Part shown: piece by piece, positions 1 to 64,000 of the stretch
Position numbering within the stretch: position 1 is the first letter of the stretch
How the letters are laid out: every line of letters starts with the position of its first letter
From: Geodermatophilus obscurus
Lineage (GTDB): Bacteria > Actinomycetota > Actinomycetes > Mycobacteriales > Geodermatophilaceae
Length of the DNA stretch: 64,000 nucleotides
Direction: 5' to 3'
Assembly (NCBI RefSeq): GCF_900115395.1
Contig: NZ_FOWE01000005.1
Coordinates: 248,001-312,000 of the forward strand
Made by a program: the position numbers and the translations under genes
Notes under the pieces: generated by a model
Seen by the model: only the letters and a program-made list of their open reading frames with translations
Told to the model about the DNA's origin: nothing
The model's database searches: none

Positions 1-193
1 GGGCGAGACGGTCACCCTGCAGGACGCCTTCCTCTTCGACTACTCGGCCGGGGTCGACGCCGCGGGCCGATTCCTCGGCAAGCCGGTGCCCACGGGCGTC
101 CGGCCGCGGTTCACCGACCGCTTCGACGAGCTAGGCATCCGCGTCTCGCCGCGGGTCTTCGGCACCGTCGAGCCGCGGCGGGGGTGGGCCTGA
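1..193 (+). CDS. tadA: Tad/CpaF-type secretion ATPase, C-terminal end (partial)
   Basis: The window opens inside this gene; 63 codons remain, read in frame from base 2 to the TGA at 191-193. The tail contains TLQDAFLFDY, FLGKPVPTGVRPRF and a closing ISPRVF-like segment (here VSPRVF), as at the end of CpaF/TadA ATPases. These are the cytoplasmic hexameric motors of Tad (type IVc) pilus assembly. The Walker motifs lie outside the window. The stop codon shares a base with the ATG of the next gene (TGATG), and tadB and tadC follow, so a Tad operon is running into the window. The call rests on the tail pattern plus this context. Confidence 0.8.
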   Translation, partial: GETVTLQDAFLFDYSAGVDAAGRFLGKPVPTGVRPRFTDRFDELGIRVSPRVFGTVEPRRGWA

Positions 194-1134
194 TGTCCCC
201 CCTGCTGCTGGCCGCCGGGCTCCTCGCCGTCACTGGCGCGCTGCTGCTCCTGGCGCTCGCCGTCCTGCCGGCCGGGCCGCAGCGGGTGCCGCTGTCCCGG
301 CTCGACCCCACGGTCGCCCCGCCGTCGTCCGCGCTCGCGGGGGCGTCGGCCGTGGCCGGTGCCGCCGTGGAGCGGGCGCTCGCCCGCCGGGGCCGGGTGG
401 CCGCCGGCACCGCCGCGCTGGAACGGGCCGGGGTCGCGATGGCCCTGCCGGACCTCGTCCTGCTGGTGGGCCTGGCCAGCGTCGTCCTCGGCGCGCTCGG
501 CTTCGTCGTCGGCGGGGTCCTGCTCGCCGTCGTGCTCGCCGCGCTGGCCCCCCTGGGCACGAAGGGGGCGCTCGCGTTCCGCCGCGGCCGGCGGCAGTCG
601 GCCTTCGCCGACCAGCTCGACGACTCGCTGCAGCTCATGGCGTCGAGCCTGCGGGCCGGGCACAGCCTGCTGCGCGCGGTGGACGCCGTGTCCACCGAGG
701 CCGCCGCCCCGACGTCGGAGGAGTTCGCCCGCATCGTCAACGAGACGCGGGTGGGCCGCGACCTCGCCGACGCCCTCGACGAGGTCGCCGAGCGGATGGC
801 CAGCGACGACTTCCGGTGGGTCGCCCAGGCCATCGCCATCCACCGCGAGGTCGGCGGGAACCTGGCCGAGGTGCTCGACACCGTCGGGCACACCATCCGG
901 GAGCGCAACGCGATCCGCCGCCAGGTCAAGGCGCTGGCGGCCGAGGGCAAGCTGTCGGCGGTCGTGCTGATGGCCCTGCCGTTCGGAATCGTCGGGTTCC
1001 TGGCGATCAGCAACCCGGGCTACCTGGCCGGCTTCACGGAGGGCCTGGCCGGTTACGTCATGGTCGCGGTCGCCGTCCTGCTGCTGCTCGTCGGCGGGCT
1101 GTGGCTCAAGAAGACCGTGGCGATCCGGTTCTGA
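193..1134 (+). CDS. tadB: Type II secretion F domain protein TadB
   Basis: Inner-membrane platform protein of the Tad pilus machine, expected to pair with TadC above the TadA ATPase. The 313-residue protein has a hydrophobic N-terminus (about 3-26), a central hydrophobic block (about 87-120) and two C-terminal membrane segments (about 255-275 and 290-310). The cytoplasmic T2SSF core includes FADQLDDSLQLMASSLRAGH and the following GGNLAEVLD. I chose the ATG at 193 because it overlaps the tadA stop as TGATG; an in-frame GTG at 184 would lie inside tadA. The stop overlaps the tadC start in the same way, so the three genes are translationally coupled. Confidence 0.88.
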   Translation: MSPLLLAAGLLAVTGALLLLALAVLPAGPQRVPLSRLDPTVAPPSSALAGASAVAGAAVERALARRGRVAAGTAALERAGVAMALPDLVLLVGLASVVLGALGFVVGGVLLAVVLAALAPLGTKGALAFRRGRRQSAFADQLDDSLQLMASSLRAGHSLLRAVDAVSTEAAAPTSEEFARIVNETRVGRDLADALDEVAERMASDDFRWVAQAIAIHREVGGNLAEVLDTVGHTIRERNAIRRQVKALAAEGKLSAVVLMALPFGIVGFLAISNPGYLAGFTEGLAGYVMVAVAVLLLLVGGLWLKKTVAIRF

Positions 1135-2024
1135 TGAGCGCCGTCCCGCCCCCCGTGCTGGCGGCCGCACTGGCCGTCGCCCTCGCCGTTCCCTTGCTGG
1201 GCTGGGCGCTGCTCGCCCGCCCGCAGGACGCCACCGCCCGCGCCCGCGCCAACCTGATCCGCGGCATGGAGCTGCCCACCGCCGCCCGGCCCCGGGCGGG
1301 GCTGCCGTCCCGGCTGGCCCGGGCTCTGACCCCGGCCGGCACCGTGGACCGGCTCAACCGGCTCGCCTCGTCGGCCGGCCGGCCCGCGGAGTGGCCGGTG
1401 CCCCGGCTCGTGGCCGCCAAGCTGGTGCTCGCCGCCGTCGCGGCGGTGCTGGCGCTGCTCGTGGTGACCGCCCGCCCCGGCCTGCTGACCGTCCTGATGG
1501 CCGTGGTCGTCACCGGCGTGGCCTACGTGCTCCCCGAGCTGCTGCTGTACAGCCGCGCGCAGGAGCGGCAGCAGGCGATCGCGCTCGAGCTGGCCGACAC
1601 CCTCGATCAGATGACCATCGCGGTGGAGGCCGGGCTCGGGTTCGAGTCGGCGATGTCGCGGGCCGCGCGCAACGGCCGCGGCCCGCTGGCCGAGGAGCTG
1701 GTGCGGACCCTGCAGGACATCGGCGTGGGACAGCCGCGGCGGGAGGCCTACCTCGCGCTGGCCGAGCGCACCGGCGTGCCGGATCTCGCCCGCTTCATCC
1801 GCGCGGTGGTGCAGGCCGACGCGTACGGCGTCTCGATCGCCGACGTGCTGCGCACCCAGGCCGCCGAGATGCGGCTCAAGCGGCGGCAGCGCGCCGAGGA
1901 GAAGGCGATGCAGATCCCCGTCAAGGTCATCTTCCCGTTGATCCTGTGCATCCTGCCGACGCTGTTCATCGTGCTGCTGGGCCCGGCGGCCCTGGACATC
2001 GCGGCGACCTTCGGCGGCGGCTGA
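1134..2024 (+). CDS. tadC: Type II secretion F domain protein TadC
   Basis: Second platform subunit of the Tad pilus apparatus, 296 residues. Membrane segments are visible at about 5-27, 90-130 and at the C-terminus (265-285). The T2SSF region carries LADTLDQMTIAVEAGLGFE and a later RFIRAVVQADAYGVSIADVL stretch, which resembles TadC rather than TadB. The ATG overlaps the tadB stop (TGATG). A perfect hairpin (2044-2070) lies 20 bases after the stop. No pilin or TadE/F gene follows on this side, so the structural pilins must lie elsewhere if present. Confidence 0.88.
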   Translation: MSAVPPPVLAAALAVALAVPLLGWALLARPQDATARARANLIRGMELPTAARPRAGLPSRLARALTPAGTVDRLNRLASSAGRPAEWPVPRLVAAKLVLAAVAAVLALLVVTARPGLLTVLMAVVVTGVAYVLPELLLYSRAQERQQAIALELADTLDQMTIAVEAGLGFESAMSRAARNGRGPLAEELVRTLQDIGVGQPRREAYLALAERTGVPDLARFIRAVVQADAYGVSIADVLRTQAAEMRLKRRQRAEEKAMQIPVKVIFPLILCILPTLFIVLLGPAALDIAATFGGG

Positions 2025-2043
2025 CCGGCCGGACGCAGACGAC

Positions 2044-2070
2044 GGCCGCGCACCCGGTGGGTGCGCGGCC
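2044..2070. terminator. Hairpin terminator between tadC and the facing gene
   Basis: Perfect 12-bp stem (2044-2055 with 2059-2070) around a GGT loop. It lies between the convergent stops at 2024 and 2091, so it can serve both strands. There is no U-run, as is usual in very GC-rich genomes. Confidence 0.7.
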
Positions 2071-2090
2071 GCCGCCGTGTGCGGGAGGGG

Positions 2091-2453
2091 TCAGGTGCCC
2101 TTGCGGTGGGTGCCGCTGGACCGCGGCTGGGCCGGGTTGGTCGGGTCGCCGTGCGAGGGGGCGTTGATCGCCGGGCCGGTGGTCGCCTCCGACACCTTGG
2201 ACCCCGCCGCGGCGGGCACCGGGTCGTCCGCGGCCGGGGCCGCCGGGTCACCGCCGGAGGGCTGGGCGCCCTCGTGCAGCGACCGCAGCCGGTTCTGCAT
2301 CGCGGTGACGACCTGCAGCCGGTCGGCGTGGGCGCGCTCGTAGTCCAGCAGCGTCTGCAGGCCGGTGGCGTCCAGCGTGCGGATGCGCGAGATCAGTCCC
2401 TGCACGGGCAGGTGGTCGTAGTCGGGCAGCGGCAGCTGGTCGTGCTCGGTCAT
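2091..2453 (-). CDS. Small conserved actinobacterial protein (DUF8129-like)
   Basis: A 120-residue soluble protein. Residues 1-60 hold a compact core with LPLPDYDHLP, then RIRTLDATGLQTLLDYERAH and VVTAMQNRL. This matches a small helical domain that recurs in actinobacteria, from memory the one catalogued as DUF8129. The rest is an Ala/Pro/Gly-rich, probably disordered tail ending in HRKGT. I chose the ATG at 2453 over an upstream in-frame start at 2489 because the core begins almost at once and a GGAGG-like stretch lies upstream. It is divergent from the 2591 gene, across a region with two facing GGGTAG elements. Biochemical role unknown. Confidence 0.65.
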   Translation of the reverse strand: MTEHDQLPLPDYDHLPVQGLISRIRTLDATGLQTLLDYERAHADRLQVVTAMQNRLRSLHEGAQPSGGDPAAPAADDPVPAAAGSKVSEATTGPAINAPSHGDPTNPAQPRSSGTHRKGT

Positions 2454-2460
2454 GGGGCAC

Positions 2461-2520
2461 CGCCTACCCCCGCCTCCGGGATCCGACACGGTGTGTGGCG
2501 GTCGGGTCGGTGGGTAGGCG
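2461..2520. promoter_or_regulatory. Divergent promoter region with 9-bp inverted repeat
   Basis: CGCCTACCC at 2461-2469 is the exact reverse complement of GGGTAGGCG at 2512-2520. Each arm gives a GGGTAG element facing outwards to the genes at 2453 (-) and 2591 (+). GGGTAT-like -10 boxes are typical of actinobacterial SigB/SigF-type stress promoters. On the + strand a GTGT at 2491-2494 lies 17 bases upstream of the element. This is a motif-level inference only. Confidence 0.4.
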
Positions 2521-2590
2521 GGCGGGCAGTGCGCGCCCCGCCGAGGGCGCCCTCCCGCACACGATCAGCACCGAGGAGTGGTCCCCACCC

Positions 2591-3724
2591 ATGGACGTGT
2601 CCTTCCTGGCACCGGTCTTCGAGGCCCCAGGTCCCTACGCCACCGTCACGGCCGACGTCACCCACGTCACCGAGAACGCCGACACCGAGCTCGACCTCCG
2701 CGTCCGCGCGGTCGCCGAGAAGCTCACCGAGCAGGGCGCCCCGGAGGCCGTCGTCGAGGCGGTCCGGAGCCGGCTGCTCGAGGGCAACGACGGCGGCGAG
2801 GCGGGCACCATCCGTGGCCGCGCGGTGATCGTCGCCGCCGACGGCACGGTCGTCTTCGACTCCCAGCTCGGCGACGTCCCGCGCCAGGAGCTGGCCCAGT
2901 GGTCGCCGCAGCCGGAACTCCTCCCGGTGCTGCGCGCGCTGCCCGGCCGCATCCCGCACGTCGTCGTCCTCACCGACCGCGTCGGCGCCGACCTCACCCT
3001 CGCCACCCTCCCCGGTCACGCCGACGCGGAGGAGACGGTGGAGGGCGACAGCTACCAGATCCGCAAGTTCCAGGGCGGCGGCTGGGCGCACCACCGCTAC
3101 CAGCACAACGCCGAGAACAAGTGGGTGCACAACGCCGACGACGTCGCCGAGCACATCGCCTCGGTCGTCCGCCGGGTGCACCCGCGCTTCGTCCTGCTCG
3201 CCGGCGACATGCGGGCCCGGCAGATCCTCACCGACCGCGCCAGCGCCCTGTGGTCGGACCTCATCGTGAACATGGACGAGGGCGGCCGCGCCGCCGGCGC
3301 CGACCGCGAACCCGTGGAGCGCAGGGCCGCCGAGCTGGTGGCCGAGCACGAGGCCCGCGACGAGGCCGAGGCCGTCGAGAAGATCGCCTCCGCCGGGGCC
3401 CACGGCCTGGCCGTCACCGGCACCGCCAACGTCGTCGAGGCGCTGCGCAAGGCGCAGGTGGAGACGCTCCTGCTCGCCGACCCCGCCGACGACGAGAAGC
3501 TGTTGGTGGGGGCCTCGCCGCTCGAGCTGGGCGTGGACCAGGGCGACATGGACGCCCTCGGGGTCCAGGAGGTCCACTCCGTGCCGGCCGAGACCGCGCT
3601 GCTGGCCGCCGCGGTCGCCAGCACCGCCGGGGTCGTCGTCGTGCCCCGCGCGGCCATGCCGGGCGACATCCCGGTGGCGGCGATCCTGCGCTACACCGAC
3701 GACTCCACCCCGACCCCCCAGTGA
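2591..3724 (+). CDS. baeRF2 / Rv2629-like eRF1-domain protein
   Basis: A 377-residue soluble protein of the bacterial/archaeal eRF1-like family 2 (the M. tuberculosis Rv2629 group), related to release-factor and Vms1-type ribosome-binding domains. Visible are a central region with HVVVLTDRVGADL, then FQGGGWAHHRYQHNAENKW, then HPRFVLLAGD, and a C-terminal peptidyl-tRNA-hydrolase-like fold region ending VVVVPRAAMPG. Family knowledge suggests ribosome rescue or hibernation; the exact reaction is not proven for this branch. ATG 2591 follows a GAGGAG element. The next two genes start 11 and 279 bases downstream on the same strand, suggesting an operon. Confidence 0.75.
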   Translation: MDVSFLAPVFEAPGPYATVTADVTHVTENADTELDLRVRAVAEKLTEQGAPEAVVEAVRSRLLEGNDGGEAGTIRGRAVIVAADGTVVFDSQLGDVPRQELAQWSPQPELLPVLRALPGRIPHVVVLTDRVGADLTLATLPGHADAEETVEGDSYQIRKFQGGGWAHHRYQHNAENKWVHNADDVAEHIASVVRRVHPRFVLLAGDMRARQILTDRASALWSDLIVNMDEGGRAAGADREPVERRAAELVAEHEARDEAEAVEKIASAGAHGLAVTGTANVVEALRKAQVETLLLADPADDEKLLVGASPLELGVDQGDMDALGVQEVHSVPAETALLAAAVASTAGVVVVPRAAMPGDIPVAAILRYTDDSTPTPQ

Positions 3725-3735
3725 CGGAGACCGCC

Positions 3736-3993
3736 ATGACCGATCCGCACCAGTCAGCCACCTCGCCCGGCATGGGCCAGGGGGACGTCGAGCACCGCGC
3801 CGCGATCGCCGAGGCGCTCGGGAAGGAGGTCTGGCCCGCCGACCGCGAGACGCTCGTCGCCAAGGCCCAGGAGTCGAACGCGCCCGGCCGGGTGCTGGCC
3901 GACCTGCGCCGGCTGCCCGAGGGGCAGCGCTTCGAGAACGTGCAGGAGGTCGCCCGGGCGCTGGGCATCGGCACCGAGCAGCACCGGTTCTGA
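3736..3993 (+). CDS. DUF2795 domain protein
   Basis: An 85-residue soluble protein. After a short leader, residues about 22-80 match DUF2795: ALGKEVWPADRETLVAKAQE, a helix-turn-helix-like middle and LPEGQRFENVQEVARALG. Members are common in actinobacteria, often near stress genes; molecular function unknown. The ATG at 3736 lies 11 bases after the previous stop and the next gene follows after 10 bases, so it belongs to the 2591-5935 run. Confidence 0.75.
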   Translation: MTDPHQSATSPGMGQGDVEHRAAIAEALGKEVWPADRETLVAKAQESNAPGRVLADLRRLPEGQRFENVQEVARALGIGTEQHRF

Positions 3994-4003
3994 GGAGGCC
4001 CGC

Positions 4004-4234
4004 GTGGTCACGCAGAAGGAGCCCAGCCCCGAGGCGCTCGCCAACGTCACCGAGCACAACATCGAGACGCGCGCCGACCTGCTGCCCGAGGAGGCGGCCA
4101 TGAAGGGCAGCGGCATGGAGGAGGTCGCCGCCGAGATCATCCTCGCCGAGTCCGAGGAGCGCACCGTCCACACCGACCCCGACGACGCCCAGGGCGCCCA
4201 CCGGCAGTCGGCGGAGACGGCGGACCTGCCCTGA
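4004..4234 (+). CDS. Small acidic hypothetical protein
   Basis: 76 residues, starting at GTG 4004 with a strong GAGGAG just upstream (over the previous stop). The sequence is rich in Glu, Asp and Ala (EEAAMKGSGMEEVAAEII) with no Cys or membrane segment, so it is probably a small helical or partly disordered protein. I do not recognise a named family. The stop overlaps the probable CTG start of the next gene. Its place in a tight run with baeRF2, DUF2795 and ChaB genes suggests a shared stress role, by context only. Confidence 0.6.
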   Translation: MVTQKEPSPEALANVTEHNIETRADLLPEEAAMKGSGMEEVAAEIILAESEERTVHTDPDDAQGAHRQSAETADLP

Positions 4235-4620
4235 GCGAGCGGCACGAACACCCCGTCCAGCTGCGCTGGTCGGACACCGACGTCTTGGGGCACGTCAACC
4301 ACGCCCGCGTCCTCGGCCTGCTCGAGGACGCGCGGCTGGCGATGGTCGACCCCACGCCGGGCGCGGGCATCATCCTCGCCCGGCTGGAGGTCGACTACCT
4401 GCGCCAGGTCCGCTACCGGGCCGGCGAGCACCTGACCGTCGTCGGCACCGTCACCCGGCTGGGCCGCAGCTCCATCGGCCTGCGCCAGGAGCTCGCCCAG
4501 GACGGGGAGCCGGCGCTGCGCGCGGAGATGGTGCTCGTCAACTACGACTACGCCGCCGACGCCAGCGCACCGCTCACCGGCGCGCAGCGCGCGCACTGGT
4601 CGCGGTGGCTGGTGGAGTGA
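4231..4620 (+). CDS. Hotdog-fold acyl-CoA thioesterase
   Basis: 4HBT-type thioesterase, about 129 residues. The diagnostic N-terminal motif is RWSDTDVLGHVNHARVLGLL, in which the Asp and the GHVNH stretch form the active-site region. It is followed by LARLEVDYLRQVRYRAGE and VVGTVTRLGRSSI. The motif begins upstream of the only standard in-frame start candidate (TTG 4285), so translation must begin earlier. The best candidate is CTG 4231, which overlaps the preceding stop (CTGA). This gives an N-terminus LSERHEHPVQLRW. No ATG or GTG is available in frame. Substrate cannot be told from sequence. The next gene overlaps by GTGA. Confidence 0.75.
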   Translation: MSERHEHPVQLRWSDTDVLGHVNHARVLGLLEDARLAMVDPTPGAGIILARLEVDYLRQVRYRAGEHLTVVGTVTRLGRSSIGLRQELAQDGEPALRAEMVLVNYDYAADASAPLTGAQRAHWSRWLVE

Positions 4621-5498
4621 GCGAGGCCTCCGGCGTCCGGTACGTCGACGTGACCGCCGACGTCCGGCTCCGCGTGCGCGTCGCCGGCTCCGGGCCGCCG
4701 GTGGTCCTGCTGCACGGCCACCCGCGCACGCACACCACCTGGCACCGGGTCGTCCCGCTGCTGGTGGCCGCCGGGCACACCGTCGTCTGCCCCGACCTGC
4801 GCGGCTACGGCCGCTCCACGGGGCCGGCACCCGACGCGGAGCACCGCGCGTACGCCAAGCGGGCGGTCGCCGGTGACGTCCGTGCGCTGATGCGGCTCGT
4901 CGGCCACGAGCGGTTCGCCGTCGTCGGCCACGACCGGGGCAGCTACGTGGCGCTGCGGCTGGCGCTCGACCACCCGGAGGCGGTGACCGCCCTCGCGGTG
5001 GTCGACTGCATCCCGATCGTCGAGCACCTCGACCGCTGCGACGCGCGGTTCGCCGGCGCCTGGTGGCACTGGTTCTTCTACGCCCAGCCGGAGAAGCCGG
5101 AGCGGGCGATCGGCGCCGACCCCGTCGCCTGGTACGGCCTCGACCGGCCGGGTGTGGCCGCCGCGCTCGGGGAGGACAACCACGCCGACGTCGTCGCCGC
5201 GGTGCGCGACGCCGCCACCGTGCGCGCGATGCTCGAGGACTACCGCGCCGGCCTGACCGTCGACCGCGCCGACGAGGAGGCCGACCGGGCCGCCGGCCGC
5301 AGGGTCACCTGCCCGACGTTGGTGCTGTGGTCGTCCCGCGACGACCTCGAGGACCTGCACGGCGACCCGCTGGCCATCTGGGCCGGCTGGACCACCGACC
5401 TGCGCGGCGGCGGTCCGGTCGACAGCGGCCACCACGTCGCTGAGGAGGCGCCGCAGGAACTGGTCGTCGCGTTGCTGCCCTTCCTCGCGGGTAGGTGA
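4617..5498 (+). CDS. Alpha/beta hydrolase, haloacetate dehalogenase-like
   Basis: A 293-residue alpha/beta hydrolase resembling fluoroacetate/haloacetate dehalogenases. Visible are the oxyanion motif HGHPRT, a nucleophile elbow GHDRGS with Asp106 in place of Ser, Asp130 (VVDCIP), the halide-pocket pair His151-Trp152, Tyr209 (EDYRAG) and catalytic His272 (SGHHVAEE). These match the characterised family residue for residue, except that the second carboxylate-binding Arg (four after the nucleophile) is Tyr110. Substrate range may therefore differ. GTG 4617 was chosen because it overlaps the previous stop as GTGA; GTG 4605 is the alternative. The stop overlaps the in-frame GTG just before the chaB-like gene. 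Confidence 0.75.
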   Translation: MSEASGVRYVDVTADVRLRVRVAGSGPPVVLLHGHPRTHTTWHRVVPLLVAAGHTVVCPDLRGYGRSTGPAPDAEHRAYAKRAVAGDVRALMRLVGHERFAVVGHDRGSYVALRLALDHPEAVTALAVVDCIPIVEHLDRCDARFAGAWWHWFFYAQPEKPERAIGADPVAWYGLDRPGVAAALGEDNHADVVAAVRDAATVRAMLEDYRAGLTVDRADEEADRAAGRRVTCPTLVLWSSRDDLEDLHGDPLAIWAGWTTDLRGGGPVDSGHHVAEEAPQELVVALLPFLAGR

Positions 5499-5503
5499 GC
5501 GTC

Positions 5504-5935
5504 ATGCCGAAGACGACGAGGAGCGGTGACGCGAAGGCCGAGGAGCTCCCCAGCACCCTGCAGCGCTCCGACGAGAAGGCGCAGCGCACCTGGGCGAAGA
5601 CCCACGACTCCGCCGTCGGGACCTACGACGGCGACGAGCAGCGGGCCAACCGGGTGGCGTGGGCCGCGGTCAAGCACACCCACGAGAAGGTCGGCGACCA
5701 CTGGGAGGAGAAGGACCACAGGGGGCCGAGCGACGCCCAGGCCGAGGGCGGCGCCGACACCGACCGGGAGACCAAGGGCGGCGTCGACGCCAACGCCACC
5801 AAGGAGCACCTCCTGGACGTCGCCAGGCGGCTCGACGTGCACGGCCGTTCCCGGATGACGAAGGACGAGCTGGTCGACGCCATCCAGAAGGCGAACGACA
5901 GGAAGACCGCCGAGGCCCGCAGGAACCAGCGCTGA
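5504..5935 (+). CDS. ChaB family protein with C-terminal Rho-N-like segment
   Basis: A 143-residue protein. Residues 1-70 match ChaB: ELPSTLQRSDEKAQRTWAKT, then VAWAAVKHTHEKVGDHWEEK. The tail (about 100-135) has KEHLLDVARRLDVHGRSRMT KDELVDAI-type helices, resembling the small Rho-N/SAP-like nucleic-acid-binding motif. A ChaB plus Rho-N layout is common in actinobacteria. ChaB was named as a cation-transport regulator in E. coli, but its role here is open and a nucleic-acid-linked stress function is equally plausible. ATG 5504 fits the conserved MPKTTRSGDAK start; a GTG at 5495 overlaps the previous stop. Confidence 0.75.
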   Translation: MPKTTRSGDAKAEELPSTLQRSDEKAQRTWAKTHDSAVGTYDGDEQRANRVAWAAVKHTHEKVGDHWEEKDHRGPSDAQAEGGADTDRETKGGVDANATKEHLLDVARRLDVHGRSRMTKDELVDAIQKANDRKTAEARRNQR

Positions 5936-5952
5936 CGGGGTACCGGAACGGC

Positions 5953-6942
5953 ATGAGCAGCCCACGTCCCCTGACCGACCAGGTCGTCGTCGTCCTCGGT
6001 GCCTCCAGCGGCATCGGCCGGGCGACGGCGCTCGAGTTCGCTCGGCAGGGCGTGCCGCGCATCGTCGTCGCCTCCCGCGGCGTCGAGGCGCTGGGCACCC
6101 TGGTCGACGAGCTGACCGGCCTGGGCACCGAGGCCGTCGCCGTGCCGACCGACATCAGCGACGAGACGGCGGTGCACGACCTCGTCCGGTCGACCGAGAC
6201 GCGGTTCGGGCGCATCGACACCTGGGTGACCGTCCCGGGGGTCAGCGTCTACGGCAACGTGGTCGACATCGACCTGGCGGAGTTCCGGCGGGTGCTGGAG
6301 GTCAACGTGCTGGGCCACGTCGCCGCGGCCCAGGCCGCGGTCCCGGCGCTGGAGCGTGCCGGCGCGGGCGGGCTGATCGGGATCGGCTCGGTGCTCGGCT
6401 ACCGCGCCGTCCCCCTGCAGGGCCCGTACGCGGCGAGCAAGTTCGCGCTGCGGGCGTTCTACGACGTGCTGCGGATGGAGCTCGCCGAGGCCGGGTCTCC
6501 GGTCTCGGTGTCGACGATCCTCCCGGCCAGCATCGCCACCCCCTTCTTCGAGCACTCCCGCAGCAAGACCGGCTTCGTGCCCAAGCCCCCGCCGCCGGTG
6601 TACGCGCCGGAGGTCGTGGCGGACGCGGTCGTCCGGGCCGCCACCCACCCGCGCCGGGAGGTCCCCGCCGGCGACGCCGCACTCGGCTTCATCGCCGGGC
6701 AGCGCTTCAGCCCCGCCCTCACCGACGCCGTCCTCTCCGTCGCCGGCCGGCCGACGCAGATGACCGACCGGCCCGACGACGGCACCGACATCCTCGACAC
6801 CCCCACGCCCGGCCCCGGCAGCGTCCGCGGCAGCCACGCCGACCAGGCGATCCGCACCAGCCCCGTCACCCGGCTGGCCGGGACCGTGCTGCGGCCCGGG
6901 GAACTGCTGCTGCGGGCGCGGCAGCGCATGCCGCGCCGCTGA
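5953..6942 (+). CDS. SDR family oxidoreductase
   Basis: A 329-residue classical short-chain dehydrogenase/reductase with a C-terminal extension. The nucleotide-binding motif GASSGIGRA sits near residue 18 and the active-site motif YAASK near 160 (QGPYAASKFALRAFYD). The extension after about 240 ends in a basic, membrane-proximal tail (LRARQRMPRR). The expected NNAG-type motif reads VPGVSVYG, so that part is divergent. Substrate unknown. The ATG at 5953 has a weak TACCGG element 6 bases upstream. The next gene is convergent, one base away. Confidence 0.8.
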   Translation: MSSPRPLTDQVVVVLGASSGIGRATALEFARQGVPRIVVASRGVEALGTLVDELTGLGTEAVAVPTDISDETAVHDLVRSTETRFGRIDTWVTVPGVSVYGNVVDIDLAEFRRVLEVNVLGHVAAAQAAVPALERAGAGGLIGIGSVLGYRAVPLQGPYAASKFALRAFYDVLRMELAEAGSPVSVSTILPASIATPFFEHSRSKTGFVPKPPPPVYAPEVVADAVVRAATHPRREVPAGDAALGFIAGQRFSPALTDAVLSVAGRPTQMTDRPDDGTDILDTPTPGPGSVRGSHADQAIRTSPVTRLAGTVLRPGELLLRARQRMPRR

Positions 6943-6943
6943 G

Positions 6944-8233
6944 TCAAGCGGCGGGGACCGTCCACAGCTCCCGCTGCGGGCAGCCCAAGAACGACGTGCC
7001 CGCCGGGGTGAGGACGACGGCCTCCTCGACCGCCAGCCGCAGCGCCTGCCCGCCCCACTCGGGGACGGTCGTGCGCACCGCCAGCTCCAGCGCGTAGACG
7101 GTGTCGGGGTGCAGCACCCGGTCGCCGTCCCCGCGCACGCCGCGCTGGGCGTCCCACCGGCCGATCGCCGGCCCCGCCCCGTGCCCGTGCACGCCCACCG
7201 GGTGCGAGTACACCTCCGCGGTCAGCCCCTCCGCGTCGGCGGAGGCGCGGGCCGCGGCGAGCACCTCGTTGCCGGTGCGGCCCACCGCCATCGCCTCGGC
7301 GGTCAGCGCGCGCATCCGCGTGGCCGCCGTCCAGGCCGCCTGGAGGCCGGGCGGAGGAGCGGACTCCCCGGGACGCAGCAGGTAGGCGCTGCGCTGCAGG
7401 TCGGTCACCAGGCCCAGGCTGGCCAGGCCTGCGTCGCAGGTGACGAGGTCACCGGGCTCGACGGCGGCGTCCTGCGGCAGGGCCGGCAGCGCCACGTCGC
7501 CGTGCCCGCGCAGCCGGACGCCCGCCCGCTGGACGGTGACGCCGGGGTGGAACCACGGGGGCACGCCGCGGTCGGCCAGCTCCTGGTGCAGCCACCACGC
7601 CAGGTCGGCCGCCGTCGTGGTGCCGGGTGTCACCGCGGCGGGGGAGAGGGCGCGGGCGAGCACGTCGTCGGTGAGCCGGTTGAGGGCGTCGAGGGCGGCG
7701 ACCTCCTCGGGCAGCCGGGTCTCCAGCCAGCCGACGACGAGGTCCTCGGCCGGGACCAGCCGCTCCGCCCACGGGCCGAGGGCGTCGGTGAGCGCGCGGT
7801 GCTCGGTGACCGACAACCCGTCGGCGAGGGCGCAGGAGGCCGAGACGTCGATCCCGATCCGGCGTGGCGCGGCCTGCTCGACGATGCGGCGCACCGCGGC
7901 CCACTGGTCGCCCTCGCCGGGCGACCACCCGGGCAGGTACTGGCCGACGGGGTAGCGGGACACCGCGACCGGCGTGACCCCGTCGTCGCTGCGGTGCAGC
8001 ACGAGCACGGTGCGCCGCCGGGCGGACAGCCACGCGGCCGGGAGCAGGGTGGCCAGCACCGGGTCCTCGTTGTTCTCCCGGCCGACGACGACCCACAGGT
8101 CGATCCCGGCGCGGTCCATCAGCCCGGGCAGCAGGTCGAGCAGGCGCTGGGTCAGCCACCGGTCGCGGACGTCGGCCTGCTGCCGCAGCGGCAGCGGCAC
8201 GGTCCGCGTCGGGTCCGGGACCACCAGCGTCAT
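6944..8233 (-). CDS. M24 family metallopeptidase (Xaa-Pro aminopeptidase-like)
   Basis: A 429-residue pita-bread metallopeptidase. An N-terminal creatinase-like domain (about 25-165, with WVVVGRENNEDP) precedes the M24 domain. The five metal ligands can be placed: Asp in CDAGLASLGLVTD (both Asp, 11 apart), His in SHPVGVHGHG, Glu in YALELAV and Glu in AVEEAVVLT. Such enzymes release N-terminal residues preceding proline, or hydrolyse related amide bonds. No signal peptide, so cytoplasmic. It is preceded on the same strand by the diguanylate cyclase gene but 69 bases apart, so operon membership is uncertain. Confidence 0.8.
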   Translation of the reverse strand: MTLVVPDPTRTVPLPLRQQADVRDRWLTQRLLDLLPGLMDRAGIDLWVVVGRENNEDPVLATLLPAAWLSARRRTVLVLHRSDDGVTPVAVSRYPVGQYLPGWSPGEGDQWAAVRRIVEQAAPRRIGIDVSASCALADGLSVTEHRALTDALGPWAERLVPAEDLVVGWLETRLPEEVAALDALNRLTDDVLARALSPAAVTPGTTTAADLAWWLHQELADRGVPPWFHPGVTVQRAGVRLRGHGDVALPALPQDAAVEPGDLVTCDAGLASLGLVTDLQRSAYLLRPGESAPPPGLQAAWTAATRMRALTAEAMAVGRTGNEVLAAARASADAEGLTAEVYSHPVGVHGHGAGPAIGRWDAQRGVRGDGDRVLHPDTVYALELAVRTTVPEWGGQALRLAVEEAVVLTPAGTSFLGCPQRELWTVPAA

Positions 8234-8302
8234 GCCGACCAGGGAAGCAGAGAAACGCCGTTCCCACCGGGTGGAACGGCCCCGCTGCAGGGGCGTCCTC
8301 CG

Positions 8303-9469
8303 TCAGCCGGCGTCGGAGGGCGCGTGCCCCGGCAGGGCCGGGCCCGGGACCGTCGGGGGTCCCAGGCGCTCGCCGTCGGGCGTCGGCCGGGGCCGCGGCG
8401 GGCTGAAGCCGGCCACCCGGTCCCGACCGCCCTGCTCGGCCGTGTACATGGCCGCGTCGGCGCGGTCGACGAGCCACCACAGCGCCGCGGCCGCGTCCTC
8501 GCCGTCGACCGGCCGGGTCAGCGCGATGCCGATCGAGGCGGTGACGGCGGGACCGTCCTCGGTCCGGGCGCCGGCCACCGCCAGCCGCAGCCGCTCGGCC
8601 AGGCGGCCGGCCTCGCCGGGGTCGCCGACGATGCCGAGCACCACCAGCTCCTCCCCGCCGAGGCGGGCCAGCACGTCGCTGGGCCGGACGGTGTCGGCCA
8701 GCGCCCGCGCCACGCTCTGCAGCACCGCGTCCCCGACGGCGTGCCCGTGGACGTCGTTGACCTGCTTGAAGTGGTCGAGGTCGATGACCATGGCCGCGAC
8801 CCGCAGGCCCCCGCGACGGGCCTGCCGCCAGGTGCGCGGCGCCTGCTCGACCAGGTGCCGCCGGTTGGACAGGCCGGTCAGCGGGTCGCGCAGGACGAGC
8901 GCCTCGGCCGCCGCCAGCAGCCGCCGCTCCCGGCGCCGCAGGACGCTCACCGCGAAGGAGACCAGGTCGAGCATCCCGGCGCTCACGCCCACCTGGACGG
9001 CCAGGGCCACCGGGTCGGGGTAGCTGCTCCACATCGCGACCAGCACCGCCAGCGGCGTGGCGACCATGTTCACCGCCAGCATCCACGGCCGCAGGAACCA
9101 GGCGGCGACCAGTGCGGGGAACAGCAGCATCAGCGGCGTCGCGTAGCGCACGGGGTCGTCGATGCACAGCGCGACGACGACGTAGACGAGGTCGCCGAGC
9201 AGCACCAGGGCGAAGGTCTGCCACCGGCCGATGCGCCGCCGCACCAGCAGCGGCACCGCCATGAGGACCAGTGCGGCCATCGTCGCCGCGTAGACGGGGC
9301 GGCCGGGACCGTCGCGGACGACGTCGTCGAGGGCCAGGTTCACCAGGCCCGTGCCGCCGCCGGTGAGGAGCAGCACGGCGAGCAGGACGGCGGCGACCCC
9401 GCTCTCGGTGCCGGGGCGCCCGGCGGGGGGCGGCCGACCGTCCGGGCCAGCGGGTGACGCGGGACTCAC
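8303..9469 (-). CDS. Membrane diguanylate cyclase (GGDEF domain)
   Basis: A 388-residue protein. Residues about 20-185 form five or six membrane helices, followed by a GGDEF domain. The domain has RDPLTGLSNRRHL, DLDHFKQVNDVHGHAVGD and the active-site loop ARLGGEELVVLG. The signature is GGEEL instead of GGDEF; GGEEF-type sites are usually active, and the last-position Leu is unusual. No clear RxxD inhibitory site precedes the motif. It probably makes cyclic di-GMP in response to a membrane signal. I chose GTG 9469, giving the N-terminus VSPASPAGPDG; no good SD is visible, so the start is uncertain. Confidence 0.75.
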   Translation of the reverse strand: MSPASPAGPDGRPPPAGRPGTESGVAAVLLAVLLLTGGGTGLVNLALDDVVRDGPGRPVYAATMAALVLMAVPLLVRRRIGRWQTFALVLLGDLVYVVVALCIDDPVRYATPLMLLFPALVAAWFLRPWMLAVNMVATPLAVLVAMWSSYPDPVALAVQVGVSAGMLDLVSFAVSVLRRRERRLLAAAEALVLRDPLTGLSNRRHLVEQAPRTWRQARRGGLRVAAMVIDLDHFKQVNDVHGHAVGDAVLQSVARALADTVRPSDVLARLGGEELVVLGIVGDPGEAGRLAERLRLAVAGARTEDGPAVTASIGIALTRPVDGEDAAAALWWLVDRADAAMYTAEQGGRDRVAGFSPPRPRPTPDGERLGPPTVPGPALPGHAPSDAG

Positions 9470-9601
9470 GCGCAGGAGGATGCCCCACGTCAGGGGCGGA
9501 GCGGGCGACCACGCGCGCGACCTGCGGCGGTGCGGGAGGGTGGGGCCCGGATGCCGTCCGGGCAGGGTCCCGGCGACGGCCGACGACGAGGAGGTGCGCC
9601 C

Positions 9602-9787
9602 GTGGCGCAGGGACCGTGGTTCTACTGCCTCAAGCACGACACCGTCGAGGACCGGGACGGGTGCGCCGAGCGCCACCGGCTCGGCCCCTACGCCACCCGG
9701 GAGGAGGCCGAGCGCGCGCTGCAGTCGGTCGCCGACCGCAACGAGAAGCTCGACGCCGAGGACCGGGAGTGGCGGGAGGGCGACTGA
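9602..9787 (+). CDS. Small SPOR-like conserved protein
   Basis: A 61-residue soluble protein with the pattern GPWFYCLKHDTVED, GCAERHRLGPYATREEAERA and a charged tail. Close relatives with W(F/Y)YCLKH..VE and LGPYxTREEA are common in actinobacteria and are usually annotated as SPOR-like or hypothetical. Two Cys residues (in YCLKH and DGCAE) are conserved in what I recall of the family. GTG 9602 is chosen because GAGGAGG precedes it at good spacing; an upstream in-frame start near 9530 would add a low-complexity leader. Function unknown. Confidence 0.7.
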   Translation: MAQGPWFYCLKHDTVEDRDGCAERHRLGPYATREEAERALQSVADRNEKLDAEDREWREGD

Positions 9788-9809
9788 CCCGTTACCGGCA
9801 CGGGCCTCC

Positions 9810-10925
9810 TCAGCGCCCGGCGCCGGCCAGGTCGAGCAGGCGCGGCACCACCTCGGCCGGCGCGGGCATGGCGGCCATCTCGGCGGCGACCTCGCGCGCG
9901 GCTCCGGCCAGGCCGGGGTCGCCGACCAGCCGCTCGAGCACCGCCGCGGTGACCCCGCCGGGGTCGACCGCGATGCCGGCCCCGCGCGCGGCCACCAGGT
10001 CGGCGTTGGTACGGCGGTCACCGGCGCCCCGCACGACCAGCTGCGGCGTCCCGGCGGCCAGGGCGGTGAGCAGCGTCCCCGCCCCGCCGTGGTGCACCAC
10101 CCCGGCGGCGGCCGGCAGGACCCGCGGGAACGGCAGCCAGTCCGTCGTCGTCACCTGGGGCGGCAGCCGGCGGCGGGTCACCCACCGCTCGGGCCGCACG
10201 AGGACGACGTCGAGGCCGGTGCCCGCGGCCGCGGCGGCGACGTCGGCCATGAGCCGGTCCCGGCCCGGCGAGGACACCGTGCTGCGGCTGACCAGCACCC
10301 GCGGCCGGATCCCGGGACGGGCGTACCTCTCGTCGAAGGGACGGTCGGGCGCCCAGGGGAGGAACCGCACGGGCCGGCCCTCCCGCGGCCCGACGAGGCT
10401 GGGCGGTGCCGTCGTCACCGTCTCCACGGGCGGCGGGGGAGCGGTCAGGCCCCGGGCGGGCGCGTAGACCGCCAGCGCGGCGTCGCGCAGCCGGCCGGCG
10501 TCGAAGAGGTTGCCCTCCACGAGCACGGCGGGGACGTCCAGCCGTGCGGCGGCCTCCACCCCGGCCGGGGCCAGCGGCTCGTGCACGACCAGGTCGGGCC
10601 GCCACCGGTCGGCCAGCGCGACGGTGCCGGCGGCGGTGCGGGCGCCGAGCGCGCCGAACAGCAGCCCGACGGCCGTGGTGCCCCCGCGCCCGGCCAGTTC
10701 GCGGCGGGCCAGGAGCGGGTGCCGCAGCATGATCCGGCCGAACAGCGGCCCCAGCCGCAGGCCCGGCGCGACGTCGGTGGGCGAGAGCTGCGGCGGGCAG
10801 ACCGCGACGCCGTCACCGGCCGTGGCGACGACCACCTCCGCGCCGGCGTCCCGGAGCGCGAGGGCGAGGGGGACCAGCGGCAGGACGTGTCCGGTCAGCG
10901 GGGAGGCCACCACCAGCACGCGCAC
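9810..10925 (-). CDS. Glycosyltransferase, GT1/MGT-like
   Basis: A 371-residue GT-B fold glycosyltransferase. The N-terminal domain begins VRVLVVASPLTGHVLPLVPL, typical of macrolide- and sterol-type transferases. The C-terminal donor domain has LPAAAGVVHHGGAGTLLTAL, with the diagnostic HHGGAGT and a following GTPQLVV. It should transfer a sugar from a nucleotide donor to a small acceptor; neither can be named. The predicted start is GTG 10925. It is convergent with the small 9602 gene and divergent from the DUF2784 gene. No biosynthetic cluster surrounds it, so a detoxification or lipid-glycosylation role is possible. Confidence 0.78.
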   Translation of the reverse strand: MRVLVVASPLTGHVLPLVPLALALRDAGAEVVVATAGDGVAVCPPQLSPTDVAPGLRLGPLFGRIMLRHPLLARRELAGRGGTTAVGLLFGALGARTAAGTVALADRWRPDLVVHEPLAPAGVEAAARLDVPAVLVEGNLFDAGRLRDAALAVYAPARGLTAPPPPVETVTTAPPSLVGPREGRPVRFLPWAPDRPFDERYARPGIRPRVLVSRSTVSSPGRDRLMADVAAAAAGTGLDVVLVRPERWVTRRRLPPQVTTTDWLPFPRVLPAAAGVVHHGGAGTLLTALAAGTPQLVVRGAGDRRTNADLVAARGAGIAVDPGGVTAAVLERLVGDPGLAGAAREVAAEMAAMPAPAEVVPRLLDLAGAGR

Positions 10926-11000
10926 GGCGGCCAGGCTGGCCCCGGCACCGTCCCGGCACAAGGCGTTCCGCCGCGGCCCGGACCGCGCGACGATGGGCCG

Positions 11001-11369
11001 GTGGTGCTCGCGCACGCCGTCGCCGTCCTGCACGCGGCGGTGGTCCTGTTCATGCTGACCGGCTCGCTGCTCGCGCTGCGCCGGCCCGTGCTCGTGCGGC
11101 TGCACGCGCCGGTGGCCCTGGTGGTGCTCGGCATCAACCTGGCGGGTGCCCCATGCCCGCTGACGACGGTGGAGCTGGCCCTGCGCGAACGGGCCGGGGC
11201 GCCGCCCTACGACGGCGGGTTCCTCGGGCACGTCGTGTTCGGCCCGGTCGGTCTCGACGTCGGGTCGGCCGCCGTCCAGGTCGGGATGTACACGGTGGCG
11301 CTCGGCCTCAACGCCGTCGGCTACGGCCTGCTGTTCCTGCGGACCTCCCGGCCGGTCGCCCGGCGGTGA
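11001..11369 (+). CDS. DUF2784 family membrane protein
   Basis: A 122-residue protein with about four membrane segments. The DUF2784 pattern is clear: AVLHAAVVLFMLTGSLLALR, then LVVLGINLAGAPCPLTTVE, then a C-terminal pair of hydrophobic helices with NAVGYGLLFLR. Function of the family is unknown. The start is GTG 11001, with the adjacent GTG 11004 equally possible. It stands alone between a divergent glycosyltransferase and the convergent panB. Confidence 0.75.
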   Translation: MVLAHAVAVLHAAVVLFMLTGSLLALRRPVLVRLHAPVALVVLGINLAGAPCPLTTVELALRERAGAPPYDGGFLGHVVFGPVGLDVGSAAVQVGMYTVALGLNAVGYGLLFLRTSRPVARR

Positions 11370-11386
11370 CGCCGCCCCCGGGAGGA

Positions 11387-12217
11387 CTACTCGAAGGAGT
11401 GCTCGGGGCCGGGGAAGACGCCGCCGCGGACCTCGTCGGCGTACTCGCGCGCCGCGCGCAGCAGCTCCCCCCGCAGGTCGGCGTACTTCTTCACGAACTT
11501 CGGCACCCGCCCGCCGTTGAGCCCGGCCATGTCCGGCCAGACCAGCACCTGCGCGTCGCAGTCGGGCCCGGCGCCGATGCCGATCGTGGGGATCGACAGC
11601 TCCTTCGTCACCTGGGCGGCCAGCGCCGCGGGCACCATCTCCAGCACGACGGCGAACGCGCCGGCCTCCTGCACCGCGTGCGCGTCGGCCAGCAGCTGCT
11701 CGGCCCCGGCGCCGCGGCCCTGCACGCGGAACCCGCCGAGCGCGTGCTCGCTCTGCGGCGTGAAGCCGATGTGCGCCATCACCGGGATGCCGTTGTCGGT
11801 GAGCAGCCGGGTCTGCGGCGCGACCCGCACCCCCCCCTCGAGCTTGACCGCCTGCGCGCCGCCCTCCTTCATCATCCGGACGGCGCTGGCGAAGGCCTGC
11901 TGCGGACCGGACTCGTAGCTGCCGAAGGGCAGGTCGGCGACGACCAGCGCACGCTTCGTCGAGCGGGTGACCGCCTTGGTCATCAGCAGCAGGTCCTCGA
12001 CGGTCACCGGCACGGTCGAGGAGTGCCCGAGGACGACGTTGCCGGCGGAGTCGCCGACGAGCAGCACCGGGATGCCGGCCTCCTCGAAGACGGCGGCGGC
12101 GTAGGTGTCGTAGGCGGTGAGCATCGCCCACCGCTCGCCGCGCTCCTTGGCCTGCAGGAGGTGGTGGATGCGCACCCGGGCGGTCGACGTCCCGCCGTAC
12201 AGCACCGACTCCGTCAT
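11387..12217 (-). CDS. panB: 3-methyl-2-oxobutanoate hydroxymethyltransferase
   Basis: PanB (276 residues) makes ketopantoate from 2-oxoisovalerate and methylene-THF, the first step of pantothenate synthesis. Metal-binding Asp residues lie in [14 protein letters not shown] and [10 protein letters not shown], and the catalytic Glu in [10 protein letters not shown]. Length and full-length match are normal for the family. The ATG overlaps the stop of nadE (ATGA at 12214-12217), so panB is translated downstream of nadE from one transcript. panB near glnA2/glnE is conserved in mycobacteria. The other pan genes are not in the window. Confidence 0.95.
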
Positions 12218-14052
12218 GCCTGCGCTCCCTCGCGGACGCTGGGCAGGCTCTCCCGCCAGCGGTTGGTGACGGGCAGCCGCCGGTCGCGGCCGAACGCCTT
12301 GAGGCTGATCTTGGTACCGGGCGCGGACTGCCGTCGCTTGAACTCGGCGACGTCCACCAGCCGCAGCACCCGCGCCACCACCGCCGGGTCGTGGCCGCGC
12401 TCGAGCAGCTGGGCCATCCCGAGGTCGCGGTCGACGTAGTCGGCGATGACGGCGTCGAGCTCCTCGTAGGAGGGCAGCGAGTCGCTGTCCTTCTGCCCGG
12501 GGGCGAGCTCGGCCGACGGCGGCTTGTCGATCGAGTTCTGCGGGATCGGCTCGGTCTCGCCGCGCTCGCGCGCGTACCGGTTGCGCCAGCGGGCGAGCTC
12601 CCACACCAGCGTCTTGGGCACGTCCTTGATCGGCGCGAAGCCGCCGGCCGCGTCGCCGTAGAGCGTCGAGTAGCCGACGGCGACCTCGCTCTTGTTGCTG
12701 GTGGCCAGCAGCAGGTGCCCGTGCTGGTTGGACAGCCCCATGAGCAGCGTCCCGCGCACCCGGGCCTGCAGGTTCTCCGCCGCCGTCCCCGACAGCTCCA
12801 CCGAGGACTCGAACGCGTCGACCATCGGCGCGATCGGCACCGTGGAGAAGTGCAGCCCCAGCCGCCGCGCGCTGTCCTCGGCGTCGGCGAGCGAGTGCTC
12901 CGAGCTGTACCGCGACGGCAGCGCCACGCCGTGCACCCGGTCGGCGCCGAGCGCGTCGACCGACAACGCGGCCACCAGCGCGGAGTCGATGCCGCCGGAG
13001 AGGCCGAAGACGACCGAGGGCATGCCGTTCTTGTCGATGAAGTCCCGCAGGCCCAGCACCAGCGCCCGCCAGACCTCCTCGGGGTCCGACAGCGGCTCGG
13101 CCACGGACGCCGGCCGCGGCTCGAACGCGGCCACCGGCTCCTCGGAGAGGACCGTTCGGGTGACCGTCATCGGCCCGATCCGGCCCTCCCGCCGCTCGGG
13201 CACCCGGCCGCGGTCGAGCACGAGGTCGACGCAGAGCAGGTGCTCGACGAACTGCGGCGCGCGGGCCAGCAGCTCGCCGTCGGCGGAGACCGCGAGCGAG
13301 TCGCCGTCGAAGACCAGCTCGTCCTGCCCGCCCACCAGGTTGCAGTAGACGATCGGGGCGCGGGCCTCCGCGGCGCGGCGCTGCACCAGCGGCAGCCGCA
13401 GGTCGTCCTTCGCCCGCTCGTAGGGCGAGGCGTTGGGGGAGACGACGAGGTCGACGCCGGCCTGCCCGGCCACCCCGCACGGGCCGCCCTCGACCCAGAG
13501 GTCCTCGCAGATGGTCAGCGCGACGTCGGCGCCGTGCAGCCGCACGACCGGCAGTTCGGTGCCGGGGACGAAGTAGCGCGCCTCGTCGAAGACGCCGTAG
13601 TTAGGCAGGTGCCGCTTGGCGTAGCGGGCCACGACCTCCCCGCCGTGCAGCAGCGCCGCGGCGTTGCGCGGGGCGCCGCGACGGGGGTTGGCGTCGCCGG
13701 GCCGGTCGCCGTCGGCCGGCACCTGGTCCACCGGTGCCGGGCCGGCGCCGTGGGTGTGCGCCAGGTACCCGACGACGACGGCGACCCCGCCGAGGCCCCG
13801 CTCGGCGAGGGTGGCGGCGAGGTCGGTGAGCGCCCGCTCGCTGGCCTGCGCGAACGACTCGCGCAGCACGAGGTCCTCGGCCGGGTAGCCGGTCAGCGTC
13901 ATCTCGGGGAACACCACGAGGTGGGCGCCGTCACCGGCCGCCTTCTCCGCCCACTCGACGACGAGCGCGGCGTTGCCCTCCAGGTCGCCGACGCGGGTGT
14001 CGACCTGGGCCATCGCCACTCGGAGCTGCACGGGTCCGCTCACGCCGTTCAT
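12214..14052 (-). CDS. nadE: Glutamine-dependent NAD+ synthetase
   Basis: A two-domain NAD synthetase, 612 residues, converting deamido-NAD to NAD with glutamine as nitrogen donor. The N-terminal nitrilase-type glutaminase (about 8-280) has its catalytic triad in [11 protein letters not shown] (Glu), [10 protein letters not shown] (Lys) and [10 protein letters not shown] (Cys). The C-terminal synthetase carries the PP-loop [13 protein letters not shown] 12-residue loop (TGGDGDR-like, here [13 protein letters not shown]) enlarges the first domain. ATG 14052 gives [16 protein letters not shown]; a GTG three codons in is possible. It is coupled to panB by a 4-base overlap. Its place beside GS genes is fitting for a glutamine consumer. 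Confidence 0.93.
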
Positions 14053-14136
14053 CCTCGTCCTGCGCCCCCGGGGACGGACGGTGGGGCCGTGTGACCCATG
14101 CCACAGCCCGCCCTGCACCGGGGGCGCCGACCGGCC

Positions 14137-14670
14137 TCAGCCGTCGGCGAGCGCCGCCAGCTGCTCGGCGTGATCGCGCTGGTGGGCCGGGAGGAACGCG
14201 AGCAGGTCGGCGAGGCTGACCGGGCCGTCGACCTCGTGCACCCCGACGGCGCCGAGCCGGTCGGACCGCACGGCCGCGACGGTGCGCAGCAGCTCCGCCT
14301 GTGCGGCGGCCAGCCCGGCCGCGAGGACCGCCGGCGGGGTGGCGCGGTAGCCGGCGACCCGATCCGGCTCGTCGGGGACGAAGTCGGCCAGCGCCGGCCG
14401 GTCCTCCAGACCGATCCGCCGGATGCGGTCGGTGAACACCCGGGCGCTGTCGCGCAGGTGGCCGGCGACCTCCTCCGGGGTCCAGTCCAGCTCGCTCGCG
14501 TAGGCGGGGAAGTGCCCGAGGGCGACCAGGCGGCGGCGCGCCTCCGGCGACAGCGGCCGGGAGCGCCCGGCGGCCCGGGCCAGCAGGGCGGCCACCCGGT
14601 CCTGCTGCGCGGCGAGTTCGGTCACGGCGGCGGCCACCGAGCCGGCCAGGGGAGGAGGCGTCGTCGTCAC
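14137..14670 (-). CDS. DinB-like four-helix protein (DUF664 type)
   Basis: A 177-residue, all-helical soluble protein of the DinB/YfiT superfamily. The likely metal-binding His residues lie in WTPEEVAGHLRDSARVF and near the C-terminus in LPAHQRDHAEQL. Some relatives are mycothiol- or bacillithiol-dependent transferases, but no partner gene marks that here. The ATG at 14670 lacks a strong SD. It is transcribed in the same direction as nadE, 84 bases upstream of the panB-nadE pair, and after the GNAT gene; a shared transcript is possible. Confidence 0.75.
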   Translation of the reverse strand: MTTTPPPLAGSVAAAVTELAAQQDRVAALLARAAGRSRPLSPEARRRLVALGHFPAYASELDWTPEEVAGHLRDSARVFTDRIRRIGLEDRPALADFVPDEPDRVAGYRATPPAVLAAGLAAAQAELLRTVAAVRSDRLGAVGVHEVDGPVSLADLLAFLPAHQRDHAEQLAALADG

Positions 14671-14751
14671 GTCGGGCAGCCTCGCCGACCGCGGGCCGGC
14701 GCCACCAGCGGCAGGACGGCCGTCGTCCGCGGGGATCCTGCCGGCCCGGGG

Positions 14752-15231
14752 TCAGTCGCCGAGCAGGCCGCGCTGGGCCTCCGGCGGCCACCACGCGACG
14801 ACCTTCGTCCGCAGCTGGGCGCCCAGCCGGCGGTAGAAGCGCTGGGCCGCGGTGTTGTCCTCGCGCACCTCCCAGCGGACGACGAGGTCCTCGGCCGCCA
14901 CCCGCCGGGCCAGCTCGGTCATGAGGAACCGCCCCACCCCGGCGTCGCGGTGCCCGTCCCGGACGAACAGGTCGTCGAGCGCCAGGACGTCGGTGCCGAG
15001 CCACAGGTGCAGCCGCCGCAGGGCGGAGACGTAGCCGACCGGCTCGCCGTCGCGCTCGGCGAGCAGCACGAGCACGTCGGGCCGGGCCAGCATCGCCGCC
15101 CAGGTCCGCTCGTCGCTGCCGACGTCGGACACGTCGCCCTCGGCGGCGGCGATCTCGCGCACCAGGCGGAGCACGACGGCGGCGTCGGCGGGGCCGGCGC
15201 GGCGGGCGGTCGGGGTCGGGCCGGTGGCCAC
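14752..15231 (-). CDS. GNAT family N-acetyltransferase
   Basis: A 159-residue GCN5-related acetyltransferase. Recognisable are the N-terminal ARRAGPADAAVVLRLVREIA, the central strand LDDLFVRDGHRDAGVGRFLM with the acetyl-CoA pyrophosphate loop (here GHRDAGVG), and ENTAAQ-type EDNTAAQRFYRRLGAQ. GTG 15231 follows a perfect GGAGGAG at ideal spacing. It is divergent from glnA2, 138 bases away. Acceptor substrate unknown. Confidence 0.8.
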   Translation of the reverse strand: MATGPTPTARRAGPADAAVVLRLVREIAAAEGDVSDVGSDERTWAAMLARPDVLVLLAERDGEPVGYVSALRRLHLWLGTDVLALDDLFVRDGHRDAGVGRFLMTELARRVAAEDLVVRWEVREDNTAAQRFYRRLGAQLRTKVVAWWPPEAQRGLLGD

Positions 15232-15369
15232 GGGAGCTCCTCCAGGGGGACGTCGGGCGGGGCGGGGGTCCCCGCACCACGCGGGCGGCGGGGCGGTCGT
15301 GTGCCGGCGGCCTGGACCGGGCACGCTGTGGGCGGCGACGACACACGCAGGAAACGGGCGGACGCGATC

Positions 15370-16719
15370 ATGGCCAGCATGGACCGGCAGCAGGAGTTCG
15401 TCCTGCGCACCCTCGAGGAACGCGACATCCGCTTCGTGCGGCTGTGGTTCACCGACGTCTCGGGCTATCTCAAGGCCGTGGCGGTCGCGCCCGCCGAGAT
15501 CGAGGCCGCCTTCGCCGAGGGCATCGGCTTCGACGGGTCGGCGATCGAGGGCTTCGCGCGCGTCTACGAGTCGGACATGCTCGCCAAGCCCGACCCGGCC
15601 ACGTTCCAGGTGATGCCGGCGTCGAAGGGGCAGCCGAGCGACACCGCGCGCATGTTCTGCGACATCACCCTGCCCGACGGGTCGCCGGCCTGGGCCGACC
15701 CGCGGCACGTGCTGCGCCGGGCGCTGTCGAAGGCCGCCGACATGGGGTTCACCTTCTACACCCACCCCGAGGTCGAGTTCTTCCTGCTGGAGGACCTGCC
15801 CACCGACGGCAGCCCGCCGAAGCCGGCCGACAACGGCGGCTACTTCGACCTGTCCACGCACAACGTGGCGCACGACTTCCGGCGCGAGGCGGTCTTCGCC
15901 CTGGAGGCCATGGGCATCTCGGTGGAGTTCAGCCACCACGAGGTCGCGCCCGGGCAGCAGGAGATCGACCTGCGCTACGCCGACGCGCTGTCGATGGCCG
16001 ACAACGTGATGACGCTGCGGCACGTCGTCCGGGAGGTCGCGCTGGCCCAGGGCGTGCACGCCACCTTCATGCCCAAGCCGTTCACCGACCTGGCCGGCTC
16101 GGCGATGCACACCCACGTGTCGCTGTTCGAGGGCGACCGCAACGCGTTCCACGACCCGTCGGACCCGATCCGGCTCTCGACCACCGGGCGGCAGTTCATC
16201 GCCGGCCTGCTCACCCACGCGCGCGAGCTCACCGCCGTCACGAACCAGACGGTCAACTCCTACCGGCGGCTGCTGGCCGGCACCGAGGCCCCGACGGCGG
16301 CCACGTGGGGCCGGGCCAACCGCTCGGCGCTGGTGCGGCTGCCCTCCTACAAGCCGAACAAGGGGCAGTCGGCGCGGATCGAGGTCCGCTCGCCGGACTC
16401 CGCGTGCAACCCCTACCTGACCTTCGCCGTCCTGCTGGCCGCGGGGCTGCGCGGGATCGAGAAGGGCTACGACCTGCCGCCGGAGGCCGAGGACGACGTC
16501 TGGTCGCTCACCGACACCGAGCGCCGCGCCGCCGGCTACGAGGACCTGCCGGTGTCGCTGGGAGAGGCACTCACGGCGATGCAGGGCAGCGAGTTGGTCG
16601 CCGAGACCCTCGGTGAGCACGTCTTCGAGTTCTTCCTCCGCAACAAGTGGGAGGAGTTCAACTCCTACCGGCAGAACGTGACGCCCTTCGAGCTGAAGCG
16701 CTACCTGCCCGGCCTCTGA
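15370..16719 (+). CDS. glnA2: Type I glutamine synthetase, GlnA2 branch
   Basis: A 449-residue protein of the glutamine synthetase family, very close to M. tuberculosis GlnA2 (MDRQQEFVLRTLEERDIRF start, EFSHHEVAPGQQEIDLR core). It should ligate ammonia to glutamate or to a related amine; some GlnA2 homologues act on polyamines, so the substrate is open. Active-site elements include EGIGFDGSAIEGF, HTHVSL and NRSALVR. The tyrosine that GlnE adenylylates in GlnA1 is not present: the aligned stretch reads DDVWSLTDTE. ATG 15370 is assumed; ATG 15379 matches the mycobacterial start. A GACAC-6-GAAAC motif at 15340-15355 resembles half a GlnR box. Confidence 0.9.
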   Translation: MASMDRQQEFVLRTLEERDIRFVRLWFTDVSGYLKAVAVAPAEIEAAFAEGIGFDGSAIEGFARVYESDMLAKPDPATFQVMPASKGQPSDTARMFCDITLPDGSPAWADPRHVLRRALSKAADMGFTFYTHPEVEFFLLEDLPTDGSPPKPADNGGYFDLSTHNVAHDFRREAVFALEAMGISVEFSHHEVAPGQQEIDLRYADALSMADNVMTLRHVVREVALAQGVHATFMPKPFTDLAGSAMHTHVSLFEGDRNAFHDPSDPIRLSTTGRQFIAGLLTHARELTAVTNQTVNSYRRLLAGTEAPTAATWGRANRSALVRLPSYKPNKGQSARIEVRSPDSACNPYLTFAVLLAAGLRGIEKGYDLPPEAEDDVWSLTDTERRAAGYEDLPVSLGEALTAMQGSELVAETLGEHVFEFFLRNKWEEFNSYRQNVTPFELKRYLPGL

Positions 16720-16808
16720 GGGACGCGCGGGCGCACGGACCTCGGGACGGGTGCCCGACGCCGCCCGCCCGTCCGCTCGCCGTCGCCGCGGACGGCGCTC
16801 GACCCGGC

Positions 16809-16875
16809 CTCCTGGGGCGTTCCTCGTGCTCCGGGAGCCCTGCAGGACCCCGATTCACGAACGACGCCCCAGGAG
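16809..16875. repeat. 67-nt imperfect hairpin downstream of glnA2
   Basis: Perfect 12-bp arms (16809-16820 and 16864-16875), then a symmetric 3x3 internal loop, then a 5-bp stem (16824-16828 with 16856-16860) and a short inner CGGG/CCCG stem. It lies 89 bases after the glnA2 stop and ends 60 bases before the TAGGCT promoter element of the next gene. It could be a terminator without U-run or a structured RNA. The remaining 16720-16947 stretch holds no gene that I can support. Confidence 0.5.
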
Positions 16876-16947
16876 CGGCGCCCGAGCCGTCTCCCGCGCG
16901 CGGACGGCGGAACGGTGGCGGGGCGGCGCCGAACTAGGCTCGGCCCC

Positions 16948-17685
16948 GTGCCCGACCGCCCCGCCCGCCTGCTCGTCGTCGTCCCCAGCGAGACCGCCCC
17001 GCCCGCGCGGCTGGGGGAGTGGCTGCGCGCAGCCGGGCTGGAGCTCGACGAGCGGCACCTCGACGCCGGCGACGAGGTCCCGGCCGACCTCACCGGCCAC
17101 GACGGCCTGTTGGTCACGGGCGGCCCGCAGTCCAGCCTCGACGACGACGCCACCGAGCTGGCCCCCGTCCGCGCCCTGCTCGCCCGCGCGATCGCCGACG
17201 ACGCCCCGACGCTGGCCATCTGCCTCGGCGCGCAGCTGATGGCCCAGGCCGGTGGCGGACGGACGCGGGTCGGCGCCGACGGGCCGGAGGTCGGCGCGGC
17301 GCTGGTGGCCCGGCGCGACGCCGCGGAGTCCGATCCGCTGTTCGCCCCCGTCCCGCTGAGCCCCGACGTCATCCAGTGGCACCACGACGAGGTCAGCGAG
17401 CTGCCCGCGGGCGCCACCCTCCTCGCGAGCAGCCCGCGCTACCCGCACCAGGCGTTCCGGGTCGGCCGGCGCTGCTACGCGCTGCAGTTCCACGTCGAGA
17501 CCACGCCGGAGATCGTGCGGCGCTGGGCCGAGAGCGACCCCGACGGGGTCGCGTCCACGCCCTTCGACGCCGCCACCGTCGCCGAGCGGGCCGCCGCGGT
17601 GCACCCCGACGTCGAGGAGGTCTGGGCGCCCTTCGCCGACCGCTTCGCCGACCTGGTGCGCTCGGCCCGCGGCGCCCGGGTCTGA
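16948..17685 (+). CDS. Class I glutamine amidotransferase, GMP-synthase-like
   Basis: A 245-residue stand-alone class I GATase domain. The nucleophile elbow is AICLGAQLMAQAGGG (Cys), and the His/Glu pair is in LQFHVETTPEIV. A downstream partner domain is absent, so either it hydrolyses glutamine for a separate synthase or it acts on a glutamyl amide. The TAGGCT element at 16935-16940, 7 bases before GTG 16948, predicts a leaderless mRNA. It stops 2 bases before glnE, so the two are almost certainly co-transcribed, linking a glutamine-consuming activity with the enzyme that regulates glutamine synthetase. Confidence 0.85.
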   Translation: MPDRPARLLVVVPSETAPPARLGEWLRAAGLELDERHLDAGDEVPADLTGHDGLLVTGGPQSSLDDDATELAPVRALLARAIADDAPTLAICLGAQLMAQAGGGRTRVGADGPEVGAALVARRDAAESDPLFAPVPLSPDVIQWHHDEVSELPAGATLLASSPRYPHQAFRVGRRCYALQFHVETTPEIVRRWAESDPDGVASTPFDAATVAERAAAVHPDVEEVWAPFADRFADLVRSARGARV

Positions 17686-17687
17686 CG

Positions 17688-20600
17688 GTGACCGTCTCCC
17701 GCGAGGTCCCGCGCCGCGCGGTCGTGCGGCTGGCCCGCTTCGGGTTCCTCGACGGCGAGCGGGCCGCGCTGATGCTGTCCGACCCCGCGCTGGGGCTGTG
17801 GGACCTCGAGCGCAACGAGCCCGCCGACCCCGAGGCCGGCCCGGTCGTGGCAGCACTCGCCCGGGCCGGCGACCCCGACCTCGCCGTCCGCTCGCTCACC
17901 CGCCTGGTCGAGGCGCTGGACGCCGCCGACCCCAGCGGCGGCTCCGCGGCCGGGCTGCTCGCCCGGCTGCGCGGCTCGGCGGCCCTGCGCAGCCGGCTGC
18001 TGGCGGTGCTGGGTGCCAGCGCGGGCCTGGCCGACCACCTCGCCGCCCACCCCGGTGACTGGACCGTCCTCGACGACGACGAGAACCGTGGCGCGCTGCG
18101 GCCCACCGCGCAGGCCCTGCAGCGGCAGCTGCTGGTCGCCGTCGGTGCCGACCCCGACGACCCGCCCTGGGGTGTGCGGCTGGGCAGGGCCGCGCCCGAC
18201 GCCTCCCCGCAGCGGGTCGCCGCCCTGCGGCTGGCCTACCGGCGGGCGGTCCTGTCCCTGGCCGGGCGCGACCTGGGGGAGGGGCTGCCCGCCGAGGACG
18301 CCGCCGCCGAGCTCGCCGACATCGCCGCCGCCGTGCTCACCGCGGGGCTGGCGATCGCCGTCGCCGAGCAGCCCGACGGCGCCGCCCCGTGCCGGCTGGC
18401 GGTCATCGGCCTGGGCAAGTGCGGCGGCCGGGAGCTCAACTACGTCAGCGACGTCGACGTCGTGTTCGTGGCCGAACCGGTCGACCCCACCGACCCCGAG
18501 GCGCCTGCCGTGCAGAGCGCGACCCGGGTGGCCGCCGCCCTGATGCGCATCTGCGGGGAGGCTGCCTGGGAGGTCGACGCCGCCCTGCGTCCGGAGGGGA
18601 AGGCCGGCGCGCTGGTGCGCACGCTGGCCAGCCACGCCGCCTACTACCGGCAGTGGGCGAGCACCTGGGAGTTCCAGGCGCTGCTGAAGATGCGCCCCGT
18701 CGCCGGCGACCCCGACCTGGGCCGCGCCTACGTCGACGAGCTGTTCCCGCTGGTGTGGCAGGCCGGCGACCGCCCCGGCTTCGTCGCCGAGGTGCAGGCG
18801 ATGCGCCGCCGGGTCGAGGACAACATCCCGCCGGCCCAGGCCGACCGGGAGCTCAAGCTCGGCCGCGGCGGCCTGCGCGACGTCGAGTTCGCCGTCCAGC
18901 TGCTGCAGCTGGTGCACGGCCGGGTCGACGTCCGGCTGCACGTCGGGGGCACCCTGCCCGCGCTGGCCGCGCTGCGCTCCGGCGGCTACGTCGGCCGCGA
19001 CGACGCCGACACCCTCATCGCCTCCTACCGGTTCCTGCGCACCGTGGAGCACCGGCTGCAGCTGCTGCGGTTGCGGCGCACCCACCTGCTGCCCACCGAC
19101 GAGCAGCAGCTGCGCTGGCTGGGCCGGTCCCTGGGCTACAAGCCCGACGCCCGCGGCGACGCCGTCGACGTGCTGCGCGCCGAGCTGTCGCTGCACACCC
19201 GTGAGGTGCGCCGGCTGCACGAGAAGCTGTTCTACCGGCCGCTGCTGTCGGCCGTGGCCAAGGTGCCGGCCGAGGCCGCGCAGCTGGGCAGCAAGGCCGC
19301 CGGCGACTGGCTGCGGGCCCTCGGTTTCGCCGACCCGCCCGGCGCGCTGCGGCACATGGGCGCGCTCACCGGCGGGGTGTCGCGGTCGGCGTCGATGCAG
19401 CGCTACCTGCTGCCGGTCGTGCTGCAGACCCTCGCCGACTGCGCCGACCCCGACGCCGGGCTGCTGGCCTACCGCCAGGTCAGCGAGGCGCTCGGCGGCA
19501 ACCAGTGGTACCTGCGGCTGCTGCGCGACGAGGGGCAGGTCGCCGAGCGGCTGGCCCGGCTGCTGGGCTCGAGCCAGTACGTCGCCGCGCTGCTCACCCG
19601 CACGCCGGAGGCGCTGCGCATCCTCGCCGACGACGACGAGCTCGAACCGCGCGGTACCGCCGCCCTGGCCGGGGCGTGGCGCGCCGCCGCCGCCCGCTCC
19701 GCCGACCCGCAGGCCGCCGTCGGGGTGCTGCGCGCGCAGCGCCGCCAGGAACTGCTGCGCATCGCCTCGGCCGACCTGCTGGGCCGCCTCGACGTCGAGC
19801 GGGTCGGGCAGGCGCTGACCGACGTCGCCGTCGCGACCCTGCAGGTCGGTCTCGACGTCGCCGTCCGCGCCTGGGTACGGGACTCCGGCACCGCGGTCGA
19901 GGACGTGCCGATGGAGCTGGCCGTCATCGGGATGGGCCGGCTCGGCGGCGGGGAGATGGGCTACGGCTCCGACGCCGACGTGCTGTTCGTGCACCGCCCC
20001 CGGGAGGGCGTGGAGGACGGGAAGGCCACCCAGGCGGCCAACGCGGTCGCGCACACGCTGCGCCGGCTGCTCGGCGAGCCAGCGCCCGACCCGGCCTTCG
20101 AGGTCGACGCCGACCTGCGCCCCGAAGGGCGGCAGGGCGCGCTGGTGCGCAGCCTCGACGCATTCCGCGAGTACTACGAGCGCTGGGTGTCGGTGTGGGA
20201 GGTGCAGGCGCTGCTGCGCGCGGTGCCGGTGGCCGGCAGCCCGGAGCTCGGGGCGGCCTTCGTCGAGCTGGTCGACCCGCTGCGCTACCCGGCCGCCGGG
20301 CTCACCGACGCGCAGGTCGCCGAGATCCGCCGGATCAAGGCCCGGGTCGAGCGCGAGCGGCTGCCACGCGGCGCCGACCCCGCCACGCACACCAAGCTCG
20401 GCCGCGGCGGGCTGGCCGACGTCGAGTGGACCGTGCAGCTGCTGCAGCTGCAGCACGCGGGGGCGGTCCCCGCCCTGCGGGTGCCCTCCACGGTCGGGGC
20501 CCTGGCGGAGCTCACCGCGCACGGCCTGCTCGAGCAGGCGCCGGCCGACGCGCTGTGCGAGGCGTGGGAGCTGGCCAGCCGGGCCCGCAACGCCGTCTTC

Positions 20601-20783
20601 CTCGTCCGCGGCCGGCCCAGCGACCAGCTGCCGCGCCCCGGGCTGGAGCTGGCCGGTGTCGCCCGGGCCAGCGGCGCCGGCCCCGACGTCGACCCCGGCC
20701 GGTTCCTCGACGAGTACCGGCGCACCACCCGGCACGCACGGACGGTCGTCGAGCAGGTGTTCTACGGCCTGCCGCCCGGGTGA
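17688..20783 (+). CDS. glnE: Glutamine synthetase adenylyltransferase/deadenylase
   Basis: A bifunctional GlnE, 1031 residues, which adenylylates (inactivates) and deadenylylates glutamine synthetase. Two nucleotidyltransferase domains are each followed by helical GlnD-UR-type domains. The N-terminal active site is GGRELNYVSDVD near residue 250 and the C-terminal one is GGGEMGYGSDADVLF near residue 758. Length agrees with actinobacterial GlnE. The probable target is GlnA1 (Tyr405), since GlnA2 lacks the site. The GTG start lies 2 bases after the GATase stop. Confidence 0.94.
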   Translation: MTVSREVPRRAVVRLARFGFLDGERAALMLSDPALGLWDLERNEPADPEAGPVVAALARAGDPDLAVRSLTRLVEALDAADPSGGSAAGLLARLRGSAALRSRLLAVLGASAGLADHLAAHPGDWTVLDDDENRGALRPTAQALQRQLLVAVGADPDDPPWGVRLGRAAPDASPQRVAALRLAYRRAVLSLAGRDLGEGLPAEDAAAELADIAAAVLTAGLAIAVAEQPDGAAPCRLAVIGLGKCGGRELNYVSDVDVVFVAEPVDPTDPEAPAVQSATRVAAALMRICGEAAWEVDAALRPEGKAGALVRTLASHAAYYRQWASTWEFQALLKMRPVAGDPDLGRAYVDELFPLVWQAGDRPGFVAEVQAMRRRVEDNIPPAQADRELKLGRGGLRDVEFAVQLLQLVHGRVDVRLHVGGTLPALAALRSGGYVGRDDADTLIASYRFLRTVEHRLQLLRLRRTHLLPTDEQQLRWLGRSLGYKPDARGDAVDVLRAELSLHTREVRRLHEKLFYRPLLSAVAKVPAEAAQLGSKAAGDWLRALGFADPPGALRHMGALTGGVSRSASMQRYLLPVVLQTLADCADPDAGLLAYRQVSEALGGNQWYLRLLRDEGQVAERLARLLGSSQYVAALLTRTPEALRILADDDELEPRGTAALAGAWRAAAARSADPQAAVGVLRAQRRQELLRIASADLLGRLDVERVGQALTDVAVATLQVGLDVAVRAWVRDSGTAVEDVPMELAVIGMGRLGGGEMGYGSDADVLFVHRPREGVEDGKATQAANAVAHTLRRLLGEPAPDPAFEVDADLRPEGRQGALVRSLDAFREYYERWVSVWEVQALLRAVPVAGSPELGAAFVELVDPLRYPAAGLTDAQVAEIRRIKARVERERLPRGADPATHTKLGRGGLADVEWTVQLLQLQHAGAVPALRVPSTVGALAELTAHGLLEQAPADALCEAWELASRARNAVFLVRGRPSDQLPRPGLELAGVARASGAGPDVDPGRFLDEYRRTTRHARTVVEQVFYGLPPG

Positions 20784-20823
20784 CCCGGGTGTGCCGCCCG
20801 CGCCGCCGGGGCACGCTGGGGGA

Positions 20824-21141
20824 GTGAGTTCAGCCGTGCCCGCCGACGCGACCGCCGACCCGCCCGACCCCGCCGACGAGGGTGCCGCGGACGCCACCAT
20901 CACGCCCTACCGCGACGGCCCGCTGATCGTCCGCGGGGACTTCCGCCTGGTCGACCAGGACGGCGCCGAGATCGACCCGGGTCGCAAGACGGTCGCGCTG
21001 TGCCGGTGCGGGAAGTCGGGCATCAAGCCCTTCTGCGACGGCACCCACAAGCGCTCGGGCTTCTCCGCGCCGAGCGCCCCCAGCCGGCCGCGCCCCGCCG
21101 CGGCGATCGTGCGGGAGGCCCGCCGGCCCGACCCGGCCTGA
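20824..21141 (+). CDS. CDGSH iron-sulfur domain protein
   Basis: A 105-residue soluble protein. Residues about 60-80 hold CRCGKSGIKPFCDGTHKRSG, the CDGSH signature (Cys-x-Cys ... Cys-Asp-Gly-Thr-His) that binds a 2Fe-2S cluster with three Cys and one His. The domain is preceded by a short beta region (DGPLIVRGDFRLVDQDG) typical of bacterial single-CDGSH proteins. It probably serves electron transfer or cluster transfer. GTG 20824 lies 40 bases after glnE and could extend that operon. The first 25 residues are acidic and Pro-rich. A hairpin follows the gene. Confidence 0.85.
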   Translation: MSSAVPADATADPPDPADEGAADATITPYRDGPLIVRGDFRLVDQDGAEIDPGRKTVALCRCGKSGIKPFCDGTHKRSGFSAPSAPSRPRPAAAIVREARRPDPA

Positions 21142-21148
21142 GAGCGGC

Positions 21149-21186
21149 GGTGGCGCGGGCCGGCCCCGTGCCCCGCCCGCGCCACC
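21149..21186. terminator. Bidirectional hairpin terminator
   Basis: Perfect 12-bp stem (21149-21160 with 21175-21186) and a 14-base loop, between the convergent CDGSH (stop 21141) and chemoreceptor (stop 21205) genes. No U-run. Confidence 0.65.
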
Positions 21187-21204
21187 ACCACCCCGCGTTC
21201 GGCG

Positions 21205-22764
21205 TCAGGCGTGCGTCTGGATGGCCTGCGCCATCCGGACCTGCTCCTCGAGCACGTCGGTGATCCGGGTCTGGACGGCGTCGAGGCGGCCGATCACCTC
21301 GCTGGTGGCGTGGATGCCCGCGGTCACCTGCTCGCTGCTGGTCTGGATGCCGGCGATCTGGTCCGACACCTGCTGGGTGGCCGCCGCGGTCTCCCGCGCC
21401 AGGTCCTTGACCTCGCTGGCCACGACGGCGAACCCGCGGCCGAGCTCCCCGGCCCGGGCGGCCTCGATGGTGGCGTTGAGGGCCAGCAGGTTGGTCTGGT
21501 CGGCGATGCCGGAGATGATCCGGATGACCTCGCCGATCGACGTCGACGCCTCGCTCAGCGCCGCCACCTCGCTGGTCATCGTCGACGCCTGCGCGACGGC
21601 GCTCGCCGCGACCTGTCCCGCGGCCGCGGCGGCCTCGCGCAGCCGGTCGACGGTGTCGAGGAGCTCGCGCGAGCGCTGCGCGTCTGCCGCGGCGCGGCGC
21701 AGCACGTCCAGCCGCTGCGACACCAGCTGCTGCACGTTGCGCAGCGCGTCGGCGCGGGAGGCGGACAGCGCGATGGTCTCGGTCACGAAGAAGTCCATCG
21801 TCCCGATGACCCTGCCGCCGGCGGTGACGGGGAAGCAGACGCCGGACTTCACCCCGGCCCGCTGCGCGGCGGGGCGCCGCACGCAGTCGGTGACCTCGGC
21901 GAGGTCGCGGACGAAGACCAGGTCGCGCCGCTCCCACGCCCGGCCCGACAGGCCGACGCCCTCGGCGAAGCTGGCCGCCAGGGTGACCCTGCGGAACTCC
22001 TCGCCGGCCGAGCCGGACTCGGTCTGGAAGCGCAGCACGTTCTCGGTCTCGTCCAGCGCCCAGAACGAGCCGTACGCCCAGCCGAAGGCGGTGCGCACGG
22101 TCTCCAGGGCGGTGCGGAGGGCCGACGCCTCGTCGACGGCCTCGCCGACCCTCGTGACGACGGTGGTGACGGCGGCCCGGTCGTCGAGCGTCTCGCGCAG
22201 GGCGGAGGTGGCCAGCGCCGACCGCCGGGCGTGGCCGAGCAGGCGGGCGATCGCCCGCCACTTCTCGCGGCGGACGCCGAAGAAGGGCAGCGGCGTGGCG
22301 CTGTGGAACTCGAGGACGGCGCTGACCTGCCCGTCGTCGACGGCCGGGTGGAAGCAGCCCTCCCGGGCGCCGGCGGCCCACGCGGTCTCCCACCGGAGGC
22401 ACTGGCCGCGACCGGCGGGGGCCGTCGTCAGGTGGACGGTCTCCCGGTCGCGCAGCGCACGCCCGCCCATCCCCGCGGACTCGGTGAGCCGGCCGTCGTG
22501 CGGCCAGGACGCGGACATGGCCGGGGTCAGCGGACCGGTCTCCCACGCCAGCGAGAAGGCGCCGGTCGCGTCGGGCAGCCAGACGGCGCCGTACCCGAGG
22601 CCGCAGGTCTCGACGATCGTCCGGACGCCCACGACGTGTGCCTCGCGCACCGTGGAGACGCCGGCGTCGAGTGCCAGGACCACCTTCTCGAGGGTCTCGA
22701 CGTCGCGCGGCATCTGCCGGGGGTCGAGGGGCCCGGCCGCAGCCGGGTCGTTCCGCCGCCACAT
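21205..22764 (-). CDS. Soluble methyl-accepting chemotaxis protein with GAF domains
   Basis: A 519-residue chemoreceptor with no membrane segment. Residues about 25-180 and 195-355 look like two GAF-type sensory domains (GYGAVWLPD ... and [15 protein letters not shown] ...). The second contains [20 protein letters not shown], a redox- or ligand-related Cys pair. The C-terminal third is a coiled-coil MCP signalling domain whose hairpin tip is [16 protein letters not shown], the conserved CheA/CheW contact. It is therefore a cytoplasmic sensor, but no cheA or cheW gene lies nearby. The gene is transcribed alone and has a hairpin at its 3' side. Confidence 0.85.
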
Positions 22765-22884
22765 GCGAGACCTCCGGGGTCGAGGACCCCGGGTCCTGCT
22801 CCTCGGGTGTCCACCCCGGAGGTTCGGCGGCGACCGGCGGATGTGCAGCCGGGAACCCGGACGGCGTCGTCCGTGACCGTCCGG

Positions 22885-22928
22885 GCGGTCAAGCGGTCAA
22901 GCGGTCAGGCGGTCAGGTGGTCAGGCGG
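22885..22928. repeat. 8-bp tandem repeat across a stop codon
   Basis: Five and a half copies of GCGGTCAA/G in tandem, the last one overlapping the TGA stop (complement of 22921-22923) of the next gene. The rest of 22765-22920 holds no gene; it must contain the promoter of the chemoreceptor. Confidence 0.75.
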
Positions 22929-23931
22929 CCAGTGCCGGCTCCGCGTACAGCGCCGACCGCCCGCCCTCCCAGGCGCCGAGCAGGTGGGCGGCGGCCAGGC
23001 CGTCGAGGGCCAGCGAGCAGGCGGCGCCGAAGAGGACGTCGTCGGTCAGCGAGGGGTCCTCGGCGACCAGCGAGCCGCACATGTCCACCGAGGCGATCTG
23101 CTCGTGGACGGCGTCGGCCTCGACGTGCTCGTCGTAGAAGACGGTCGTCCGCTCGTCGTGGCCCAGGCGGCGCAGCCCCGAGGAGTAGCGGCGGCTGGGC
23201 TCCGACGACGTCATCTCCACGCAGGCCAGGTGCCCGAGGGCGGCGCCGCGCCAGCGCCGGTGCAGCCCGAACAGCGACATCGTGTTGACCGAGGTGAAGG
23301 CGACCGCCGGGGCGACGTCCCACAGCTCCCCGTAGCCGGCGTCGAGGCCGAGGTCGCGCATCATCCCGGCGAACAGCTCGCTGTGCATGCGCTCGGCCGA
23401 GCCGCCGCCGTACTCGTCGGCCTGGATCTCGACCATCGCGGCCTTGGCCCGGCCGGACAGGCGCGGGATGGCGAAGGTGTGCGGATCGGCCTCCTTGAGG
23501 TGGTACACCGACCGCAGCGACAGGTACTCGCGCCACTGCTCCGGCGTGCCGTGGCGGGCCATGTGGCGCGACAGCGACGGGCCGTCGTCGGCGGCGATCA
23601 GCGCGGTCAGCTGCCGGTCCACCGGCTCCGCGGTGGCCGTCGTCGGGCCGGTCAGCTCGCGCAGTGCGGCCAGGTGCCGGCGCTCCAGGTGCGCGCGCAG
23701 GGTGAGCAGGTCCGGGTCCCACTCCAGCGCGTCGTCGACGCCGTCGAACCCGCGGTAGTGCAGCTCGTAGCAGACCGCCAGCGCCAGCTGCAGGTCGTCG
23801 TCGTGCAGCGGGTCGGCGGTGGCCCCGGCCGTGCTGCGGGCGAGGTCGACGGCGGCGGCGGAGACCTCGCCGGCGAGCAGGTCGTCACGGAGGGCGGCGG
23901 TCAGGGGACCCCTGGGCTCGGGCAGGCGCAT
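22921..23931 (-). CDS. Iron-containing redox enzyme, haem-oxygenase-like fold
   Basis: A 336-residue helical protein of the haem-oxygenase-like diiron group annotated as iron-containing redox enzyme. Features include YELHYRGFDGV, AHLERRHLAAL, EIQADEYGGGSAERMHSELF and a C-terminal FYDEHVEADAVHEQ. These Glu/His stretches fit metal-binding helices of the HDO (haem-oxygenase-like diiron oxygenase) type. Substrate unknown; some relatives cleave fatty acids or modify amino acids. ATG 23931 is divergent from an SDR gene at 24007. The shared 75-base region includes TGCACCGTGCA, a perfect 5+1+5 palindrome at 23964-23974. Confidence 0.72.
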   Translation of the reverse strand: MRLPEPRGPLTAALRDDLLAGEVSAAAVDLARSTAGATADPLHDDDLQLALAVCYELHYRGFDGVDDALEWDPDLLTLRAHLERRHLAALRELTGPTTATAEPVDRQLTALIAADDGPSLSRHMARHGTPEQWREYLSLRSVYHLKEADPHTFAIPRLSGRAKAAMVEIQADEYGGGSAERMHSELFAGMMRDLGLDAGYGELWDVAPAVAFTSVNTMSLFGLHRRWRGAALGHLACVEMTSSEPSRRYSSGLRRLGHDERTTVFYDEHVEADAVHEQIASVDMCGSLVAEDPSLTDDVLFGAACSLALDGLAAAHLLGAWEGGRSALYAEPALAA

Positions 23932-24006
23932 GGAGCCGACATGCCCAGCGGCCCCGACTTCGATGCACCGTGCACGATGTGATGTCGCACCGGGTAGTGG
24001 CCGCCC

Positions 24007-24852
24007 ATGGCAGACCTGCGCGACCGCGTCGTCCTCGTCACCGGCGGCAGCGCCGGCATCGGCCGGGCCACCGTCGCCCGGCTGGCGTCCGCGGGGGCGC
24101 GGGTGGTCACCTGCGCCCGGGACGGCGACCGGCTCGCGGAGGCGCTGGCCGGGCTGGACGGCGTCACCGGGGTGGTCGCCGACGTCGCCCGGGCCGGCGA
24201 CCGGGAACTGCTGGTGCAGCGGACGCTGGCCGCGCACGGCCGGCTCGACGCCGTCGTCCTCAACGCGGCGGTGGGCTGGATGGGCCTGGTCGAGGACACC
24301 CCCGGCGACGTCGTCGAGCGCATCGTGGCCACCAACCTGACCGGCGTCGTCGAGCTCACCCGGCTGTCGCTGCCGCACCTGCTGCGGGCCGCCGCCGAGC
24401 ACGGCCGGGCCGACGTGCTCACCGTGAGCTCGTCGGCCGGGCTGTCGCAGGTGCCGCCGCTGACCGTCTACTCGGCCACCAAGGCGGGCGTGCAGGGCTT
24501 CGTGTCCGGCCTGCGCCGCGAGGTCACCGCCCGCGGGGTCCGGGTGCACACCGTGATGCCCGGGCCGGTGTCCACCGAGTGGATGGCCCGCGGCCACGGA
24601 TCCCCACCGGCCTCCGACGACGACGCCCGCGGCCGGCTGTCCCCGGGCATCTCCGCCGAGCGGGTGGCCGACCGGGTGGCCGGCTGCCTGACCTCGTACT
24701 GGTCCCGCTCGGTCGCCGTGCCCCGGGTCATGGGCCTGGCCCGCCTGGGCGAGACCTTCCCGGTCAACCGGGTGCTGGACGTGGTGGTGTCCCGGCAGAC
24801 CGACCGGGTCCGGCGCGTCTCGGCCCGGATGGTCGACGAGCGGACCGGGTGA
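24007..24852 (+). CDS. SDR family oxidoreductase
   Basis: A 281-residue short-chain dehydrogenase with GGSAGIGRA at about 13-21, NAAVGW for the NNAG motif, SSSAG and the catalytic YSATKAGVQGF near residue 158. The C-terminal part after 200 (SRSVAVPRVMGLARLGE) is longer than in minimal SDRs and resembles the membrane-associated DltE/YbbO-like group. TAGTGG lies 6 bases before the ATG, so the mRNA may be leaderless. A DUF1353 gene follows 7 bases later. Substrate unknown. Confidence 0.8.
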   Translation: MADLRDRVVLVTGGSAGIGRATVARLASAGARVVTCARDGDRLAEALAGLDGVTGVVADVARAGDRELLVQRTLAAHGRLDAVVLNAAVGWMGLVEDTPGDVVERIVATNLTGVVELTRLSLPHLLRAAAEHGRADVLTVSSSAGLSQVPPLTVYSATKAGVQGFVSGLRREVTARGVRVHTVMPGPVSTEWMARGHGSPPASDDDARGRLSPGISAERVADRVAGCLTSYWSRSVAVPRVMGLARLGETFPVNRVLDVVVSRQTDRVRRVSARMVDERTG

Positions 24853-24859
24853 GGCGGCC

Positions 24860-25399
24860 GTGCCCTTCGACCCGCCGGTCGCCGTCCTGCGCACCGAGGG
24901 CGCCGACGGCTGGACGCTGGCCGAGCCGCTGACCTACCTCGGCCGCCGCGACCGGTTCGTCGTCCCCGCCGGGTTCGGGACCGACCTCGCCACCGTGCCC
25001 CGGCCGGTGCTGTGGCTGGTCCCGGAGTCGGGGCGCTACACGCTCGCGGCGGTCCTGCACGACTGGCTGTGCACCGTCGGCATCGCCAGCGGCGTGGTCA
25101 CCTCCCGGGACGCCGACGGGATCTTCCGGCGGGCGATGCGCGAGGCCGGCGTCCCGGTGCTGCTGCGCTGGCTGATGTGGACCGGCGTCCGGTGGGGGGC
25201 CCTCGCCGACGCCGATCCCGCGCGCCGGCGCGGGTGGCTGCTGTCCGCGCCGGGCGTCCTGGCGATCTCGGCGCTGGCCGCGCCCCTGGTGCTGCCGCCG
25301 TCACTGCTCGTCGTCCCGGGGCTGGCCGTCTACGCGCTGCTCGAGCGCCTCGTGTCCGGGCGCGCCGGCGTCCGGCCGTGGTCGCGCCGGCGCCGCTGA
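24860..25399 (+). CDS. DUF1353 family protein
   Basis: A 179-residue protein. Residues 15-115 match DUF1353: TYLGRRDRFVVPAGFGTDLA, then VPRPVLWLVP and AAVLHDWLC, then a conserved ADGIFRRAMREAGV stretch. A hydrophobic C-terminal part (about 125-165) gives two membrane helices. DUF1353 is known mainly from phage and bacterial proteins without an assigned role. The GTG at 24860 lies 7 bases after the SDR stop, so both are probably in one operon. The 134 bases up to cstA hold no gene. Confidence 0.78.
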   Translation: MPFDPPVAVLRTEGADGWTLAEPLTYLGRRDRFVVPAGFGTDLATVPRPVLWLVPESGRYTLAAVLHDWLCTVGIASGVVTSRDADGIFRRAMREAGVPVLLRWLMWTGVRWGALADADPARRRGWLLSAPGVLAISALAAPLVLPPSLLVVPGLAVYALLERLVSGRAGVRPWSRRRR

Positions 25400-25533
25400 A
25401 CGGGCACCTCCAGGGTCACGGGCCGGTCACGACCGGACGCCTCACCGGGCGGGCGGTGCGCGCTCTTGGCATGCTCGCCGCGTCTCCAGGACGGCGTCGT
25501 CCGGGCGCCGTCTGCGCACCGAGGAGGATGCCC

Positions 25534-27750
25534 GTGTCCACCACCGTCAGCAGGCCGGACACCGGCGGAGGACCCCCTCCGAGGGCCGGCCGCCGCCTCC
25601 CGCTGAAGAGCGTCCTGGTGTGGACGGCGGTCGCCGTCGTCGGTGCCGTCTGCTGGGGCGTGCTGGCCATCGCCCGCGGCGAGACCATCTCCGCGCTGTG
25701 GCTGCTGTTCGCCGCGCTGTGCTCCTACGCGATCGCCTACCGCTTCTACTCGCGGTTCATCACCTACAGGGTGTTGCGGGCCGACGACGCACGGGCCACC
25801 CCGGCCGAACGGCTGCAGAACGGCGTGGACTTCGACGTCACCGACCGCCGCGTCCTCTTCGGGCACCACTTCGCCGCGATCGCCGGCGCCGGACCGCTGG
25901 TCGGACCGGTGCTGGCCGCCCAGATGGGCTACCTGCCCGGCACCATCTGGATCGTCGTCGGCGTCATCTTCGCCGGCGCCGTCCAGGACCTCGTCGTCAT
26001 GTTCTTCTCGATGCGGCGCAACGGGAAGAGCCTCGGCCAGATGATCCGCGAGGAGATCGGCGTCGTCGGCGGGGTCGCCGCGCTGATCGCCGTCTTCGCC
26101 ATCATGATCATCATCCTGGCCGTGCTGGCGCTCATCGTGGTGAACGCGCTGGCCGAGTCGCCGTGGGGGGTCTTCTCCATCGGGCTGACCATCCCCATCG
26201 CCCTGTTCATGGGCGTCTACCTGCGGCGCCTCCGGCCGGGCCGGGTGCTCGAGGCCACCGGCATCGGCGTCGCCCTGCTGCTGCTGGCCATCGTCGCCGG
26301 CGGCTGGATCGAGGACACCGCCCTCGGCGACACGCTGACGCTGTCGCGGGAGTGGCTGGTCCTCGCCCTGGTGGTCTACGGCTTCGTCGCCTCGGTGCTG
26401 CCCGTGTGGCTGCTGCTCACGCCGCGGGACTACCTGTCGACGTTCATGAAGATCGGCGTCATCGTCCTGCTGGCGATCAGCCTGGTCATCGCCCGCCCGG
26501 TGCTCCAGGCCGACGCGGTCAGCGACTTCGCCGTGGCGGGCACCGGCCCGGTCTTCGCCGGCTCGCTGTTCCCGTTCGTGTTCATCACGATCGCGTGCGG
26601 GGCGCTGTCCGGCTTCCACGCGCTGATCTCCTCCGGGACGACGCCGAAGATGGTGGCCAAGGAGAGCCAGGTCCGCCTGATCGGCTACGGCGGCATGCTG
26701 ATGGAGTCCTTCGTCGCCATCAGCGCGCTGATCGCCGCCGTCGTCATCGACCAGGGCCTCTACTTCGCGATGAACAGCCCCGCCGGCGCGACCGGGGGCA
26801 CGGTGGAGTCCGCGGCCACCTACGTGCAGGGGCTCGGCTTCGACACCACGGCGCAGGACCTGGCCGCCGCCTCGGCGGCGGTCCAGGAGGACACGCTCAT
26901 CTCGCGGACGGGCGGCGCCCCGGCACTGGCGGTCGGCCTGGCCCAGGTGTTCAGCCAGGCGTTCGGCGGCGGCGGCCAGGCGTTCTGGTACCACTTCGCG
27001 ATCATGTTCGAGGCGCTGTTCATCCTCACCGCCGTCGACGCCGGCACCCGCGTGGGCCGGTTCATGCTGCAGGACACGATCGGCAACGTGTGGAAGAAGT
27101 TCGGCGACCTGTCGTGGCGGCCGGGCAACGTCATCGCCAGCGCCGTCGTCGTCGGCCTCTGGGGCTCGGTGCTCTACATCGGCGTCACCGACCCGCTGGG
27201 CGGGGTCAACCAGCTCTTCCCGCTGTTCGGCATCGCCAACCAGCTGCTCGCCGCCATCGCCCTGACGCTGTGCACCGTGCTGCTGGTCAAGCACGGGAAG
27301 CTGCGCTACGCCTGGGTGCCCGGGATACCGCTGGTGTGGGACCTCGTGGTCACCATGACCGCGAGCTGGCAGAAGGTCTTCTCCGGTGACCCGCGGGTCG
27401 GGTACTTCACCCAGGCGGGGGTGTACCGCGACGCCCGGGACGCCGGAGAGGTCCTGGCACCCGCCGCGGACGAGGGTCAGATGGACCAGATCGTCTTCAA
27501 CTCCACCCTCAACGGCGTCCTGCAGGCGGTCTTCGCGCTGCTGACGCTGGTCGTGGTCGTGCACGCGGCCGTGGTCATCGCGAAGGCGATCCGCAACCGC
27601 GGTCTGCCGACCACCGAGGAACCGGCCGTGCCGTCGAGGCTCGTCGAGCCGGCCGGGCTCTTCGCGACGCCGGAGGAGAAGCGGGCCATCGCCGAGCACG
27701 AGCGGCTCGTCGGCGCCGGCGCCGGCCGCTCCGAGGCGGAGGAGAAGTGA
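25534..27750 (+). CDS. cstA: Carbon starvation protein / pyruvate-peptide transporter CstA
   Basis: A 738-residue integral membrane protein of the CstA family, with about 16-18 predicted helices. Motifs include VLFGHHFAAIAGAGPLVGP, the invariant N-terminal signature, and a following AAQMGYLPGTIWI. In other bacteria it takes up pyruvate and/or peptides under nutrient stress. GTG 25534 is chosen because GAGGAGG ends 6 bases before it; the ATG at 25528 would touch that SD. A small ybdD-type gene follows with GTGA overlap, the usual CstA partner arrangement. Confidence 0.9.
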   Translation: MSTTVSRPDTGGGPPPRAGRRLPLKSVLVWTAVAVVGAVCWGVLAIARGETISALWLLFAALCSYAIAYRFYSRFITYRVLRADDARATPAERLQNGVDFDVTDRRVLFGHHFAAIAGAGPLVGPVLAAQMGYLPGTIWIVVGVIFAGAVQDLVVMFFSMRRNGKSLGQMIREEIGVVGGVAALIAVFAIMIIILAVLALIVVNALAESPWGVFSIGLTIPIALFMGVYLRRLRPGRVLEATGIGVALLLLAIVAGGWIEDTALGDTLTLSREWLVLALVVYGFVASVLPVWLLLTPRDYLSTFMKIGVIVLLAISLVIARPVLQADAVSDFAVAGTGPVFAGSLFPFVFITIACGALSGFHALISSGTTPKMVAKESQVRLIGYGGMLMESFVAISALIAAVVIDQGLYFAMNSPAGATGGTVESAATYVQGLGFDTTAQDLAAASAAVQEDTLISRTGGAPALAVGLAQVFSQAFGGGGQAFWYHFAIMFEALFILTAVDAGTRVGRFMLQDTIGNVWKKFGDLSWRPGNVIASAVVVGLWGSVLYIGVTDPLGGVNQLFPLFGIANQLLAAIALTLCTVLLVKHGKLRYAWVPGIPLVWDLVVTMTASWQKVFSGDPRVGYFTQAGVYRDARDAGEVLAPAADEGQMDQIVFNSTLNGVLQAVFALLTLVVVVHAAVVIAKAIRNRGLPTTEEPAVPSRLVEPAGLFATPEEKRAIAEHERLVGAGAGRSEAEEK

Positions 27751-27941
27751 CGGCGACCGCCGCGGTCGCGCGCGCCTGGCGGGGCGTGCGCTGGTACCTC
27801 AAGGAGTTCACCGGCGAGGCCCGCTGGGACGACTACCTGGCGCACTGTGCCGAGCACGGGCACCAGCCGGTGTCCCGGCGGGAGTTCGAGCGGCGCCGCG
27901 CCGACGCCCTCGAGCGCAACCCGGTCAGCCGCTGCTGCTGA
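27747..27941 (+). CDS. ybdD: YbdD/YjiX family small protein
   Basis: A 64-residue protein with VRWYLKEFTGEARWDDYLAH and PVSRREFERRRADALERNP, the hallmark of the YbdD/YjiX (DUF466) family that accompanies CstA. It is probably an accessory subunit of the transporter. Its GTG overlaps the cstA stop (GTGA at 27747-27750), so translation is coupled. The protein ends in CC. A perfect hairpin at 27949-27975 ends the operon. Confidence 0.9.
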   Translation: MTATAAVARAWRGVRWYLKEFTGEARWDDYLAHCAEHGHQPVSRREFERRRADALERNPVSRCC

Positions 27942-27948
27942 GCCCGTG

Positions 27949-27975
27949 ACCCCGGCCCCCACAGGGGGCCGGGGT
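27949..27975 (+). terminator. Hairpin terminator of cstA-ybdD
   Basis: Perfect 12-bp GC-rich stem (27949-27960 with 27964-27975) around an ACA loop, 7 bases after the ybdD stop. No U-run. Confidence 0.75.
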
Positions 27976-28060
27976 GCGGCCCCGGCCGGCCGTCGCCGCG
28001 GCGGCGCACCGGAGGCCCGCCGGCGCGCGTCCGCGCCGTGCGTGCGCCAGGCTCGCGGGC

Positions 28061-29191
28061 ATGACCGACTCCTCCGGCCCGCCGTTCCGCGCCGACCACG
28101 TCGGCAGCCTCCTGCGCCCGCAGGCCCTCCTCGACGCGCGGGCGCGGGCGGCGGCCGGCGAGATCGACGCCGACGAGCTCCGCAGCACCGAGGACGCGGC
28201 GATCGCGGACGTGGTCCGGATGCAGCAGGACGTCGGCCTGCGGACGGCGACCGACGGGGAGTTCCGCCGTGCGTCCTGGCACATGGACTTCATCTACGCC
28301 ATCGACGGGATCACCAAGGTCACCGGTGAGGACATCGTCGTCCACTTCCGCAACGCCGACGGCACGATCGACTACACGCCGGCCGGGCTGCACGTCGACG
28401 GGCCGCTGTCGATCGACGAGCCGGTCTTCGGGCGCGACCTGGAGTTCCTGCAGAGCCGGGTGACCGACGCCCAGACGGCGAAGCTGACCATCCCCTCGCC
28501 GTCGATGGTCCACTACCGCGGCGGCGCCGCGGCCATCGACCCGGCCGTCTACCCCGACGAGGACGCCTTCTGGGACGCGCTGTCGGCGGCCTACGCCCAG
28601 CAGGTGCGCGGCGTCGCCGAGCTGGGCTGCCGCTACCTGCAGCTCGACGACACCAGCCTGGCCTACCTCAACGACCCCGCCCAGCGCGCCGAGCTGGCCG
28701 CCCAGGGCCGCGACGCGGAGCACCAGCACGAGCGCTACATCCGCCAGATCAACGCCGCGCTCGCCGGCCGCCCGGAGGGCCTCACGGTCACCACCCACAT
28801 GTGCCGGGGGAACTTCCGCTCCTCCTGGGTGGCCGAGGGCGGCTACGACTTCGTCGCCGAGGCGCTGTTCGGCGGCCTGGAGGTCGACGGGTTCTTCCTC
28901 GAGTACGACGACGCCCGCTCCGGCGGCTTCGAGCCGCTGCGCTTCGTGCCGCCGGGCAAGCGGGTGGTCCTCGGCCTGGTGACGACGAAGCGCCCGCAGC
29001 TGGAGTCGAAGGACGACCTCAAGCGGCGCATCGAGGAGGCGTCGCGCTTCGTGCCGCTCGAGCAGCTGGCACTGTCCCCGCAGTGCGGGTTCTCCTCGAC
29101 CGTCGAGGGGAACGCGCTGACCCGCGACGAGCAGGTCGCCAAGCTGGCGCTCGTCGTCGAGGTCGCGCAGGAGGTGTGGGGCTACGCCTGA
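28061..29191 (+). CDS. MetE-like cobalamin-independent methyltransferase
   Basis: A 376-residue single-domain relative of the catalytic half of MetE (YxjG/YxjH-type). The zinc ligands of the family are present: His246 and Cys248 in THMCRGNF, Glu281 in FFLEYDDARSGG and Cys342 in SPQCGFSS. Such proteins transfer a methyl group to a thiol such as homocysteine, but the single-domain forms lack the MetE N-terminal domain and may use other methyl donors. Start ATG 28061 has CAGGCT 7 bases upstream, possibly leaderless. The stop overlaps the convergent yidD by 10 bases. Confidence 0.85.
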   Translation: MTDSSGPPFRADHVGSLLRPQALLDARARAAAGEIDADELRSTEDAAIADVVRMQQDVGLRTATDGEFRRASWHMDFIYAIDGITKVTGEDIVVHFRNADGTIDYTPAGLHVDGPLSIDEPVFGRDLEFLQSRVTDAQTAKLTIPSPSMVHYRGGAAAIDPAVYPDEDAFWDALSAAYAQQVRGVAELGCRYLQLDDTSLAYLNDPAQRAELAAQGRDAEHQHERYIRQINAALAGRPEGLTVTTHMCRGNFRSSWVAEGGYDFVAEALFGGLEVDGFFLEYDDARSGGFEPLRFVPPGKRVVLGLVTTKRPQLESKDDLKRRIEEASRFVPLEQLALSPQCGFSSTVEGNALTRDEQVAKLALVVEVAQEVWGYA

Positions 29192-29580
29192 GCCCGGGCG
29201 GGCACGGGGTCGACGCCGCCCGCGCCCGGCCCGCAGCGGCGCAGCCGGCGCACGGTCAGCCACCCGCCGCGCAGGGCGCCGTGGGTGCGCAGCGCCTCCA
29301 GCCCGTAGGTGGAGCAGGTCGGGGTGAACCGGCAGACCGGCGGGCGGGTGGGGCTCACCCGGGTGCGGTAGGCGACGACGAGGCGGGTCAGCAGGCGGGC
29401 GCCGCGGGGCGTCCCGGCCGGTGCCGGCGACACCAGTGCCGCGGGGAGCGCCAGCCAGAGCAGGCTGAGCAGGCTCACGGCGTCGCAGCCGTGCTCGCAG
29501 CCGTCGCACGAGGAGTCACCGGACCCCCTCGACCGTCGTCGGGACGTCCGGCGTCGGGTGCACCCGGGGCGGCTGATCAC
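29182..29580 (-). CDS. yidD: Membrane protein insertion efficiency factor YidD
   Basis: YidD family, up to 132 residues. The core is VCRFTPTCSTYGLEALRTHG and GGWLTVRRLRRCGPGAGGVD, close to the YidD pattern of a CxxxPSCSxYA stretch followed by a conserved Gly-Gly-Val-Asp end. It is expected to assist YidC-type membrane insertion at the inner face of the membrane. Start is unclear: GTG 29580 gives a Cys-containing leader (CDGCEHGCD), GTG 29478 gives 98 residues starting VSLLSLLWLALPAA. Neither has an SD. Unusually, it is not beside rnpA or yidC. The 185 bases to the next gene hold nothing I can support. Confidence 0.75.
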   Translation of the reverse strand: MISRPGCTRRRTSRRRSRGSGDSSCDGCEHGCDAVSLLSLLWLALPAALVSPAPAGTPRGARLLTRLVVAYRTRVSPTRPPVCRFTPTCSTYGLEALRTHGALRGGWLTVRRLRRCGPGAGGVDPVPARAQA

Positions 29581-29765
29581 GGGGCGGCATGCTGCACGGC
29601 CCCGGGCCGGAACGGAAGGGCCGCCCGCGCGGGTCGGGCGTGCAACGGTTCGTCCCGCGTGTCCCCACCCGTCGCTGCCGTCCCACGCGTGCTCCGGTCG
29701 GGCGGCCGGAGTGCCGAGGCTGGGGACAGGACCCGTACCCGCGGGCCACGTCCGAGGAGATCCCC

Positions 29766-30113
29766 GTGTCCGAGCCGTCCTCGCCCGACCACCACCGCCG
29801 GCTGACCGAGCTGCGCGCCGGCATGTCCGTGCTCACCAGCGCCGCCGCCGACCTGCACGTCGGCAGCCAGCCCGAGGTGCGGGTGCTCTCCGACGGGCGG
29901 TTGTGGCTGGCCGAGCAGGAGGTCGCGGTCACCGCCGCCGCCGTCTACCAGGCCGCCCGCGGGCTGGTCGCCGCGCAGCTCGACGCGATGGCCCAGGTCA
30001 CCGGCCGGCCGGTCGAGGACCACGCGCTCGCCTGGCTGGTCACCCTGCAGACCAACGAGGTCATGGTCGGCCTCGACGCCGCGGCGCAGCTGGAGGACGA
30101 CGCCGCCGCCTGA
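29766..30113 (+). CDS. Conserved hypothetical protein
   Basis: A 115-residue soluble protein starting at GTG 29766 after GAGGAGA. The sequence is Ala-rich and helical, with LTELRAGMSVLTSAAADLHV, WLAEQEVAVTAAAVYQAARG and VEDHALAWLVTLQTNEVMVG. No catalytic motif, Cys or signal peptide. I cannot name a family. It is flanked by yidD on the other strand and a symporter gene 201 bases downstream. Confidence 0.65.
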   Translation: MSEPSSPDHHRRLTELRAGMSVLTSAAADLHVGSQPEVRVLSDGRLWLAEQEVAVTAAAVYQAARGLVAAQLDAMAQVTGRPVEDHALAWLVTLQTNEVMVGLDAAAQLEDDAAA

Positions 30114-30138
30114 CCGGGGACGGGCAGGCCGGCCGGAT

Positions 30139-30154
30139 GACTCTGGCCACAGTC
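30139..30154. promoter_or_regulatory. Imperfect 16-bp palindrome upstream of the symporter
   Basis: GACTCTGGCCACAGTC matches its reverse complement at 14 of 16 bases. It lies 160 bases before the symporter start in the 200-base gap 30114-30313, which otherwise holds no gene. It is a possible operator; no factor can be named. Confidence 0.3.
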
Positions 30155-30313
30155 GGGACTGCACCGGGGCCGCCGCCGCATTGACCCTGCCGTGCCGAAC
30201 CTCTGGGGACTCACGCGCTGCCGTGAGCTGGACCTCTGCCGGGTGACGACCGACCTGTGTCGCCGCCACCCGCGCCGTCGTCCCCGAACACCTCCCCGGA
30301 AAGGCACCCCCCC

Positions 30314-31654
30314 GTGCTCGCACGTCTCCGCCGCGTCCCCTTCGCGGCGCAGGTCCTCCTCGCCCTCGTCGTCGGCGTCGCCCTGGGCCTGGTGGCCCGC
30401 GACCTCGGCCCCGTCGCCGACGGCACGCCGAACTGGCTGACCAGCACCCTGCAGACCATCGGCGACACCTTCGTCACGCTGCTCAAGGCCCTCGTCCCGC
30501 CGCTGGTCGTCACCGCGGTGATCGTCAGCATCGCCAACCTCCGGCAGGTCTCCAACGCCGCTCGGCTGGCCGGTCAGACCCTGCTCTGGTTCGCCATCAC
30601 CGCGCTGATCGCGGTCGGCATCGGCATCGGCATCGGCCTGCTCACCCAGCCGGGCCGCAACAGCTCCGTCGACGCCGCCGCGGCGCAGGCGCCGGAGTCC
30701 ACCGGCTCCTGGTGGGACTTCCTCGCCGGTCTCGTCCCGCAGAACGTCCTGGGCCTGCAGGGCTCGCCGGACGGCTCGCTGTCGTTCAACGTCCTGCAGC
30801 TCATCGTGCTGTCGGTGGCGATCGGCGTCGCCGCGCTCAAGGTCGGCGACGCCGCCGAGCCCTTCCTCGGCTTCGTGCGCTCCGCCCTGGCGATCGTGCA
30901 GAAGGTGCTCTTGTGGGTCATCCTGCTGGCCCCGCTCGGCACCGTCGGCCTCATCGGCACCGCCGTCGCCACCTACGGCTGGGACTCCCTCGGCTCGCTC
31001 GGCGTCTTCGCCGGCTCCGTCTACGCCGGCCTCGCCCTGGTGCTGTTCGTCGTCTACCCGGTGCTGCTGCGGCTGCACGGCCTCTCGCCGCTGCGGTGGT
31101 TCGCCGGTGCCTGGCCGGCCATCCAGCTGGCGTTCGTCTCGCGCTCCTCGATCGGCACGCTGCCGGTGACCGAGCGGGTGACCGAGCAGAGCCTGGGCGT
31201 CCCGCGGTCCTACGCCTCGTTCGCCGTCCCGCTGGGCGCGACGACGAAGATGGACGGCTGCGCCGCAATCTACCCGGCGCTCGCGGCGATCTTCGTGGCC
31301 CAGTTCTTCGGCGTGGAGCTGTCGGTCACCGACTACCTGCTCATCGCCCTGGTGTCGGTGGTCGGTTCCGCGGCCACCGCCGGCGTCACCGGCGCGGTGG
31401 TCATGCTGACCCTCACGCTGTCCACGCTCGGCCTGCCGCTGGCCGGCGTCGGCCTGCTGCTGGCGGTCGACCCGATCCTCGACATGGGCCGCACCGCGGT
31501 GAACGTCGCCGGCCAGGCGCTGGTCCCGACGATCGTCGCCAAGCGCGAGGGCATCCTCGACCTCGAGCGCTTCCGCTCCGGCCGCGCGGCCGCCCCGGTG
31601 GCCGCCGCGACCGGCGGGGTCGACGCCGACCTGCGGCAGCCCGCCGCCGTCTGA
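30314..31654 (+). CDS. Dicarboxylate/amino acid:cation symporter (DAACS family)
   Basis: A 446-residue membrane transporter of the GltP/DctA family. After an N-terminal LRRVPFAAQVLLALVVGVAL helix it shows LLKALVPPLVVTAVIVS, the re-entrant loop FVSRSSIGTLPVT (the family's SSxGTLP), PLGATTKMDGCAAIYP and the conserved DPILDMGRTAVNVAGQ. These residues bind the cations and the carboxylate substrate (glutamate, aspartate, succinate or similar). GTG 30314 is chosen; a GTG at 30257 would add a Pro-rich leader. A strong hairpin (31671-31709) follows. Confidence 0.88.
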   Translation: MLARLRRVPFAAQVLLALVVGVALGLVARDLGPVADGTPNWLTSTLQTIGDTFVTLLKALVPPLVVTAVIVSIANLRQVSNAARLAGQTLLWFAITALIAVGIGIGIGLLTQPGRNSSVDAAAAQAPESTGSWWDFLAGLVPQNVLGLQGSPDGSLSFNVLQLIVLSVAIGVAALKVGDAAEPFLGFVRSALAIVQKVLLWVILLAPLGTVGLIGTAVATYGWDSLGSLGVFAGSVYAGLALVLFVVYPVLLRLHGLSPLRWFAGAWPAIQLAFVSRSSIGTLPVTERVTEQSLGVPRSYASFAVPLGATTKMDGCAAIYPALAAIFVAQFFGVELSVTDYLLIALVSVVGSAATAGVTGAVVMLTLTLSTLGLPLAGVGLLLAVDPILDMGRTAVNVAGQALVPTIVAKREGILDLERFRSGRAAAPVAAATGGVDADLRQPAAV

Positions 31655-31670
31655 GCGCACGCCCCGCCCC

Positions 31671-31709
31671 GACGGGCCGGTGACCTCCGCGCGGGGTCAC
31701 CGGCCCGTC
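31671..31709. terminator. Bidirectional 15-bp hairpin terminator
   Basis: Perfect 15-bp stem (31671-31685 with 31695-31709) and a 9-base loop between the convergent symporter and transglycosylase genes. Its inner arms GGGCCGGTGACC / GGTCACCGGCCC are identical to those of the hairpin at 33812-33847. Confidence 0.8.
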
Positions 31710-31721
31710 GTCGTGCCGGGG

Positions 31722-32798
31722 TCAGGCCGTGCCCTGCTCGGCGATGAGCTCGGCGACCTCCTCGGGCCGCTCGGAGCAGTCGTCGTCGGCGGCGGGCTGG
31801 TCCTGGGCCAGCCCGGTGACGCCGGCGTCCTCGACCGGCTCGAAGCCGCGCGCCTCGATGTGCCGCGGCACCCGGTTCTGCGCGTTGACCACGTGCGAGC
31901 GCGACAGCCAGCCCAGGCCGTCGTCCACCTGGAAGTCCAGGCCGCCGCCGGGTGCCCGCTGCACGTGCCCGGGGGAGGGCAGCAGCCCGACCAGCTGCAC
32001 GGCCTGGTCGACGGTCAGCGTCGACGGCGGGGTGTCGAAGTAGTACCAGCTGGCCGAGCAGATGCCGTAGAGCTGCGGGCCGAGCTGCGCGTAGTTGACG
32101 TAGAGCTCCAGCATCCGGCGGTCGTCGACCACCAGCGCCAGCTCCATCGACAGGCCGGCCTCGATCGCCTTGCGCCAGGCGCTCATCGACTGGTTGAGGA
32201 AGAGGTTCTTGGCCACCTGCTGCGGGATGGTCGACCCCGACGGGTCCTCCTCGCCGCGCAGGCGCGCCTCCGCGCGGCCGGAGAGCTCGTCCCAGGTGAA
32301 GGCGCCGTCGCGGTAGGGGAGCGGCTGGTCCTCGTGGGCGATGACGGCGGCGAGGAAGTTCCGCGAGACGTACTCGACCGGCACCGACTGCTGGATGGCG
32401 CCCTGCTCGTTGGCCAGCATGAACGCCGTCGTCGGCGGGTCGACCCAGCGCAGCGACACCATGACCAGCGCCTGCAGCACGAAGACGACGGCCAGCACGC
32501 GGCCGACGCGGCGCAGCCGACGTCGCCGCCGGGGCCTCGGGACGTCCGAGGGCGGTGCCGCGTCCCGGCGCTGTCCGGTGTCGGGACGGGGCGGGGCCGG
32601 GGGAGGCGGACCCCAGGCGCCGGGCGGCGGCGCCGTCGGGCCGGGCGGCGGAGGTGCTCCCCACGGGTCGCCGTACGGCCGGCCCCGGTCGTGGTCGGGC
32701 ACCGGCTGCGACATGCGCCGGGTGGGTGCGGGGTCGGTCCACCGCTGCTCGGGCGGAGGCTCACCGGAGGAACGGCGGTGGCGCGGCGCGAAGGGCAT
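31722..32798 (-). CDS. mtgA: Monofunctional peptidoglycan glycosyltransferase (GT51)
   Basis: A 358-residue membrane-anchored transglycosylase. A Pro/Arg-rich cytoplasmic N-terminus (about 1-95) precedes one membrane helix (VGRVLAVVFVLQALVMVSL) and the GT51 domain. Motifs are AVIAHEDQPLPYRDGAFTWD (catalytic Glu in HEDQ), GSTIPQQVAKNLFLNQ and MLELYVNYAQLGPQ. It polymerises lipid II glycan strands; there is no transpeptidase domain. The second catalytic motif EDxxF reads EDQPL. ATG 32798 follows GGGAGGAC. Mapping to E. coli MtgA is by domain layout only. A 65-nt hairpin lies just upstream. Confidence 0.82.
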   Translation of the reverse strand: MPFAPRHRRSSGEPPPEQRWTDPAPTRRMSQPVPDHDRGRPYGDPWGAPPPPGPTAPPPGAWGPPPPAPPRPDTGQRRDAAPPSDVPRPRRRRRLRRVGRVLAVVFVLQALVMVSLRWVDPPTTAFMLANEQGAIQQSVPVEYVSRNFLAAVIAHEDQPLPYRDGAFTWDELSGRAEARLRGEEDPSGSTIPQQVAKNLFLNQSMSAWRKAIEAGLSMELALVVDDRRMLELYVNYAQLGPQLYGICSASWYYFDTPPSTLTVDQAVQLVGLLPSPGHVQRAPGGGLDFQVDDGLGWLSRSHVVNAQNRVPRHIEARGFEPVEDAGVTGLAQDQPAADDDCSERPEEVAELIAEQGTA

Positions 32799-32840
32799 GC
32801 GGTGCTGTCCTCCCGGGGACCGACGGGAGTCCCCAGGGTA

Positions 32841-32905
32841 CGGCCGGGTCCGGCGGAGGAGGACCACCGCGGCCGTGCGCGTCCCCGCCGCGCCGGACCC
32901 GGCCG
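32841..32905. repeat. 65-nt intergenic hairpin in the 353-bp gap upstream of mtgA
   Basis: Perfect 15-bp arms (32841-32855 and 32891-32905) around a 35-base loop, 43 bases upstream of the mtgA start. The gap 32799-33151 otherwise holds only a possible 48-codon ATG frame at 32992-33138 (ending PSPSGTVALVHRPERT) which I cannot support as a gene. The hairpin could act in the mtgA leader. Confidence 0.5.
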
Positions 32906-33151
32906 AGGGGTGGAGGCGGTGACTGCCCCACGCCCGGCCCGGTGGAGGTCCTGCACCGCTGGGCCGTCCCGGGACCGGGCTCGGCCGGGCGATGAGTTCA
33001 GCCGGGGTCGCGGGTCTCCACTGCACGAGGAGCCGGGCCGCGTCGGGAGGCTCCCGCGAGGGGCACCTCGAGCTCGTCGAGGCCCACCCGTCCCCCAGCG
33101 GCACCGTCGCGCTGGTCCACCGGCCGGAGCGCACCTGAGGAGTGAGGAACC

Positions 33152-33754
33152 GTGGGCAGAGTGGTGGCGAACGCGATCACGTCCCTGGACGGGTACGTCG
33201 CCCGGCAGGACAACAGCATCGGCTCGTTGTTCGACTGGCTGCAGAACGGCGAGGTCGCACTCCCGACCCCCGCCGGCGACTTCACCGTCCAGCTGACCCC
33301 GCCCAGCGCGGAGCACTGGCGGCGGTGGACCTCGTCGCTGGGGGCGCTGGTCTGCGGCCGGACGCTGTTCGAGGTGGCGGGGGGCTGGCAGGGCCGGCAC
33401 ACCCTGGACGTCCCGGTCGTCGTCGTGACACACCGGGTTCCGGCGGACTGGGTCGAGGCGCACCCCGACGCTCCGTTCACCTTCGTGACCGATGGGGTCG
33501 AGGCCGCGGTCGCCCGGGCGCAGGAACTCGCCGGCGACCGCGTCGTGGCGATCACCGGTGGCACCATCGCCCGGCAGTGCCTCGAGCTGGGGCTGCTCGA
33601 CGAGGTGGCCGTCGACCTGGTCCCCGTCGTGATGGGCGGAGGCAACCGCCCGTTCTTCGGCGAGCTGTCGTCCGGGGACGTCCTGCTCGGCAACCCGACG
33701 GTCTGCGTGCAGGGCGACAGGGTCCTCCACCTGGTGTTCCCGGTGCAGCGCTGA
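33152..33754 (+). CDS. Dihydrofolate reductase family protein (RibD C-terminal-like)
   Basis: A 200-residue DHFR-like/RibD C-terminal fold protein. It begins MGRVVANAITSLDGYVAR, the usual start of this family, then GALVCGRTLFEVAGGW (nucleotide-binding G-R-T/K-T stretch), DVPVVVVTHRVP, and VVAITGGTIARQCLELGLLD and LVPVVMGGGNRPFF. It probably uses NADPH, but the substrate is unknown; such proteins are common as stand-alone oxidoreductases. GTG 33152 follows GAGGAGTGAGG. A shared hairpin terminator (33812-33847) separates it from glnA1. Confidence 0.85.
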   Translation: MGRVVANAITSLDGYVARQDNSIGSLFDWLQNGEVALPTPAGDFTVQLTPPSAEHWRRWTSSLGALVCGRTLFEVAGGWQGRHTLDVPVVVVTHRVPADWVEAHPDAPFTFVTDGVEAAVARAQELAGDRVVAITGGTIARQCLELGLLDEVAVDLVPVVMGGGNRPFFGELSSGDVLLGNPTVCVQGDRVLHLVFPVQR

Positions 33755-33811
33755 TCCGGCGGGACACTGCCGGCGTCCGCCCGGCCGTGGCAGTCCGGTC
33801 CGAGCGCGCGA

Positions 33812-33847
33812 GAGGGGCCGGTGACCCGTGCAGGTCACCGGCCCCTC
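33812..33847. terminator. Bidirectional 15-bp hairpin terminator
   Basis: Perfect 15-bp stem (33812-33826 with 33833-33847), 6-base loop, between the convergent 33152 gene and glnA1. The core GGGCCGGTGACC and its partner are identical to those in the hairpin at 31671-31709, about 2.1 kb away. Confidence 0.8.
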
Positions 33848-33865
33848 GTCGCCGCCGTGGGTCGA

Positions 33866-35299
<1,434 letters not shown>

Positions 35300-35348
35300 C
35301 GATCCTCCGGGAGTGGGCGGTCTGCCGCTCGAACGCTATGGCCGGGGA

Positions 35349-35386
35349 GTTGCCCGGGGGTGTCCCGCCTGTTTCCGGGCGGTAAC
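35349..35386 (-). promoter_or_regulatory. GlnR-type operator of glnA
   Basis: Read on the minus strand: GTTAC-6-GAAAC (35386-35371), a 6-base spacer, then GACAC-6-GCAAC (35364-35349). This matches the known actinobacterial GlnR double box gTnAC-n6-GaAAC repeated after 6 bases; the first copy is exact and the second has 8 of the 9 fixed bases except one in each half. It ends 10 bases upstream of a TAGCGT -10 element (35338-35333) and about 50 bases before the ATG, a usual activator position. Confidence 0.78.
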
Positions 35387-35498
35387 AAGGCCCTCGGCGT
35401 GTCGGCGCGGTGAGGTGCTGGAACGGCCCTCCTGCAGGGCACCGCCGGGAGCCTGCGAGCGTCGGGGGCAGGAGGGTCATCTGTCTACGCTGGTGGGC

Positions 35499-35921
35499 AT
35501 GGTCGGGGACGCGCAGCCACCCTCTCAGGCGCGCCGGCGCGGCGCCTCCCTGGGCCTGCCCGCCGACGGACCGGGATCGCTGGCTCCCTTCGGCACCCGG
35601 GTGCTGGCCTTCCTCGTCGACGCGTTCCTGTCCGCGGTGGTCGCCGGCTTCTTCACCGCCCCCGACCTGCCCGGCAACTGGAGCCTGCTGTCCCTCGCCG
35701 TGGTGTACGTCGTCTCGCTGCTCGCCGTCGGCCAGACACCCGGCATGCGGCTGCTCGGGCTGCGGCTGGCCCACCCGCGCCCCGCGGCCCGTCTCGCCCT
35801 GTGGCGCGCGGTCGTGCGCACCGGGCTGCTGTTCCTCCTGGTGCCCGCCCTCGTCGTCGACGCCGACGGCCGCGGCCTGCACGACCGGCTCACCGACACC
35901 GCCGTCGTCCGCGACCGCTGA
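35499..35921 (+). CDS. RDD family membrane protein
   Basis: A 140-residue protein with about three hydrophobic segments. The RDD signature reads PFGTRVLAFLVDAFLSAVVA, with Arg and Asp in the first helix, followed by GQTPGMRLLGLRLAHP and a C-terminal GLHDRLTDTAVVRDR. Family members are small membrane proteins of unclear role (some act in Na+/H+ exchange). Its place divergent from glnA1 is the same as in mycobacteria. TACGCT lies 7 bases before the ATG, consistent with a leaderless mRNA. Confidence 0.85.
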   Translation: MVGDAQPPSQARRRGASLGLPADGPGSLAPFGTRVLAFLVDAFLSAVVAGFFTAPDLPGNWSLLSLAVVYVVSLLAVGQTPGMRLLGLRLAHPRPAARLALWRAVVRTGLLFLLVPALVVDADGRGLHDRLTDTAVVRDR

Positions 35922-35930
35922 CGGACCACC

Positions 35931-36470
35931 GTGCCCCCCACCGCTCCCGGGCCCGCGGCGGGACCCCGCGCGATGGCCGTGCGGCGCGAGCGGCCCGCCG
36001 AGCACGCCGCCGTCGAGGCCCTCCACCGGGCGGCGTTCCCCACGGCGGTGGAGGCGCGGCTGCTCGCCGAGCTCCGCGAGGACGTCGGCTTCCTGCCGCA
36101 CCTCTCGCTGGTGGCCGTCGAAGGCGCGGACGTCGTCGGCCACGTGATCGCCACCCGCGGCTGGGTCGAGCCCCTCGGCGCCGCCGCGCTCGGCCTCGGG
36201 CCGGTCGGTGTGCGGCCCGACCGGCAGGGGCGGGGGATCGGCACCGTGCTGGTGCACGCGCTGCTCGCCGTCGCCGAGGCGGCGGGGGAGCGGCTGGCCG
36301 TCCTGCTCGGCGACCCAACCTACTACCGGCGGTTCGGCTTCCTGCCCTCGACCGAGCTGGGCGTCGAGCCGCCGGACCCCGGCTGGGGCGCGCACTTCCA
36401 GGCCCGGGCCCTGGCCGACGGCGCCCCGCGCGGCACCTTCCGCTACGCCGCGCCCTTCGACGACCTGTAG
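35931..36470 (+). CDS. GNAT family N-acetyltransferase
   Basis: A 179-residue GNAT protein. Visible are VRRERPAEHAAVEALHRAAF, DVVGHVIATRGWVE, LGPVGVRPDRQGRGIGTVLV with the acetyl-CoA loop RQGRGIG, and a C-terminal LGDPTYYRRFGFLPSTELG typical of YjdJ/YhbS-type enzymes that acetylate small molecules or N-termini. GTG 35931 is 9 bases after the RDD stop; ATG 35973 is an alternative that removes a Pro-rich leader. Acceptor unknown. Confidence 0.82.
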   Translation: MPPTAPGPAAGPRAMAVRRERPAEHAAVEALHRAAFPTAVEARLLAELREDVGFLPHLSLVAVEGADVVGHVIATRGWVEPLGAAALGLGPVGVRPDRQGRGIGTVLVHALLAVAEAAGERLAVLLGDPTYYRRFGFLPSTELGVEPPDPGWGAHFQARALADGAPRGTFRYAAPFDDL

Positions 36471-36549
36471 CCGGCGGGGGAACCAGGCCGTCCGCATACC
36501 GGGGTCGCGGCGGCCCGGCCGGCGGTCCCGTCGGCGGTAGCGTCGCCCG

Positions 36550-38247
36550 ATGGGGCAGCGAGGCGGCCGGAGCAGGCTCGGCGATGCCGCGGCCGCGTTC
36601 GCGAGCAACACCCGGAACCGCGACCTGCGCCGCGCCCAGCTCAGCTTCCTCGGCGCGTGGACGGCCGAGTGGGCGTTCACCGTGGGACTCGGGATCGTGG
36701 CCTACCGGGACGGCGGGGCGACGGCCGTCGGACTGGTCGGTCTGCTCCGGATGGTGCCGTCCGCGGTCCTGACCCCGCTGCTGTCCCCGCTGGCCGACCG
36801 GGGACGACGGGAACGCGTCCTGGTCCTGGTGTCCACCGTCCGCGGTGTGGCCACCGCCGCGACGGCGGTCGTCGTCGGCGTGGCCGGCCCACCGCAGGTC
36901 GTATACGCGCTGGCCGTGGTGTCGACGGTCGCCGCCACCCTCTACCGGCCGGCGCACTCGGCACTGCTCCCGTCGCTGTGCCGCACCGGGTACGAGCTGG
37001 CCAGCGCGAACGTGGTGCGCGGCCTGCTGGACTCCGTCGCGACGCTGGCGGGTCCGCTGCTGGCCGCGGTGCTGCTCCGGTTCGTCGGCCTGACCGCGGT
37101 GTTCGCCGTCTCGGCGGGAGCCTCCTGCTGGGCCGCCGTCCTGCTGCTGCGGCTGCGGTACGACGCGCCGCCGCGACCGTCCGCCCCGGTGGAGGTCCAC
37201 CTGGTCGGTGAGGCGGCCGACGGCGTCCGCGCCGTCGTCCGCAACCGCGACCTGGCGCTCATCGTCGGCCTCGCCGCGGCGCAGACGTTCACCCGGGGGG
37301 CGCTGACCGTGCTCACCGTCGTGGTGGCGATCGACCTGCTGCGCACCGGCGAGCCCGGCGTCGGCACGCTCTCGGCCGCCATCGGGGCCGGTGCCGTCCT
37401 CGGCTCCCTCGCCGCCTCGCTGCTGGTCGGGACGCGCCGGCTCGGTGCCTGGTTCGCCGTCGGGGTGGCCCTGTTCGGCCTGCCGGTGACGCTCATCGGC
37501 GTCCTCCCGTACCAGGCCGCGGCGCTCGCCCTGCTGGCCTGCGTCGGCGTCGGCAACGCCCTGATCGACGTCGGGGGGTTCACGCTGCTGGCCAGGACGG
37601 CACCCGACGACGTGCTGGCGCGGGTCTTCGGCGTGCTGGAGTCCCTGGTCGCCCTGTCCACCGGGACGGGGGCCGTCGTCGCGGCGCTGGTGGTCGAGCA
37701 GGCCGGCGTGCGCACCGCGCTGCTGACGATGGGTCTGCTCGGTCCCGTCGCCGCGGCGGCCTCCTGGCACCGGCTACGGCAGCTGGACCGGTCCATCGGT
37801 GTCCGCGACCGGGACATCGACCTGCTGCGGGCCGTGGCCATGCTGGACCTGCTGCCCCTGCCGGCCATCGAGCAGCTGGCCCGCCGCATGGAGCCGGTCG
37901 CGGTGCCCGCGGGCGGCGTCGTCTTCGAGCAGGGCGACGTCGGCGACCGCTACTACGTGATCGAGTCGGGGAGCGTGGAGGTGGTCGGGGACGGGCGCGC
38001 CGTCGCGACCCTCGGTCCGGGGGAGGGGTTCGGGGAGATCGCGCTGCTCCGCAGCACCCGCCGGACGGCCACCGTCCGGGCCACCAGCGCCCTCCGGCTG
38101 CAGACGCTGCGCTCGGACCACTTCCTCCCGGTCGTCCTCGGCTACACGCCGAGCGCCCGGGAGGCGGGCACGGTCGTCGACACGATGCTCCACCGCTACG
38201 CGCCCCGGGACGCGCCCGAGCCGCCGGCCGGACGGCAGATCCCGTGA
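36550..38247 (+). CDS. MFS transporter fused to a cyclic-nucleotide-binding domain
   Basis: A 565-residue fusion. Residues about 25-415 form an MFS-type transporter (about 12 helices; LGAWTAEWAFTVGLG start, LSPLADRGRRERVLV between helices 2 and 3). Residues about 435-550 form a cNMP-binding domain with VVFEQGDVGDRYYVIESGSV and a phosphate-binding cassette FGEIALLRSTRRTATVRA (about 494-510) that keeps the Gly-Glu and Arg expected for ligand contact. The transporter is therefore likely gated or otherwise controlled by cAMP or cGMP; the cargo is unknown. TAGCGT sits 6 bases before the ATG. A cyclase-like DUF2652 gene follows 55 bases downstream. Confidence 0.85.
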   Translation: MGQRGGRSRLGDAAAAFASNTRNRDLRRAQLSFLGAWTAEWAFTVGLGIVAYRDGGATAVGLVGLLRMVPSAVLTPLLSPLADRGRRERVLVLVSTVRGVATAATAVVVGVAGPPQVVYALAVVSTVAATLYRPAHSALLPSLCRTGYELASANVVRGLLDSVATLAGPLLAAVLLRFVGLTAVFAVSAGASCWAAVLLLRLRYDAPPRPSAPVEVHLVGEAADGVRAVVRNRDLALIVGLAAAQTFTRGALTVLTVVVAIDLLRTGEPGVGTLSAAIGAGAVLGSLAASLLVGTRRLGAWFAVGVALFGLPVTLIGVLPYQAAALALLACVGVGNALIDVGGFTLLARTAPDDVLARVFGVLESLVALSTGTGAVVAALVVEQAGVRTALLTMGLLGPVAAAASWHRLRQLDRSIGVRDRDIDLLRAVAMLDLLPLPAIEQLARRMEPVAVPAGGVVFEQGDVGDRYYVIESGSVEVVGDGRAVATLGPGEGFGEIALLRSTRRTATVRATSALRLQTLRSDHFLPVVLGYTPSAREAGTVVDTMLHRYAPRDAPEPPAGRQIP

Positions 38248-38302
38248 CGACGCCCGGGGCCGGAGCGGGCACCGGCGGGGCCTGCGCCCGCTAGCGTGTC
38301 CC

Positions 38303-39019
38303 ATGGCGTCCGGACGTGCACTGCTCCTGATCGCCGACATCGGCGGCTACACCGACTACATGGGCTCGCACCGGATGAGCCTCGCGCACGCCGAGGTGAA
38401 CACCGGGCGGCTGCTGGAACAGGTGGTCGACGCCGCCCGCGGTTTCGACCTGGTCGAGATCGAGGGCGACGCGGCCTTCCTCGTCCGCCGCGCCGACACG
38501 CTCGGCGGCGGCGCCGCCCTCGCCGCCACCACGGACGCCGCCGTCGCGATGCACCGCGCGTTCCACCGCGAGCGGCACTACGTCGTGAGCAACCTGTGCC
38601 CGTGCAACGGCTGCACCGAGGCGAGCAACCTGACGCTGAAGTTCGTCGCCCACGTCGGCGAGGTCGCCACCCAGACCATCCGGCAGCGGCGCAAGCTCGT
38701 CGGGATCGACGTCATCCAGGTCCACCGGATGCTGAAGAACCCGGTGGACATCCCCGAGTACGTGCTCTTCTCCGACGAGCTCTACCGGGCCGGCGGGACC
38801 CCGCCGCCGGACCCCGCCCACGAGATCTCGCAGGACCTCGAGGGGATCGGCCCCGTCCGCGAGTGGTTCGTCGACGTCGCGGAGCTCGCGGGTCCCCTCC
38901 CGCCGCCGCCGGCGCCGTCCTGGCGTGGACGCCTCGGGCGGACGGTCGGTGTCGCCGGGGCCGGCATGCCCTACATGCTCGGCCTGCGGCGCCGGCGCCG
39001 TCCGGCTCCCGCGCTCTGA
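38303..39019 (+). CDS. DUF2652 protein, class III cyclase-like
   Basis: A 238-residue protein of the DUF2652 family, a divergent branch of the class III nucleotide cyclase superfamily. The two metal-binding Asp positions can be placed: Asp12 in LIADIGGYTDYM and Asp56 in EIEGDAAFLV, 44 apart as in known cyclases. A Cys motif (CPCNGC, 99-104) and GIDVIQVHRMLKNPVDIP follow; the last stretch lacks the Asn of the usual cyclase site. Activity is therefore unproven. The Pro-rich tail has a hydrophobic end (VAGAGMPYMLGL). TAGCGT lies 5 bases before the ATG. The upstream neighbour carries a cyclic-nucleotide-binding domain. Confidence 0.75.
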   Translation: MASGRALLLIADIGGYTDYMGSHRMSLAHAEVNTGRLLEQVVDAARGFDLVEIEGDAAFLVRRADTLGGGAALAATTDAAVAMHRAFHRERHYVVSNLCPCNGCTEASNLTLKFVAHVGEVATQTIRQRRKLVGIDVIQVHRMLKNPVDIPEYVLFSDELYRAGGTPPPDPAHEISQDLEGIGPVREWFVDVAELAGPLPPPPAPSWRGRLGRTVGVAGAGMPYMLGLRRRRRPAPAL

Positions 39020-39042
39020 CCCCGTCGGCGGCACCGACGGGG
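39020..39042. terminator. Hairpin terminator
   Basis: Perfect 9-bp stem (39020-39028 with 39034-39042), 5-base loop, directly after the stop of the DUF2652 gene and before the convergent DUF4191 gene. No U-run. Confidence 0.55.
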
Positions 39043-39085
39043 AGCCGCGCCGGCGGCCGGGCGGTGCTCCCGTCCGCGCAGGTCG

Positions 39086-40030
39086 TCAGCGGCGGCGGAC
39101 CTGCCGCTGGCTGACCGTCATCTGCTTGCCGCCGGGCAGCGGGCCACCGGGGACCGGCATCCGCGCCCCGCCGAGCGCCGCCATGCGCTTGCCGAGGGTG
39201 TTGACCTCCCCGGCCGACAGGTTCCGGGGCAGCTTCATCACGTGGGTGCTGAGCTTGCGCAGCGGGACCTGCCCCTCCTCGTCGCCCACCATGACGTCGT
39301 AGATCGGGGTGTCGCCGACGATGCGCGCGATCTTCTTCTTCTCCTGCGCCAGCAGGCTCCGCACCCGGGTGGGGGAGCCCTCGGCGACGAGGATGATCCC
39401 GGGCCGGCCGAGCACCCGGTGGACGGCGTCGAGCTGGGCGGTGCCGGCGACCCCGGCGCTGACCCGCCAGTCGCCCCGCATGCCCTCGAGCACCCACGCC
39501 GCCGCGCCGGGCTGGCCCTCCACCTGGCGGTAGGCCGAGCCCTGCGCGCGGCGGCCGAAGACGATCATGGCCGCCAGCACGCCGGTGATGACCGCCAGCG
39601 GCAGCAGGAGGAACGGCGCGCCGAAGAGGATGGCCAGCAGCTCGACGGCGCCGGCCACCACCACGAAGGCGATGAGCATCAGCCACGGCAGCTTGGGGTC
39701 GTTCTTGCGCGTCAGCGAGTAGGCCTGCTTGATCATGCGGGCCTGGTTGCCGAGCTTCTTCAGGCGGCCCACCTTCGGCTTGCCGTCCTTGCCGAGCTTC
39801 GGGGGCTTGGCCGGCTTGCCGGGCTTGGCGGCACCGCCCGCGGTCGCCCCGGAGGCGGTGGCACCGGAGGCGGTGGCACCGGAGGCGGTCGCACCGGAGG
39901 CGGTGGCACCGGATGCGGTCGCACCGGACGCGGTGGCACCGCCCGTGGTCCGGCTCCGTCCGGTCGTCCCGGGACCGCGCCCGGCCTTCCCGGTGGGCGC
40001 GGCGGGACCTGTGGGCTTGCTGCGTGCCAT
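39086..40030 (-). CDS. DUF4191 membrane protein with GATAS repeats
   Basis: A 314-residue protein matching M. tuberculosis Rv2219 in position (next to lipA). A low-complexity N-terminus holds seven GATAS/GATAG pentapeptides (about residues 29-63), then a Lys/Pro-rich stretch (GKPAKPPKLGKDGKPK), two membrane helices (PKLPWLMLIAFVVVAGAVEL; then LLPLAVITGVLAAMIVF) and a DUF4191 domain with GWVLEGMRGDWRV-like and RPGIILVAEGSPTRV. ATG 40030 gives MARSKPTG. Function unknown. The repeat is encoded by 15-bp units (39846-39950). lipA lies 51 bases upstream. Confidence 0.82.
   Translation of the reverse strand: MARSKPTGPAAPTGKAGRGPGTTGRSRTTGGATASGATASGATASGATASGATASGATASGATAGGAAKPGKPAKPPKLGKDGKPKVGRLKKLGNQARMIKQAYSLTRKNDPKLPWLMLIAFVVVAGAVELLAILFGAPFLLLPLAVITGVLAAMIVFGRRAQGSAYRQVEGQPGAAAWVLEGMRGDWRVSAGVAGTAQLDAVHRVLGRPGIILVAEGSPTRVRSLLAQEKKKIARIVGDTPIYDVMVGDEEGQVPLRKLSTHVMKLPRNLSAGEVNTLGKRMAALGGARMPVPGGPLPGGKQMTVSQRQVRRR
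39846..39950. repeat. 15-bp tandem coding repeat (GATAS)n
   Basis: Six close copies of a 15-base unit GCACCGGAGGCGGTG (39846-39935) plus a degenerate seventh to 39950, encoding GATAS on the minus strand. Copies 2, 3 and 4 differ by a single base, so this looks like recent expansion. Confidence 0.85.
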
Positions 40031-40081
40031 GTCCCCAGGATAGGGGCGCGGGAGCGCACTCCCGGTGGGCACGCGGGCCGA

Positions 40082-41068
40082 TCAGCCCCGAGGGGTCAGC
40101 CCGCGCGCCTCGACGGCCTGCTGGTAGAGCCGGCCGGCCCGGTAGGAACTGCGCACGAGCGGCCCGGCCAGCACCCCCGGGAAGCCGATCTCCTCGGCCT
40201 GCTGCTGGAAGCCGACGAACTCGTCGGGCTTGACCCAGCGGACCACGGGGTGGTGACGGGGTGAGGGGCGCAGGTACTGGGTGATGGTCAGCAGGTCGCA
40301 GCCGGCCTCGTGCAGGGCCCGCATGGTCTCCACGACCTCCTCCGGCTCCTCGCCCATGCCGAGGATGAGGTTGGACTTGGTGACCAGGCCGGCCTCGCGG
40401 GCGGCGGTGATGACCGCCAGCGACCGCTCGAAACGGAAGCCGGGCCGGATCCGCTTGAAGATGCGCGGCACCGTCTCGACGTTGTGCGCGAGCACCTCGG
40501 GCCGGGAGGAGAAGACCTCGGCGAGCTGGGCGGGGTCGGCGTTGAAGTCGGGGATGAGCAGCTCGACGCCGCAGCCGGGGACGGCGGCGTGGATCCGGCG
40601 GACGGTCTCGGCGTAGAGCCAGGCTCCGCCGTCGGGCAGGTCGTCGCGGGCGACGCCGGTCACCGTGGCGTAGCGCAGCTGCATCGTGGCGACGCTCTCG
40701 GCGACCCGACGCGGCTCGTCGGCGTCGAAGTCGGCCGGCTTGCCGGTGTCGATCTGGCAGAAGTCGCAGCGCCGGGTGCACTGGTCACCGCCGATGAGGA
40801 AGGTCGCCTCCCGGTCCTCCCAGCACTCGTAGATGTTGGGGCAGCCGGCCTCCTCGCACACCGTGTGCAGGCCCTCGCGGCGGACCAGCGACCGCAGCTG
40901 GGTGAACTCCGGGCCCGTCTTGAGCCGCGTCTTGATCCACTCCGGCTTGCGCTCGATCGGCACCTGGCTGTTGCGCACCTCCAGGCGGAGCAGCTTGCGG
41001 CCGGCCGGCTCGATCACGGCGGGGGAGGACGCGGCAGGAGAGGGAGTGGGGACCGCCGTCTCGCTCAT
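40082..41068 (-). CDS. lipA: Lipoyl synthase
   Basis: LipA (328 residues), a radical SAM enzyme that inserts two sulfur atoms into the octanoyl group on lipoyl domains. The auxiliary cluster is bound by [12 protein letters not shown] (Cys-4-Cys-5-Cys) and the SAM cluster by CTRRCDFC (Cys-3-Cys-2-Cys). The C-terminal Ser ligand is in LVRSSYRAG. Length is normal. ATG 41068 (MSETAVPTP) is preferred; a GTG at 41077 is possible. Unlike in mycobacteria, lipB is not adjacent but lies 7 kb away at 48152, with leuS and two other genes between. Confidence 0.96.
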
Positions 41069-41093
41069 GACCTGCACGGTACCCCTGGACGCA

Positions 41094-41131
41094 CGCCGCC
41101 CCCGCGGCCTCGGGAGGCGGCGGGGGCGGCG
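41094..41131 (-). terminator. Hairpin terminator
   Basis: Perfect 12-bp stem (41094-41105 with 41120-41131) and a 14-base loop, 20 bases past the stop of the Ala-rich membrane protein and upstream of lipA. No U-run. Confidence 0.55.
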
Positions 41132-41151
41132 GGGAACGGGTCGCGGACGGC

Positions 41152-42264
41152 TCAGGCCTGGCCGGCCGCCGGGCCCGCGGTCGGGCCCTCGGTGGAGCCG
41201 CCACCACCGCTGGTGAACGGCTCGGGAGCGGTCTGCGTGGGGTCGGTGGCGCCGGCGTCGTCGTCACCGGCCACGTTCTGGGCGTCACGGATGCCCATGT
41301 CGGACTCGGCGGGCGCCGAGTCGCCGGACACGAACATGGCGTCGGAGACGGTCTTGCCGGACTGGTCGCTGCTCGGGGAGCTGGGCACGGGGTCCTCTCG
41401 GTAGCTCGGGACGGGCCCGTCGCCGGTGGGGGCCGGCGTCCACGGGTCCTCCTTCCGGCGGCGCAGGAAGGCGAAGGTGGCCGCACCGACGGCGAGGGCG
41501 ACGAGCACCCACGGCCAGCGGCGTGACGAGGTGTCCGTACCCACCTGCCGCCGGACCTTCGCAAGGGTCTTCGAAGACTTCCGCTTCGTCTTCCGCTTCC
41601 CCGTGCCGACGCTCGTCACCGTGCCGCCGACCAGCTCGGCGCGGCGCGCCTCCAGCTCGCCGAGGGCGGTGCCGACGCCGGCGACCAGGCTGTCGCGGGC
41701 GGAGCCGAGCGCCGGCCCGACGGTGTCGCGGGCGGCCGCCACGCGCGGTGCGACCTCGGTGGCCAGCGCGTGGCGGGTCGCCTCCTGCGCGGCCTCGAGG
41801 TGGGGGGCGAGGTCGGTGGCGGCCTTCACCGCGGCGGCGCCGACGGCGGCGAGCGCCGAGGTGACCGCGGGACCGGCGGACTCGCGGGCCGCCACCACGC
41901 GGGGGGTGAGGACCTCGACGGCGGCGTCGACCCTCTCGCGGGCCAGCTCCAGCGCCGGCGTGGTGGCGCCGCGGGCGGCCTCCACGCGCGGGGCCAGCGC
42001 CTCGCGGGCGGAGGCCACCACGGGCGCGGTGGCCGCGACGGCCGCGGCCAACCGCGGGGCGACGGCGACGCGGGCGGCGTCGAGGACCGGCCCGGCCACC
42101 TCGCGCGCGGCGTCGACGCGGGGTGCCAGCTGCTCCACGGCGGCGAGGCGGGCCTCGGTGACCGCGGCGCCGAGGTGGGCCAGGCCCTCCTGGAGCTCGG
42201 CCCCGATCACCTGGCCGCGGGACTCGGGTCCGAGGGCCGGCACACGGGACTGGGAGCGGAACAC
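41152..42264 (-). CDS. Alanine-rich repeat membrane protein
   Basis: A 370-residue protein, no known family recognised. Residues about 20-210 consist of imperfect helical repeats with the theme APRVxAAREAxGPA (such as [15 protein letters not shown] and [15 protein letters not shown]), Ala-rich and amphipathic, like a long coiled or apolipoprotein-type rod. A basic Lys/Arg stretch ([11 protein letters not shown]) precedes one membrane helix ([19 protein letters not shown], about 255-275) followed by RRRKEDPW and an acidic/Gly-rich tail. This is probably a cytoplasmic or periplasmic rod anchored to the membrane. GTG 42264 follows a GGAGGTG. Confidence 0.65.
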
Positions 42265-42348
42265 GGGATCGCACCTCCGGGTAGATCGACTCCGGCCATC
42301 CTGCCCGCTCCGCCGGGACAGCACACCCCCGGACCCCGCCCGGGACCG

Positions 42349-44664
42349 TCAGACGGTGGGCACGAGCGGCAGCCGCTCCGCGGCCAGCCAGCGCAGCAGG
42401 TCCCCGACCGGCATCGGCCGGGCCACGGCGTAGCCCTGCGCGACGTCGCAGCCCAGCTCGGCCAGGCGCCGGGCGGTGACGACGTCCTCGACGCCCTCGG
42501 CGACCAGGCTCAGGCCGAGGTCGTGGGCGAGGGCCACGGTGTGCCGCACGATCGCGGCGGCCCGCTCGTCGTCGGCGACGTCGCAGGTGAGGCTGCGGTC
42601 GAGCTTGAGCTCGTCGGCGGGCAGCCGGCGCAGGTAGGCCAGCGAGCTGTACCCGGTGCCGTAGTCGTCGATCGAGGTGCGCACGCCCAGGCGCCGCAGC
42701 TCCCCGAGCACCGTGCGGCCGCGCTCGGGGTCGGCCATGAGGGTGTCCTCGACCAGCTCGAGGGTCAGCGCCGCCGCGGGCAGGCCCCGGCGGGCCAGCT
42801 TCTCGGCGACCTTGCGCGGCAGGTCGAGGTCGGCGACGTTGGCCGCCGACAGGTTCACCGACACCGGCACGCCGTGGTCGTCCCACCACCGCGCCACCGC
42901 GTCCAGCGAGCGCTCCAGGACGGTGTCGGTGAGCGGGCGCAGCAGCCCGGCCTGCTCGGCGGCGGGCAGCACCTGCGCGGGGCCGACCAGCCCGCGGACC
43001 GGGTGGTGCCAGCGCAGCAGGGCCTCGACGCCGACCACCCGGCCGTCGTCCATGGCGACCTGCGGCTGCAGGTGCACGTCGAGCTCGTCGCGGACGAGGG
43101 CGGTGCGCAGCTCCTCCATCGTCCGCAGCCGCTCGCCCGAGCCGCTCGAGGGGTCGGGGACGTACACGTGCACGCCGGTGCGCTCGGTCTTGGCCGCGTA
43201 CATCGCGACGTCGGCGCAGCGCAGCAGCTCCTGCACGTCGTCGGCAGGCACCGGCGCCGTCGAGACGCCGATGCTCACCCCCACGTGCAGCCGGATGCCG
43301 TCGACGGCGAACGGCTGGCGCAGCAGGTCGTGCACGACGCCGGCGCGCTCGGCGGCGGTGTCGAGGTCGGCGGCGGGCAGCAGGACGGCGAACTCGTCAC
43401 CGCCGAGGCGGGCCAGGACCTCGCCGGGGCGCAGCGCCGGGGCCAGGCGCGGGCCGACCTGGCGCAGCAGCTCGTCGCCGGCGCCGTGACCGAGGCTGTC
43501 GTTGACCTCCTTGAAGCCGTCGAGGTCGAGCAGGAGCAGGGCCGCGGGGCGAGCGGTGGTGGCCGCGGCGACGACGCTGCGGGCGGTCTCGAGCAGGGCG
43601 CGGCGGTTGGGCAGCTCGGTCAGCTCGTCGGTGCGCGCCTCCTGGCGGACGGTCGCGAACGAGCTGACCTCGCGGAAGGTGACCGCCGTGCGGGCCAGCG
43701 CGGCGAGCACGCAGCCGACGGCGAGCCAGCCGGCGGTGCTCGGCAGCTGGTCGCCGTAGCCGGCGGCGAGCACGGCCAGGGCGGCGAGCGTGCCGGCCAG
43801 CGGCAGGGCGACCAGGCGCCAGGTGATGCGGACCCCGCCGTCGTCCTCGCGCGGCCGCGGGTCGCCGGTGGTCCGCTGCGCGGCGACCGCGGCGCACAGC
43901 ACGCCGGCCAGCCACAGCAGCTCGAGCGGGCCGCCGTCGGTGTAGCGGTCGGCGACGCTGAGGGCGAACAGGGCGGCGTCGGCGACGCAGAAGAGGGCCA
44001 CCGCCCCGCCGGCCAGCACCAGCGTGCGGTCCAGGTGGACGCCGAGGATGGCGCCCACGCCGGCCAGCAGCGCCAGCAGCAGCACGTCGGCCGCGGGCCA
44101 GGCGACCTGCATGACCGAGACCTGGCCGTCGCCGGTCAGGTAGGGGCCGAGCAGGAAGCCGGCGCCGACCGCGGACGCGCCGAGGGCGCCGACGACGCCG
44201 TCGAGCCACATGCTCGGCAGGAAGCGGGTCACGCGGGCGCGGATGAGGACGAACAGCGCGACGTAGAGGCTGCCGTAGGCGACCGCCACGCAGGCGTCGG
44301 CGACCGGCGACGGCGTGGTGCCGGCCTGGCCGGTCTCCACGATCCGGGCCACGTTGCCGACGGCGCCGACGAGCAGCGACGTCGCCATCGCCCGCCACGC
44401 CACCGCCTCGCGCGGCGCGGTGCGGGCGGTCAGCCAGCAGGCGGCACCCGCGGCCACCCACGGCACGTGGTAGACGACCAGGTCGTAGAACAGGTCCCAC
44501 GCCCGTCCGCCCGGCCGCGGGCCGGTGCCCGTGGCGAACACGGCCACGCCGAGCACCGCGACGACGAGGAGGAGGTCGCGCGGACGGGTCGGCAGGCGAG
44601 GACGGGGGGACACCGCTTCTGGGCGCACGGGTACTGCATCGGCGGCTCCCGCTCGGGTGTGCAC
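42349..44664 (-). CDS. Membrane GGDEF-EAL protein
   Basis: A 771-residue protein. Eight or so membrane helices (about 25-310) precede a GGDEF domain (LTELPNRRALLETARS, DLDGFKEVNDSLGHGAGDE, LARLGGDEFAVLLP, intact signature) and an EAL domain. EAL residues include VEALLRWHHPV, LTLELVEDTLM, SIDDYGTGYSSL and ELKLDRSL, all as in active phosphodiesterases. It could make or break cyclic di-GMP or switch between both. GTG 44664 is taken as start, with later GTGs possible. It is divergent from the leuS leader. Confidence 0.85.
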   Translation of the reverse strand: MHTRAGAADAVPVRPEAVSPRPRLPTRPRDLLLVVAVLGVAVFATGTGPRPGGRAWDLFYDLVVYHVPWVAAGAACWLTARTAPREAVAWRAMATSLLVGAVGNVARIVETGQAGTTPSPVADACVAVAYGSLYVALFVLIRARVTRFLPSMWLDGVVGALGASAVGAGFLLGPYLTGDGQVSVMQVAWPAADVLLLALLAGVGAILGVHLDRTLVLAGGAVALFCVADAALFALSVADRYTDGGPLELLWLAGVLCAAVAAQRTTGDPRPREDDGGVRITWRLVALPLAGTLAALAVLAAGYGDQLPSTAGWLAVGCVLAALARTAVTFREVSSFATVRQEARTDELTELPNRRALLETARSVVAAATTARPAALLLLDLDGFKEVNDSLGHGAGDELLRQVGPRLAPALRPGEVLARLGGDEFAVLLPAADLDTAAERAGVVHDLLRQPFAVDGIRLHVGVSIGVSTAPVPADDVQELLRCADVAMYAAKTERTGVHVYVPDPSSGSGERLRTMEELRTALVRDELDVHLQPQVAMDDGRVVGVEALLRWHHPVRGLVGPAQVLPAAEQAGLLRPLTDTVLERSLDAVARWWDDHGVPVSVNLSAANVADLDLPRKVAEKLARRGLPAAALTLELVEDTLMADPERGRTVLGELRRLGVRTSIDDYGTGYSSLAYLRRLPADELKLDRSLTCDVADDERAAAIVRHTVALAHDLGLSLVAEGVEDVVTARRLAELGCDVAQGYAVARPMPVGDLLRWLAAERLPLVPTV

Positions 44665-44710
44665 CCGGACGGCCCGGGTCGACCCCTCCGGGTGAGACGG
44701 CGCCGCGCGC

Positions 44711-44716
44711 TAGGCT
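44711..44716 (+). promoter_or_regulatory. -10 element of the leuS leader
   Basis: TAGGCT, ending 6 bases before the GTG of a short leader reading frame at 44723. The same TANNNT-to-start spacing recurs at many genes in the window, so transcription probably begins at or near 44723 and the leader is leaderless. Confidence 0.55.
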
Positions 44717-44722
44717 GGGCGG

Positions 44723-44758
44723 GTGAGCGGCGGACGCCTCCTTCTCCGGCCGTGCTGA
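44723..44758 (+). CDS. leuS leader peptide with three Leu codons
   Basis: An 11-codon frame, GTG 44723 to TGA 44756-44758, encoding VSGGRLLLRPC. Codons 6-8 are CTC CTT CTC, three adjacent leucines; CTT is a rare codon in such GC-rich genes. Its stop lies inside the left arm of a 10-bp hairpin that precedes an intrinsic terminator in front of leuS. This layout is the classic leader-peptide attenuator. No SD is present, as expected for a leaderless start. Confidence 0.6.
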   Translation: MSGGRLLLRPC

Positions 44759-44778
44759 CCTGATCCGCGTCAGCACGG
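44750..44778 (+). promoter_or_regulatory. Leader hairpin upstream of the leuS terminator
   Basis: Perfect 10-bp stem, 44750-44759 with 44769-44778, loop of 9 bases. The left arm contains the leader peptide stop. An alternative pairing of GACGC (44733-44737) with GCGTC (44767-44771) would compete with it. It ends 2 bases before the terminator stem. Confidence 0.6.
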
Positions 44779-44780
44779 CG

Positions 44781-44806
44781 ACCCCTCCTGCGTGAGGGGT
44801 TTTTTC
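44781..44806 (+). terminator. Intrinsic terminator (attenuator) upstream of leuS
   Basis: ACCCCTC (44781-44787) pairs with GAGGGGT (44794-44800) and is followed by a run of six T (44800-44805), the only classic U-tailed terminator I see in the window. It stands 36 bases before the leuS start and would stop transcription before the gene unless read through. Confidence 0.85.
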
Positions 44807-44841
44807 ATGTCCGCCGACGGATGACCCCCGGGAGCACCGCG

Positions 44842-47733
44842 ATGAGCCAGACGGCGAGCCAGCCCACCACCGAGCCCGCGGACGAGGGCGTCCCGCCGCA
44901 CCGCTACACGCCCGCGCTGGCGCAGCGGATCGAGCTGGCGTGGCAGGACCGGTGGGAGGCCGAGGGCACCTTCCACACGCCCAACCCGACCGGGCGGCTG
45001 TCGGCGGGCTTCGAGCGGGTCGCCGGGCGGCCCAAGTCCTTCGTGATGGACATGTTCCCGTACCCCTCGGGCGCCGGCCTGCACGTCGGCCACCCGCTGG
45101 GCTACCTGGGCACCGACGTCACCAGCCGGTTCCGTCGCATGGACGGCGACAACGTGCTCCACCCCATGGGCTACGACGCCTTCGGACTGCCCGCCGAGCA
45201 GTACGCCGTCCAGACAGGGCAGCACCCGCGGGTCACCACCGAGGCCAACATCGCCGCCATCCGCGCGCAGCTGCGGCGCCTCGGCGTCGACCACGACGAG
45301 CGGCGCACCTTCGCCACGATCGACCCCGGCTACTACCGGTGGACGCAGTGGATCTTCCTGAGGATCTTCGGCGCCTGGTTCGACGAGGAGGCCGGCCGGG
45401 CCCGCCCGGTCGAGGAGCTGGTCGCCGAGCTCGACGCCGGCACCCGTGAGCCCGCGCCCGGCACCAACCCGTCGGGGCTGCCGTGGGCCGGGCTGTCCGA
45501 CGTCGCCAAGCGGCAGGTCGTCGACGCGCACCGGCTGGCCTACCGGCACGAGGCGCCGGTCAACTGGTGCCCGGGGCTGGGCACGGTGCTCTCCAACGAG
45601 GAGGTCACGCCCGACGGCCGCTCCGAGCGTGGCAACTTCCCGGTGTTCCGACGCCCGCTCAACCAGTGGATGATGCGGATCACCGCCTACGCCGAGCGGC
45701 TGCTGGCCGACCTCGACCGCCTGGACTGGTCGGACTCGGTCAAGCAGATGCAGCGCAACTGGATCGGCCGCTCGACCGGTGCGCGCATCCGCTTCGCCGC
45801 CGCGGACCGGACGATCGAGGTCTTCACCACCCGGCCCGACACGCTGTTCGGCGCCACGTACGTGGTGCTGGCTCCGGAGCACCCGCTGGTCGAGGCGCTC
45901 ACCGCCGACGCCTGGCCCGACGGCACCGACCCGCGCTGGACCGGGGGCGCCGCGACGCCCGCCGAGGCGGTGCAGGAGTACCAGCGGCAGGCGTCCCGCC
46001 GCTCGGAGCTCGACCGCCAGGACGCCGGCCGGGAGAAGACCGGCGCGTGGCTGGGCGCCACCGCCGTCAACCCGGTGAACGGCCGCGAGCTGCCGGTGTT
46101 CATCGCCGACTACGTGCTGACCGGCTACGGCACCGGCGCGATCATGGCCGTGCCCGGTGAGGACACCCGCGACTGGGAGTTCGCCGAGGCCTTCGGGCTG
46201 CCGGTGGTCCGCACCGTGCAGCCGCCCGCCGACTGGGACGGCGGCGCGTACACCGGCAGCGGGCCGATGACCAACTCGTCGAACGAGCACGTGTCGCTGG
46301 ACGGGCTGACCGACAAGGACACCGCCATCGCGCGGATGACGGAGTGGCTGGCGTCGGCCGGGCACGGCGAGGCGACGACCACCTACAAGCTGCGCGACTG
46401 GCTGTTCAGCCGGCAGCGCTACTGGGGCGAGCCGTTCCCGATCGTCTACGACGCCGACGGCCTGCCCCGCGCGGTGCCCGAGTCGCTGCTGCCGGTGCTG
46501 CTGCCGGAGGTCGACGACTACTCGCCGAAGACCTTCGCCGACGACGACGCCGACTCCCAGCCCGAGCCGCCGCTGTCCCGGGTCACCGAGTGGACGACGG
46601 TCGAGCTCGACCTGGGTGACGGGCTCAAGCCCTACCGCCGCGAGACGAACACGATGCCCAACTGGGCGGGGTCGTGCTGGTACCACCTGCGCTATCTCGA
46701 CCCCGGCGACGACACCCAGCTGGTCGACCCCGAGCTGGAGCGCTACTGGCTGGGTCCGCAGTCGCCCGGCGACACCGGCGGCGTGGACCTCTACGTCGGC
46801 GGCATGGAGCACGCGGTGCTGCACCTGCTGTACGCGCGGTTCTGGCACAAGGTCCTGCACGACCTGGGCCACGTGTCCAGCGAGGAGCCGTTCCGCCGGC
46901 TGGTCAACCAGGGCTACATCTCCGCCTACGCCTACACCGACGAGCGCGGCTTCTACGTGCCCGCCGCCGAGGTCGTCGAGCAGGACGGGCAGTTCCTGTA
47001 CGAGGGCAGGCCGGTCAACCGTGAGTACGGCAAGATCGGCAAGAGCCTGAAGAACATGGTCACGCCCGACGAGATGATCGGCGCGTACGGGGCGGACACG
47101 TTCCGGGTGTACGAGATGTCGACCGGTCCGCTGGAGCAGTCGCGGCCCTGGGACACCAAGGCCGTCGTCGGGTCGCAGCGGCTGCTGCAGCGGATCTGGC
47201 GGGTCGTCGTCGACGAGGAGACCGGTGCCGTCCGCGCCGACGACTCCGCGCCGTCCGACGAGGTGCAGCGCGCGCTGCACCGCGCGATCGCCGGGGTGCG
47301 CGACGGCATGGCGACCCTGCGGTTCAACGTGGCCATCGCCCGGATCGCGGAGCTGACCAACGCGCTGACGGCGGCCTACGGTGCCGACTCCCCGGTGCCG
47401 CGGGCGGTGGCCGAGCCGCTGGTGCTGCTGGTGGCGCCGCTGGCCCCGCACCTGGCCGAGGAGCTGTGGGCGCGCCTGGGCCACGACGACTCGGTGGCGT
47501 GGGCGCCGTTCCCGGTCGCCGACGAGCAGTGGCTGGCCGAGGACACCGTGCAGGTCGCCGTCCAGGTCAACGGGAAGGTGCGCGCGCAGGTGACCGTGCC
47601 GGCCGACGCCGACGCCGCGGGCCTCGAGCAGGCGGCGCGGGCGGACGAGAAGGTCGCCGCGCAGCTGGCCGGGAAGACGGTGCGGCGCGTGATCGCCGTC
47701 CCCGGCCGGCTGGTCAACTTCGTCGTCGGCTGA
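44842..47733 (+). CDS. leuS: Leucyl-tRNA synthetase
   Basis: LeuRS, about 963 residues, charges tRNA-Leu. The ATP site is [17 protein letters not shown] (HIGH variant HVGH), the CP1 editing region follows ([11 protein letters not shown]), and the second motif is KIGKSLKNM (KMSKS variant). Length and order are normal. The start at ATG 44842 (MSQTASQPT) has GGGAG at 7-base spacing; ATG 44821 would lack an SD, but it overlaps a mini-frame (44807-44824) and is possible. The gene sits behind a leucine leader peptide and U-tailed terminator. It is convergent with the PPOX gene and lies among lipoate genes, a placement not known to me elsewhere. Confidence 0.96.
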
Positions 47734-47764
47734 CCGGCAGCCGCCCCGCCCGGGCCGTCGCGGT

Positions 47765-48148
47765 TCAGGCGGGGCGGATGCGGATGAGCTCGTGCCGCTC
47801 GGTCCCGGGCCTCCTCAGCCGGGTCCACAGCCGTGGGGTGACGTACCCGGCCTGGAACCGCCAGCCGTAGGCACGCCGGAGCGCGGCCAGGGCCCGCGGC
47901 CACTCCGCCCGGTCGACGAACCCGGCCTGCGCCTCGACGGCGGGGCTCCCGGGCCGTCCGCGGACGTCGCACGGCGCGACGGTCACCTGCGCGGTGTGCC
48001 GCAGCCGCTTCACCTTGCCCGAGTCGGCGCGGGTCCAGACGACCAGCGAGTCGAGGTCGGGTGCGGCCCACACCGGCGTCGCCACGGGGACGCCGGTGCG
48101 GCGGAACGTGGTCAGGCTGACGTAGGTCGAGCGCGGCAGGTCGGCCAC
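47765..48148 (-). CDS. PPOX-class flavin/F420-type enzyme
   Basis: A 127-residue split-barrel protein of the pyridoxamine phosphate oxidase class (F420-dependent group in actinobacteria). The pattern is STYVSLTTFRRTGVPVATPV, WTRADSGKVKRLRHTAQVTV and APCDVRGRP, followed by FVDRAEWPRALAALRRAYGW. The likely cofactor is FMN or F420. The ATG at 48148 lies 3 bases after the lipB stop, so it is translated downstream of lipB. Confidence 0.8.
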   Translation of the reverse strand: MADLPRSTYVSLTTFRRTGVPVATPVWAAPDLDSLVVWTRADSGKVKRLRHTAQVTVAPCDVRGRPGSPAVEAQAGFVDRAEWPRALAALRRAYGWRFQAGYVTPRLWTRLRRPGTERHELIRIRPA

Positions 48149-48151
48149 GGG

Positions 48152-48811
48152 TCAGACGGCGGTGGCGAGGGTGAGCACCCGCCGCACCGCCGCCTCCACC
48201 GCGTCGATCACCTCGGCCACGGGGACGTCCCGGCCGAGCTCGGCGGTCAGCGACGTGACGCCGGCGTCGGCGATGCCGCACGGGACGATCGCGCCGAACG
48301 CGGCCAGGTCGGGGTCGCAGTTGAGGGCGAAGCCGTGCATCGTCACGCCGCGGGCGACCCGCACACCGATCGCGGCGATCTTCCGCTCCGGCCGGAACCG
48401 GCTGCCGGGACCCGGCGCGTCCGCCGCCAGCCAGACCCCGCTGCGCCCGTCGACGCGCTGGGTGTCGACGCCGAGGTCCGCGCAGACCTGCATCAGCGCG
48501 TCCTCGAGGCGCCGCACGTGCGCGACGACGTCGACCGGGTCGGGGAGGGCCACGATCGGGTAGCCGACGAGCTGGCCGGGCCCGTGCCAGGTGATCTTGC
48601 CGCCCCGGTCGACGTCGACGACCGGCGTGCCGTCGACCGGGCGCTCGTGCGGCTCGGTCCGGCGTCCGGCCGTGTACACCGACGGGTGCTCGAGCAGCAG
48701 CAGCGTGTCCGGGCCCTCCCCGGCCACCCGCGCGGCGTGGAGCTCGCGCTGGCGCGCCCACGCCTCCTCGTAGGGGACGGTGCCGGCCCGGACCACCTGC
48801 AGCTCAGTCAC
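48152..48811 (-). CDS. lipB: Lipoyl(octanoyl) transferase
   Basis: LipB (219 residues) moves octanoate from acyl carrier protein to lipoyl domains, the step before LipA. Signature [17 protein letters not shown], the lysine in [11 protein letters not shown] and the active Cys in [13 protein letters not shown] are all present. GTG 48811 has TAGGCT 6 bases upstream on the same strand, so a leaderless mRNA is likely. The PPOX gene follows 3 bases after the stop. In mycobacteria lipB and lipA are neighbours; here they are separated. Confidence 0.95.
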
Positions 48812-48832
48812 GGACCCAGCCTAGGCCCGTCG

Positions 48833-49567
48833 TCATCGCAGCCGGCGCGGCTCGAGACGGGTCTCCACGGCGGTGCCATCGGGTCCGCGCTCGACGCGGT
48901 ACGCGGCCGCGCCCGGCCGGTCGGCGACGACTTGGGCCAGCTCGGTGCCGCGGTAGACCAGCCCCGCGCCGTCGTCGGTGGCGTGCCCGGGCGGCAGCGT
49001 CCCGTCGGCGACCAGCCGGTGGTACAGCGGGCGGCGCTGCTCCTCGGAGTCGTGGTGGACGCCGTTGGAGGTCGGGATGAGAGCGAGGCCGTCCGTGACC
49101 GGTCGCAGGTCGGGGCCGTAGGAGTCGGTGGTGCCGCCGACGTGCCAGCACAGCGACCCGGCCGACACCCCGCCGAGCACGACCCCCGCCTCCCACGCCT
49201 CCCGGAACACCTCGTCGAGGCCGTGCACCCGCCAGACCGCCAGCAGGTTGGCGACGCTGCCGCCGCCGACCCAGACGACGTCCTGCGCGAGCAGGTGCGC
49301 GCGCACGTCGGGCACCGTGGGCATCGGGAACAGGCTGAGGTGACTGACCCGGACCGCGCTGCCGGCGAAGGCGCCGTACACCCCGGCGACACGCGCCGGG
49401 TCGTCGCCGGTGGCGGTGCCCAGGAAGCACAGGCGTGGCTGCTCCGGTGCCCCGGCCAGCTCGACGGCGAGGTCGAACACCGGTCCGGGCGCCCAGTCGG
49501 ACGGGCCGCGGCCGCGGGAGTCGAACCCGATGCTCGTGGCGAGGATCGTCGGGGCGGAGGCCGGCAT
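48833..49567 (-). CDS. pepE: Peptidase E (S51 family)
   Basis: A 244-residue serine peptidase of the PepE/cyanophycinase fold. The nucleophile elbow is GGVSAGSLCW (Ser in GxSxG) and the preceding VVWVGGGSVANLLAVW loop is characteristic. A His in SNGVHHDSEE is the expected base. PepE removes N-terminal aspartate from dipeptides. It may therefore recycle peptides. The ATG at 49567 overlaps the stop of the FAD oxidoreductase gene (TGATG), so the two are coupled. Confidence 0.85.
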   Translation of the reverse strand: MPASAPTILATSIGFDSRGRGPSDWAPGPVFDLAVELAGAPEQPRLCFLGTATGDDPARVAGVYGAFAGSAVRVSHLSLFPMPTVPDVRAHLLAQDVVWVGGGSVANLLAVWRVHGLDEVFREAWEAGVVLGGVSAGSLCWHVGGTTDSYGPDLRPVTDGLALIPTSNGVHHDSEEQRRPLYHRLVADGTLPPGHATDDGAGLVYRGTELAQVVADRPGAAAYRVERGPDGTAVETRLEPRRLR

Positions 49568-50808
49568 CAGGCTGCCCCGGCGGCCGGTCGCAGCGCGCGC
49601 AGGACGGCCGCGGCGGCCCGCCGGCCGCTGGCCATGGCGCCCTGGATGGACGGGGTGTCCCGGTGGTCCCCGCAGACGTAGAGGCCGCCGCCGAGGTCGA
49701 CCGGACGACGGTGCCGCAGCGGGGGGAGGGCGGCCGGCTGGGCCCCGGTCACCGTCACGGTGGTGAGGTGCTCGAGGTCGGCCGCGGCGACGTCGTGCAG
49801 CCGCGCGACCTCGTCGCGGACGTCGGCCTCGCGGGTGGGTACGAGGGAGTTGCTGGCGACCAGGGCCCGCCCGTCGGGGGAGTAGCCCGGCTGGGCGTCG
49901 CTGAGCACCACGCTGTTGACCAGCCGTCCTCCGGGGGTGCCGAGGACGATCAGCGGCTCGGTCCAGGGGGAGGCCGGGAGCACGTGGTAGTGGGTGGTCA
50001 CCTGCCGGGGCGCGGCGGCCTCGACGGCCGGGAGCAGGCCGGCGGCGGTGCCGGGGTCGGTGGCCACCACGACGGCGTCGGCGTGGACCGGTCCGGCGTC
50101 GCTGCTGACCTGGCTGCCGGTGACCGCGCCGACCCGGACACCGGTGTGCACCCGCCCGGCGCCCACGCCGGCGGCCAGTTGCTCCCCGATCGCCTGGATC
50201 CCCTGCGCCGGCAGTCCGGTCGCCCCCCGGGCGAAGCTGCGCCAGAGCAGGTCGAGGTAGCGGCTCGAGGTCTCCAGCCGGTCCTCGAGCAGGACCCCGG
50301 CCAGGAAGGGGGCGAAGAACCGTTCGAGCGCCGTCTCGCCCACGCCGGCCCGCCGCAGGTGCTCGGCCGCCGTCGTCTCCGGCGCGGCGAGCAGCCGGGG
50401 GACGGGCCAGTAACCCGCGCGGGCGGAGAAGGCGGCGACGGCGACCTTCTCGGTCAGTGAGCCGATGGGCGCGCGCAGCGTGTCGGGGAGTGCGGTGGGC
50501 CGGCGCCGCGGGTCGGCCACCCGGTGCGCCCGCCCGTCGACCCGGACCACGGCGCCGGGGGTGAAGTAGCCGAGCTCGAGCGCGGGCAGGTCGAGGTCGG
50601 CCGCCCGGGGATAGCCGGTGTTGAGGACCTGGAAGCCGCGGTCGACGACGAAACCGTCGACCCGGTCGGTCTCCAGCCGCCCGCCGACGTGCCCCGAGGC
50701 CTCCAGCACGTGCACGTCACAGCCGGCGGCGGCCAGGCGGGTGGCGACCGAGAGACCCGCCAGGCCAGCCCCGACCACGACGACCTCGGCGCGGGCAGGC
50801 GGTGGCAT
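49567..50808 (-). CDS. FAD-dependent amine oxidase/protoporphyrinogen oxidase-like protein
   Basis: A 413-residue flavoprotein. The N-terminal dinucleotide motif is VVVVGAGLAGLSVATRLAAA followed by HVLEASGHVGGRLET, as in NAD(P)-binding/FAD amine oxidase-type proteins. A C-terminal GLYVCGDHRDTPSIQGAM completes the FAD site. Related proteins include phytoene desaturase-like and monoamine oxidase-like enzymes; the substrate is unknown. ATG 50808 has TAGGTT 6 bases upstream (leaderless). It is divergent from the kinase gene across 119 bases. Confidence 0.8.
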   Translation of the reverse strand: MPPPARAEVVVVGAGLAGLSVATRLAAAGCDVHVLEASGHVGGRLETDRVDGFVVDRGFQVLNTGYPRAADLDLPALELGYFTPGAVVRVDGRAHRVADPRRRPTALPDTLRAPIGSLTEKVAVAAFSARAGYWPVPRLLAAPETTAAEHLRRAGVGETALERFFAPFLAGVLLEDRLETSSRYLDLLWRSFARGATGLPAQGIQAIGEQLAAGVGAGRVHTGVRVGAVTGSQVSSDAGPVHADAVVVATDPGTAAGLLPAVEAAAPRQVTTHYHVLPASPWTEPLIVLGTPGGRLVNSVVLSDAQPGYSPDGRALVASNSLVPTREADVRDEVARLHDVAAADLEHLTTVTVTGAQPAALPPLRHRRPVDLGGGLYVCGDHRDTPSIQGAMASGRRAAAAVLRALRPAAGAA

Positions 50809-50927
50809 GTCCTGAACCTAGGTCCCGCCGGTCCCGCGCACCCGTCCGGGCGGGTGGCTGTGGACCCGCCGCGCACCTGTGGACAACCGCAGCGGGACCG
50901 CGGCCGCCCGGCCTACCGTCCCCGGCC

Positions 50928-52676
50928 GTGTCCACGCTGCCTGATCCCGATGACGCCGCTGCCCGTCCCGGTGCGGACCCCACGTCCGACGACGGCGCCT
51001 CGGCGCTGCCCCCGGTCGTCCCCGGCTACCTGCTCGACCGGTTGCTCGGGCGCGGCGGATCCGGCGAGGTCTGGCGCGCCCGCCCCCGCGGCGGCGGCCC
51101 GCCGGTCGCGGTCAAGGTGCTGGTCGCCGGCGACGCCGAGCGGCAGGCCCGCGAGGCCGCCCTGCTCGGGGCGCTGGACCACCCGCACCTCGTCCACCTG
51201 CACGAGGTCGTGCACCAGCCACGTCGCGGTGGTCCGCCCCGCGTGGCGCTCGTCCTCGACCTCCTCGAGGGCGGCAGCCTCGCGGCCCTGCTCGCCCGGC
51301 GCGGGCGCCTGCGCCCCGGTGAGGTGGTCACCGCCCTCGCGCCGGTGGCCGCGGCTCTCGCGCGGGCGCACGAGGAGGGCGTCGTGCACGGTGACCTCTC
51401 CCCGGGCAACGTCGTGTTCACCGCCGAGGGACGGCCGGTGCTCACCGACCTCGGGGTGGCCCGTGTCCTGGGGGAGGAGGCGGCGGGCGAGGTCACCCCC
51501 GCCTACGTCGACCCCGCGGTGGCCCGCGGTGGCGCACCCGGCCCCGCGTCCGACGTGTTCGGCGTCGCGGCGGCGGCCTTCCACTCCCTGACCGGGGTGG
51601 CTCCGTGGAACGCCGCGACACCCGCCGACACGCTCGCCGTCGCGGCCGCCGGAGAGCTGCCCGACCTCGCGGCGCTGGCACCCGACGCCCCGCCCGCCCT
51701 CCTCGAGGTCGTCGCCCGGGGGCTGTCGGCCGACCCGCACGCCCGCGGTTCCGCGGCGGCGTTCGCCCTCGACCTGCGGCACGCCTGCCGCCCGGAGCCC
51801 GTCCGGCTGTCCCGGTCCGGGGGGATCGACGCGTCCGCCACGCGGACCGGTCGCGGACACCGCACCGAGCTGACCCACCAGGTGCCCGGCCGGCACCGGC
51901 GGCCCGCGCCGCGGGAGGTCCGCCCGGCCACCCGGAGGCTCCGGCGACCCGGCCCGGCGGTGCTGCGGCGGGCCGCCGCCGGCGTCGGCACGCTGCTGCT
52001 GGTCACCGTCGCGATCTGGGGCGGGCTGGCCTGGACACGGTCCGGTCCGGGCGGGGCAGCGGTCCCGGCGGCCGAGGCGCAGACGGTGTCGGCAGGCCCG
52101 GCGACGCCGTCCCGGCCCAGCACCACGCCGCCGACCCCCTCGCCGCACCCCGCGGCGTCGGGTCCCTCGATGCCGGCTCCCGAGGCGTCCCCGTCTCCCT
52201 CCGCGACCGCGGCTCCGTCCACGTCCTCGGTCCCGCCCGCGACCCCGGAGCCGGCTCCGCCTCCGACGGCGCCCGAGGACACGGACTGGACGGCGATCCT
52301 CACCGGCCTGTACGAGCGGCGCGCGACGGCGTTCACCACCGGGGACGCCGGCCTGCTCGACCAGGTGCACGCCGCCGACAGCCCGCTGCTGGCCGCCGAC
52401 CGCGCCTACCTGGCGTCACTGACGGCGGCGGGGGAGGCGCTGCGCGGGTTCCGGCCGACCGTCACCGAGGTGACGGCCACCGCCGAGCCCGACGCTGACG
52501 GTCAGGTCCGGGTGCGGCTGCTCGATGGCTGGCCCGACTACGCGGTCGTCCCGGCGGACGCCCCGGACGGCCCGGCGCTGCGGACCGAGGCCGGGCGGGA
52601 CCGGACCCCGGTGGCGATGGTCCTGGTCCCGGGCCCGGACGGCTGGCTGATCGGCTCGGCCGGCCGGCTGTCGTGA
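50928..52676 (+). CDS. Serine/threonine protein kinase with atypical catalytic loop
   Basis: A 582-residue receptor-type kinase. The kinase domain (about 30-290) has [14 protein letters not shown], Lys63 in VAVKVL, and the catalytic loop HGDLSPGN (154-161). The loop replaces the usual HRDLKPxN Arg with Gly and the Lys with Ser. The DFG motif is DLG (174-176). A membrane helix (about 348-367) follows, then a Pro/Ser/Thr-rich linker and an extracellular domain (about 460-582, [20 protein letters not shown]) which looks ligand-binding. Activity is uncertain but not excluded. A TACCGT element is 8 bases before GTG 50928. The stop is 4 bases from the convergent epimerase. Confidence 0.8.
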
Positions 52677-52680
52677 CCGG

Positions 52681-53592
52681 TCAGCCGCGGCCGAGAGCCT
52701 CCCGCAGCGCCGACGGGAGGTCGCCGTGCGTGAACCGGTAACCGGCGGACTGCAGCCGGGCCGGCACGGCACGCTGACCGGCCAGCACGCTGGAGCGCCC
52801 GAACTCACCGAGGGCGAGCCGCAGGGCGACGGCCGGGACGGGCAGCACGGCGGGACGGGACACCGCGGCGGCCAGGTCGCGCACGAAATCGCTGTTGCGC
52901 ACCGGCTCCGGCCCGGTCAGGTTCACCGGCCCGCGGACGTCGTCGGCCGTGAGGAGGAACCGGATGGCGCCGACCTCGTCGGCGAGACTGACCCACGGCC
53001 AGTACTGCCGGCCCGACCCCATGCGGCCGCCGAGGCCGAGACGGAACACCAGTCCGAGGATCCGCACCAGCATCGCGTCGCGGCCGATGACCAGGCCGGT
53101 CCGCAGGGTGACCACGCGGACGCCTGCGTCGACGGCCGGTCGGGTGGCGTCCTCCCACTGCACGCACAGTCGGGCGAGGAAGTCCTCGCCCGACTGTGCG
53201 TCCTCCTCGACGACGCGGTCACCGGTGTCGCCGTAGAACCCCACGGCCGACGCGGACAGCAACACCCGCGGCCGCGACGGGTCGGCGGTCTGCGCGGCGG
53301 CCAGCGCCTCGCTCACCGTGGTCGTGCTGTCGACCCGGCTGGACACCAGGTCCCGCTTGTACGACGGGGTGAAGGGGCGCGGCCGGATGGGCGTGCCGGC
53401 GAGGTTCACCACCGCGTCGACGTCGCTCACCACCGCCGGGTCGAGCTGCCGGTGCCGTGGGTCCCACCGGTGCTCGTCGGCCGTGCGTGGGGTCCGGCGG
53501 ACCAGCCGGACGACGTCGTGCCCGTCGGCACGCAGCGCCGGGACCAGTGCCTGGCCGATGAGGCCCGAGGCCCCGGTGACCGCGATCTTCAT
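52681..53592 (-). CDS. TIGR01777 family epimerase (SDR39U1-like)
   Basis: A 303-residue extended SDR. The start [20 protein letters not shown] holds the NAD(P) motif, then [12 protein letters not shown], and the DUF1731 C-terminal half with [30 protein letters not shown] and [16 protein letters not shown]. Orthologues lie next to dlaT and lipB in mycobacteria (Rv2216), exactly the setting here beside sucB. Function is undetermined; a role with cell division or lipid metabolism has been proposed for some relatives. ATG 53592 has GAGGAGC 6 bases upstream. Confidence 0.85.
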
Positions 53593-53621
53593 GGACGCTC
53601 CTCGCCCCCTGTGCACGGACG

Positions 53622-53657
53622 CGGTCGGGCCCCGGCGTCTCCGCCGGGGCCCGACCG
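53622..53657 (-). terminator. 16-bp hairpin terminator of sucB
   Basis: Perfect 16-bp stem (53622-53637 with 53642-53657) and TCTC loop, 8 bases past the sucB stop. It separates sucB from the epimerase gene downstream. No U-run. Confidence 0.75.
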
Positions 53658-53664
53658 GGGGACA

Positions 53665-55599
53665 TCAGGCGAGGCCGAGCTCGCCCTCGAACTGACCGGC
53701 CTCCAGGCGCTCCTTCACGCTGACCAGGAACCGGGCGGCGTCGGCGCCGTCGACGATCCGGTGGTCGTAGGTGAGCGCGAGGTAGACCATCGAGCGGACC
53801 GCGATGACCTCACCCAGGTCGGGGTCCTGCACCACGACCGGCCGCTTGACGACCGCGCCCGTGCCCAGGATCGCCACCTGGGGCTGGTTGATGATCGGCG
53901 TGTCGAACAGGGCGCCGCGGCTGCCGGTGTTGGTCAGCGTGAAGGTGCCACCGCCCAGCTCGTCCGGGGTGACCTTGTTGATGCGGGTCCGCTCGGCGAG
54001 GTCGGCGATCTTGCGGGCGATGCCTCCCAGGCTCAGGTCGCCGGCGCCGTGGATGACCGGCACGAGCAGGCCCCGCTCGGTGTCGACGGCTATCCCGAGG
54101 TTTTCTGCGTCGTGGTAGGTGACCGTCCCGGCCTCCAGGTCGACCGAGGAGTTCACGGACGGGTGGGCCTTGAGCGCCTCGACGGCCGCCTTGGCGAAGA
54201 ACGGCAGGAACGACAGCTTGACGCCCTCGCGGGTCTGGAAGTCCCGCTTCGCCCGGTCACGCAGCTTCGCGATCCGCGTGACGTCGACCTCCACGACGGT
54301 GGTGAGCTGCGCGCTGATGGCCAGGGACTCGACCATCCGCCGGGCGATGACGCCGCGCAGGCGCGACATCTTCTCGGTGCGGCCGCGCAGCGAGGGGTCC
54401 GCCTGGGCCGCGGGGGACGGCGCCGAGGGCCGGCCGGAGGACGCGGCGGGAGCGGGCGCGGGCGCCGGGGCCTCCGCGGCCGGGGCCTTCGCCGACTCGG
54501 CCGCGGCGAGGACGTCCTGCTTGCGGATCCGCCCGCCCACGCCGGTGCCGGTGACCGAGGAGAGGTCGACACCGTGCTCGGCGGCGAGGCGGCGCACCAG
54601 CGGGGTCACGTACGTGCCGGAGCCATCGGCGGGTGCCGGAGCCGGTGCCGGAGCCTGACCGCCCGAGGAGGACCCCGCCGGCTGGCTCGGCGGCTGGCTC
54701 TGCTGGGCTCGGACGCTCTCCGCGTCGCCGGAGCCGTAGTCGGCACCCGCGGGCACCGACGGCGGTGCGCCGGGGGGCTCCTCAGCAGCCTGCGGCCCGC
54801 GGGCAGCCTGCTGCTGTTCACGGACTGGCGGGACGGCCGGCACCTCCTGCTTGACCGGGGAGGACTCCCCCTGGGCCGCCGGTGCGGACGGCTGCTCGGG
54901 CTGCGGTGCGGGCGCCGACGGAGCGGAGTCGCCGGCGCCGCTGCCGATCACCGCGAGCTGCGCGCCGACCTCGACCGTCTCGTCCTCGTTGACCGCGATC
55001 GACAGCAGGGTGCCCGACACCGGGGCCGGGATCTCGGTGTCGACCTTGTCGGTGGAGACCTCCAGCAGCGGCTCGTCGGCGGTCACCTCGTCGCCGACGG
55101 CCTTGAGCCAGCGCGTCACGGTGCCCTCGGTGACGCTCTCGCCCAGCGCCGGCATGGTCACCGGGGTGCCCTGCCCGTCGCCCGACGAGCCCTGGCCCGC
55201 GGGCGCCCCGGCGGGCTCGGGCGCCGCCTGCTCCTGCGGGGCACCCCCGTCGGTGTCGTCCACCTGCTCGACCGGCGTCTGCGGCATGTCGGCGTCGTCC
55301 GCCGAGGCCGCGTCCCCCGAGCCGGTGTCCCCGGCAGCGTCCCCGCCGGCGTCCCCGTCACCGTCCCCGCCGATGACCGCGAGCTCGGCGCCGACCTCCA
55401 CCGTCTCGTCCTCCGACACCAGGATCCTGGTGAGGACGCCCGCGGCGGGCGAGGGGATCTCGGTGTCGACCTTGTCGGTCGACACCTCGAGGAGCGGCTC
55501 GTCGACCTCGACCTGCTCACCCTCCTGCTTGAGCCAGCGGGTGACCGTGCCCTCGGTGACGCTCTCGCCCAGGGCGGGCATGGTGACGGAGGTCGGCAT
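53665..55599 (-). CDS. sucB: 2-oxoacid dehydrogenase E2 (dihydrolipoyl acyltransferase)
   Basis: A 644-residue E2 subunit with two lipoyl domains (about 1-80 and 150-225), each carrying a lipoylated Lys in [15 protein letters not shown] and [15 protein letters not shown]. They are joined by acidic, Ala/Gly/Pro linkers. The peripheral-subunit-binding domain is near 340 ([16 protein letters not shown] ... [12 protein letters not shown]), and the catalytic domain ends with the acyltransferase motif [14 protein letters not shown] (His, Asp). In actinobacteria SucB/DlaT usually serves pyruvate dehydrogenase, so the E1 partner may be aceE. It is followed by lpdA upstream on the strand and has lipA/lipB in the window. 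Confidence 0.93.
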
Positions 55600-55662
55600 C
55601 GGGAGAGGGCTCCTTCGTGGTGGCGCGGGTGGGGGAGACGGCGGCCGGCGCGAGGTGCCGCG

Positions 55663-57042
55663 TCAGCCGTGGGCGTGCAGCGGCTTGCCGGCCAGGGCCA
55701 GGTGGGCCTCGCCGAGGGCCTCGCTCTGGGTCGGGTGGGGGTGGATCAGGGCGGCGACCTCGTCGGGCAGGGCCTCCCAGTTGAAGATCAGCTGCGCCTC
55801 GGCGATGAGCTCACCCACGCGGCTGCCGACCATGTGGACGCCCACGACCGGCCCGTCCTTCTGGCGGATGAGCTTCACCGCGCCCTGGGTCTTGAGGATC
55901 TGGCTGCGGCCGTTGCCGCCGAGGTCGTAGACCAGGGTCTCGACGTCGCCGTACTTCTCGCGCGCCTGCACCTCGGTGAGGCCGACGGAGGCCACCTCGG
56001 GCTCGGAGTAGGTCACCCGCGGGACGCCGGCGTAGTCGATCGGCACGACCGGCAGGCCGGCGAGCCGCTCGGCGACGAGGATGCCCTCGCCGAAGCCGAC
56101 GTGGGCCAGCTGCAGGGTGGGGATGAGGTCGCCGACGGCAGAGATGGTCGGGACGTTGGTCCGGCAGTACTCGTCGACGAGGACGTAGCCGCGGTCCATC
56201 GCCACGCCGGCCTCCTCGTAGCCCAGGCCCTGGCTGACCGGGCCGCGCCCGACGGCGACGAGGACGATCTCGGCCTCGAACTCCTTGCCGGTCTGCAGGG
56301 TGACCTTGACGCCGTTCTCGGTGTGGGCGACCGAGGACACCAGGTTGCCCAGCTCGAAGTTGATCTTGCGACGCCGGAACGCGCGCTCCAGGAGCTTCGA
56401 GGAGCTCTCGTCCTCGAGCGGGACGAGGTGCTTGAGGCCCTCGATGATGGTGACGTCGACGCCGAAGGACTTCCAGGCGCTGGCGAACTCGCAGCCGATG
56501 ACGCCGCCGCCGAGGATGATCGCGGAGGTCGGTACGCGGTCGAGCGCCAGCGCCTGCTCGCTGTCGATCACGCGGACGCCGTCCAGCTCCACGCCGGGGA
56601 TGCTGCGCGAGTAGGACCCGGTGGCCAGCAGGACGTGGCGGCCCTCGTAGGTCTGCCCGTTCACCGACACCGCGGTGGGGGAGACCAGCCGGCCCTCGCC
56701 CTCGACGTAGGTGATGCCGCGGCTCTTGATCAGGCCCTGCAGGCCCTTGTAGAGCCGGGCGACGACGCCGTCCTTGTAGGAGTTGACGCCGTCCATGTCG
56801 ATGCCGGCGAGGGACGTCTTGACGCCGAACTGCTCGCCCTCGCGCGCCTGGTCGGCGATCTCACCGCTGTGCAGCAGGGCCTTGGTGGGGATGCAGCCCC
56901 GGTGCAGGCAGGTGCCGCCGACCTTGTCCCTCTCGATCAGGACGACCGACATGTCGAGTTCGGCGGCCCGCAGGGCTGCGGCGTACCCACCCGAGCCACC
57001 ACCGAGGATGACCAGGTCGGCAGGGGTGCTGGGTGCGCTCAC
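55663..57042 (-). CDS. lpdA: Dihydrolipoyl dehydrogenase (E3)
   Basis: A 459-residue flavoprotein disulfide reductase. It reoxidises the lipoyl groups of E2, making NADH. FAD motif [16 protein letters not shown], redox Cys pair in [15 protein letters not shown], a second dinucleotide motif ([16 protein letters not shown]), and the C-terminal active-site His in [10 protein letters not shown]. Normal length. It lies 63 bases upstream of the sucB start on the same strand, so they form an operon. The start ATG 57042 has a weak upstream context. A large hairpin at 57148-57190 separates it from pepA. Confidence 0.95.
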
Positions 57043-57147
57043 GACGTGCTCCTCGATGCTCTCGGCCTTCCCCGCTCGTGCGGGCGGGGGGATGGTCCGC
57101 GCTCATCCTGCCACTCCGGCGGAGTGCGGGCCGAGCGTGCCGACCAG

Positions 57148-57190
57148 CGGCCGGTGCGTCACCGCGGGGACCCCGCGGGCGCACCGGCCG
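57148..57190 (-). terminator. Two-part hairpin terminator of pepA
   Basis: An 11-bp outer stem (57148-57158 with 57180-57190) around an inner CCGCGG/CCGCGG stem, 9 bases past the pepA stop, in the 156-base gap before lpdA. No U-run. Confidence 0.6.
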
Positions 57191-57198
57191 GGCGGTGT

Positions 57199-58710
57199 TC
57201 AGCGCGCGACGAGGCCCTCGATCGTGGCCAGCAGCGTGCGCACCGGGACGCCGGTGCCGCCCTTGGGCGTGTACCCCCACGGCGCGCCGGTGTTGTAGCT
57301 CGGGCCGGCGATGTCGATGTGCGCCCACGGCAGCCCGGCGGGCACGAACTCGGCGAGGAAGTGCGCCCCGACGAGCATCCCGCCCATGCGGTCGGCGTTG
57401 GCGTTGACGAAGTCGGCGATCGGCGAGTCGATGCCGCGGCGCAGCTCCTCGGGCATGGGCATCGGCCACATCGGCTCGCCGCTGCGCCGGCTGGCGGCGA
57501 CGACGGCGTCGCGCAGGTCGTCGCTGCCCATGACGCCGGCGGTGCGCGACCCCAGGGCGACGAGCTGCGCGCCGGTCAGCGTCGAGGTCTCCAGCAGGAC
57601 GTCGGGGGAGTCCTCGGCGGCCCGTGCGATGGCGTCGGCGAGGACGACACGGCCCTCGGCGTCGGTGTTGGTGATCTCGGCCTTCTTGCCGTTGCGAAAG
57701 GTGACCACGTCGGCGGGCCGGTAGGCGGTGCCGCTGGGCAGGTTCTCCGCGATCGGCACGGTGGCGGTCACCTCGACCGGCAGGCCGAGCCGGGCGACCA
57801 GGCAGACGGTGGCGATCACGGCGGCGGCGCCGGCCATGTCGCTGGTCATGTGGTGCATGTTGGCGGCGGGCTTGATCGACAGGCCGCCGCTGTCGAAGGT
57901 GATGCCCTTGCCGACCAGCGCGATCCGCTTCTGCGCCTTCTTGCCGTTGTAGGTGAGCCGCAGCAGCCGGGGACCGCGCGCCGACCCGCCGCCGACGGCG
58001 AGGACGCCGCCGTAGCCGCCGGCGGCCAGCTCGGCCTCGCCGAGGACCTCGACCGACAGCCCGGCGGCCTTGCCCGCCGCCGCCCCGCGTGCGGCCAGCT
58101 CGGCGGGGTACAGGTCGTTGGGCGGTGTGTTGACCAGGTCGCGGACGAGGGTGACCGCCTCGGCCACCGCGCGCACGCGGGTCAGCGGCGCCTTGGCGGC
58201 CCCGGCGTCGGGGACGACCACCGTGAACTCGCGGGGCGGCGTGGGCCGGTCGGCGGGCAGGTCGGAGCGGTAGGCGGTGAACTCGTAGGCCCCCAGCAGC
58301 GCACCCTCGCCCACGGCGTGCAGGCGCTCGGCGTCGGGAGCGCCGCCGACGGCGGCCAGCAGGGTCACCACGGAGGAGCGCCCGGTGAGCGCACGGCTGG
58401 CCGCGCCGGCCGCGCGGCGCACCGCCTCGGCGGAGTAGCCACCGGTCGGCCCGGGTGCGCCGAGTCCGACGGCCGCCACGACCGGGAACGGCCCCTGGCC
58501 GAGACTCGCCACGCGGGTGACCTCGTCCTCGGAACCGCGGGCCCCGAGGGCGGCGAGCGCGGGCAGCAGCCGGCCGCCGAGCAGCCGGTCGACGGCCTCG
58601 GCGCCGGGCGTGGGCAGCGGGCCGGTGGCGCCCTTCCCGATGCCGACGACGACGGCGTCGGCGGGGGTCTTCTCGAGCGGGCGGTCGGTGGCGGTGATCG
58701 TCGGCGGCAC
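57199..58710 (-). CDS. pepA: Leucyl aminopeptidase (M17)
   Basis: A 503-residue M17 aminopeptidase removing N-terminal residues, cytoplasmic hexamer. The signature [13 protein letters not shown] holds two metal ligands; the Lys and Asp ligands are in [16 protein letters not shown]. The N-terminal domain (about 20-160) is divergent as usual. GTG 58710 has TAGGAT 6 bases upstream, a leaderless layout. It faces gcvT across 90 bases and corresponds to mycobacterial pepB. Confidence 0.93.
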
Positions 58711-58800
58711 CGCTCGATCCTAGGGGGGCCGGTCCGGCCGGTCCTGCCGGTCCTGAGGACGGCGAAGGAGCCGCCGGGCGGCCGTCGTTACGGTGCGGGG

Positions 58801-59910
58801 GTGACCGCGCGCACCTCACCCCTGCACGACCGGCACGTCGCGGCCGGCGCCAAGCTGGCCGACTTCGGCGGGTGGTCGATGCCCATCGAGTACGCGGGCG
58901 GCGGTGTCCTCGCCGAGCACGCCGCCGTGCGGGAGACGGTCGGCCTCTTCGACGTCTCCCACCTCGGCACCGGCACCGTCCGCGGCCCGGGTGCCGCGGC
59001 GCTCGTCGACGCCTCCCTCACCAACGACCTGGCCCGCATCGGGCCCGGCCGGGCGCAGTACACGCTGTGCTGCGTCCCCGACGGGGAGGCCGACGCCGGA
59101 GGCGTCGTCGACGACCTGATCGTCTACCTGCACGGCGACGACGACGTCCTGCTGGTGCCCAACGCCGCGAACGCGCGCGAGGTGCTCGCCCGGCTGGCCG
59201 ACGCGGCGCCGCCCGCGGTCACGGTCACCGACCGGCACGGGGAGGTCGCCGTCCTGGCGGTGCAGGGACCCCGGTCGGCCGCCGTCCTGGCCGCCGCCGG
59301 ACTGGCCGCCGACCTCGGCTACATGGCCTTCGCCGGTGGGGAGGGGCAGGAGGTCACCGTCTGCCGGACGGGGTACACCGGCGAGCACGGCTACGAGCTG
59401 CTCGTCGCCGCCGACCGGGCCGGCGACCTCTGGGACCGGCTGCTGGAGGCCGGGGCGGCCGAGGGCATCCGCCCGTGCGGCCTCGGCGCGCGCGACACGC
59501 TGCGCACCGAGATGGGGTACCCGCTCCACGGGCACGAGCTCTCGCGGTCGATCACCCCGAACCAGGCCCGCAGCGGATGGGCGGTGGGCTGGCGCAAGCC
59601 CGCGTTCTGGGGCCGCGACGCCCTGCTGGCCGAGCGCGAGGCCGGTCCGGCCCGCCTGCTGTGGGGGCTGCGCGCCCCCGGCCGCGGCATCCCGCGCCCG
59701 GGCATGGCCGTCCTCGACGCGGCCGGCGAGCGGGTCGGCGAGGTCACCAGCGGCACCTTCTCGCCGACCCTGCGCACGGGCATCGCGCTGGCCCTCCTCG
59801 ACACCGCCGCGGAGCCGGCCGAGGGTGCCACCCTCGCCGTCGACGTGCGCGGCCGGCCGCAGCCGGTCGAGGTGGTCCGCCCGCCGTTCGTCCCCTCGCA
59901 CGTCCGCTGA
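58801..59910 (+). CDS. gcvT: Aminomethyltransferase (glycine cleavage T protein)
   Basis: A 369-residue GcvT. It transfers the methylene unit from the lipoyl-bound intermediate to tetrahydrofolate. Features: [26 protein letters not shown], a conserved Asp in [30 protein letters not shown] and the C-terminal [15 protein letters not shown] 58801 has TACGGT 6 bases upstream, so the mRNA is probably leaderless. It is divergent from pepA. The other gcv genes are not in the window. Confidence 0.92.
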
Positions 59911-59950
59911 GCCGACGTCCGACTCCGGCGGGGTGGCCCTGGTGCGAGGT

Positions 59951-59977
59951 CCCGCCGGCCCGTCCCGGGCCCGCGGG
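59951..59977. terminator. Candidate hairpin between gcvT and yihY
   Basis: An 11-bp stem with one mismatch (59951-59961 with 59967-59977) and a 5-base loop, between convergent stops at 59910 and 60001. The 90-base gap holds nothing else I can support. Confidence 0.45.
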
Positions 59978-60000
59978 GGACGGGGAGACGGGGTCCGTCG

Positions 60001-61137
60001 TCAGGCCTTCTTGGCGGTCTCCTTGGTCGGCTCGGGCGGGTCGGGCAGCTCGTCGGCCATGGTGGCGTTGCGCTGCCCCATCGGCACGGCGGGCCCCTCG
60101 GTGGTGTCCTCCGCCGTCTGGTGCTCGGCCTCGGAGTTGATCTCGGCGCCGAAGAGCACCAGGTAGCAGGTCACATACAGCCACAGCATGAGGACGATGA
60201 CGCCGGCGATGGCGCCGTAGGTCTTGTCGTAGGACCCGAAGTTGTCCACGTAGAAGCTGAAGCCGACGCTGACCAGCGCCCAGATGACGGTGACGACGAT
60301 CGCGCCGAGGCTGACCCACTTCAGCTGCGGGGCGTCGCGGTCGGGCGCGACGCGGTAGACCACCGCGAGGGACCCGGCGAAGACCCCGAGCAGCAGCACC
60401 CACCGGAATACCTGGGCCAGGACCGTGCCGACCACGCCGAGGGGCAGCGTGTCGAGCACCGCGGGCATCACCGCGACCAGCGTGAAGGTGACCAGGATGA
60501 AGACGATCGCGCCCAGGGTGAGCCCCAGAGCCAGCGCCTTGCGCTTGACGAAGGACCGCGTCTCGACCTCGTCGTAGGCGATGTTCACCGCCGTGATGAC
60601 GTTCCCGGTGCCGCCCGACGCCGACCACAGCGCACCCAGGACCGAGATCGCCAGGCTGATCGACAGCGCACCGCCACTGTTCTGCGTGATGGCGGTCAGC
60701 TGGTCGCCGATCAGGTCGGCGGCGCTCGCGGGCAGCTGGGCGGACAGGCTCTCCACCTGCCGGGCGACGGTCTCCGGAGAGGCGACGAGTCCGTAGATGG
60801 AGATGGTCGCGATCAGCGCGGGGAAGATCGCGAGGAAGGCGAAGAACGCCACCCCGCCGGCGATGATCGGCATGTTGTCGGCGTTGTGCTCTGCCCAGGC
60901 CCGCTTGACGATCTGCTTCCAGCCCCGGGCCGGGATCTGTGTCGGGTTCTCGGCGTGCACGCCGGGCAGCTCGTCGTGGCCGGGCCCGCCGGGCGGGACC
61001 CGTCCGGGATCGGCCGGTCCCTCACCGCGGGCGGCGCGGCTCTCGGCCGCCTTGGCGGCCGCCCGCCGGGCCGCCTTCTCCTCGACCCGCTCCCGGATCC
61101 GGTCGACGGCGCTGTCCCGTTGCCTCGTACCGGCCAT
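60001..61137 (-). CDS. YihY/BrkB family inner-membrane protein
   Basis: A 378-residue membrane protein. After a basic N-terminus (about 1-70) come six helices with ADNMPIIAGGVAFFAFLAIF, the family motif, then WSASGGTGNVITAVNIAYDE and SYDKTYGAIAGVIVLMLWLY, and a hydrophilic acidic tail. YihY is a common envelope protein of unclear role, often annotated as ribonuclease BN by error; it has no RNase motif. GGGGGAGG lies upstream of ATG 61137. The next gene on the strand (61187-61462) lies 49 bases upstream. Confidence 0.9.
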   Translation of the reverse strand: MAGTRQRDSAVDRIRERVEEKAARRAAAKAAESRAARGEGPADPGRVPPGGPGHDELPGVHAENPTQIPARGWKQIVKRAWAEHNADNMPIIAGGVAFFAFLAIFPALIATISIYGLVASPETVARQVESLSAQLPASAADLIGDQLTAITQNSGGALSISLAISVLGALWSASGGTGNVITAVNIAYDEVETRSFVKRKALALGLTLGAIVFILVTFTLVAVMPAVLDTLPLGVVGTVLAQVFRWVLLLGVFAGSLAVVYRVAPDRDAPQLKWVSLGAIVVTVIWALVSVGFSFYVDNFGSYDKTYGAIAGVIVLMLWLYVTCYLVLFGAEINSEAEHQTAEDTTEGPAVPMGQRNATMADELPDPPEPTKETAKKA

Positions 61138-61186
61138 GTCCGGCCTCCCCCTGGGTGTTCCTCGGTGTCCCCGTGCGGCCGTGGCG

Positions 61187-61462
61187 TCAGTCGCCCGGCC
61201 AGCTCCCCGTCAGCTTGGTGAACCCGCGCGCGCCGAGCCGGTCGATCGTGGCCTTGGTCGCGGCGAACAGCGCGCCCTGGATCGCCGCGGCCAGCACGAC
61301 CTCGCGCATCTTGTACTCGCTCTGCAGCGCGTCCGGGGCGTCGTCCTCCCCGGAGACGCGCTTCCAGACCTGCTTGAAGACCGCTCCGGAGACGACACCG
61401 GCGAGGATGCCGGCACCCAGGCCGAACGGGCGGTACGCCAGCTTGGCGCCCTTGCTGCTCAT
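61187..61462 (-). CDS. DUF4235 small membrane protein
   Basis: A 91-residue protein with LAYRPFGLGAGILAGVVSGA and AIQGALFAATKATIDRLGARG, the DUF4235 pattern, giving two membrane helices. Function unknown. Its ATG overlaps the stop of the DUF3618 gene upstream (ATGA at 61459-61462), so it is the last of a three-gene coupled operon. Confidence 0.85.
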   Translation of the reverse strand: MSSKGAKLAYRPFGLGAGILAGVVSGAVFKQVWKRVSGEDDAPDALQSEYKMREVVLAAAIQGALFAATKATIDRLGARGFTKLTGSWPGD

Positions 61463-61971
61463 CGGCGCGCCTTCCTCACGGTCCGCTCGGTCCGCTTCCG
61501 GGTCTTCCGCGCCTGCCGCTTGGCGTTCTTGACGGCGGCCTGGCGCTTGGCGTCCCGAGCGGCGGCGCGGCGCGCCCGCTTGGCCTCCCGCTCGGCCTCC
61601 GCCCGCGCACGGCGGGTCTCCGCGCGGGCCTGCGCCAGCGCCGCACCGGCCCCGGTCGAGGTGGCGGCCGCACGGCGCCGCTTGCGGCGGCGGCGCCAGA
61701 CGAGCAGCCCCAGCAGGCCGGCGACCGCGGCACCGGCGCCGACGACGGCCGGCGGGCTCTCGCGGTAGGTCTCGACGGCGGTGTCCTTGGCGCGGGCCGC
61801 GCCCTCCTTGGCCCGCGCGGGGACGTCGAGGCGGTGGCTGAGCTCGTCGACGGTGCGACCGAGCTGCTCGCGGGTGGCCTCGATCTCGGCCTTGATGGCG
61901 TCGGGGTCGGTCGGACCCGAGGCCGCGGCGTCGGACCCGTCGGGTCGTGAGGTACCGGACGGGGTGCTCAT
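61459..61971 (-). CDS. DUF3618 membrane protein with basic tail
   Basis: A 170-residue protein. Residues about 25-60 show DUF3618: AIKAEIEATREQLGRTVDEL. A membrane helix (VVGAGAAVAGLLGLLVW) follows, then a very basic Arg/Lys/Ala tail (about 105-170: RRRRKRRRA..., RKTRKRTERTVRKARR). The tail may bind DNA or anionic lipid at the inner membrane face. The ATG overlaps the holin-type gene stop (ATGA). The basic tail is longer than in most DUF3618 proteins I know. Confidence 0.82.
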   Translation of the reverse strand: MSTPSGTSRPDGSDAAASGPTDPDAIKAEIEATREQLGRTVDELSHRLDVPARAKEGAARAKDTAVETYRESPPAVVGAGAAVAGLLGLLVWRRRRKRRRAAATSTGAGAALAQARAETRRARAEAEREAKRARRAAARDAKRQAAVKNAKRQARKTRKRTERTVRKARR

Positions 61972-62408
61972 CGGCGCGCACTCTCCTTGACGGTCGCGAT
62001 GTCGGCCTTGGTGCTGGCGATGGCCTCGGTCGGCACCGGCGGGGTGCCCTGCTGCACGTCCTTCTTGCCGATCAGCGCGAGGACGCCGGCGACGGCGAAG
62101 AGCACGACGGCCACGATCAGCGCCGCGAGCCAAGCCGGCAGGACGAGGTCGAGAGCCAGGACGGCGGTGGCGACGAGCACGCACAGGCCCAGGAAGCCGA
62201 ACAGGCCGGCGCCGCCGAACAGGCCGGCACCGACGCCCAGGCGCTTGGCCTTCTGTGTCATCTCGGCCTGTGCCAGCCGGGCCTCGTCACGCACCAGGCG
62301 GGAGACCTGCTCGGTCAGCTGGCTGATCAGCTGGCCGGTCGAGGTGTCGTCGGTCGACGGGGGTGGTGGGGTGGCGCGCGAGGCGCCACCCGCGGACGGC
62401 ACGGTCAT
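61968..62408 (-). CDS. Phage-holin-superfamily membrane protein (actinobacterial)
   Basis: A 146-residue protein of the Actinobacteria holin-like group (Pfam Phage_holin_3_6). Residues about 25-70 are amphipathic (QLISQLTEQVSRLVRDEARL), followed by two membrane helices (GAGLFGFLGLCVLVATAVLA and AWLAALIVAVVLFAVAGVLA) and a polar tail. It is a chromosomal envelope protein, not evidence of a prophage. It heads the coupled operon with DUF3618 and DUF4235, a layout common in actinobacteria. Confidence 0.85.
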   Translation of the reverse strand: MTVPSAGGASRATPPPPSTDDTSTGQLISQLTEQVSRLVRDEARLAQAEMTQKAKRLGVGAGLFGGAGLFGFLGLCVLVATAVLALDLVLPAWLAALIVAVVLFAVAGVLALIGKKDVQQGTPPVPTEAIASTKADIATVKESARR

Positions 62409-62522
62409 CGGTCCTCCGGGGGACAGGAAGGGTCGGGGACTCCCATGCCCCTCCCGGTCGCTCCCGACACCCGCGCGGCGATCACGTGCCGGTCACGGCC
62501 GGACGTCACTAGCCTCGGCGCC

Positions 62523-62735
62523 ATGACCTGGACCTGGCGGCTCGAGGACCCCGACGGCGCGACCATCGACCCGGCGACCCTCGGCGTCGAGGTGCCGGGG
62601 GCGGACAACCAGGGCGACGCCGAGTCCTGGCTGGGCGAGAACTGGCGCGACCTGCTCGGCCGCGGCGTCGCCACCGTGAGCCTCTTCGAGGGCGACCGGA
62701 AGGCCTACGGGCCCATGGGCCTGGCCCCCGCCTGA
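62523..62735 (+). CDS. Small conserved actinobacterial protein
   Basis: A 70-residue soluble protein: MTWTWRLEDPDGATI, then QGDAESWLGENWRDLLGRG and a C-terminal VSLFEGDRKAYGPMGL. Near-identical short proteins are widespread in actinobacteria without assigned function. TAGCCT lies 7 bases before the ATG at 62523, so it is likely leaderless. A very strong hairpin follows. It is divergent from the holin-type operon. Confidence 0.8.
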   Translation: MTWTWRLEDPDGATIDPATLGVEVPGADNQGDAESWLGENWRDLLGRGVATVSLFEGDRKAYGPMGLAPA

Positions 62736-62742
62736 GGACGGG

Positions 62743-62788
62743 CCCCGCTGCCGGGTCCCACCGCTCGCGGCGGGACCCGGCAGCGGGG
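62743..62788. terminator. 17-bp hairpin terminator
   Basis: Perfect 17-bp stem (62743-62759 with 62772-62788) and a 12-base loop that itself can pair. It lies between the convergent 62523 gene and the aldo/keto reductase gene. No U-run. Confidence 0.85.
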
Positions 62789-62811
62789 TCACCTCACCCT
62801 CTACCCGACGT

Positions 62812-63795
62812 TCACCCCCGGGCGGTCTTCGCGGGGTCGCGCTCCACGACGTCGCCGAGCACCTCGTCGATGCGCGCGAGGACGTCGGCCTCGAGCCGCA
62901 CGCCAGCCGCCTTCACGTTGTCGTGCACCTGCTCGGGACGGGTGGCGCCGATGATCGCCGCGGCGACGTTCTCGTTCTGCAGCACCCACGCGACGGCGAG
63001 CTGGGCCATCGACAGGCCGAGGTCGTCGGCGACCGGCCGCAGGTCCTGCACGCGGGTCAGGACGTCGTCGGTCATGAACCGGCGGATGAAGCGCCCGGCC
63101 TCGGGGTCGGTGGCGCGGCTGCCGGCCGGGGGCTGCTCGCCCGGGCGGTACTTGCCGGTGAGCACGCCCTGCGCGATCGGGGACCAGACGATCTGCGAGA
63201 CGCCCTCGCGCTGCGACGTGGGCACGACCTCGTCCTCGATGACGCGCCACAGCATGGAGTACTGCGGCTGGTTGCTGATCAGCTGGATGCCGAGGTCGCG
63301 GGCGAGCGCGGCGCCCGCCGCGATCTCCTCGGCCCGCCACTCCGAGACGCCGACGTAGAGGACCTTGCCGGCCCGCACCAGGTCGGCGAAGGCGGTCATC
63401 GTCTCCTCCAGCGGCACCGTCTCGTCGTAGCGGTGGGCCTGGTAGAGGTCGATGTGGTCGGTCTGCAGGCGCCGCAGCGAGGCCTCGCAGCTCTCGGTGA
63501 CGTGCTTGCGCCCGAGGCCGCGGTCGTTGGGCCCGGGGCCGGTGGGCCAGTAGACCTTGGTGAAGATCTCCAGGCCCTCGCGGCGCTGCCCGGCCAGTGC
63601 GCGGCCGAGCACGGCCTCCGCCCGGGTGCCGGCGTAGACGTCGGCGGTATCGAACGTCGTGATCCCGGCGTCGAGGGACGCGTGCACGCAGGCCAGCGCG
63701 GCGTCCTCCTCGACCTGGCCACCGTGGGTGAGCCAGTTGCCGTAGGCGATCTCGGAGATGGTCAGGCCGGAACGGCCGAGGCGTCGGTACTCCAC
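62812..63795 (-). CDS. Aldo/keto reductase (voltage-gated-K-beta-like)
   Basis: A 327-residue AKR. The catalytic tetrad can be placed: Asp and Tyr in TTFDTADVYAG, Lys in FTKVYWPTG and His in LYQAHRYD. Further motifs are QPQYSMLWRVIEDEVVP and PLAQGVLTGKYRP-like (here PIAQGVLTGKYRPG) with the C-terminal NADPH site in AAAIIGATRPEQVHDN. Substrates are likely aldehydes or ketones. GTG 63795 has TAGCGT 8 bases upstream on the strand, so the mRNA may be leaderless. Confidence 0.88.
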   Translation of the reverse strand: MEYRRLGRSGLTISEIAYGNWLTHGGQVEEDAALACVHASLDAGITTFDTADVYAGTRAEAVLGRALAGQRREGLEIFTKVYWPTGPGPNDRGLGRKHVTESCEASLRRLQTDHIDLYQAHRYDETVPLEETMTAFADLVRAGKVLYVGVSEWRAEEIAAGAALARDLGIQLISNQPQYSMLWRVIEDEVVPTSQREGVSQIVWSPIAQGVLTGKYRPGEQPPAGSRATDPEAGRFIRRFMTDDVLTRVQDLRPVADDLGLSMAQLAVAWVLQNENVAAAIIGATRPEQVHDNVKAAGVRLEADVLARIDEVLGDVVERDPAKTARG

Positions 63796-63830
63796 GGAGC
63801 CCGACGCTAGCCGGGGCGCGCCCCACCTGC

Positions 63831-64000
63831 TCAGGAGTCGTCCCGGCCCAGCCGTGCCCCCAGCCAGCCGGCCGCTGCGCGGGCGCGCTCGCGCCCGGCC
63901 ACGGCGTCGACCAGGAGCACGCCGTCGAGGGCCGCCAGCAGGCCCGCGGCGGCCGCCGCCCGCTCGTGGTCGGGCACGTCCAGGCGGGGGCCCACCCACG
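63831..64000 (-). CDS. Probable TetR-type regulator, C-terminal end (partial)
   Basis: The 56 visible codons end at TGA (complement of 63831-63833). The sequence RLDVPDHERAAAAAGLLAAL, then DGVLLVDAVAGRERARAAAG and WLGARLGRDDS resembles the C-terminal ligand-binding helices of TetR/AcrR regulators. The DNA-binding domain lies beyond the window. It faces away from the reductase and might control it. The family call rests on the tail pattern only. Confidence 0.5.
   Translation of the reverse strand, partial: WVGPRLDVPDHERAAAAAGLLAALDGVLLVDAVAGRERARAAAGWLGARLGRDDS

Follow-up and report, generated by a model that had tools for sequence, protein, structure and literature searches.

Attenuators of the Escherichia coli trp and leu type combine a leader peptide carrying control codons with a terminator ahead of the structural gene, and they have a defined antiterminator and leaders with a ribosome binding site. 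For leuS itself, attenuators were predicted in 2005 in Streptomyces avermitilis and Streptomyces coelicolor by Seliverstov et al. (PMC1262725), where a figure legend names antiterminators for two Streptomyces leuS leaders. According to the text of the same paper, substituting codons in the ilvB leader of S. coelicolor had been reported to be without effect; it also describes the LEU element of leuA, a conserved pseudoknot in which the Leu codons are proposed to pair with the ribosome binding site, and places T-boxes ahead of actinobacterial ileS genes. In 2021, an RNA-seq study of Streptomyces lividans TK24 listed LeuL2, a leaderless leuS leader peptide (MRAVRLLLSEPR) followed by a hairpin and a U stretch (PMC8079986). 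The first-pass annotation of the locus considered here had thought leader-peptide control of an aminoacyl-tRNA synthetase gene notable in this group, a view that these two reports, one a prediction (PMC1262725) and the other an annotation (PMC8079986), had already overtaken.

The locus lies in a stretch of 64,000 nucleotides of Geodermatophilus obscurus DNA (the window), with the leader and leuS on its forward strand. Its structural gene is leuS (44842..47733), a leucyl-tRNA synthetase scoring 876.8 bits against TIGR00396 (cut-off 548.4), whose start was placed by comparison: ATG 44842 is favoured over the in-frame ATG 44821, with a probable ribosome binding site, GGGAG (44830..44834, by eye), seven bases ahead of 44842, an MSQT start of LeuS that is common to the genus by eye, and an equivalent of ATG 44821 that is out of frame in locus L004. 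Upstream stands a putative -10 element, TAGGCT (44711..44716), read from the sequence and conserved as TANNNT in relatives, and six bases after it begins the predicted leaderless frame VSGGRLLLRPC* (44723..44758; GTG AGC GGC GGA CGC CTC CTT CTC CGG CCG TGC TGA, with GTG at 44723), which is likewise conserved in relatives. The stop codon TGA (44756-44758) falls within the left arm of a hairpin, stem 1, whose arms GCCGTGCTGAC (44749..44759) and GTCAGCACGGC (44769..44779) are recovered both by folding and by covariation. One base 3' of stem 1 comes a 7-bp terminator hairpin, ACCCCTC-CTGCGT-GAGGGGT (44781..44800), identified by terminator scan, fold and covariation, with a tract of six T (44800..44805) seen in the sequence and by the scan. 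The 5' neighbour of the leader is a GGDEF/EAL gene on the opposite strand, and the terminator therefore cannot belong to that gene.

Most of what the first-pass annotation had read from the letters held when we returned to them: the -10 box, the leaderless frame with CTC CTT CTC and the U-tailed terminator 36 bases ahead of leuS are all where it had put them. Its perfect 10-bp stem does overlap the leader stop, the length being 11 bp, and its statement that this is the only classic U-tailed terminator in the window was nearly right, as loose scans return six distinct sites of which this one alone has six T. Terminator-like sites across 38000-50000 are not clearly more frequent than expected by chance (2 nested matches against 0.8, sd 0.9). 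For the leader RNA the folding energy is -40.7 kcal/mol (z = -2.9), which none of 200 shuffles equals, and a search pattern for the leader (CTNCTYNNNNNGCCGYGCTGA), written after the relatives had been seen, occurs once in the window and in none of 100 shuffles. A sigma-70 consensus scan found no sigma-70-type promoter at the leader.

Set beside the described systems, the Geodermatophilus leader is close to those of Streptomyces. With the 2005 leuS attenuators, compared here by text and legends, it shares a Leu-codon frame and a poly-U terminator directly before leuS, and it differs in the antiterminators named there (PMC1262725), which are unsupported as a conserved feature in our data. With S. 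lividans LeuL2 it shares a leaderless frame with LLL (in a 12-residue peptide, MRAVRLLLSEPR, in that species) and a hairpin with a U stretch before leuS, whereas the peptides differ outside LLL and the Geodermatophilus frame starts with GTG (PMC8079986). The GCCGYGCTGA arm and the CCCCTC/GAGGGG terminator are common to this leader and the Streptomyces leuS leader, matches to our covariance model (R1, below) being there partly by construction, and the loop of stem 1 is shorter in the Geodermatophilus window than in most fetched Streptomyces loci. Streptomyces IlvL (MRTRILVLGKRVG) has the same layout, with a run of branched-chain amino acid (BCAA) codons, a GC-rich stem about 5 nt past the last of them and a terminator directly after, but it carries Ile, Val and Leu codons, precedes ilvB and has another stem sequence. 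From the LEU element of leuA the leader is set apart by its gene and by its terminator, and from the E. coli trp/leu type by the antiterminator and leader ribosome binding site found in E. coli, the control-codon peptide and the terminator being common to both.

Conservation of the leader is complete in the genus and wide in the class. All 26 genus genomes have leuS, and in all 26 a leader with at least two consecutive Leu codons lies ahead of it; candidate leaders came from 124 of the 132 loci examined, and one or more of these (L053) must be counted as spurious. The covariance model R1, built from 27 leuS leader sequences that include Streptomyces rows, matched all 23 genus loci given to it and 83 of 90 fetched loci, with no match in the other seven (L049, L053, L054, L107, L110, L131 and L134). 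A further 80 loci gave 74 matches, made up of 60 of 60 that had been fetched as R1 matches and 14 of 20 from order genomes chosen by leuS position alone (L231-L250). Under strict filters (E <= 0.001), R1 matched 181 of 393 genomes of the class, representing 66 of 123 genera, and found no match in the remaining 212. In a draw from the phylum, 18 of 197 genomes matched, six of them outside the class; one of these six matches (L251) precedes leuS, and of the five others, three were read by eye as leuA-like or ilvB-like. Where position was checked, 37 of 40 R1 matches lay directly 5' of leuS on the same strand and three did not. For the leader counts that follow, four short opposite-strand matches were dropped (161 to 157), as were L171, L172 and L189, which are not before leuS; L225 and L176 were additionally left out of the counts of long-range pairing and of stem and TGYC features.

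Some observations on individual loci were made along the way. In four of the loci without an R1 match (L107, L110, L131 and L134), leuS itself seems by eye to start 6-7 nt past a TANNNT box and may thus be leaderless. Genus genome G015 has two leuS loci (L021 and L029) with identical upstream sequence on different contigs, which may be an assembly duplicate. Seven nucleotides past the terminator hairpin, the window has TGTC (44808..44811), its copy of a TGYC motif that stands at the same offset in 106 of 151 distinct leaders, in 34 of them in the form TGYCCGG; the motif is mostly absent in Streptomyces by eye, and the last columns of R1 overlap its first bases.

Both helices, stem 1 and the terminator, covary by alignment. 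In a MAFFT alignment of 27 rows, 93.4% of cells are paired, against 35-52% when the partners are slid by 1-3 columns, and 39 cells have changed on both sides, against 12 in shuffles. Two of the five measures are modest in this alignment, the double-change pairs (7 against 5.1, reached by 20 of 500 shuffles) and the pair types (17 against 14.8, reached by 41 of 500). At the inner end of stem 1, the last two pairs fail to form in 12 and 9 of the 27 rows. In 78 model-fitted rows, an alignment that leans to the model and contains four short opposite-strand rows and three not before leuS, 14 of 18 pairs have changed on both sides and none of 500 shuffles reached any measure. The outer half of stem 1 is nearly fixed, as GCCGCG in 87 of 151 leaders and GCCGTG in 52, while the inner half varies with compensation, the 22 listed stems without TGA keeping 9-11 of 11 pairs. 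The gap between stem 1 and the terminator is 1 nt in 124 of 151 leaders and 0-3 nt in all 151. Alignment of the region 5' of leuS, which had been proposed as a check of the attenuator, shows a conserved leader frame, conserved Leu codons and covarying helices.

The frame itself is organized around one codon. Counted over the 153 distinct leaders, positions -8 to -6 relative to stem 1 hold CTT in 132, CTC in 19, CTG in 1 and CCG in 1. In the background of leuS genes (first 2.8 kb; 73 of the 80 named loci, with 7 dropped), the 5388 Leu codons include 7 CTT and 4994 CTG, and the window's own leuS has no CTT among 78 Leu codons. In the window the run CTC CTT CTC occupies 44738..44746, with CTT at the conserved, putative sensing position (44741-44743), 5 nt ahead of stem 1, and a further Leu codon, CTC, directly after it. 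Since R1 was trained on 27 leaders with the 5-nt spacing, this spacing is in R1 matches partly by construction. In 147 of the 153 distinct leaders, 6-7 nt separate the TANNNT box from the start codon, in keeping with S. lividans, for which the transcript is reported as leaderless; leaderless status is assigned here from this -10 spacing, not from transcript mapping. In 126 of 153 leaders the frame first meets a TGA within the left arm, in 20 a TAG ending on the first base of the stem, and in 7 a stop elsewhere, so that 146 of 153 stop at one of two left-arm places. Stem 1 is retained with both types of stop, which argues that more than coding maintains its sequence. Loci noted for the two types include L081, L084, L184, L185, L200 and L207. 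The placement of CTT at a fixed 5 nt from the stem and the two stop positions are what the present comparison adds to the description of leuS leaders; in titles and the beginnings of abstracts, a survey from which subscription journals are mostly missing, we saw neither the fixed spacing, nor the CTT preference, nor a Geodermatophilus leuS leader.

These regularities bear directly on the simplest alternative, that the element is an unregulated promoter-proximal terminator which would make a short RNA and hold leuS at a constant low level, the Leu codons being incidental. Such a reading would be in keeping with our finding no conserved alternative structure and with the codon substitutions without effect in the S. 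coelicolor ilvB leader, as given in the text of Seliverstov et al. (PMC1262725). Against it stand conservation of the frame, the use of CTT by 132 of 153 leaders compared with 7 of 5388 background codons, the fixed 5-nt spacing and a stop at two places in 146 of 153, and we regard it as improbable. Still less probable is translational control after the manner of the leuA LEU element, with the Leu codons pairing with the leuS ribosome binding site. By eye CUCC can pair with GGAG, and the LEU element is described as such a pairing (PMC1262725), but a covarying intrinsic terminator lies between the Leu codons and the leuS ribosome binding site. A T-box, known in these bacteria ahead of ileS (PMC1262725), or another riboswitch can be practically dismissed: no Rfam family, the T-box model included, reaches its gathering score in the window, and the best weak match, to Chlorobi-1, has 20.7 of 50 bits and lies on the other strand, over both hairpins.

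Our preferred reading, at a probability of roughly 80%, is a transcription attenuator of the ribosome-mediated kind, through which the supply of charged leucyl-tRNA sets the expression of leuS, because a Leu-run leader is found in 26 of 26 genus genomes, R1 matches 181 of 393 genomes of the class and both helices covary. The tRNA that reads CTC and CTT is tRNA-Leu(GAG), and the genome has a gene for it, found once in a scan that covered 10 of its 47 tRNA genes. The tRNA sensed above all would be this isoacceptor, with anticodon GAG reading CUU and CUC. We infer the transcript start, translation of the leader, its dependence on leucine and the direction of the response as follows. Transcription would start at or beside the GTG, which would allow direct loading of a ribosome onto the leaderless frame. 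Given ample Leu-tRNA, this ribosome would pass the Leu codons to the stop within stem 1 and leave, and the terminator would end most transcripts; with Leu-tRNA scarce, it would wait at the Leu codons and more polymerases would enter leuS. The sensing half of this attenuator is well supported by comparison of the leaders, in which the frame, the choice of codon, the fixed spacing, stem 1, the terminator and the position before leuS are all evident.

We also weighed how a waiting ribosome might spare the transcript. The first-pass annotation had pointed to a weak alternative pairing (44733-44737 with 44767-44771), which exists in the window and is not conserved, being full in 1 of 23 genus leaders, with four of the five pairs in 8. 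In the classical four-segment form, the stalled ribosome would cover the left arm and the freed right arm (GCACGGC) would pair with the terminator loop region and block the terminator. Seliverstov et al. speak, in a legend, of antiterminators for two Streptomyces leuS leaders (PMC1262725). Among 115 distinct combinations of right arm and terminator, 41 give predicted hairpins of -7 kcal/mol or better, 53 give values from -7 to -4 and the other 21 fall short of -4, with a mean of -7.6 kcal/mol for CTGTGC loops (Streptomyces and others). A first duplex test (56 loops, 94 of 110 combinations) was weakly positive, with a mid-rank of 0.414 against 0.498 for the reversed-arm control. We give preference to a hairpin test, since the duplex test used only six arm bases, and in it the native loops pair with the right arm no better than permuted loops do: for 43 distinct loops of 5-8 nt the mid-rank is 0.501, against 0.502 for the reversed arm. 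In a no-arm control (0.680) the native loops fold less well than their permutations, so that they avoid self-pairing, which limits the hairpin test and shifts native and reversed arm alike; adding the arm benefits native loops slightly more than permuted ones, and to about the same extent when the arm is reversed. We did not find a conserved antiterminator among these loops, and in the window the short right-arm hairpin reaches only -4.4 kcal/mol, against -11.5 kcal/mol for the terminator. Loop permutation is blind to pairing on invariant bases, which leaves room for a clade-specific antiterminator as proposed for Streptomyces. On balance, the classical form is possible, though doubtful.

Two other pairings were considered and rejected. 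Pairing between the left arm and the terminator loop was null in the hairpin test (0.485). Pairing between the Leu-codon region and the 3' arm of the terminator, where a helix of at least 5 pairs is possible in 141 of 148 leaders, was set aside as a mechanism because it has the wrong sign, since a waiting ribosome would hide the codons, because it is G-U rich, and because CTT is retained even with a different 3' arm (L183, by eye).

Judged from ribosome structures, a ribosome with CTT in its A site would have the mRNA entry directly at the foot of stem 1. With this geometry nearly all of stem 1 would stay paired while the ribosome waits, and the classical logic is therefore not obvious. A more speculative reading, to which we give a low probability, is a class-wide attenuator without an antiterminator: the ribosome at the fixed CUU would abut stem 1, 5 nt away, and the packed row of ribosome, stem 1 and terminator would, through crowding or contact, prevent closure of the terminator at the polymerase. 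The 5-nt rule would in that case mark a whole set of BCAA leaders, those of leuS, ilvB and cimA.

The ilvB leaders bear on this rule. The ilvB upstream regions of 16 genomes were scanned for short BCAA-rich frames, with R1 unused, and such a frame was found in 14, seven of them from one genus and of the S. lividans IlvL peptide type; an earlier scan requiring a -10 box had found 2 of 16. The scan of 16 found no ilvB leader in the window's own genome (L312) or in L315. By our own reading, the stem core GCGC(G) begins exactly 5 nt past the last BCAA codon in 11 of the 14, whereas with a scripted stem start, in which extra A-U or G-U pairs are counted, the distance is 3-5 nt in these 11 and 6-8 nt in the other three (L307, L319 and L322), in which the 5-nt spacing is not kept. 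The run codons GTA, ATT and CTT make up 0.8%, 1.8% and 1.3% of their families in 16 ilvB genes. As a further test of spacing, 15 trpE loci were scanned for leaders and yielded nothing convincing. Separately, one R1 match (L171; G000:C21:74000-76600, match 75254-75338, minus strand) marks a second leader of this design in its genome, with the frame MVPIGTTLIIG* (by eye), a stem and a terminator. Its flanking genes are those for 3-isopropylmalate dehydrogenase and for citramalate synthase (TIGR00977, 479.8 bits).

Overall, the first-pass proposal of a leucine leader peptide and terminator before leuS stands, with conservation throughout the genus and across much of the class, and its weak antitermination pairing does not. 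Judged by its sequence and that of its relatives, the Geodermatophilus leuS leader is a real, conserved leucine-leader attenuator of an already known kind. It points to one strongly conserved leucine-control design for leucyl-tRNA synthetase across many actinobacterial families, in which an exact codon-to-stem distance and a rarest-codon sensor are combined, with no conserved antiterminator found in the leaders compared. With such a design, the puzzle of the S. coelicolor ilvB leader, where codon changes were reported without effect in the text of Seliverstov et al. (PMC1262725), becomes a testable question about the mechanism of these leaders.
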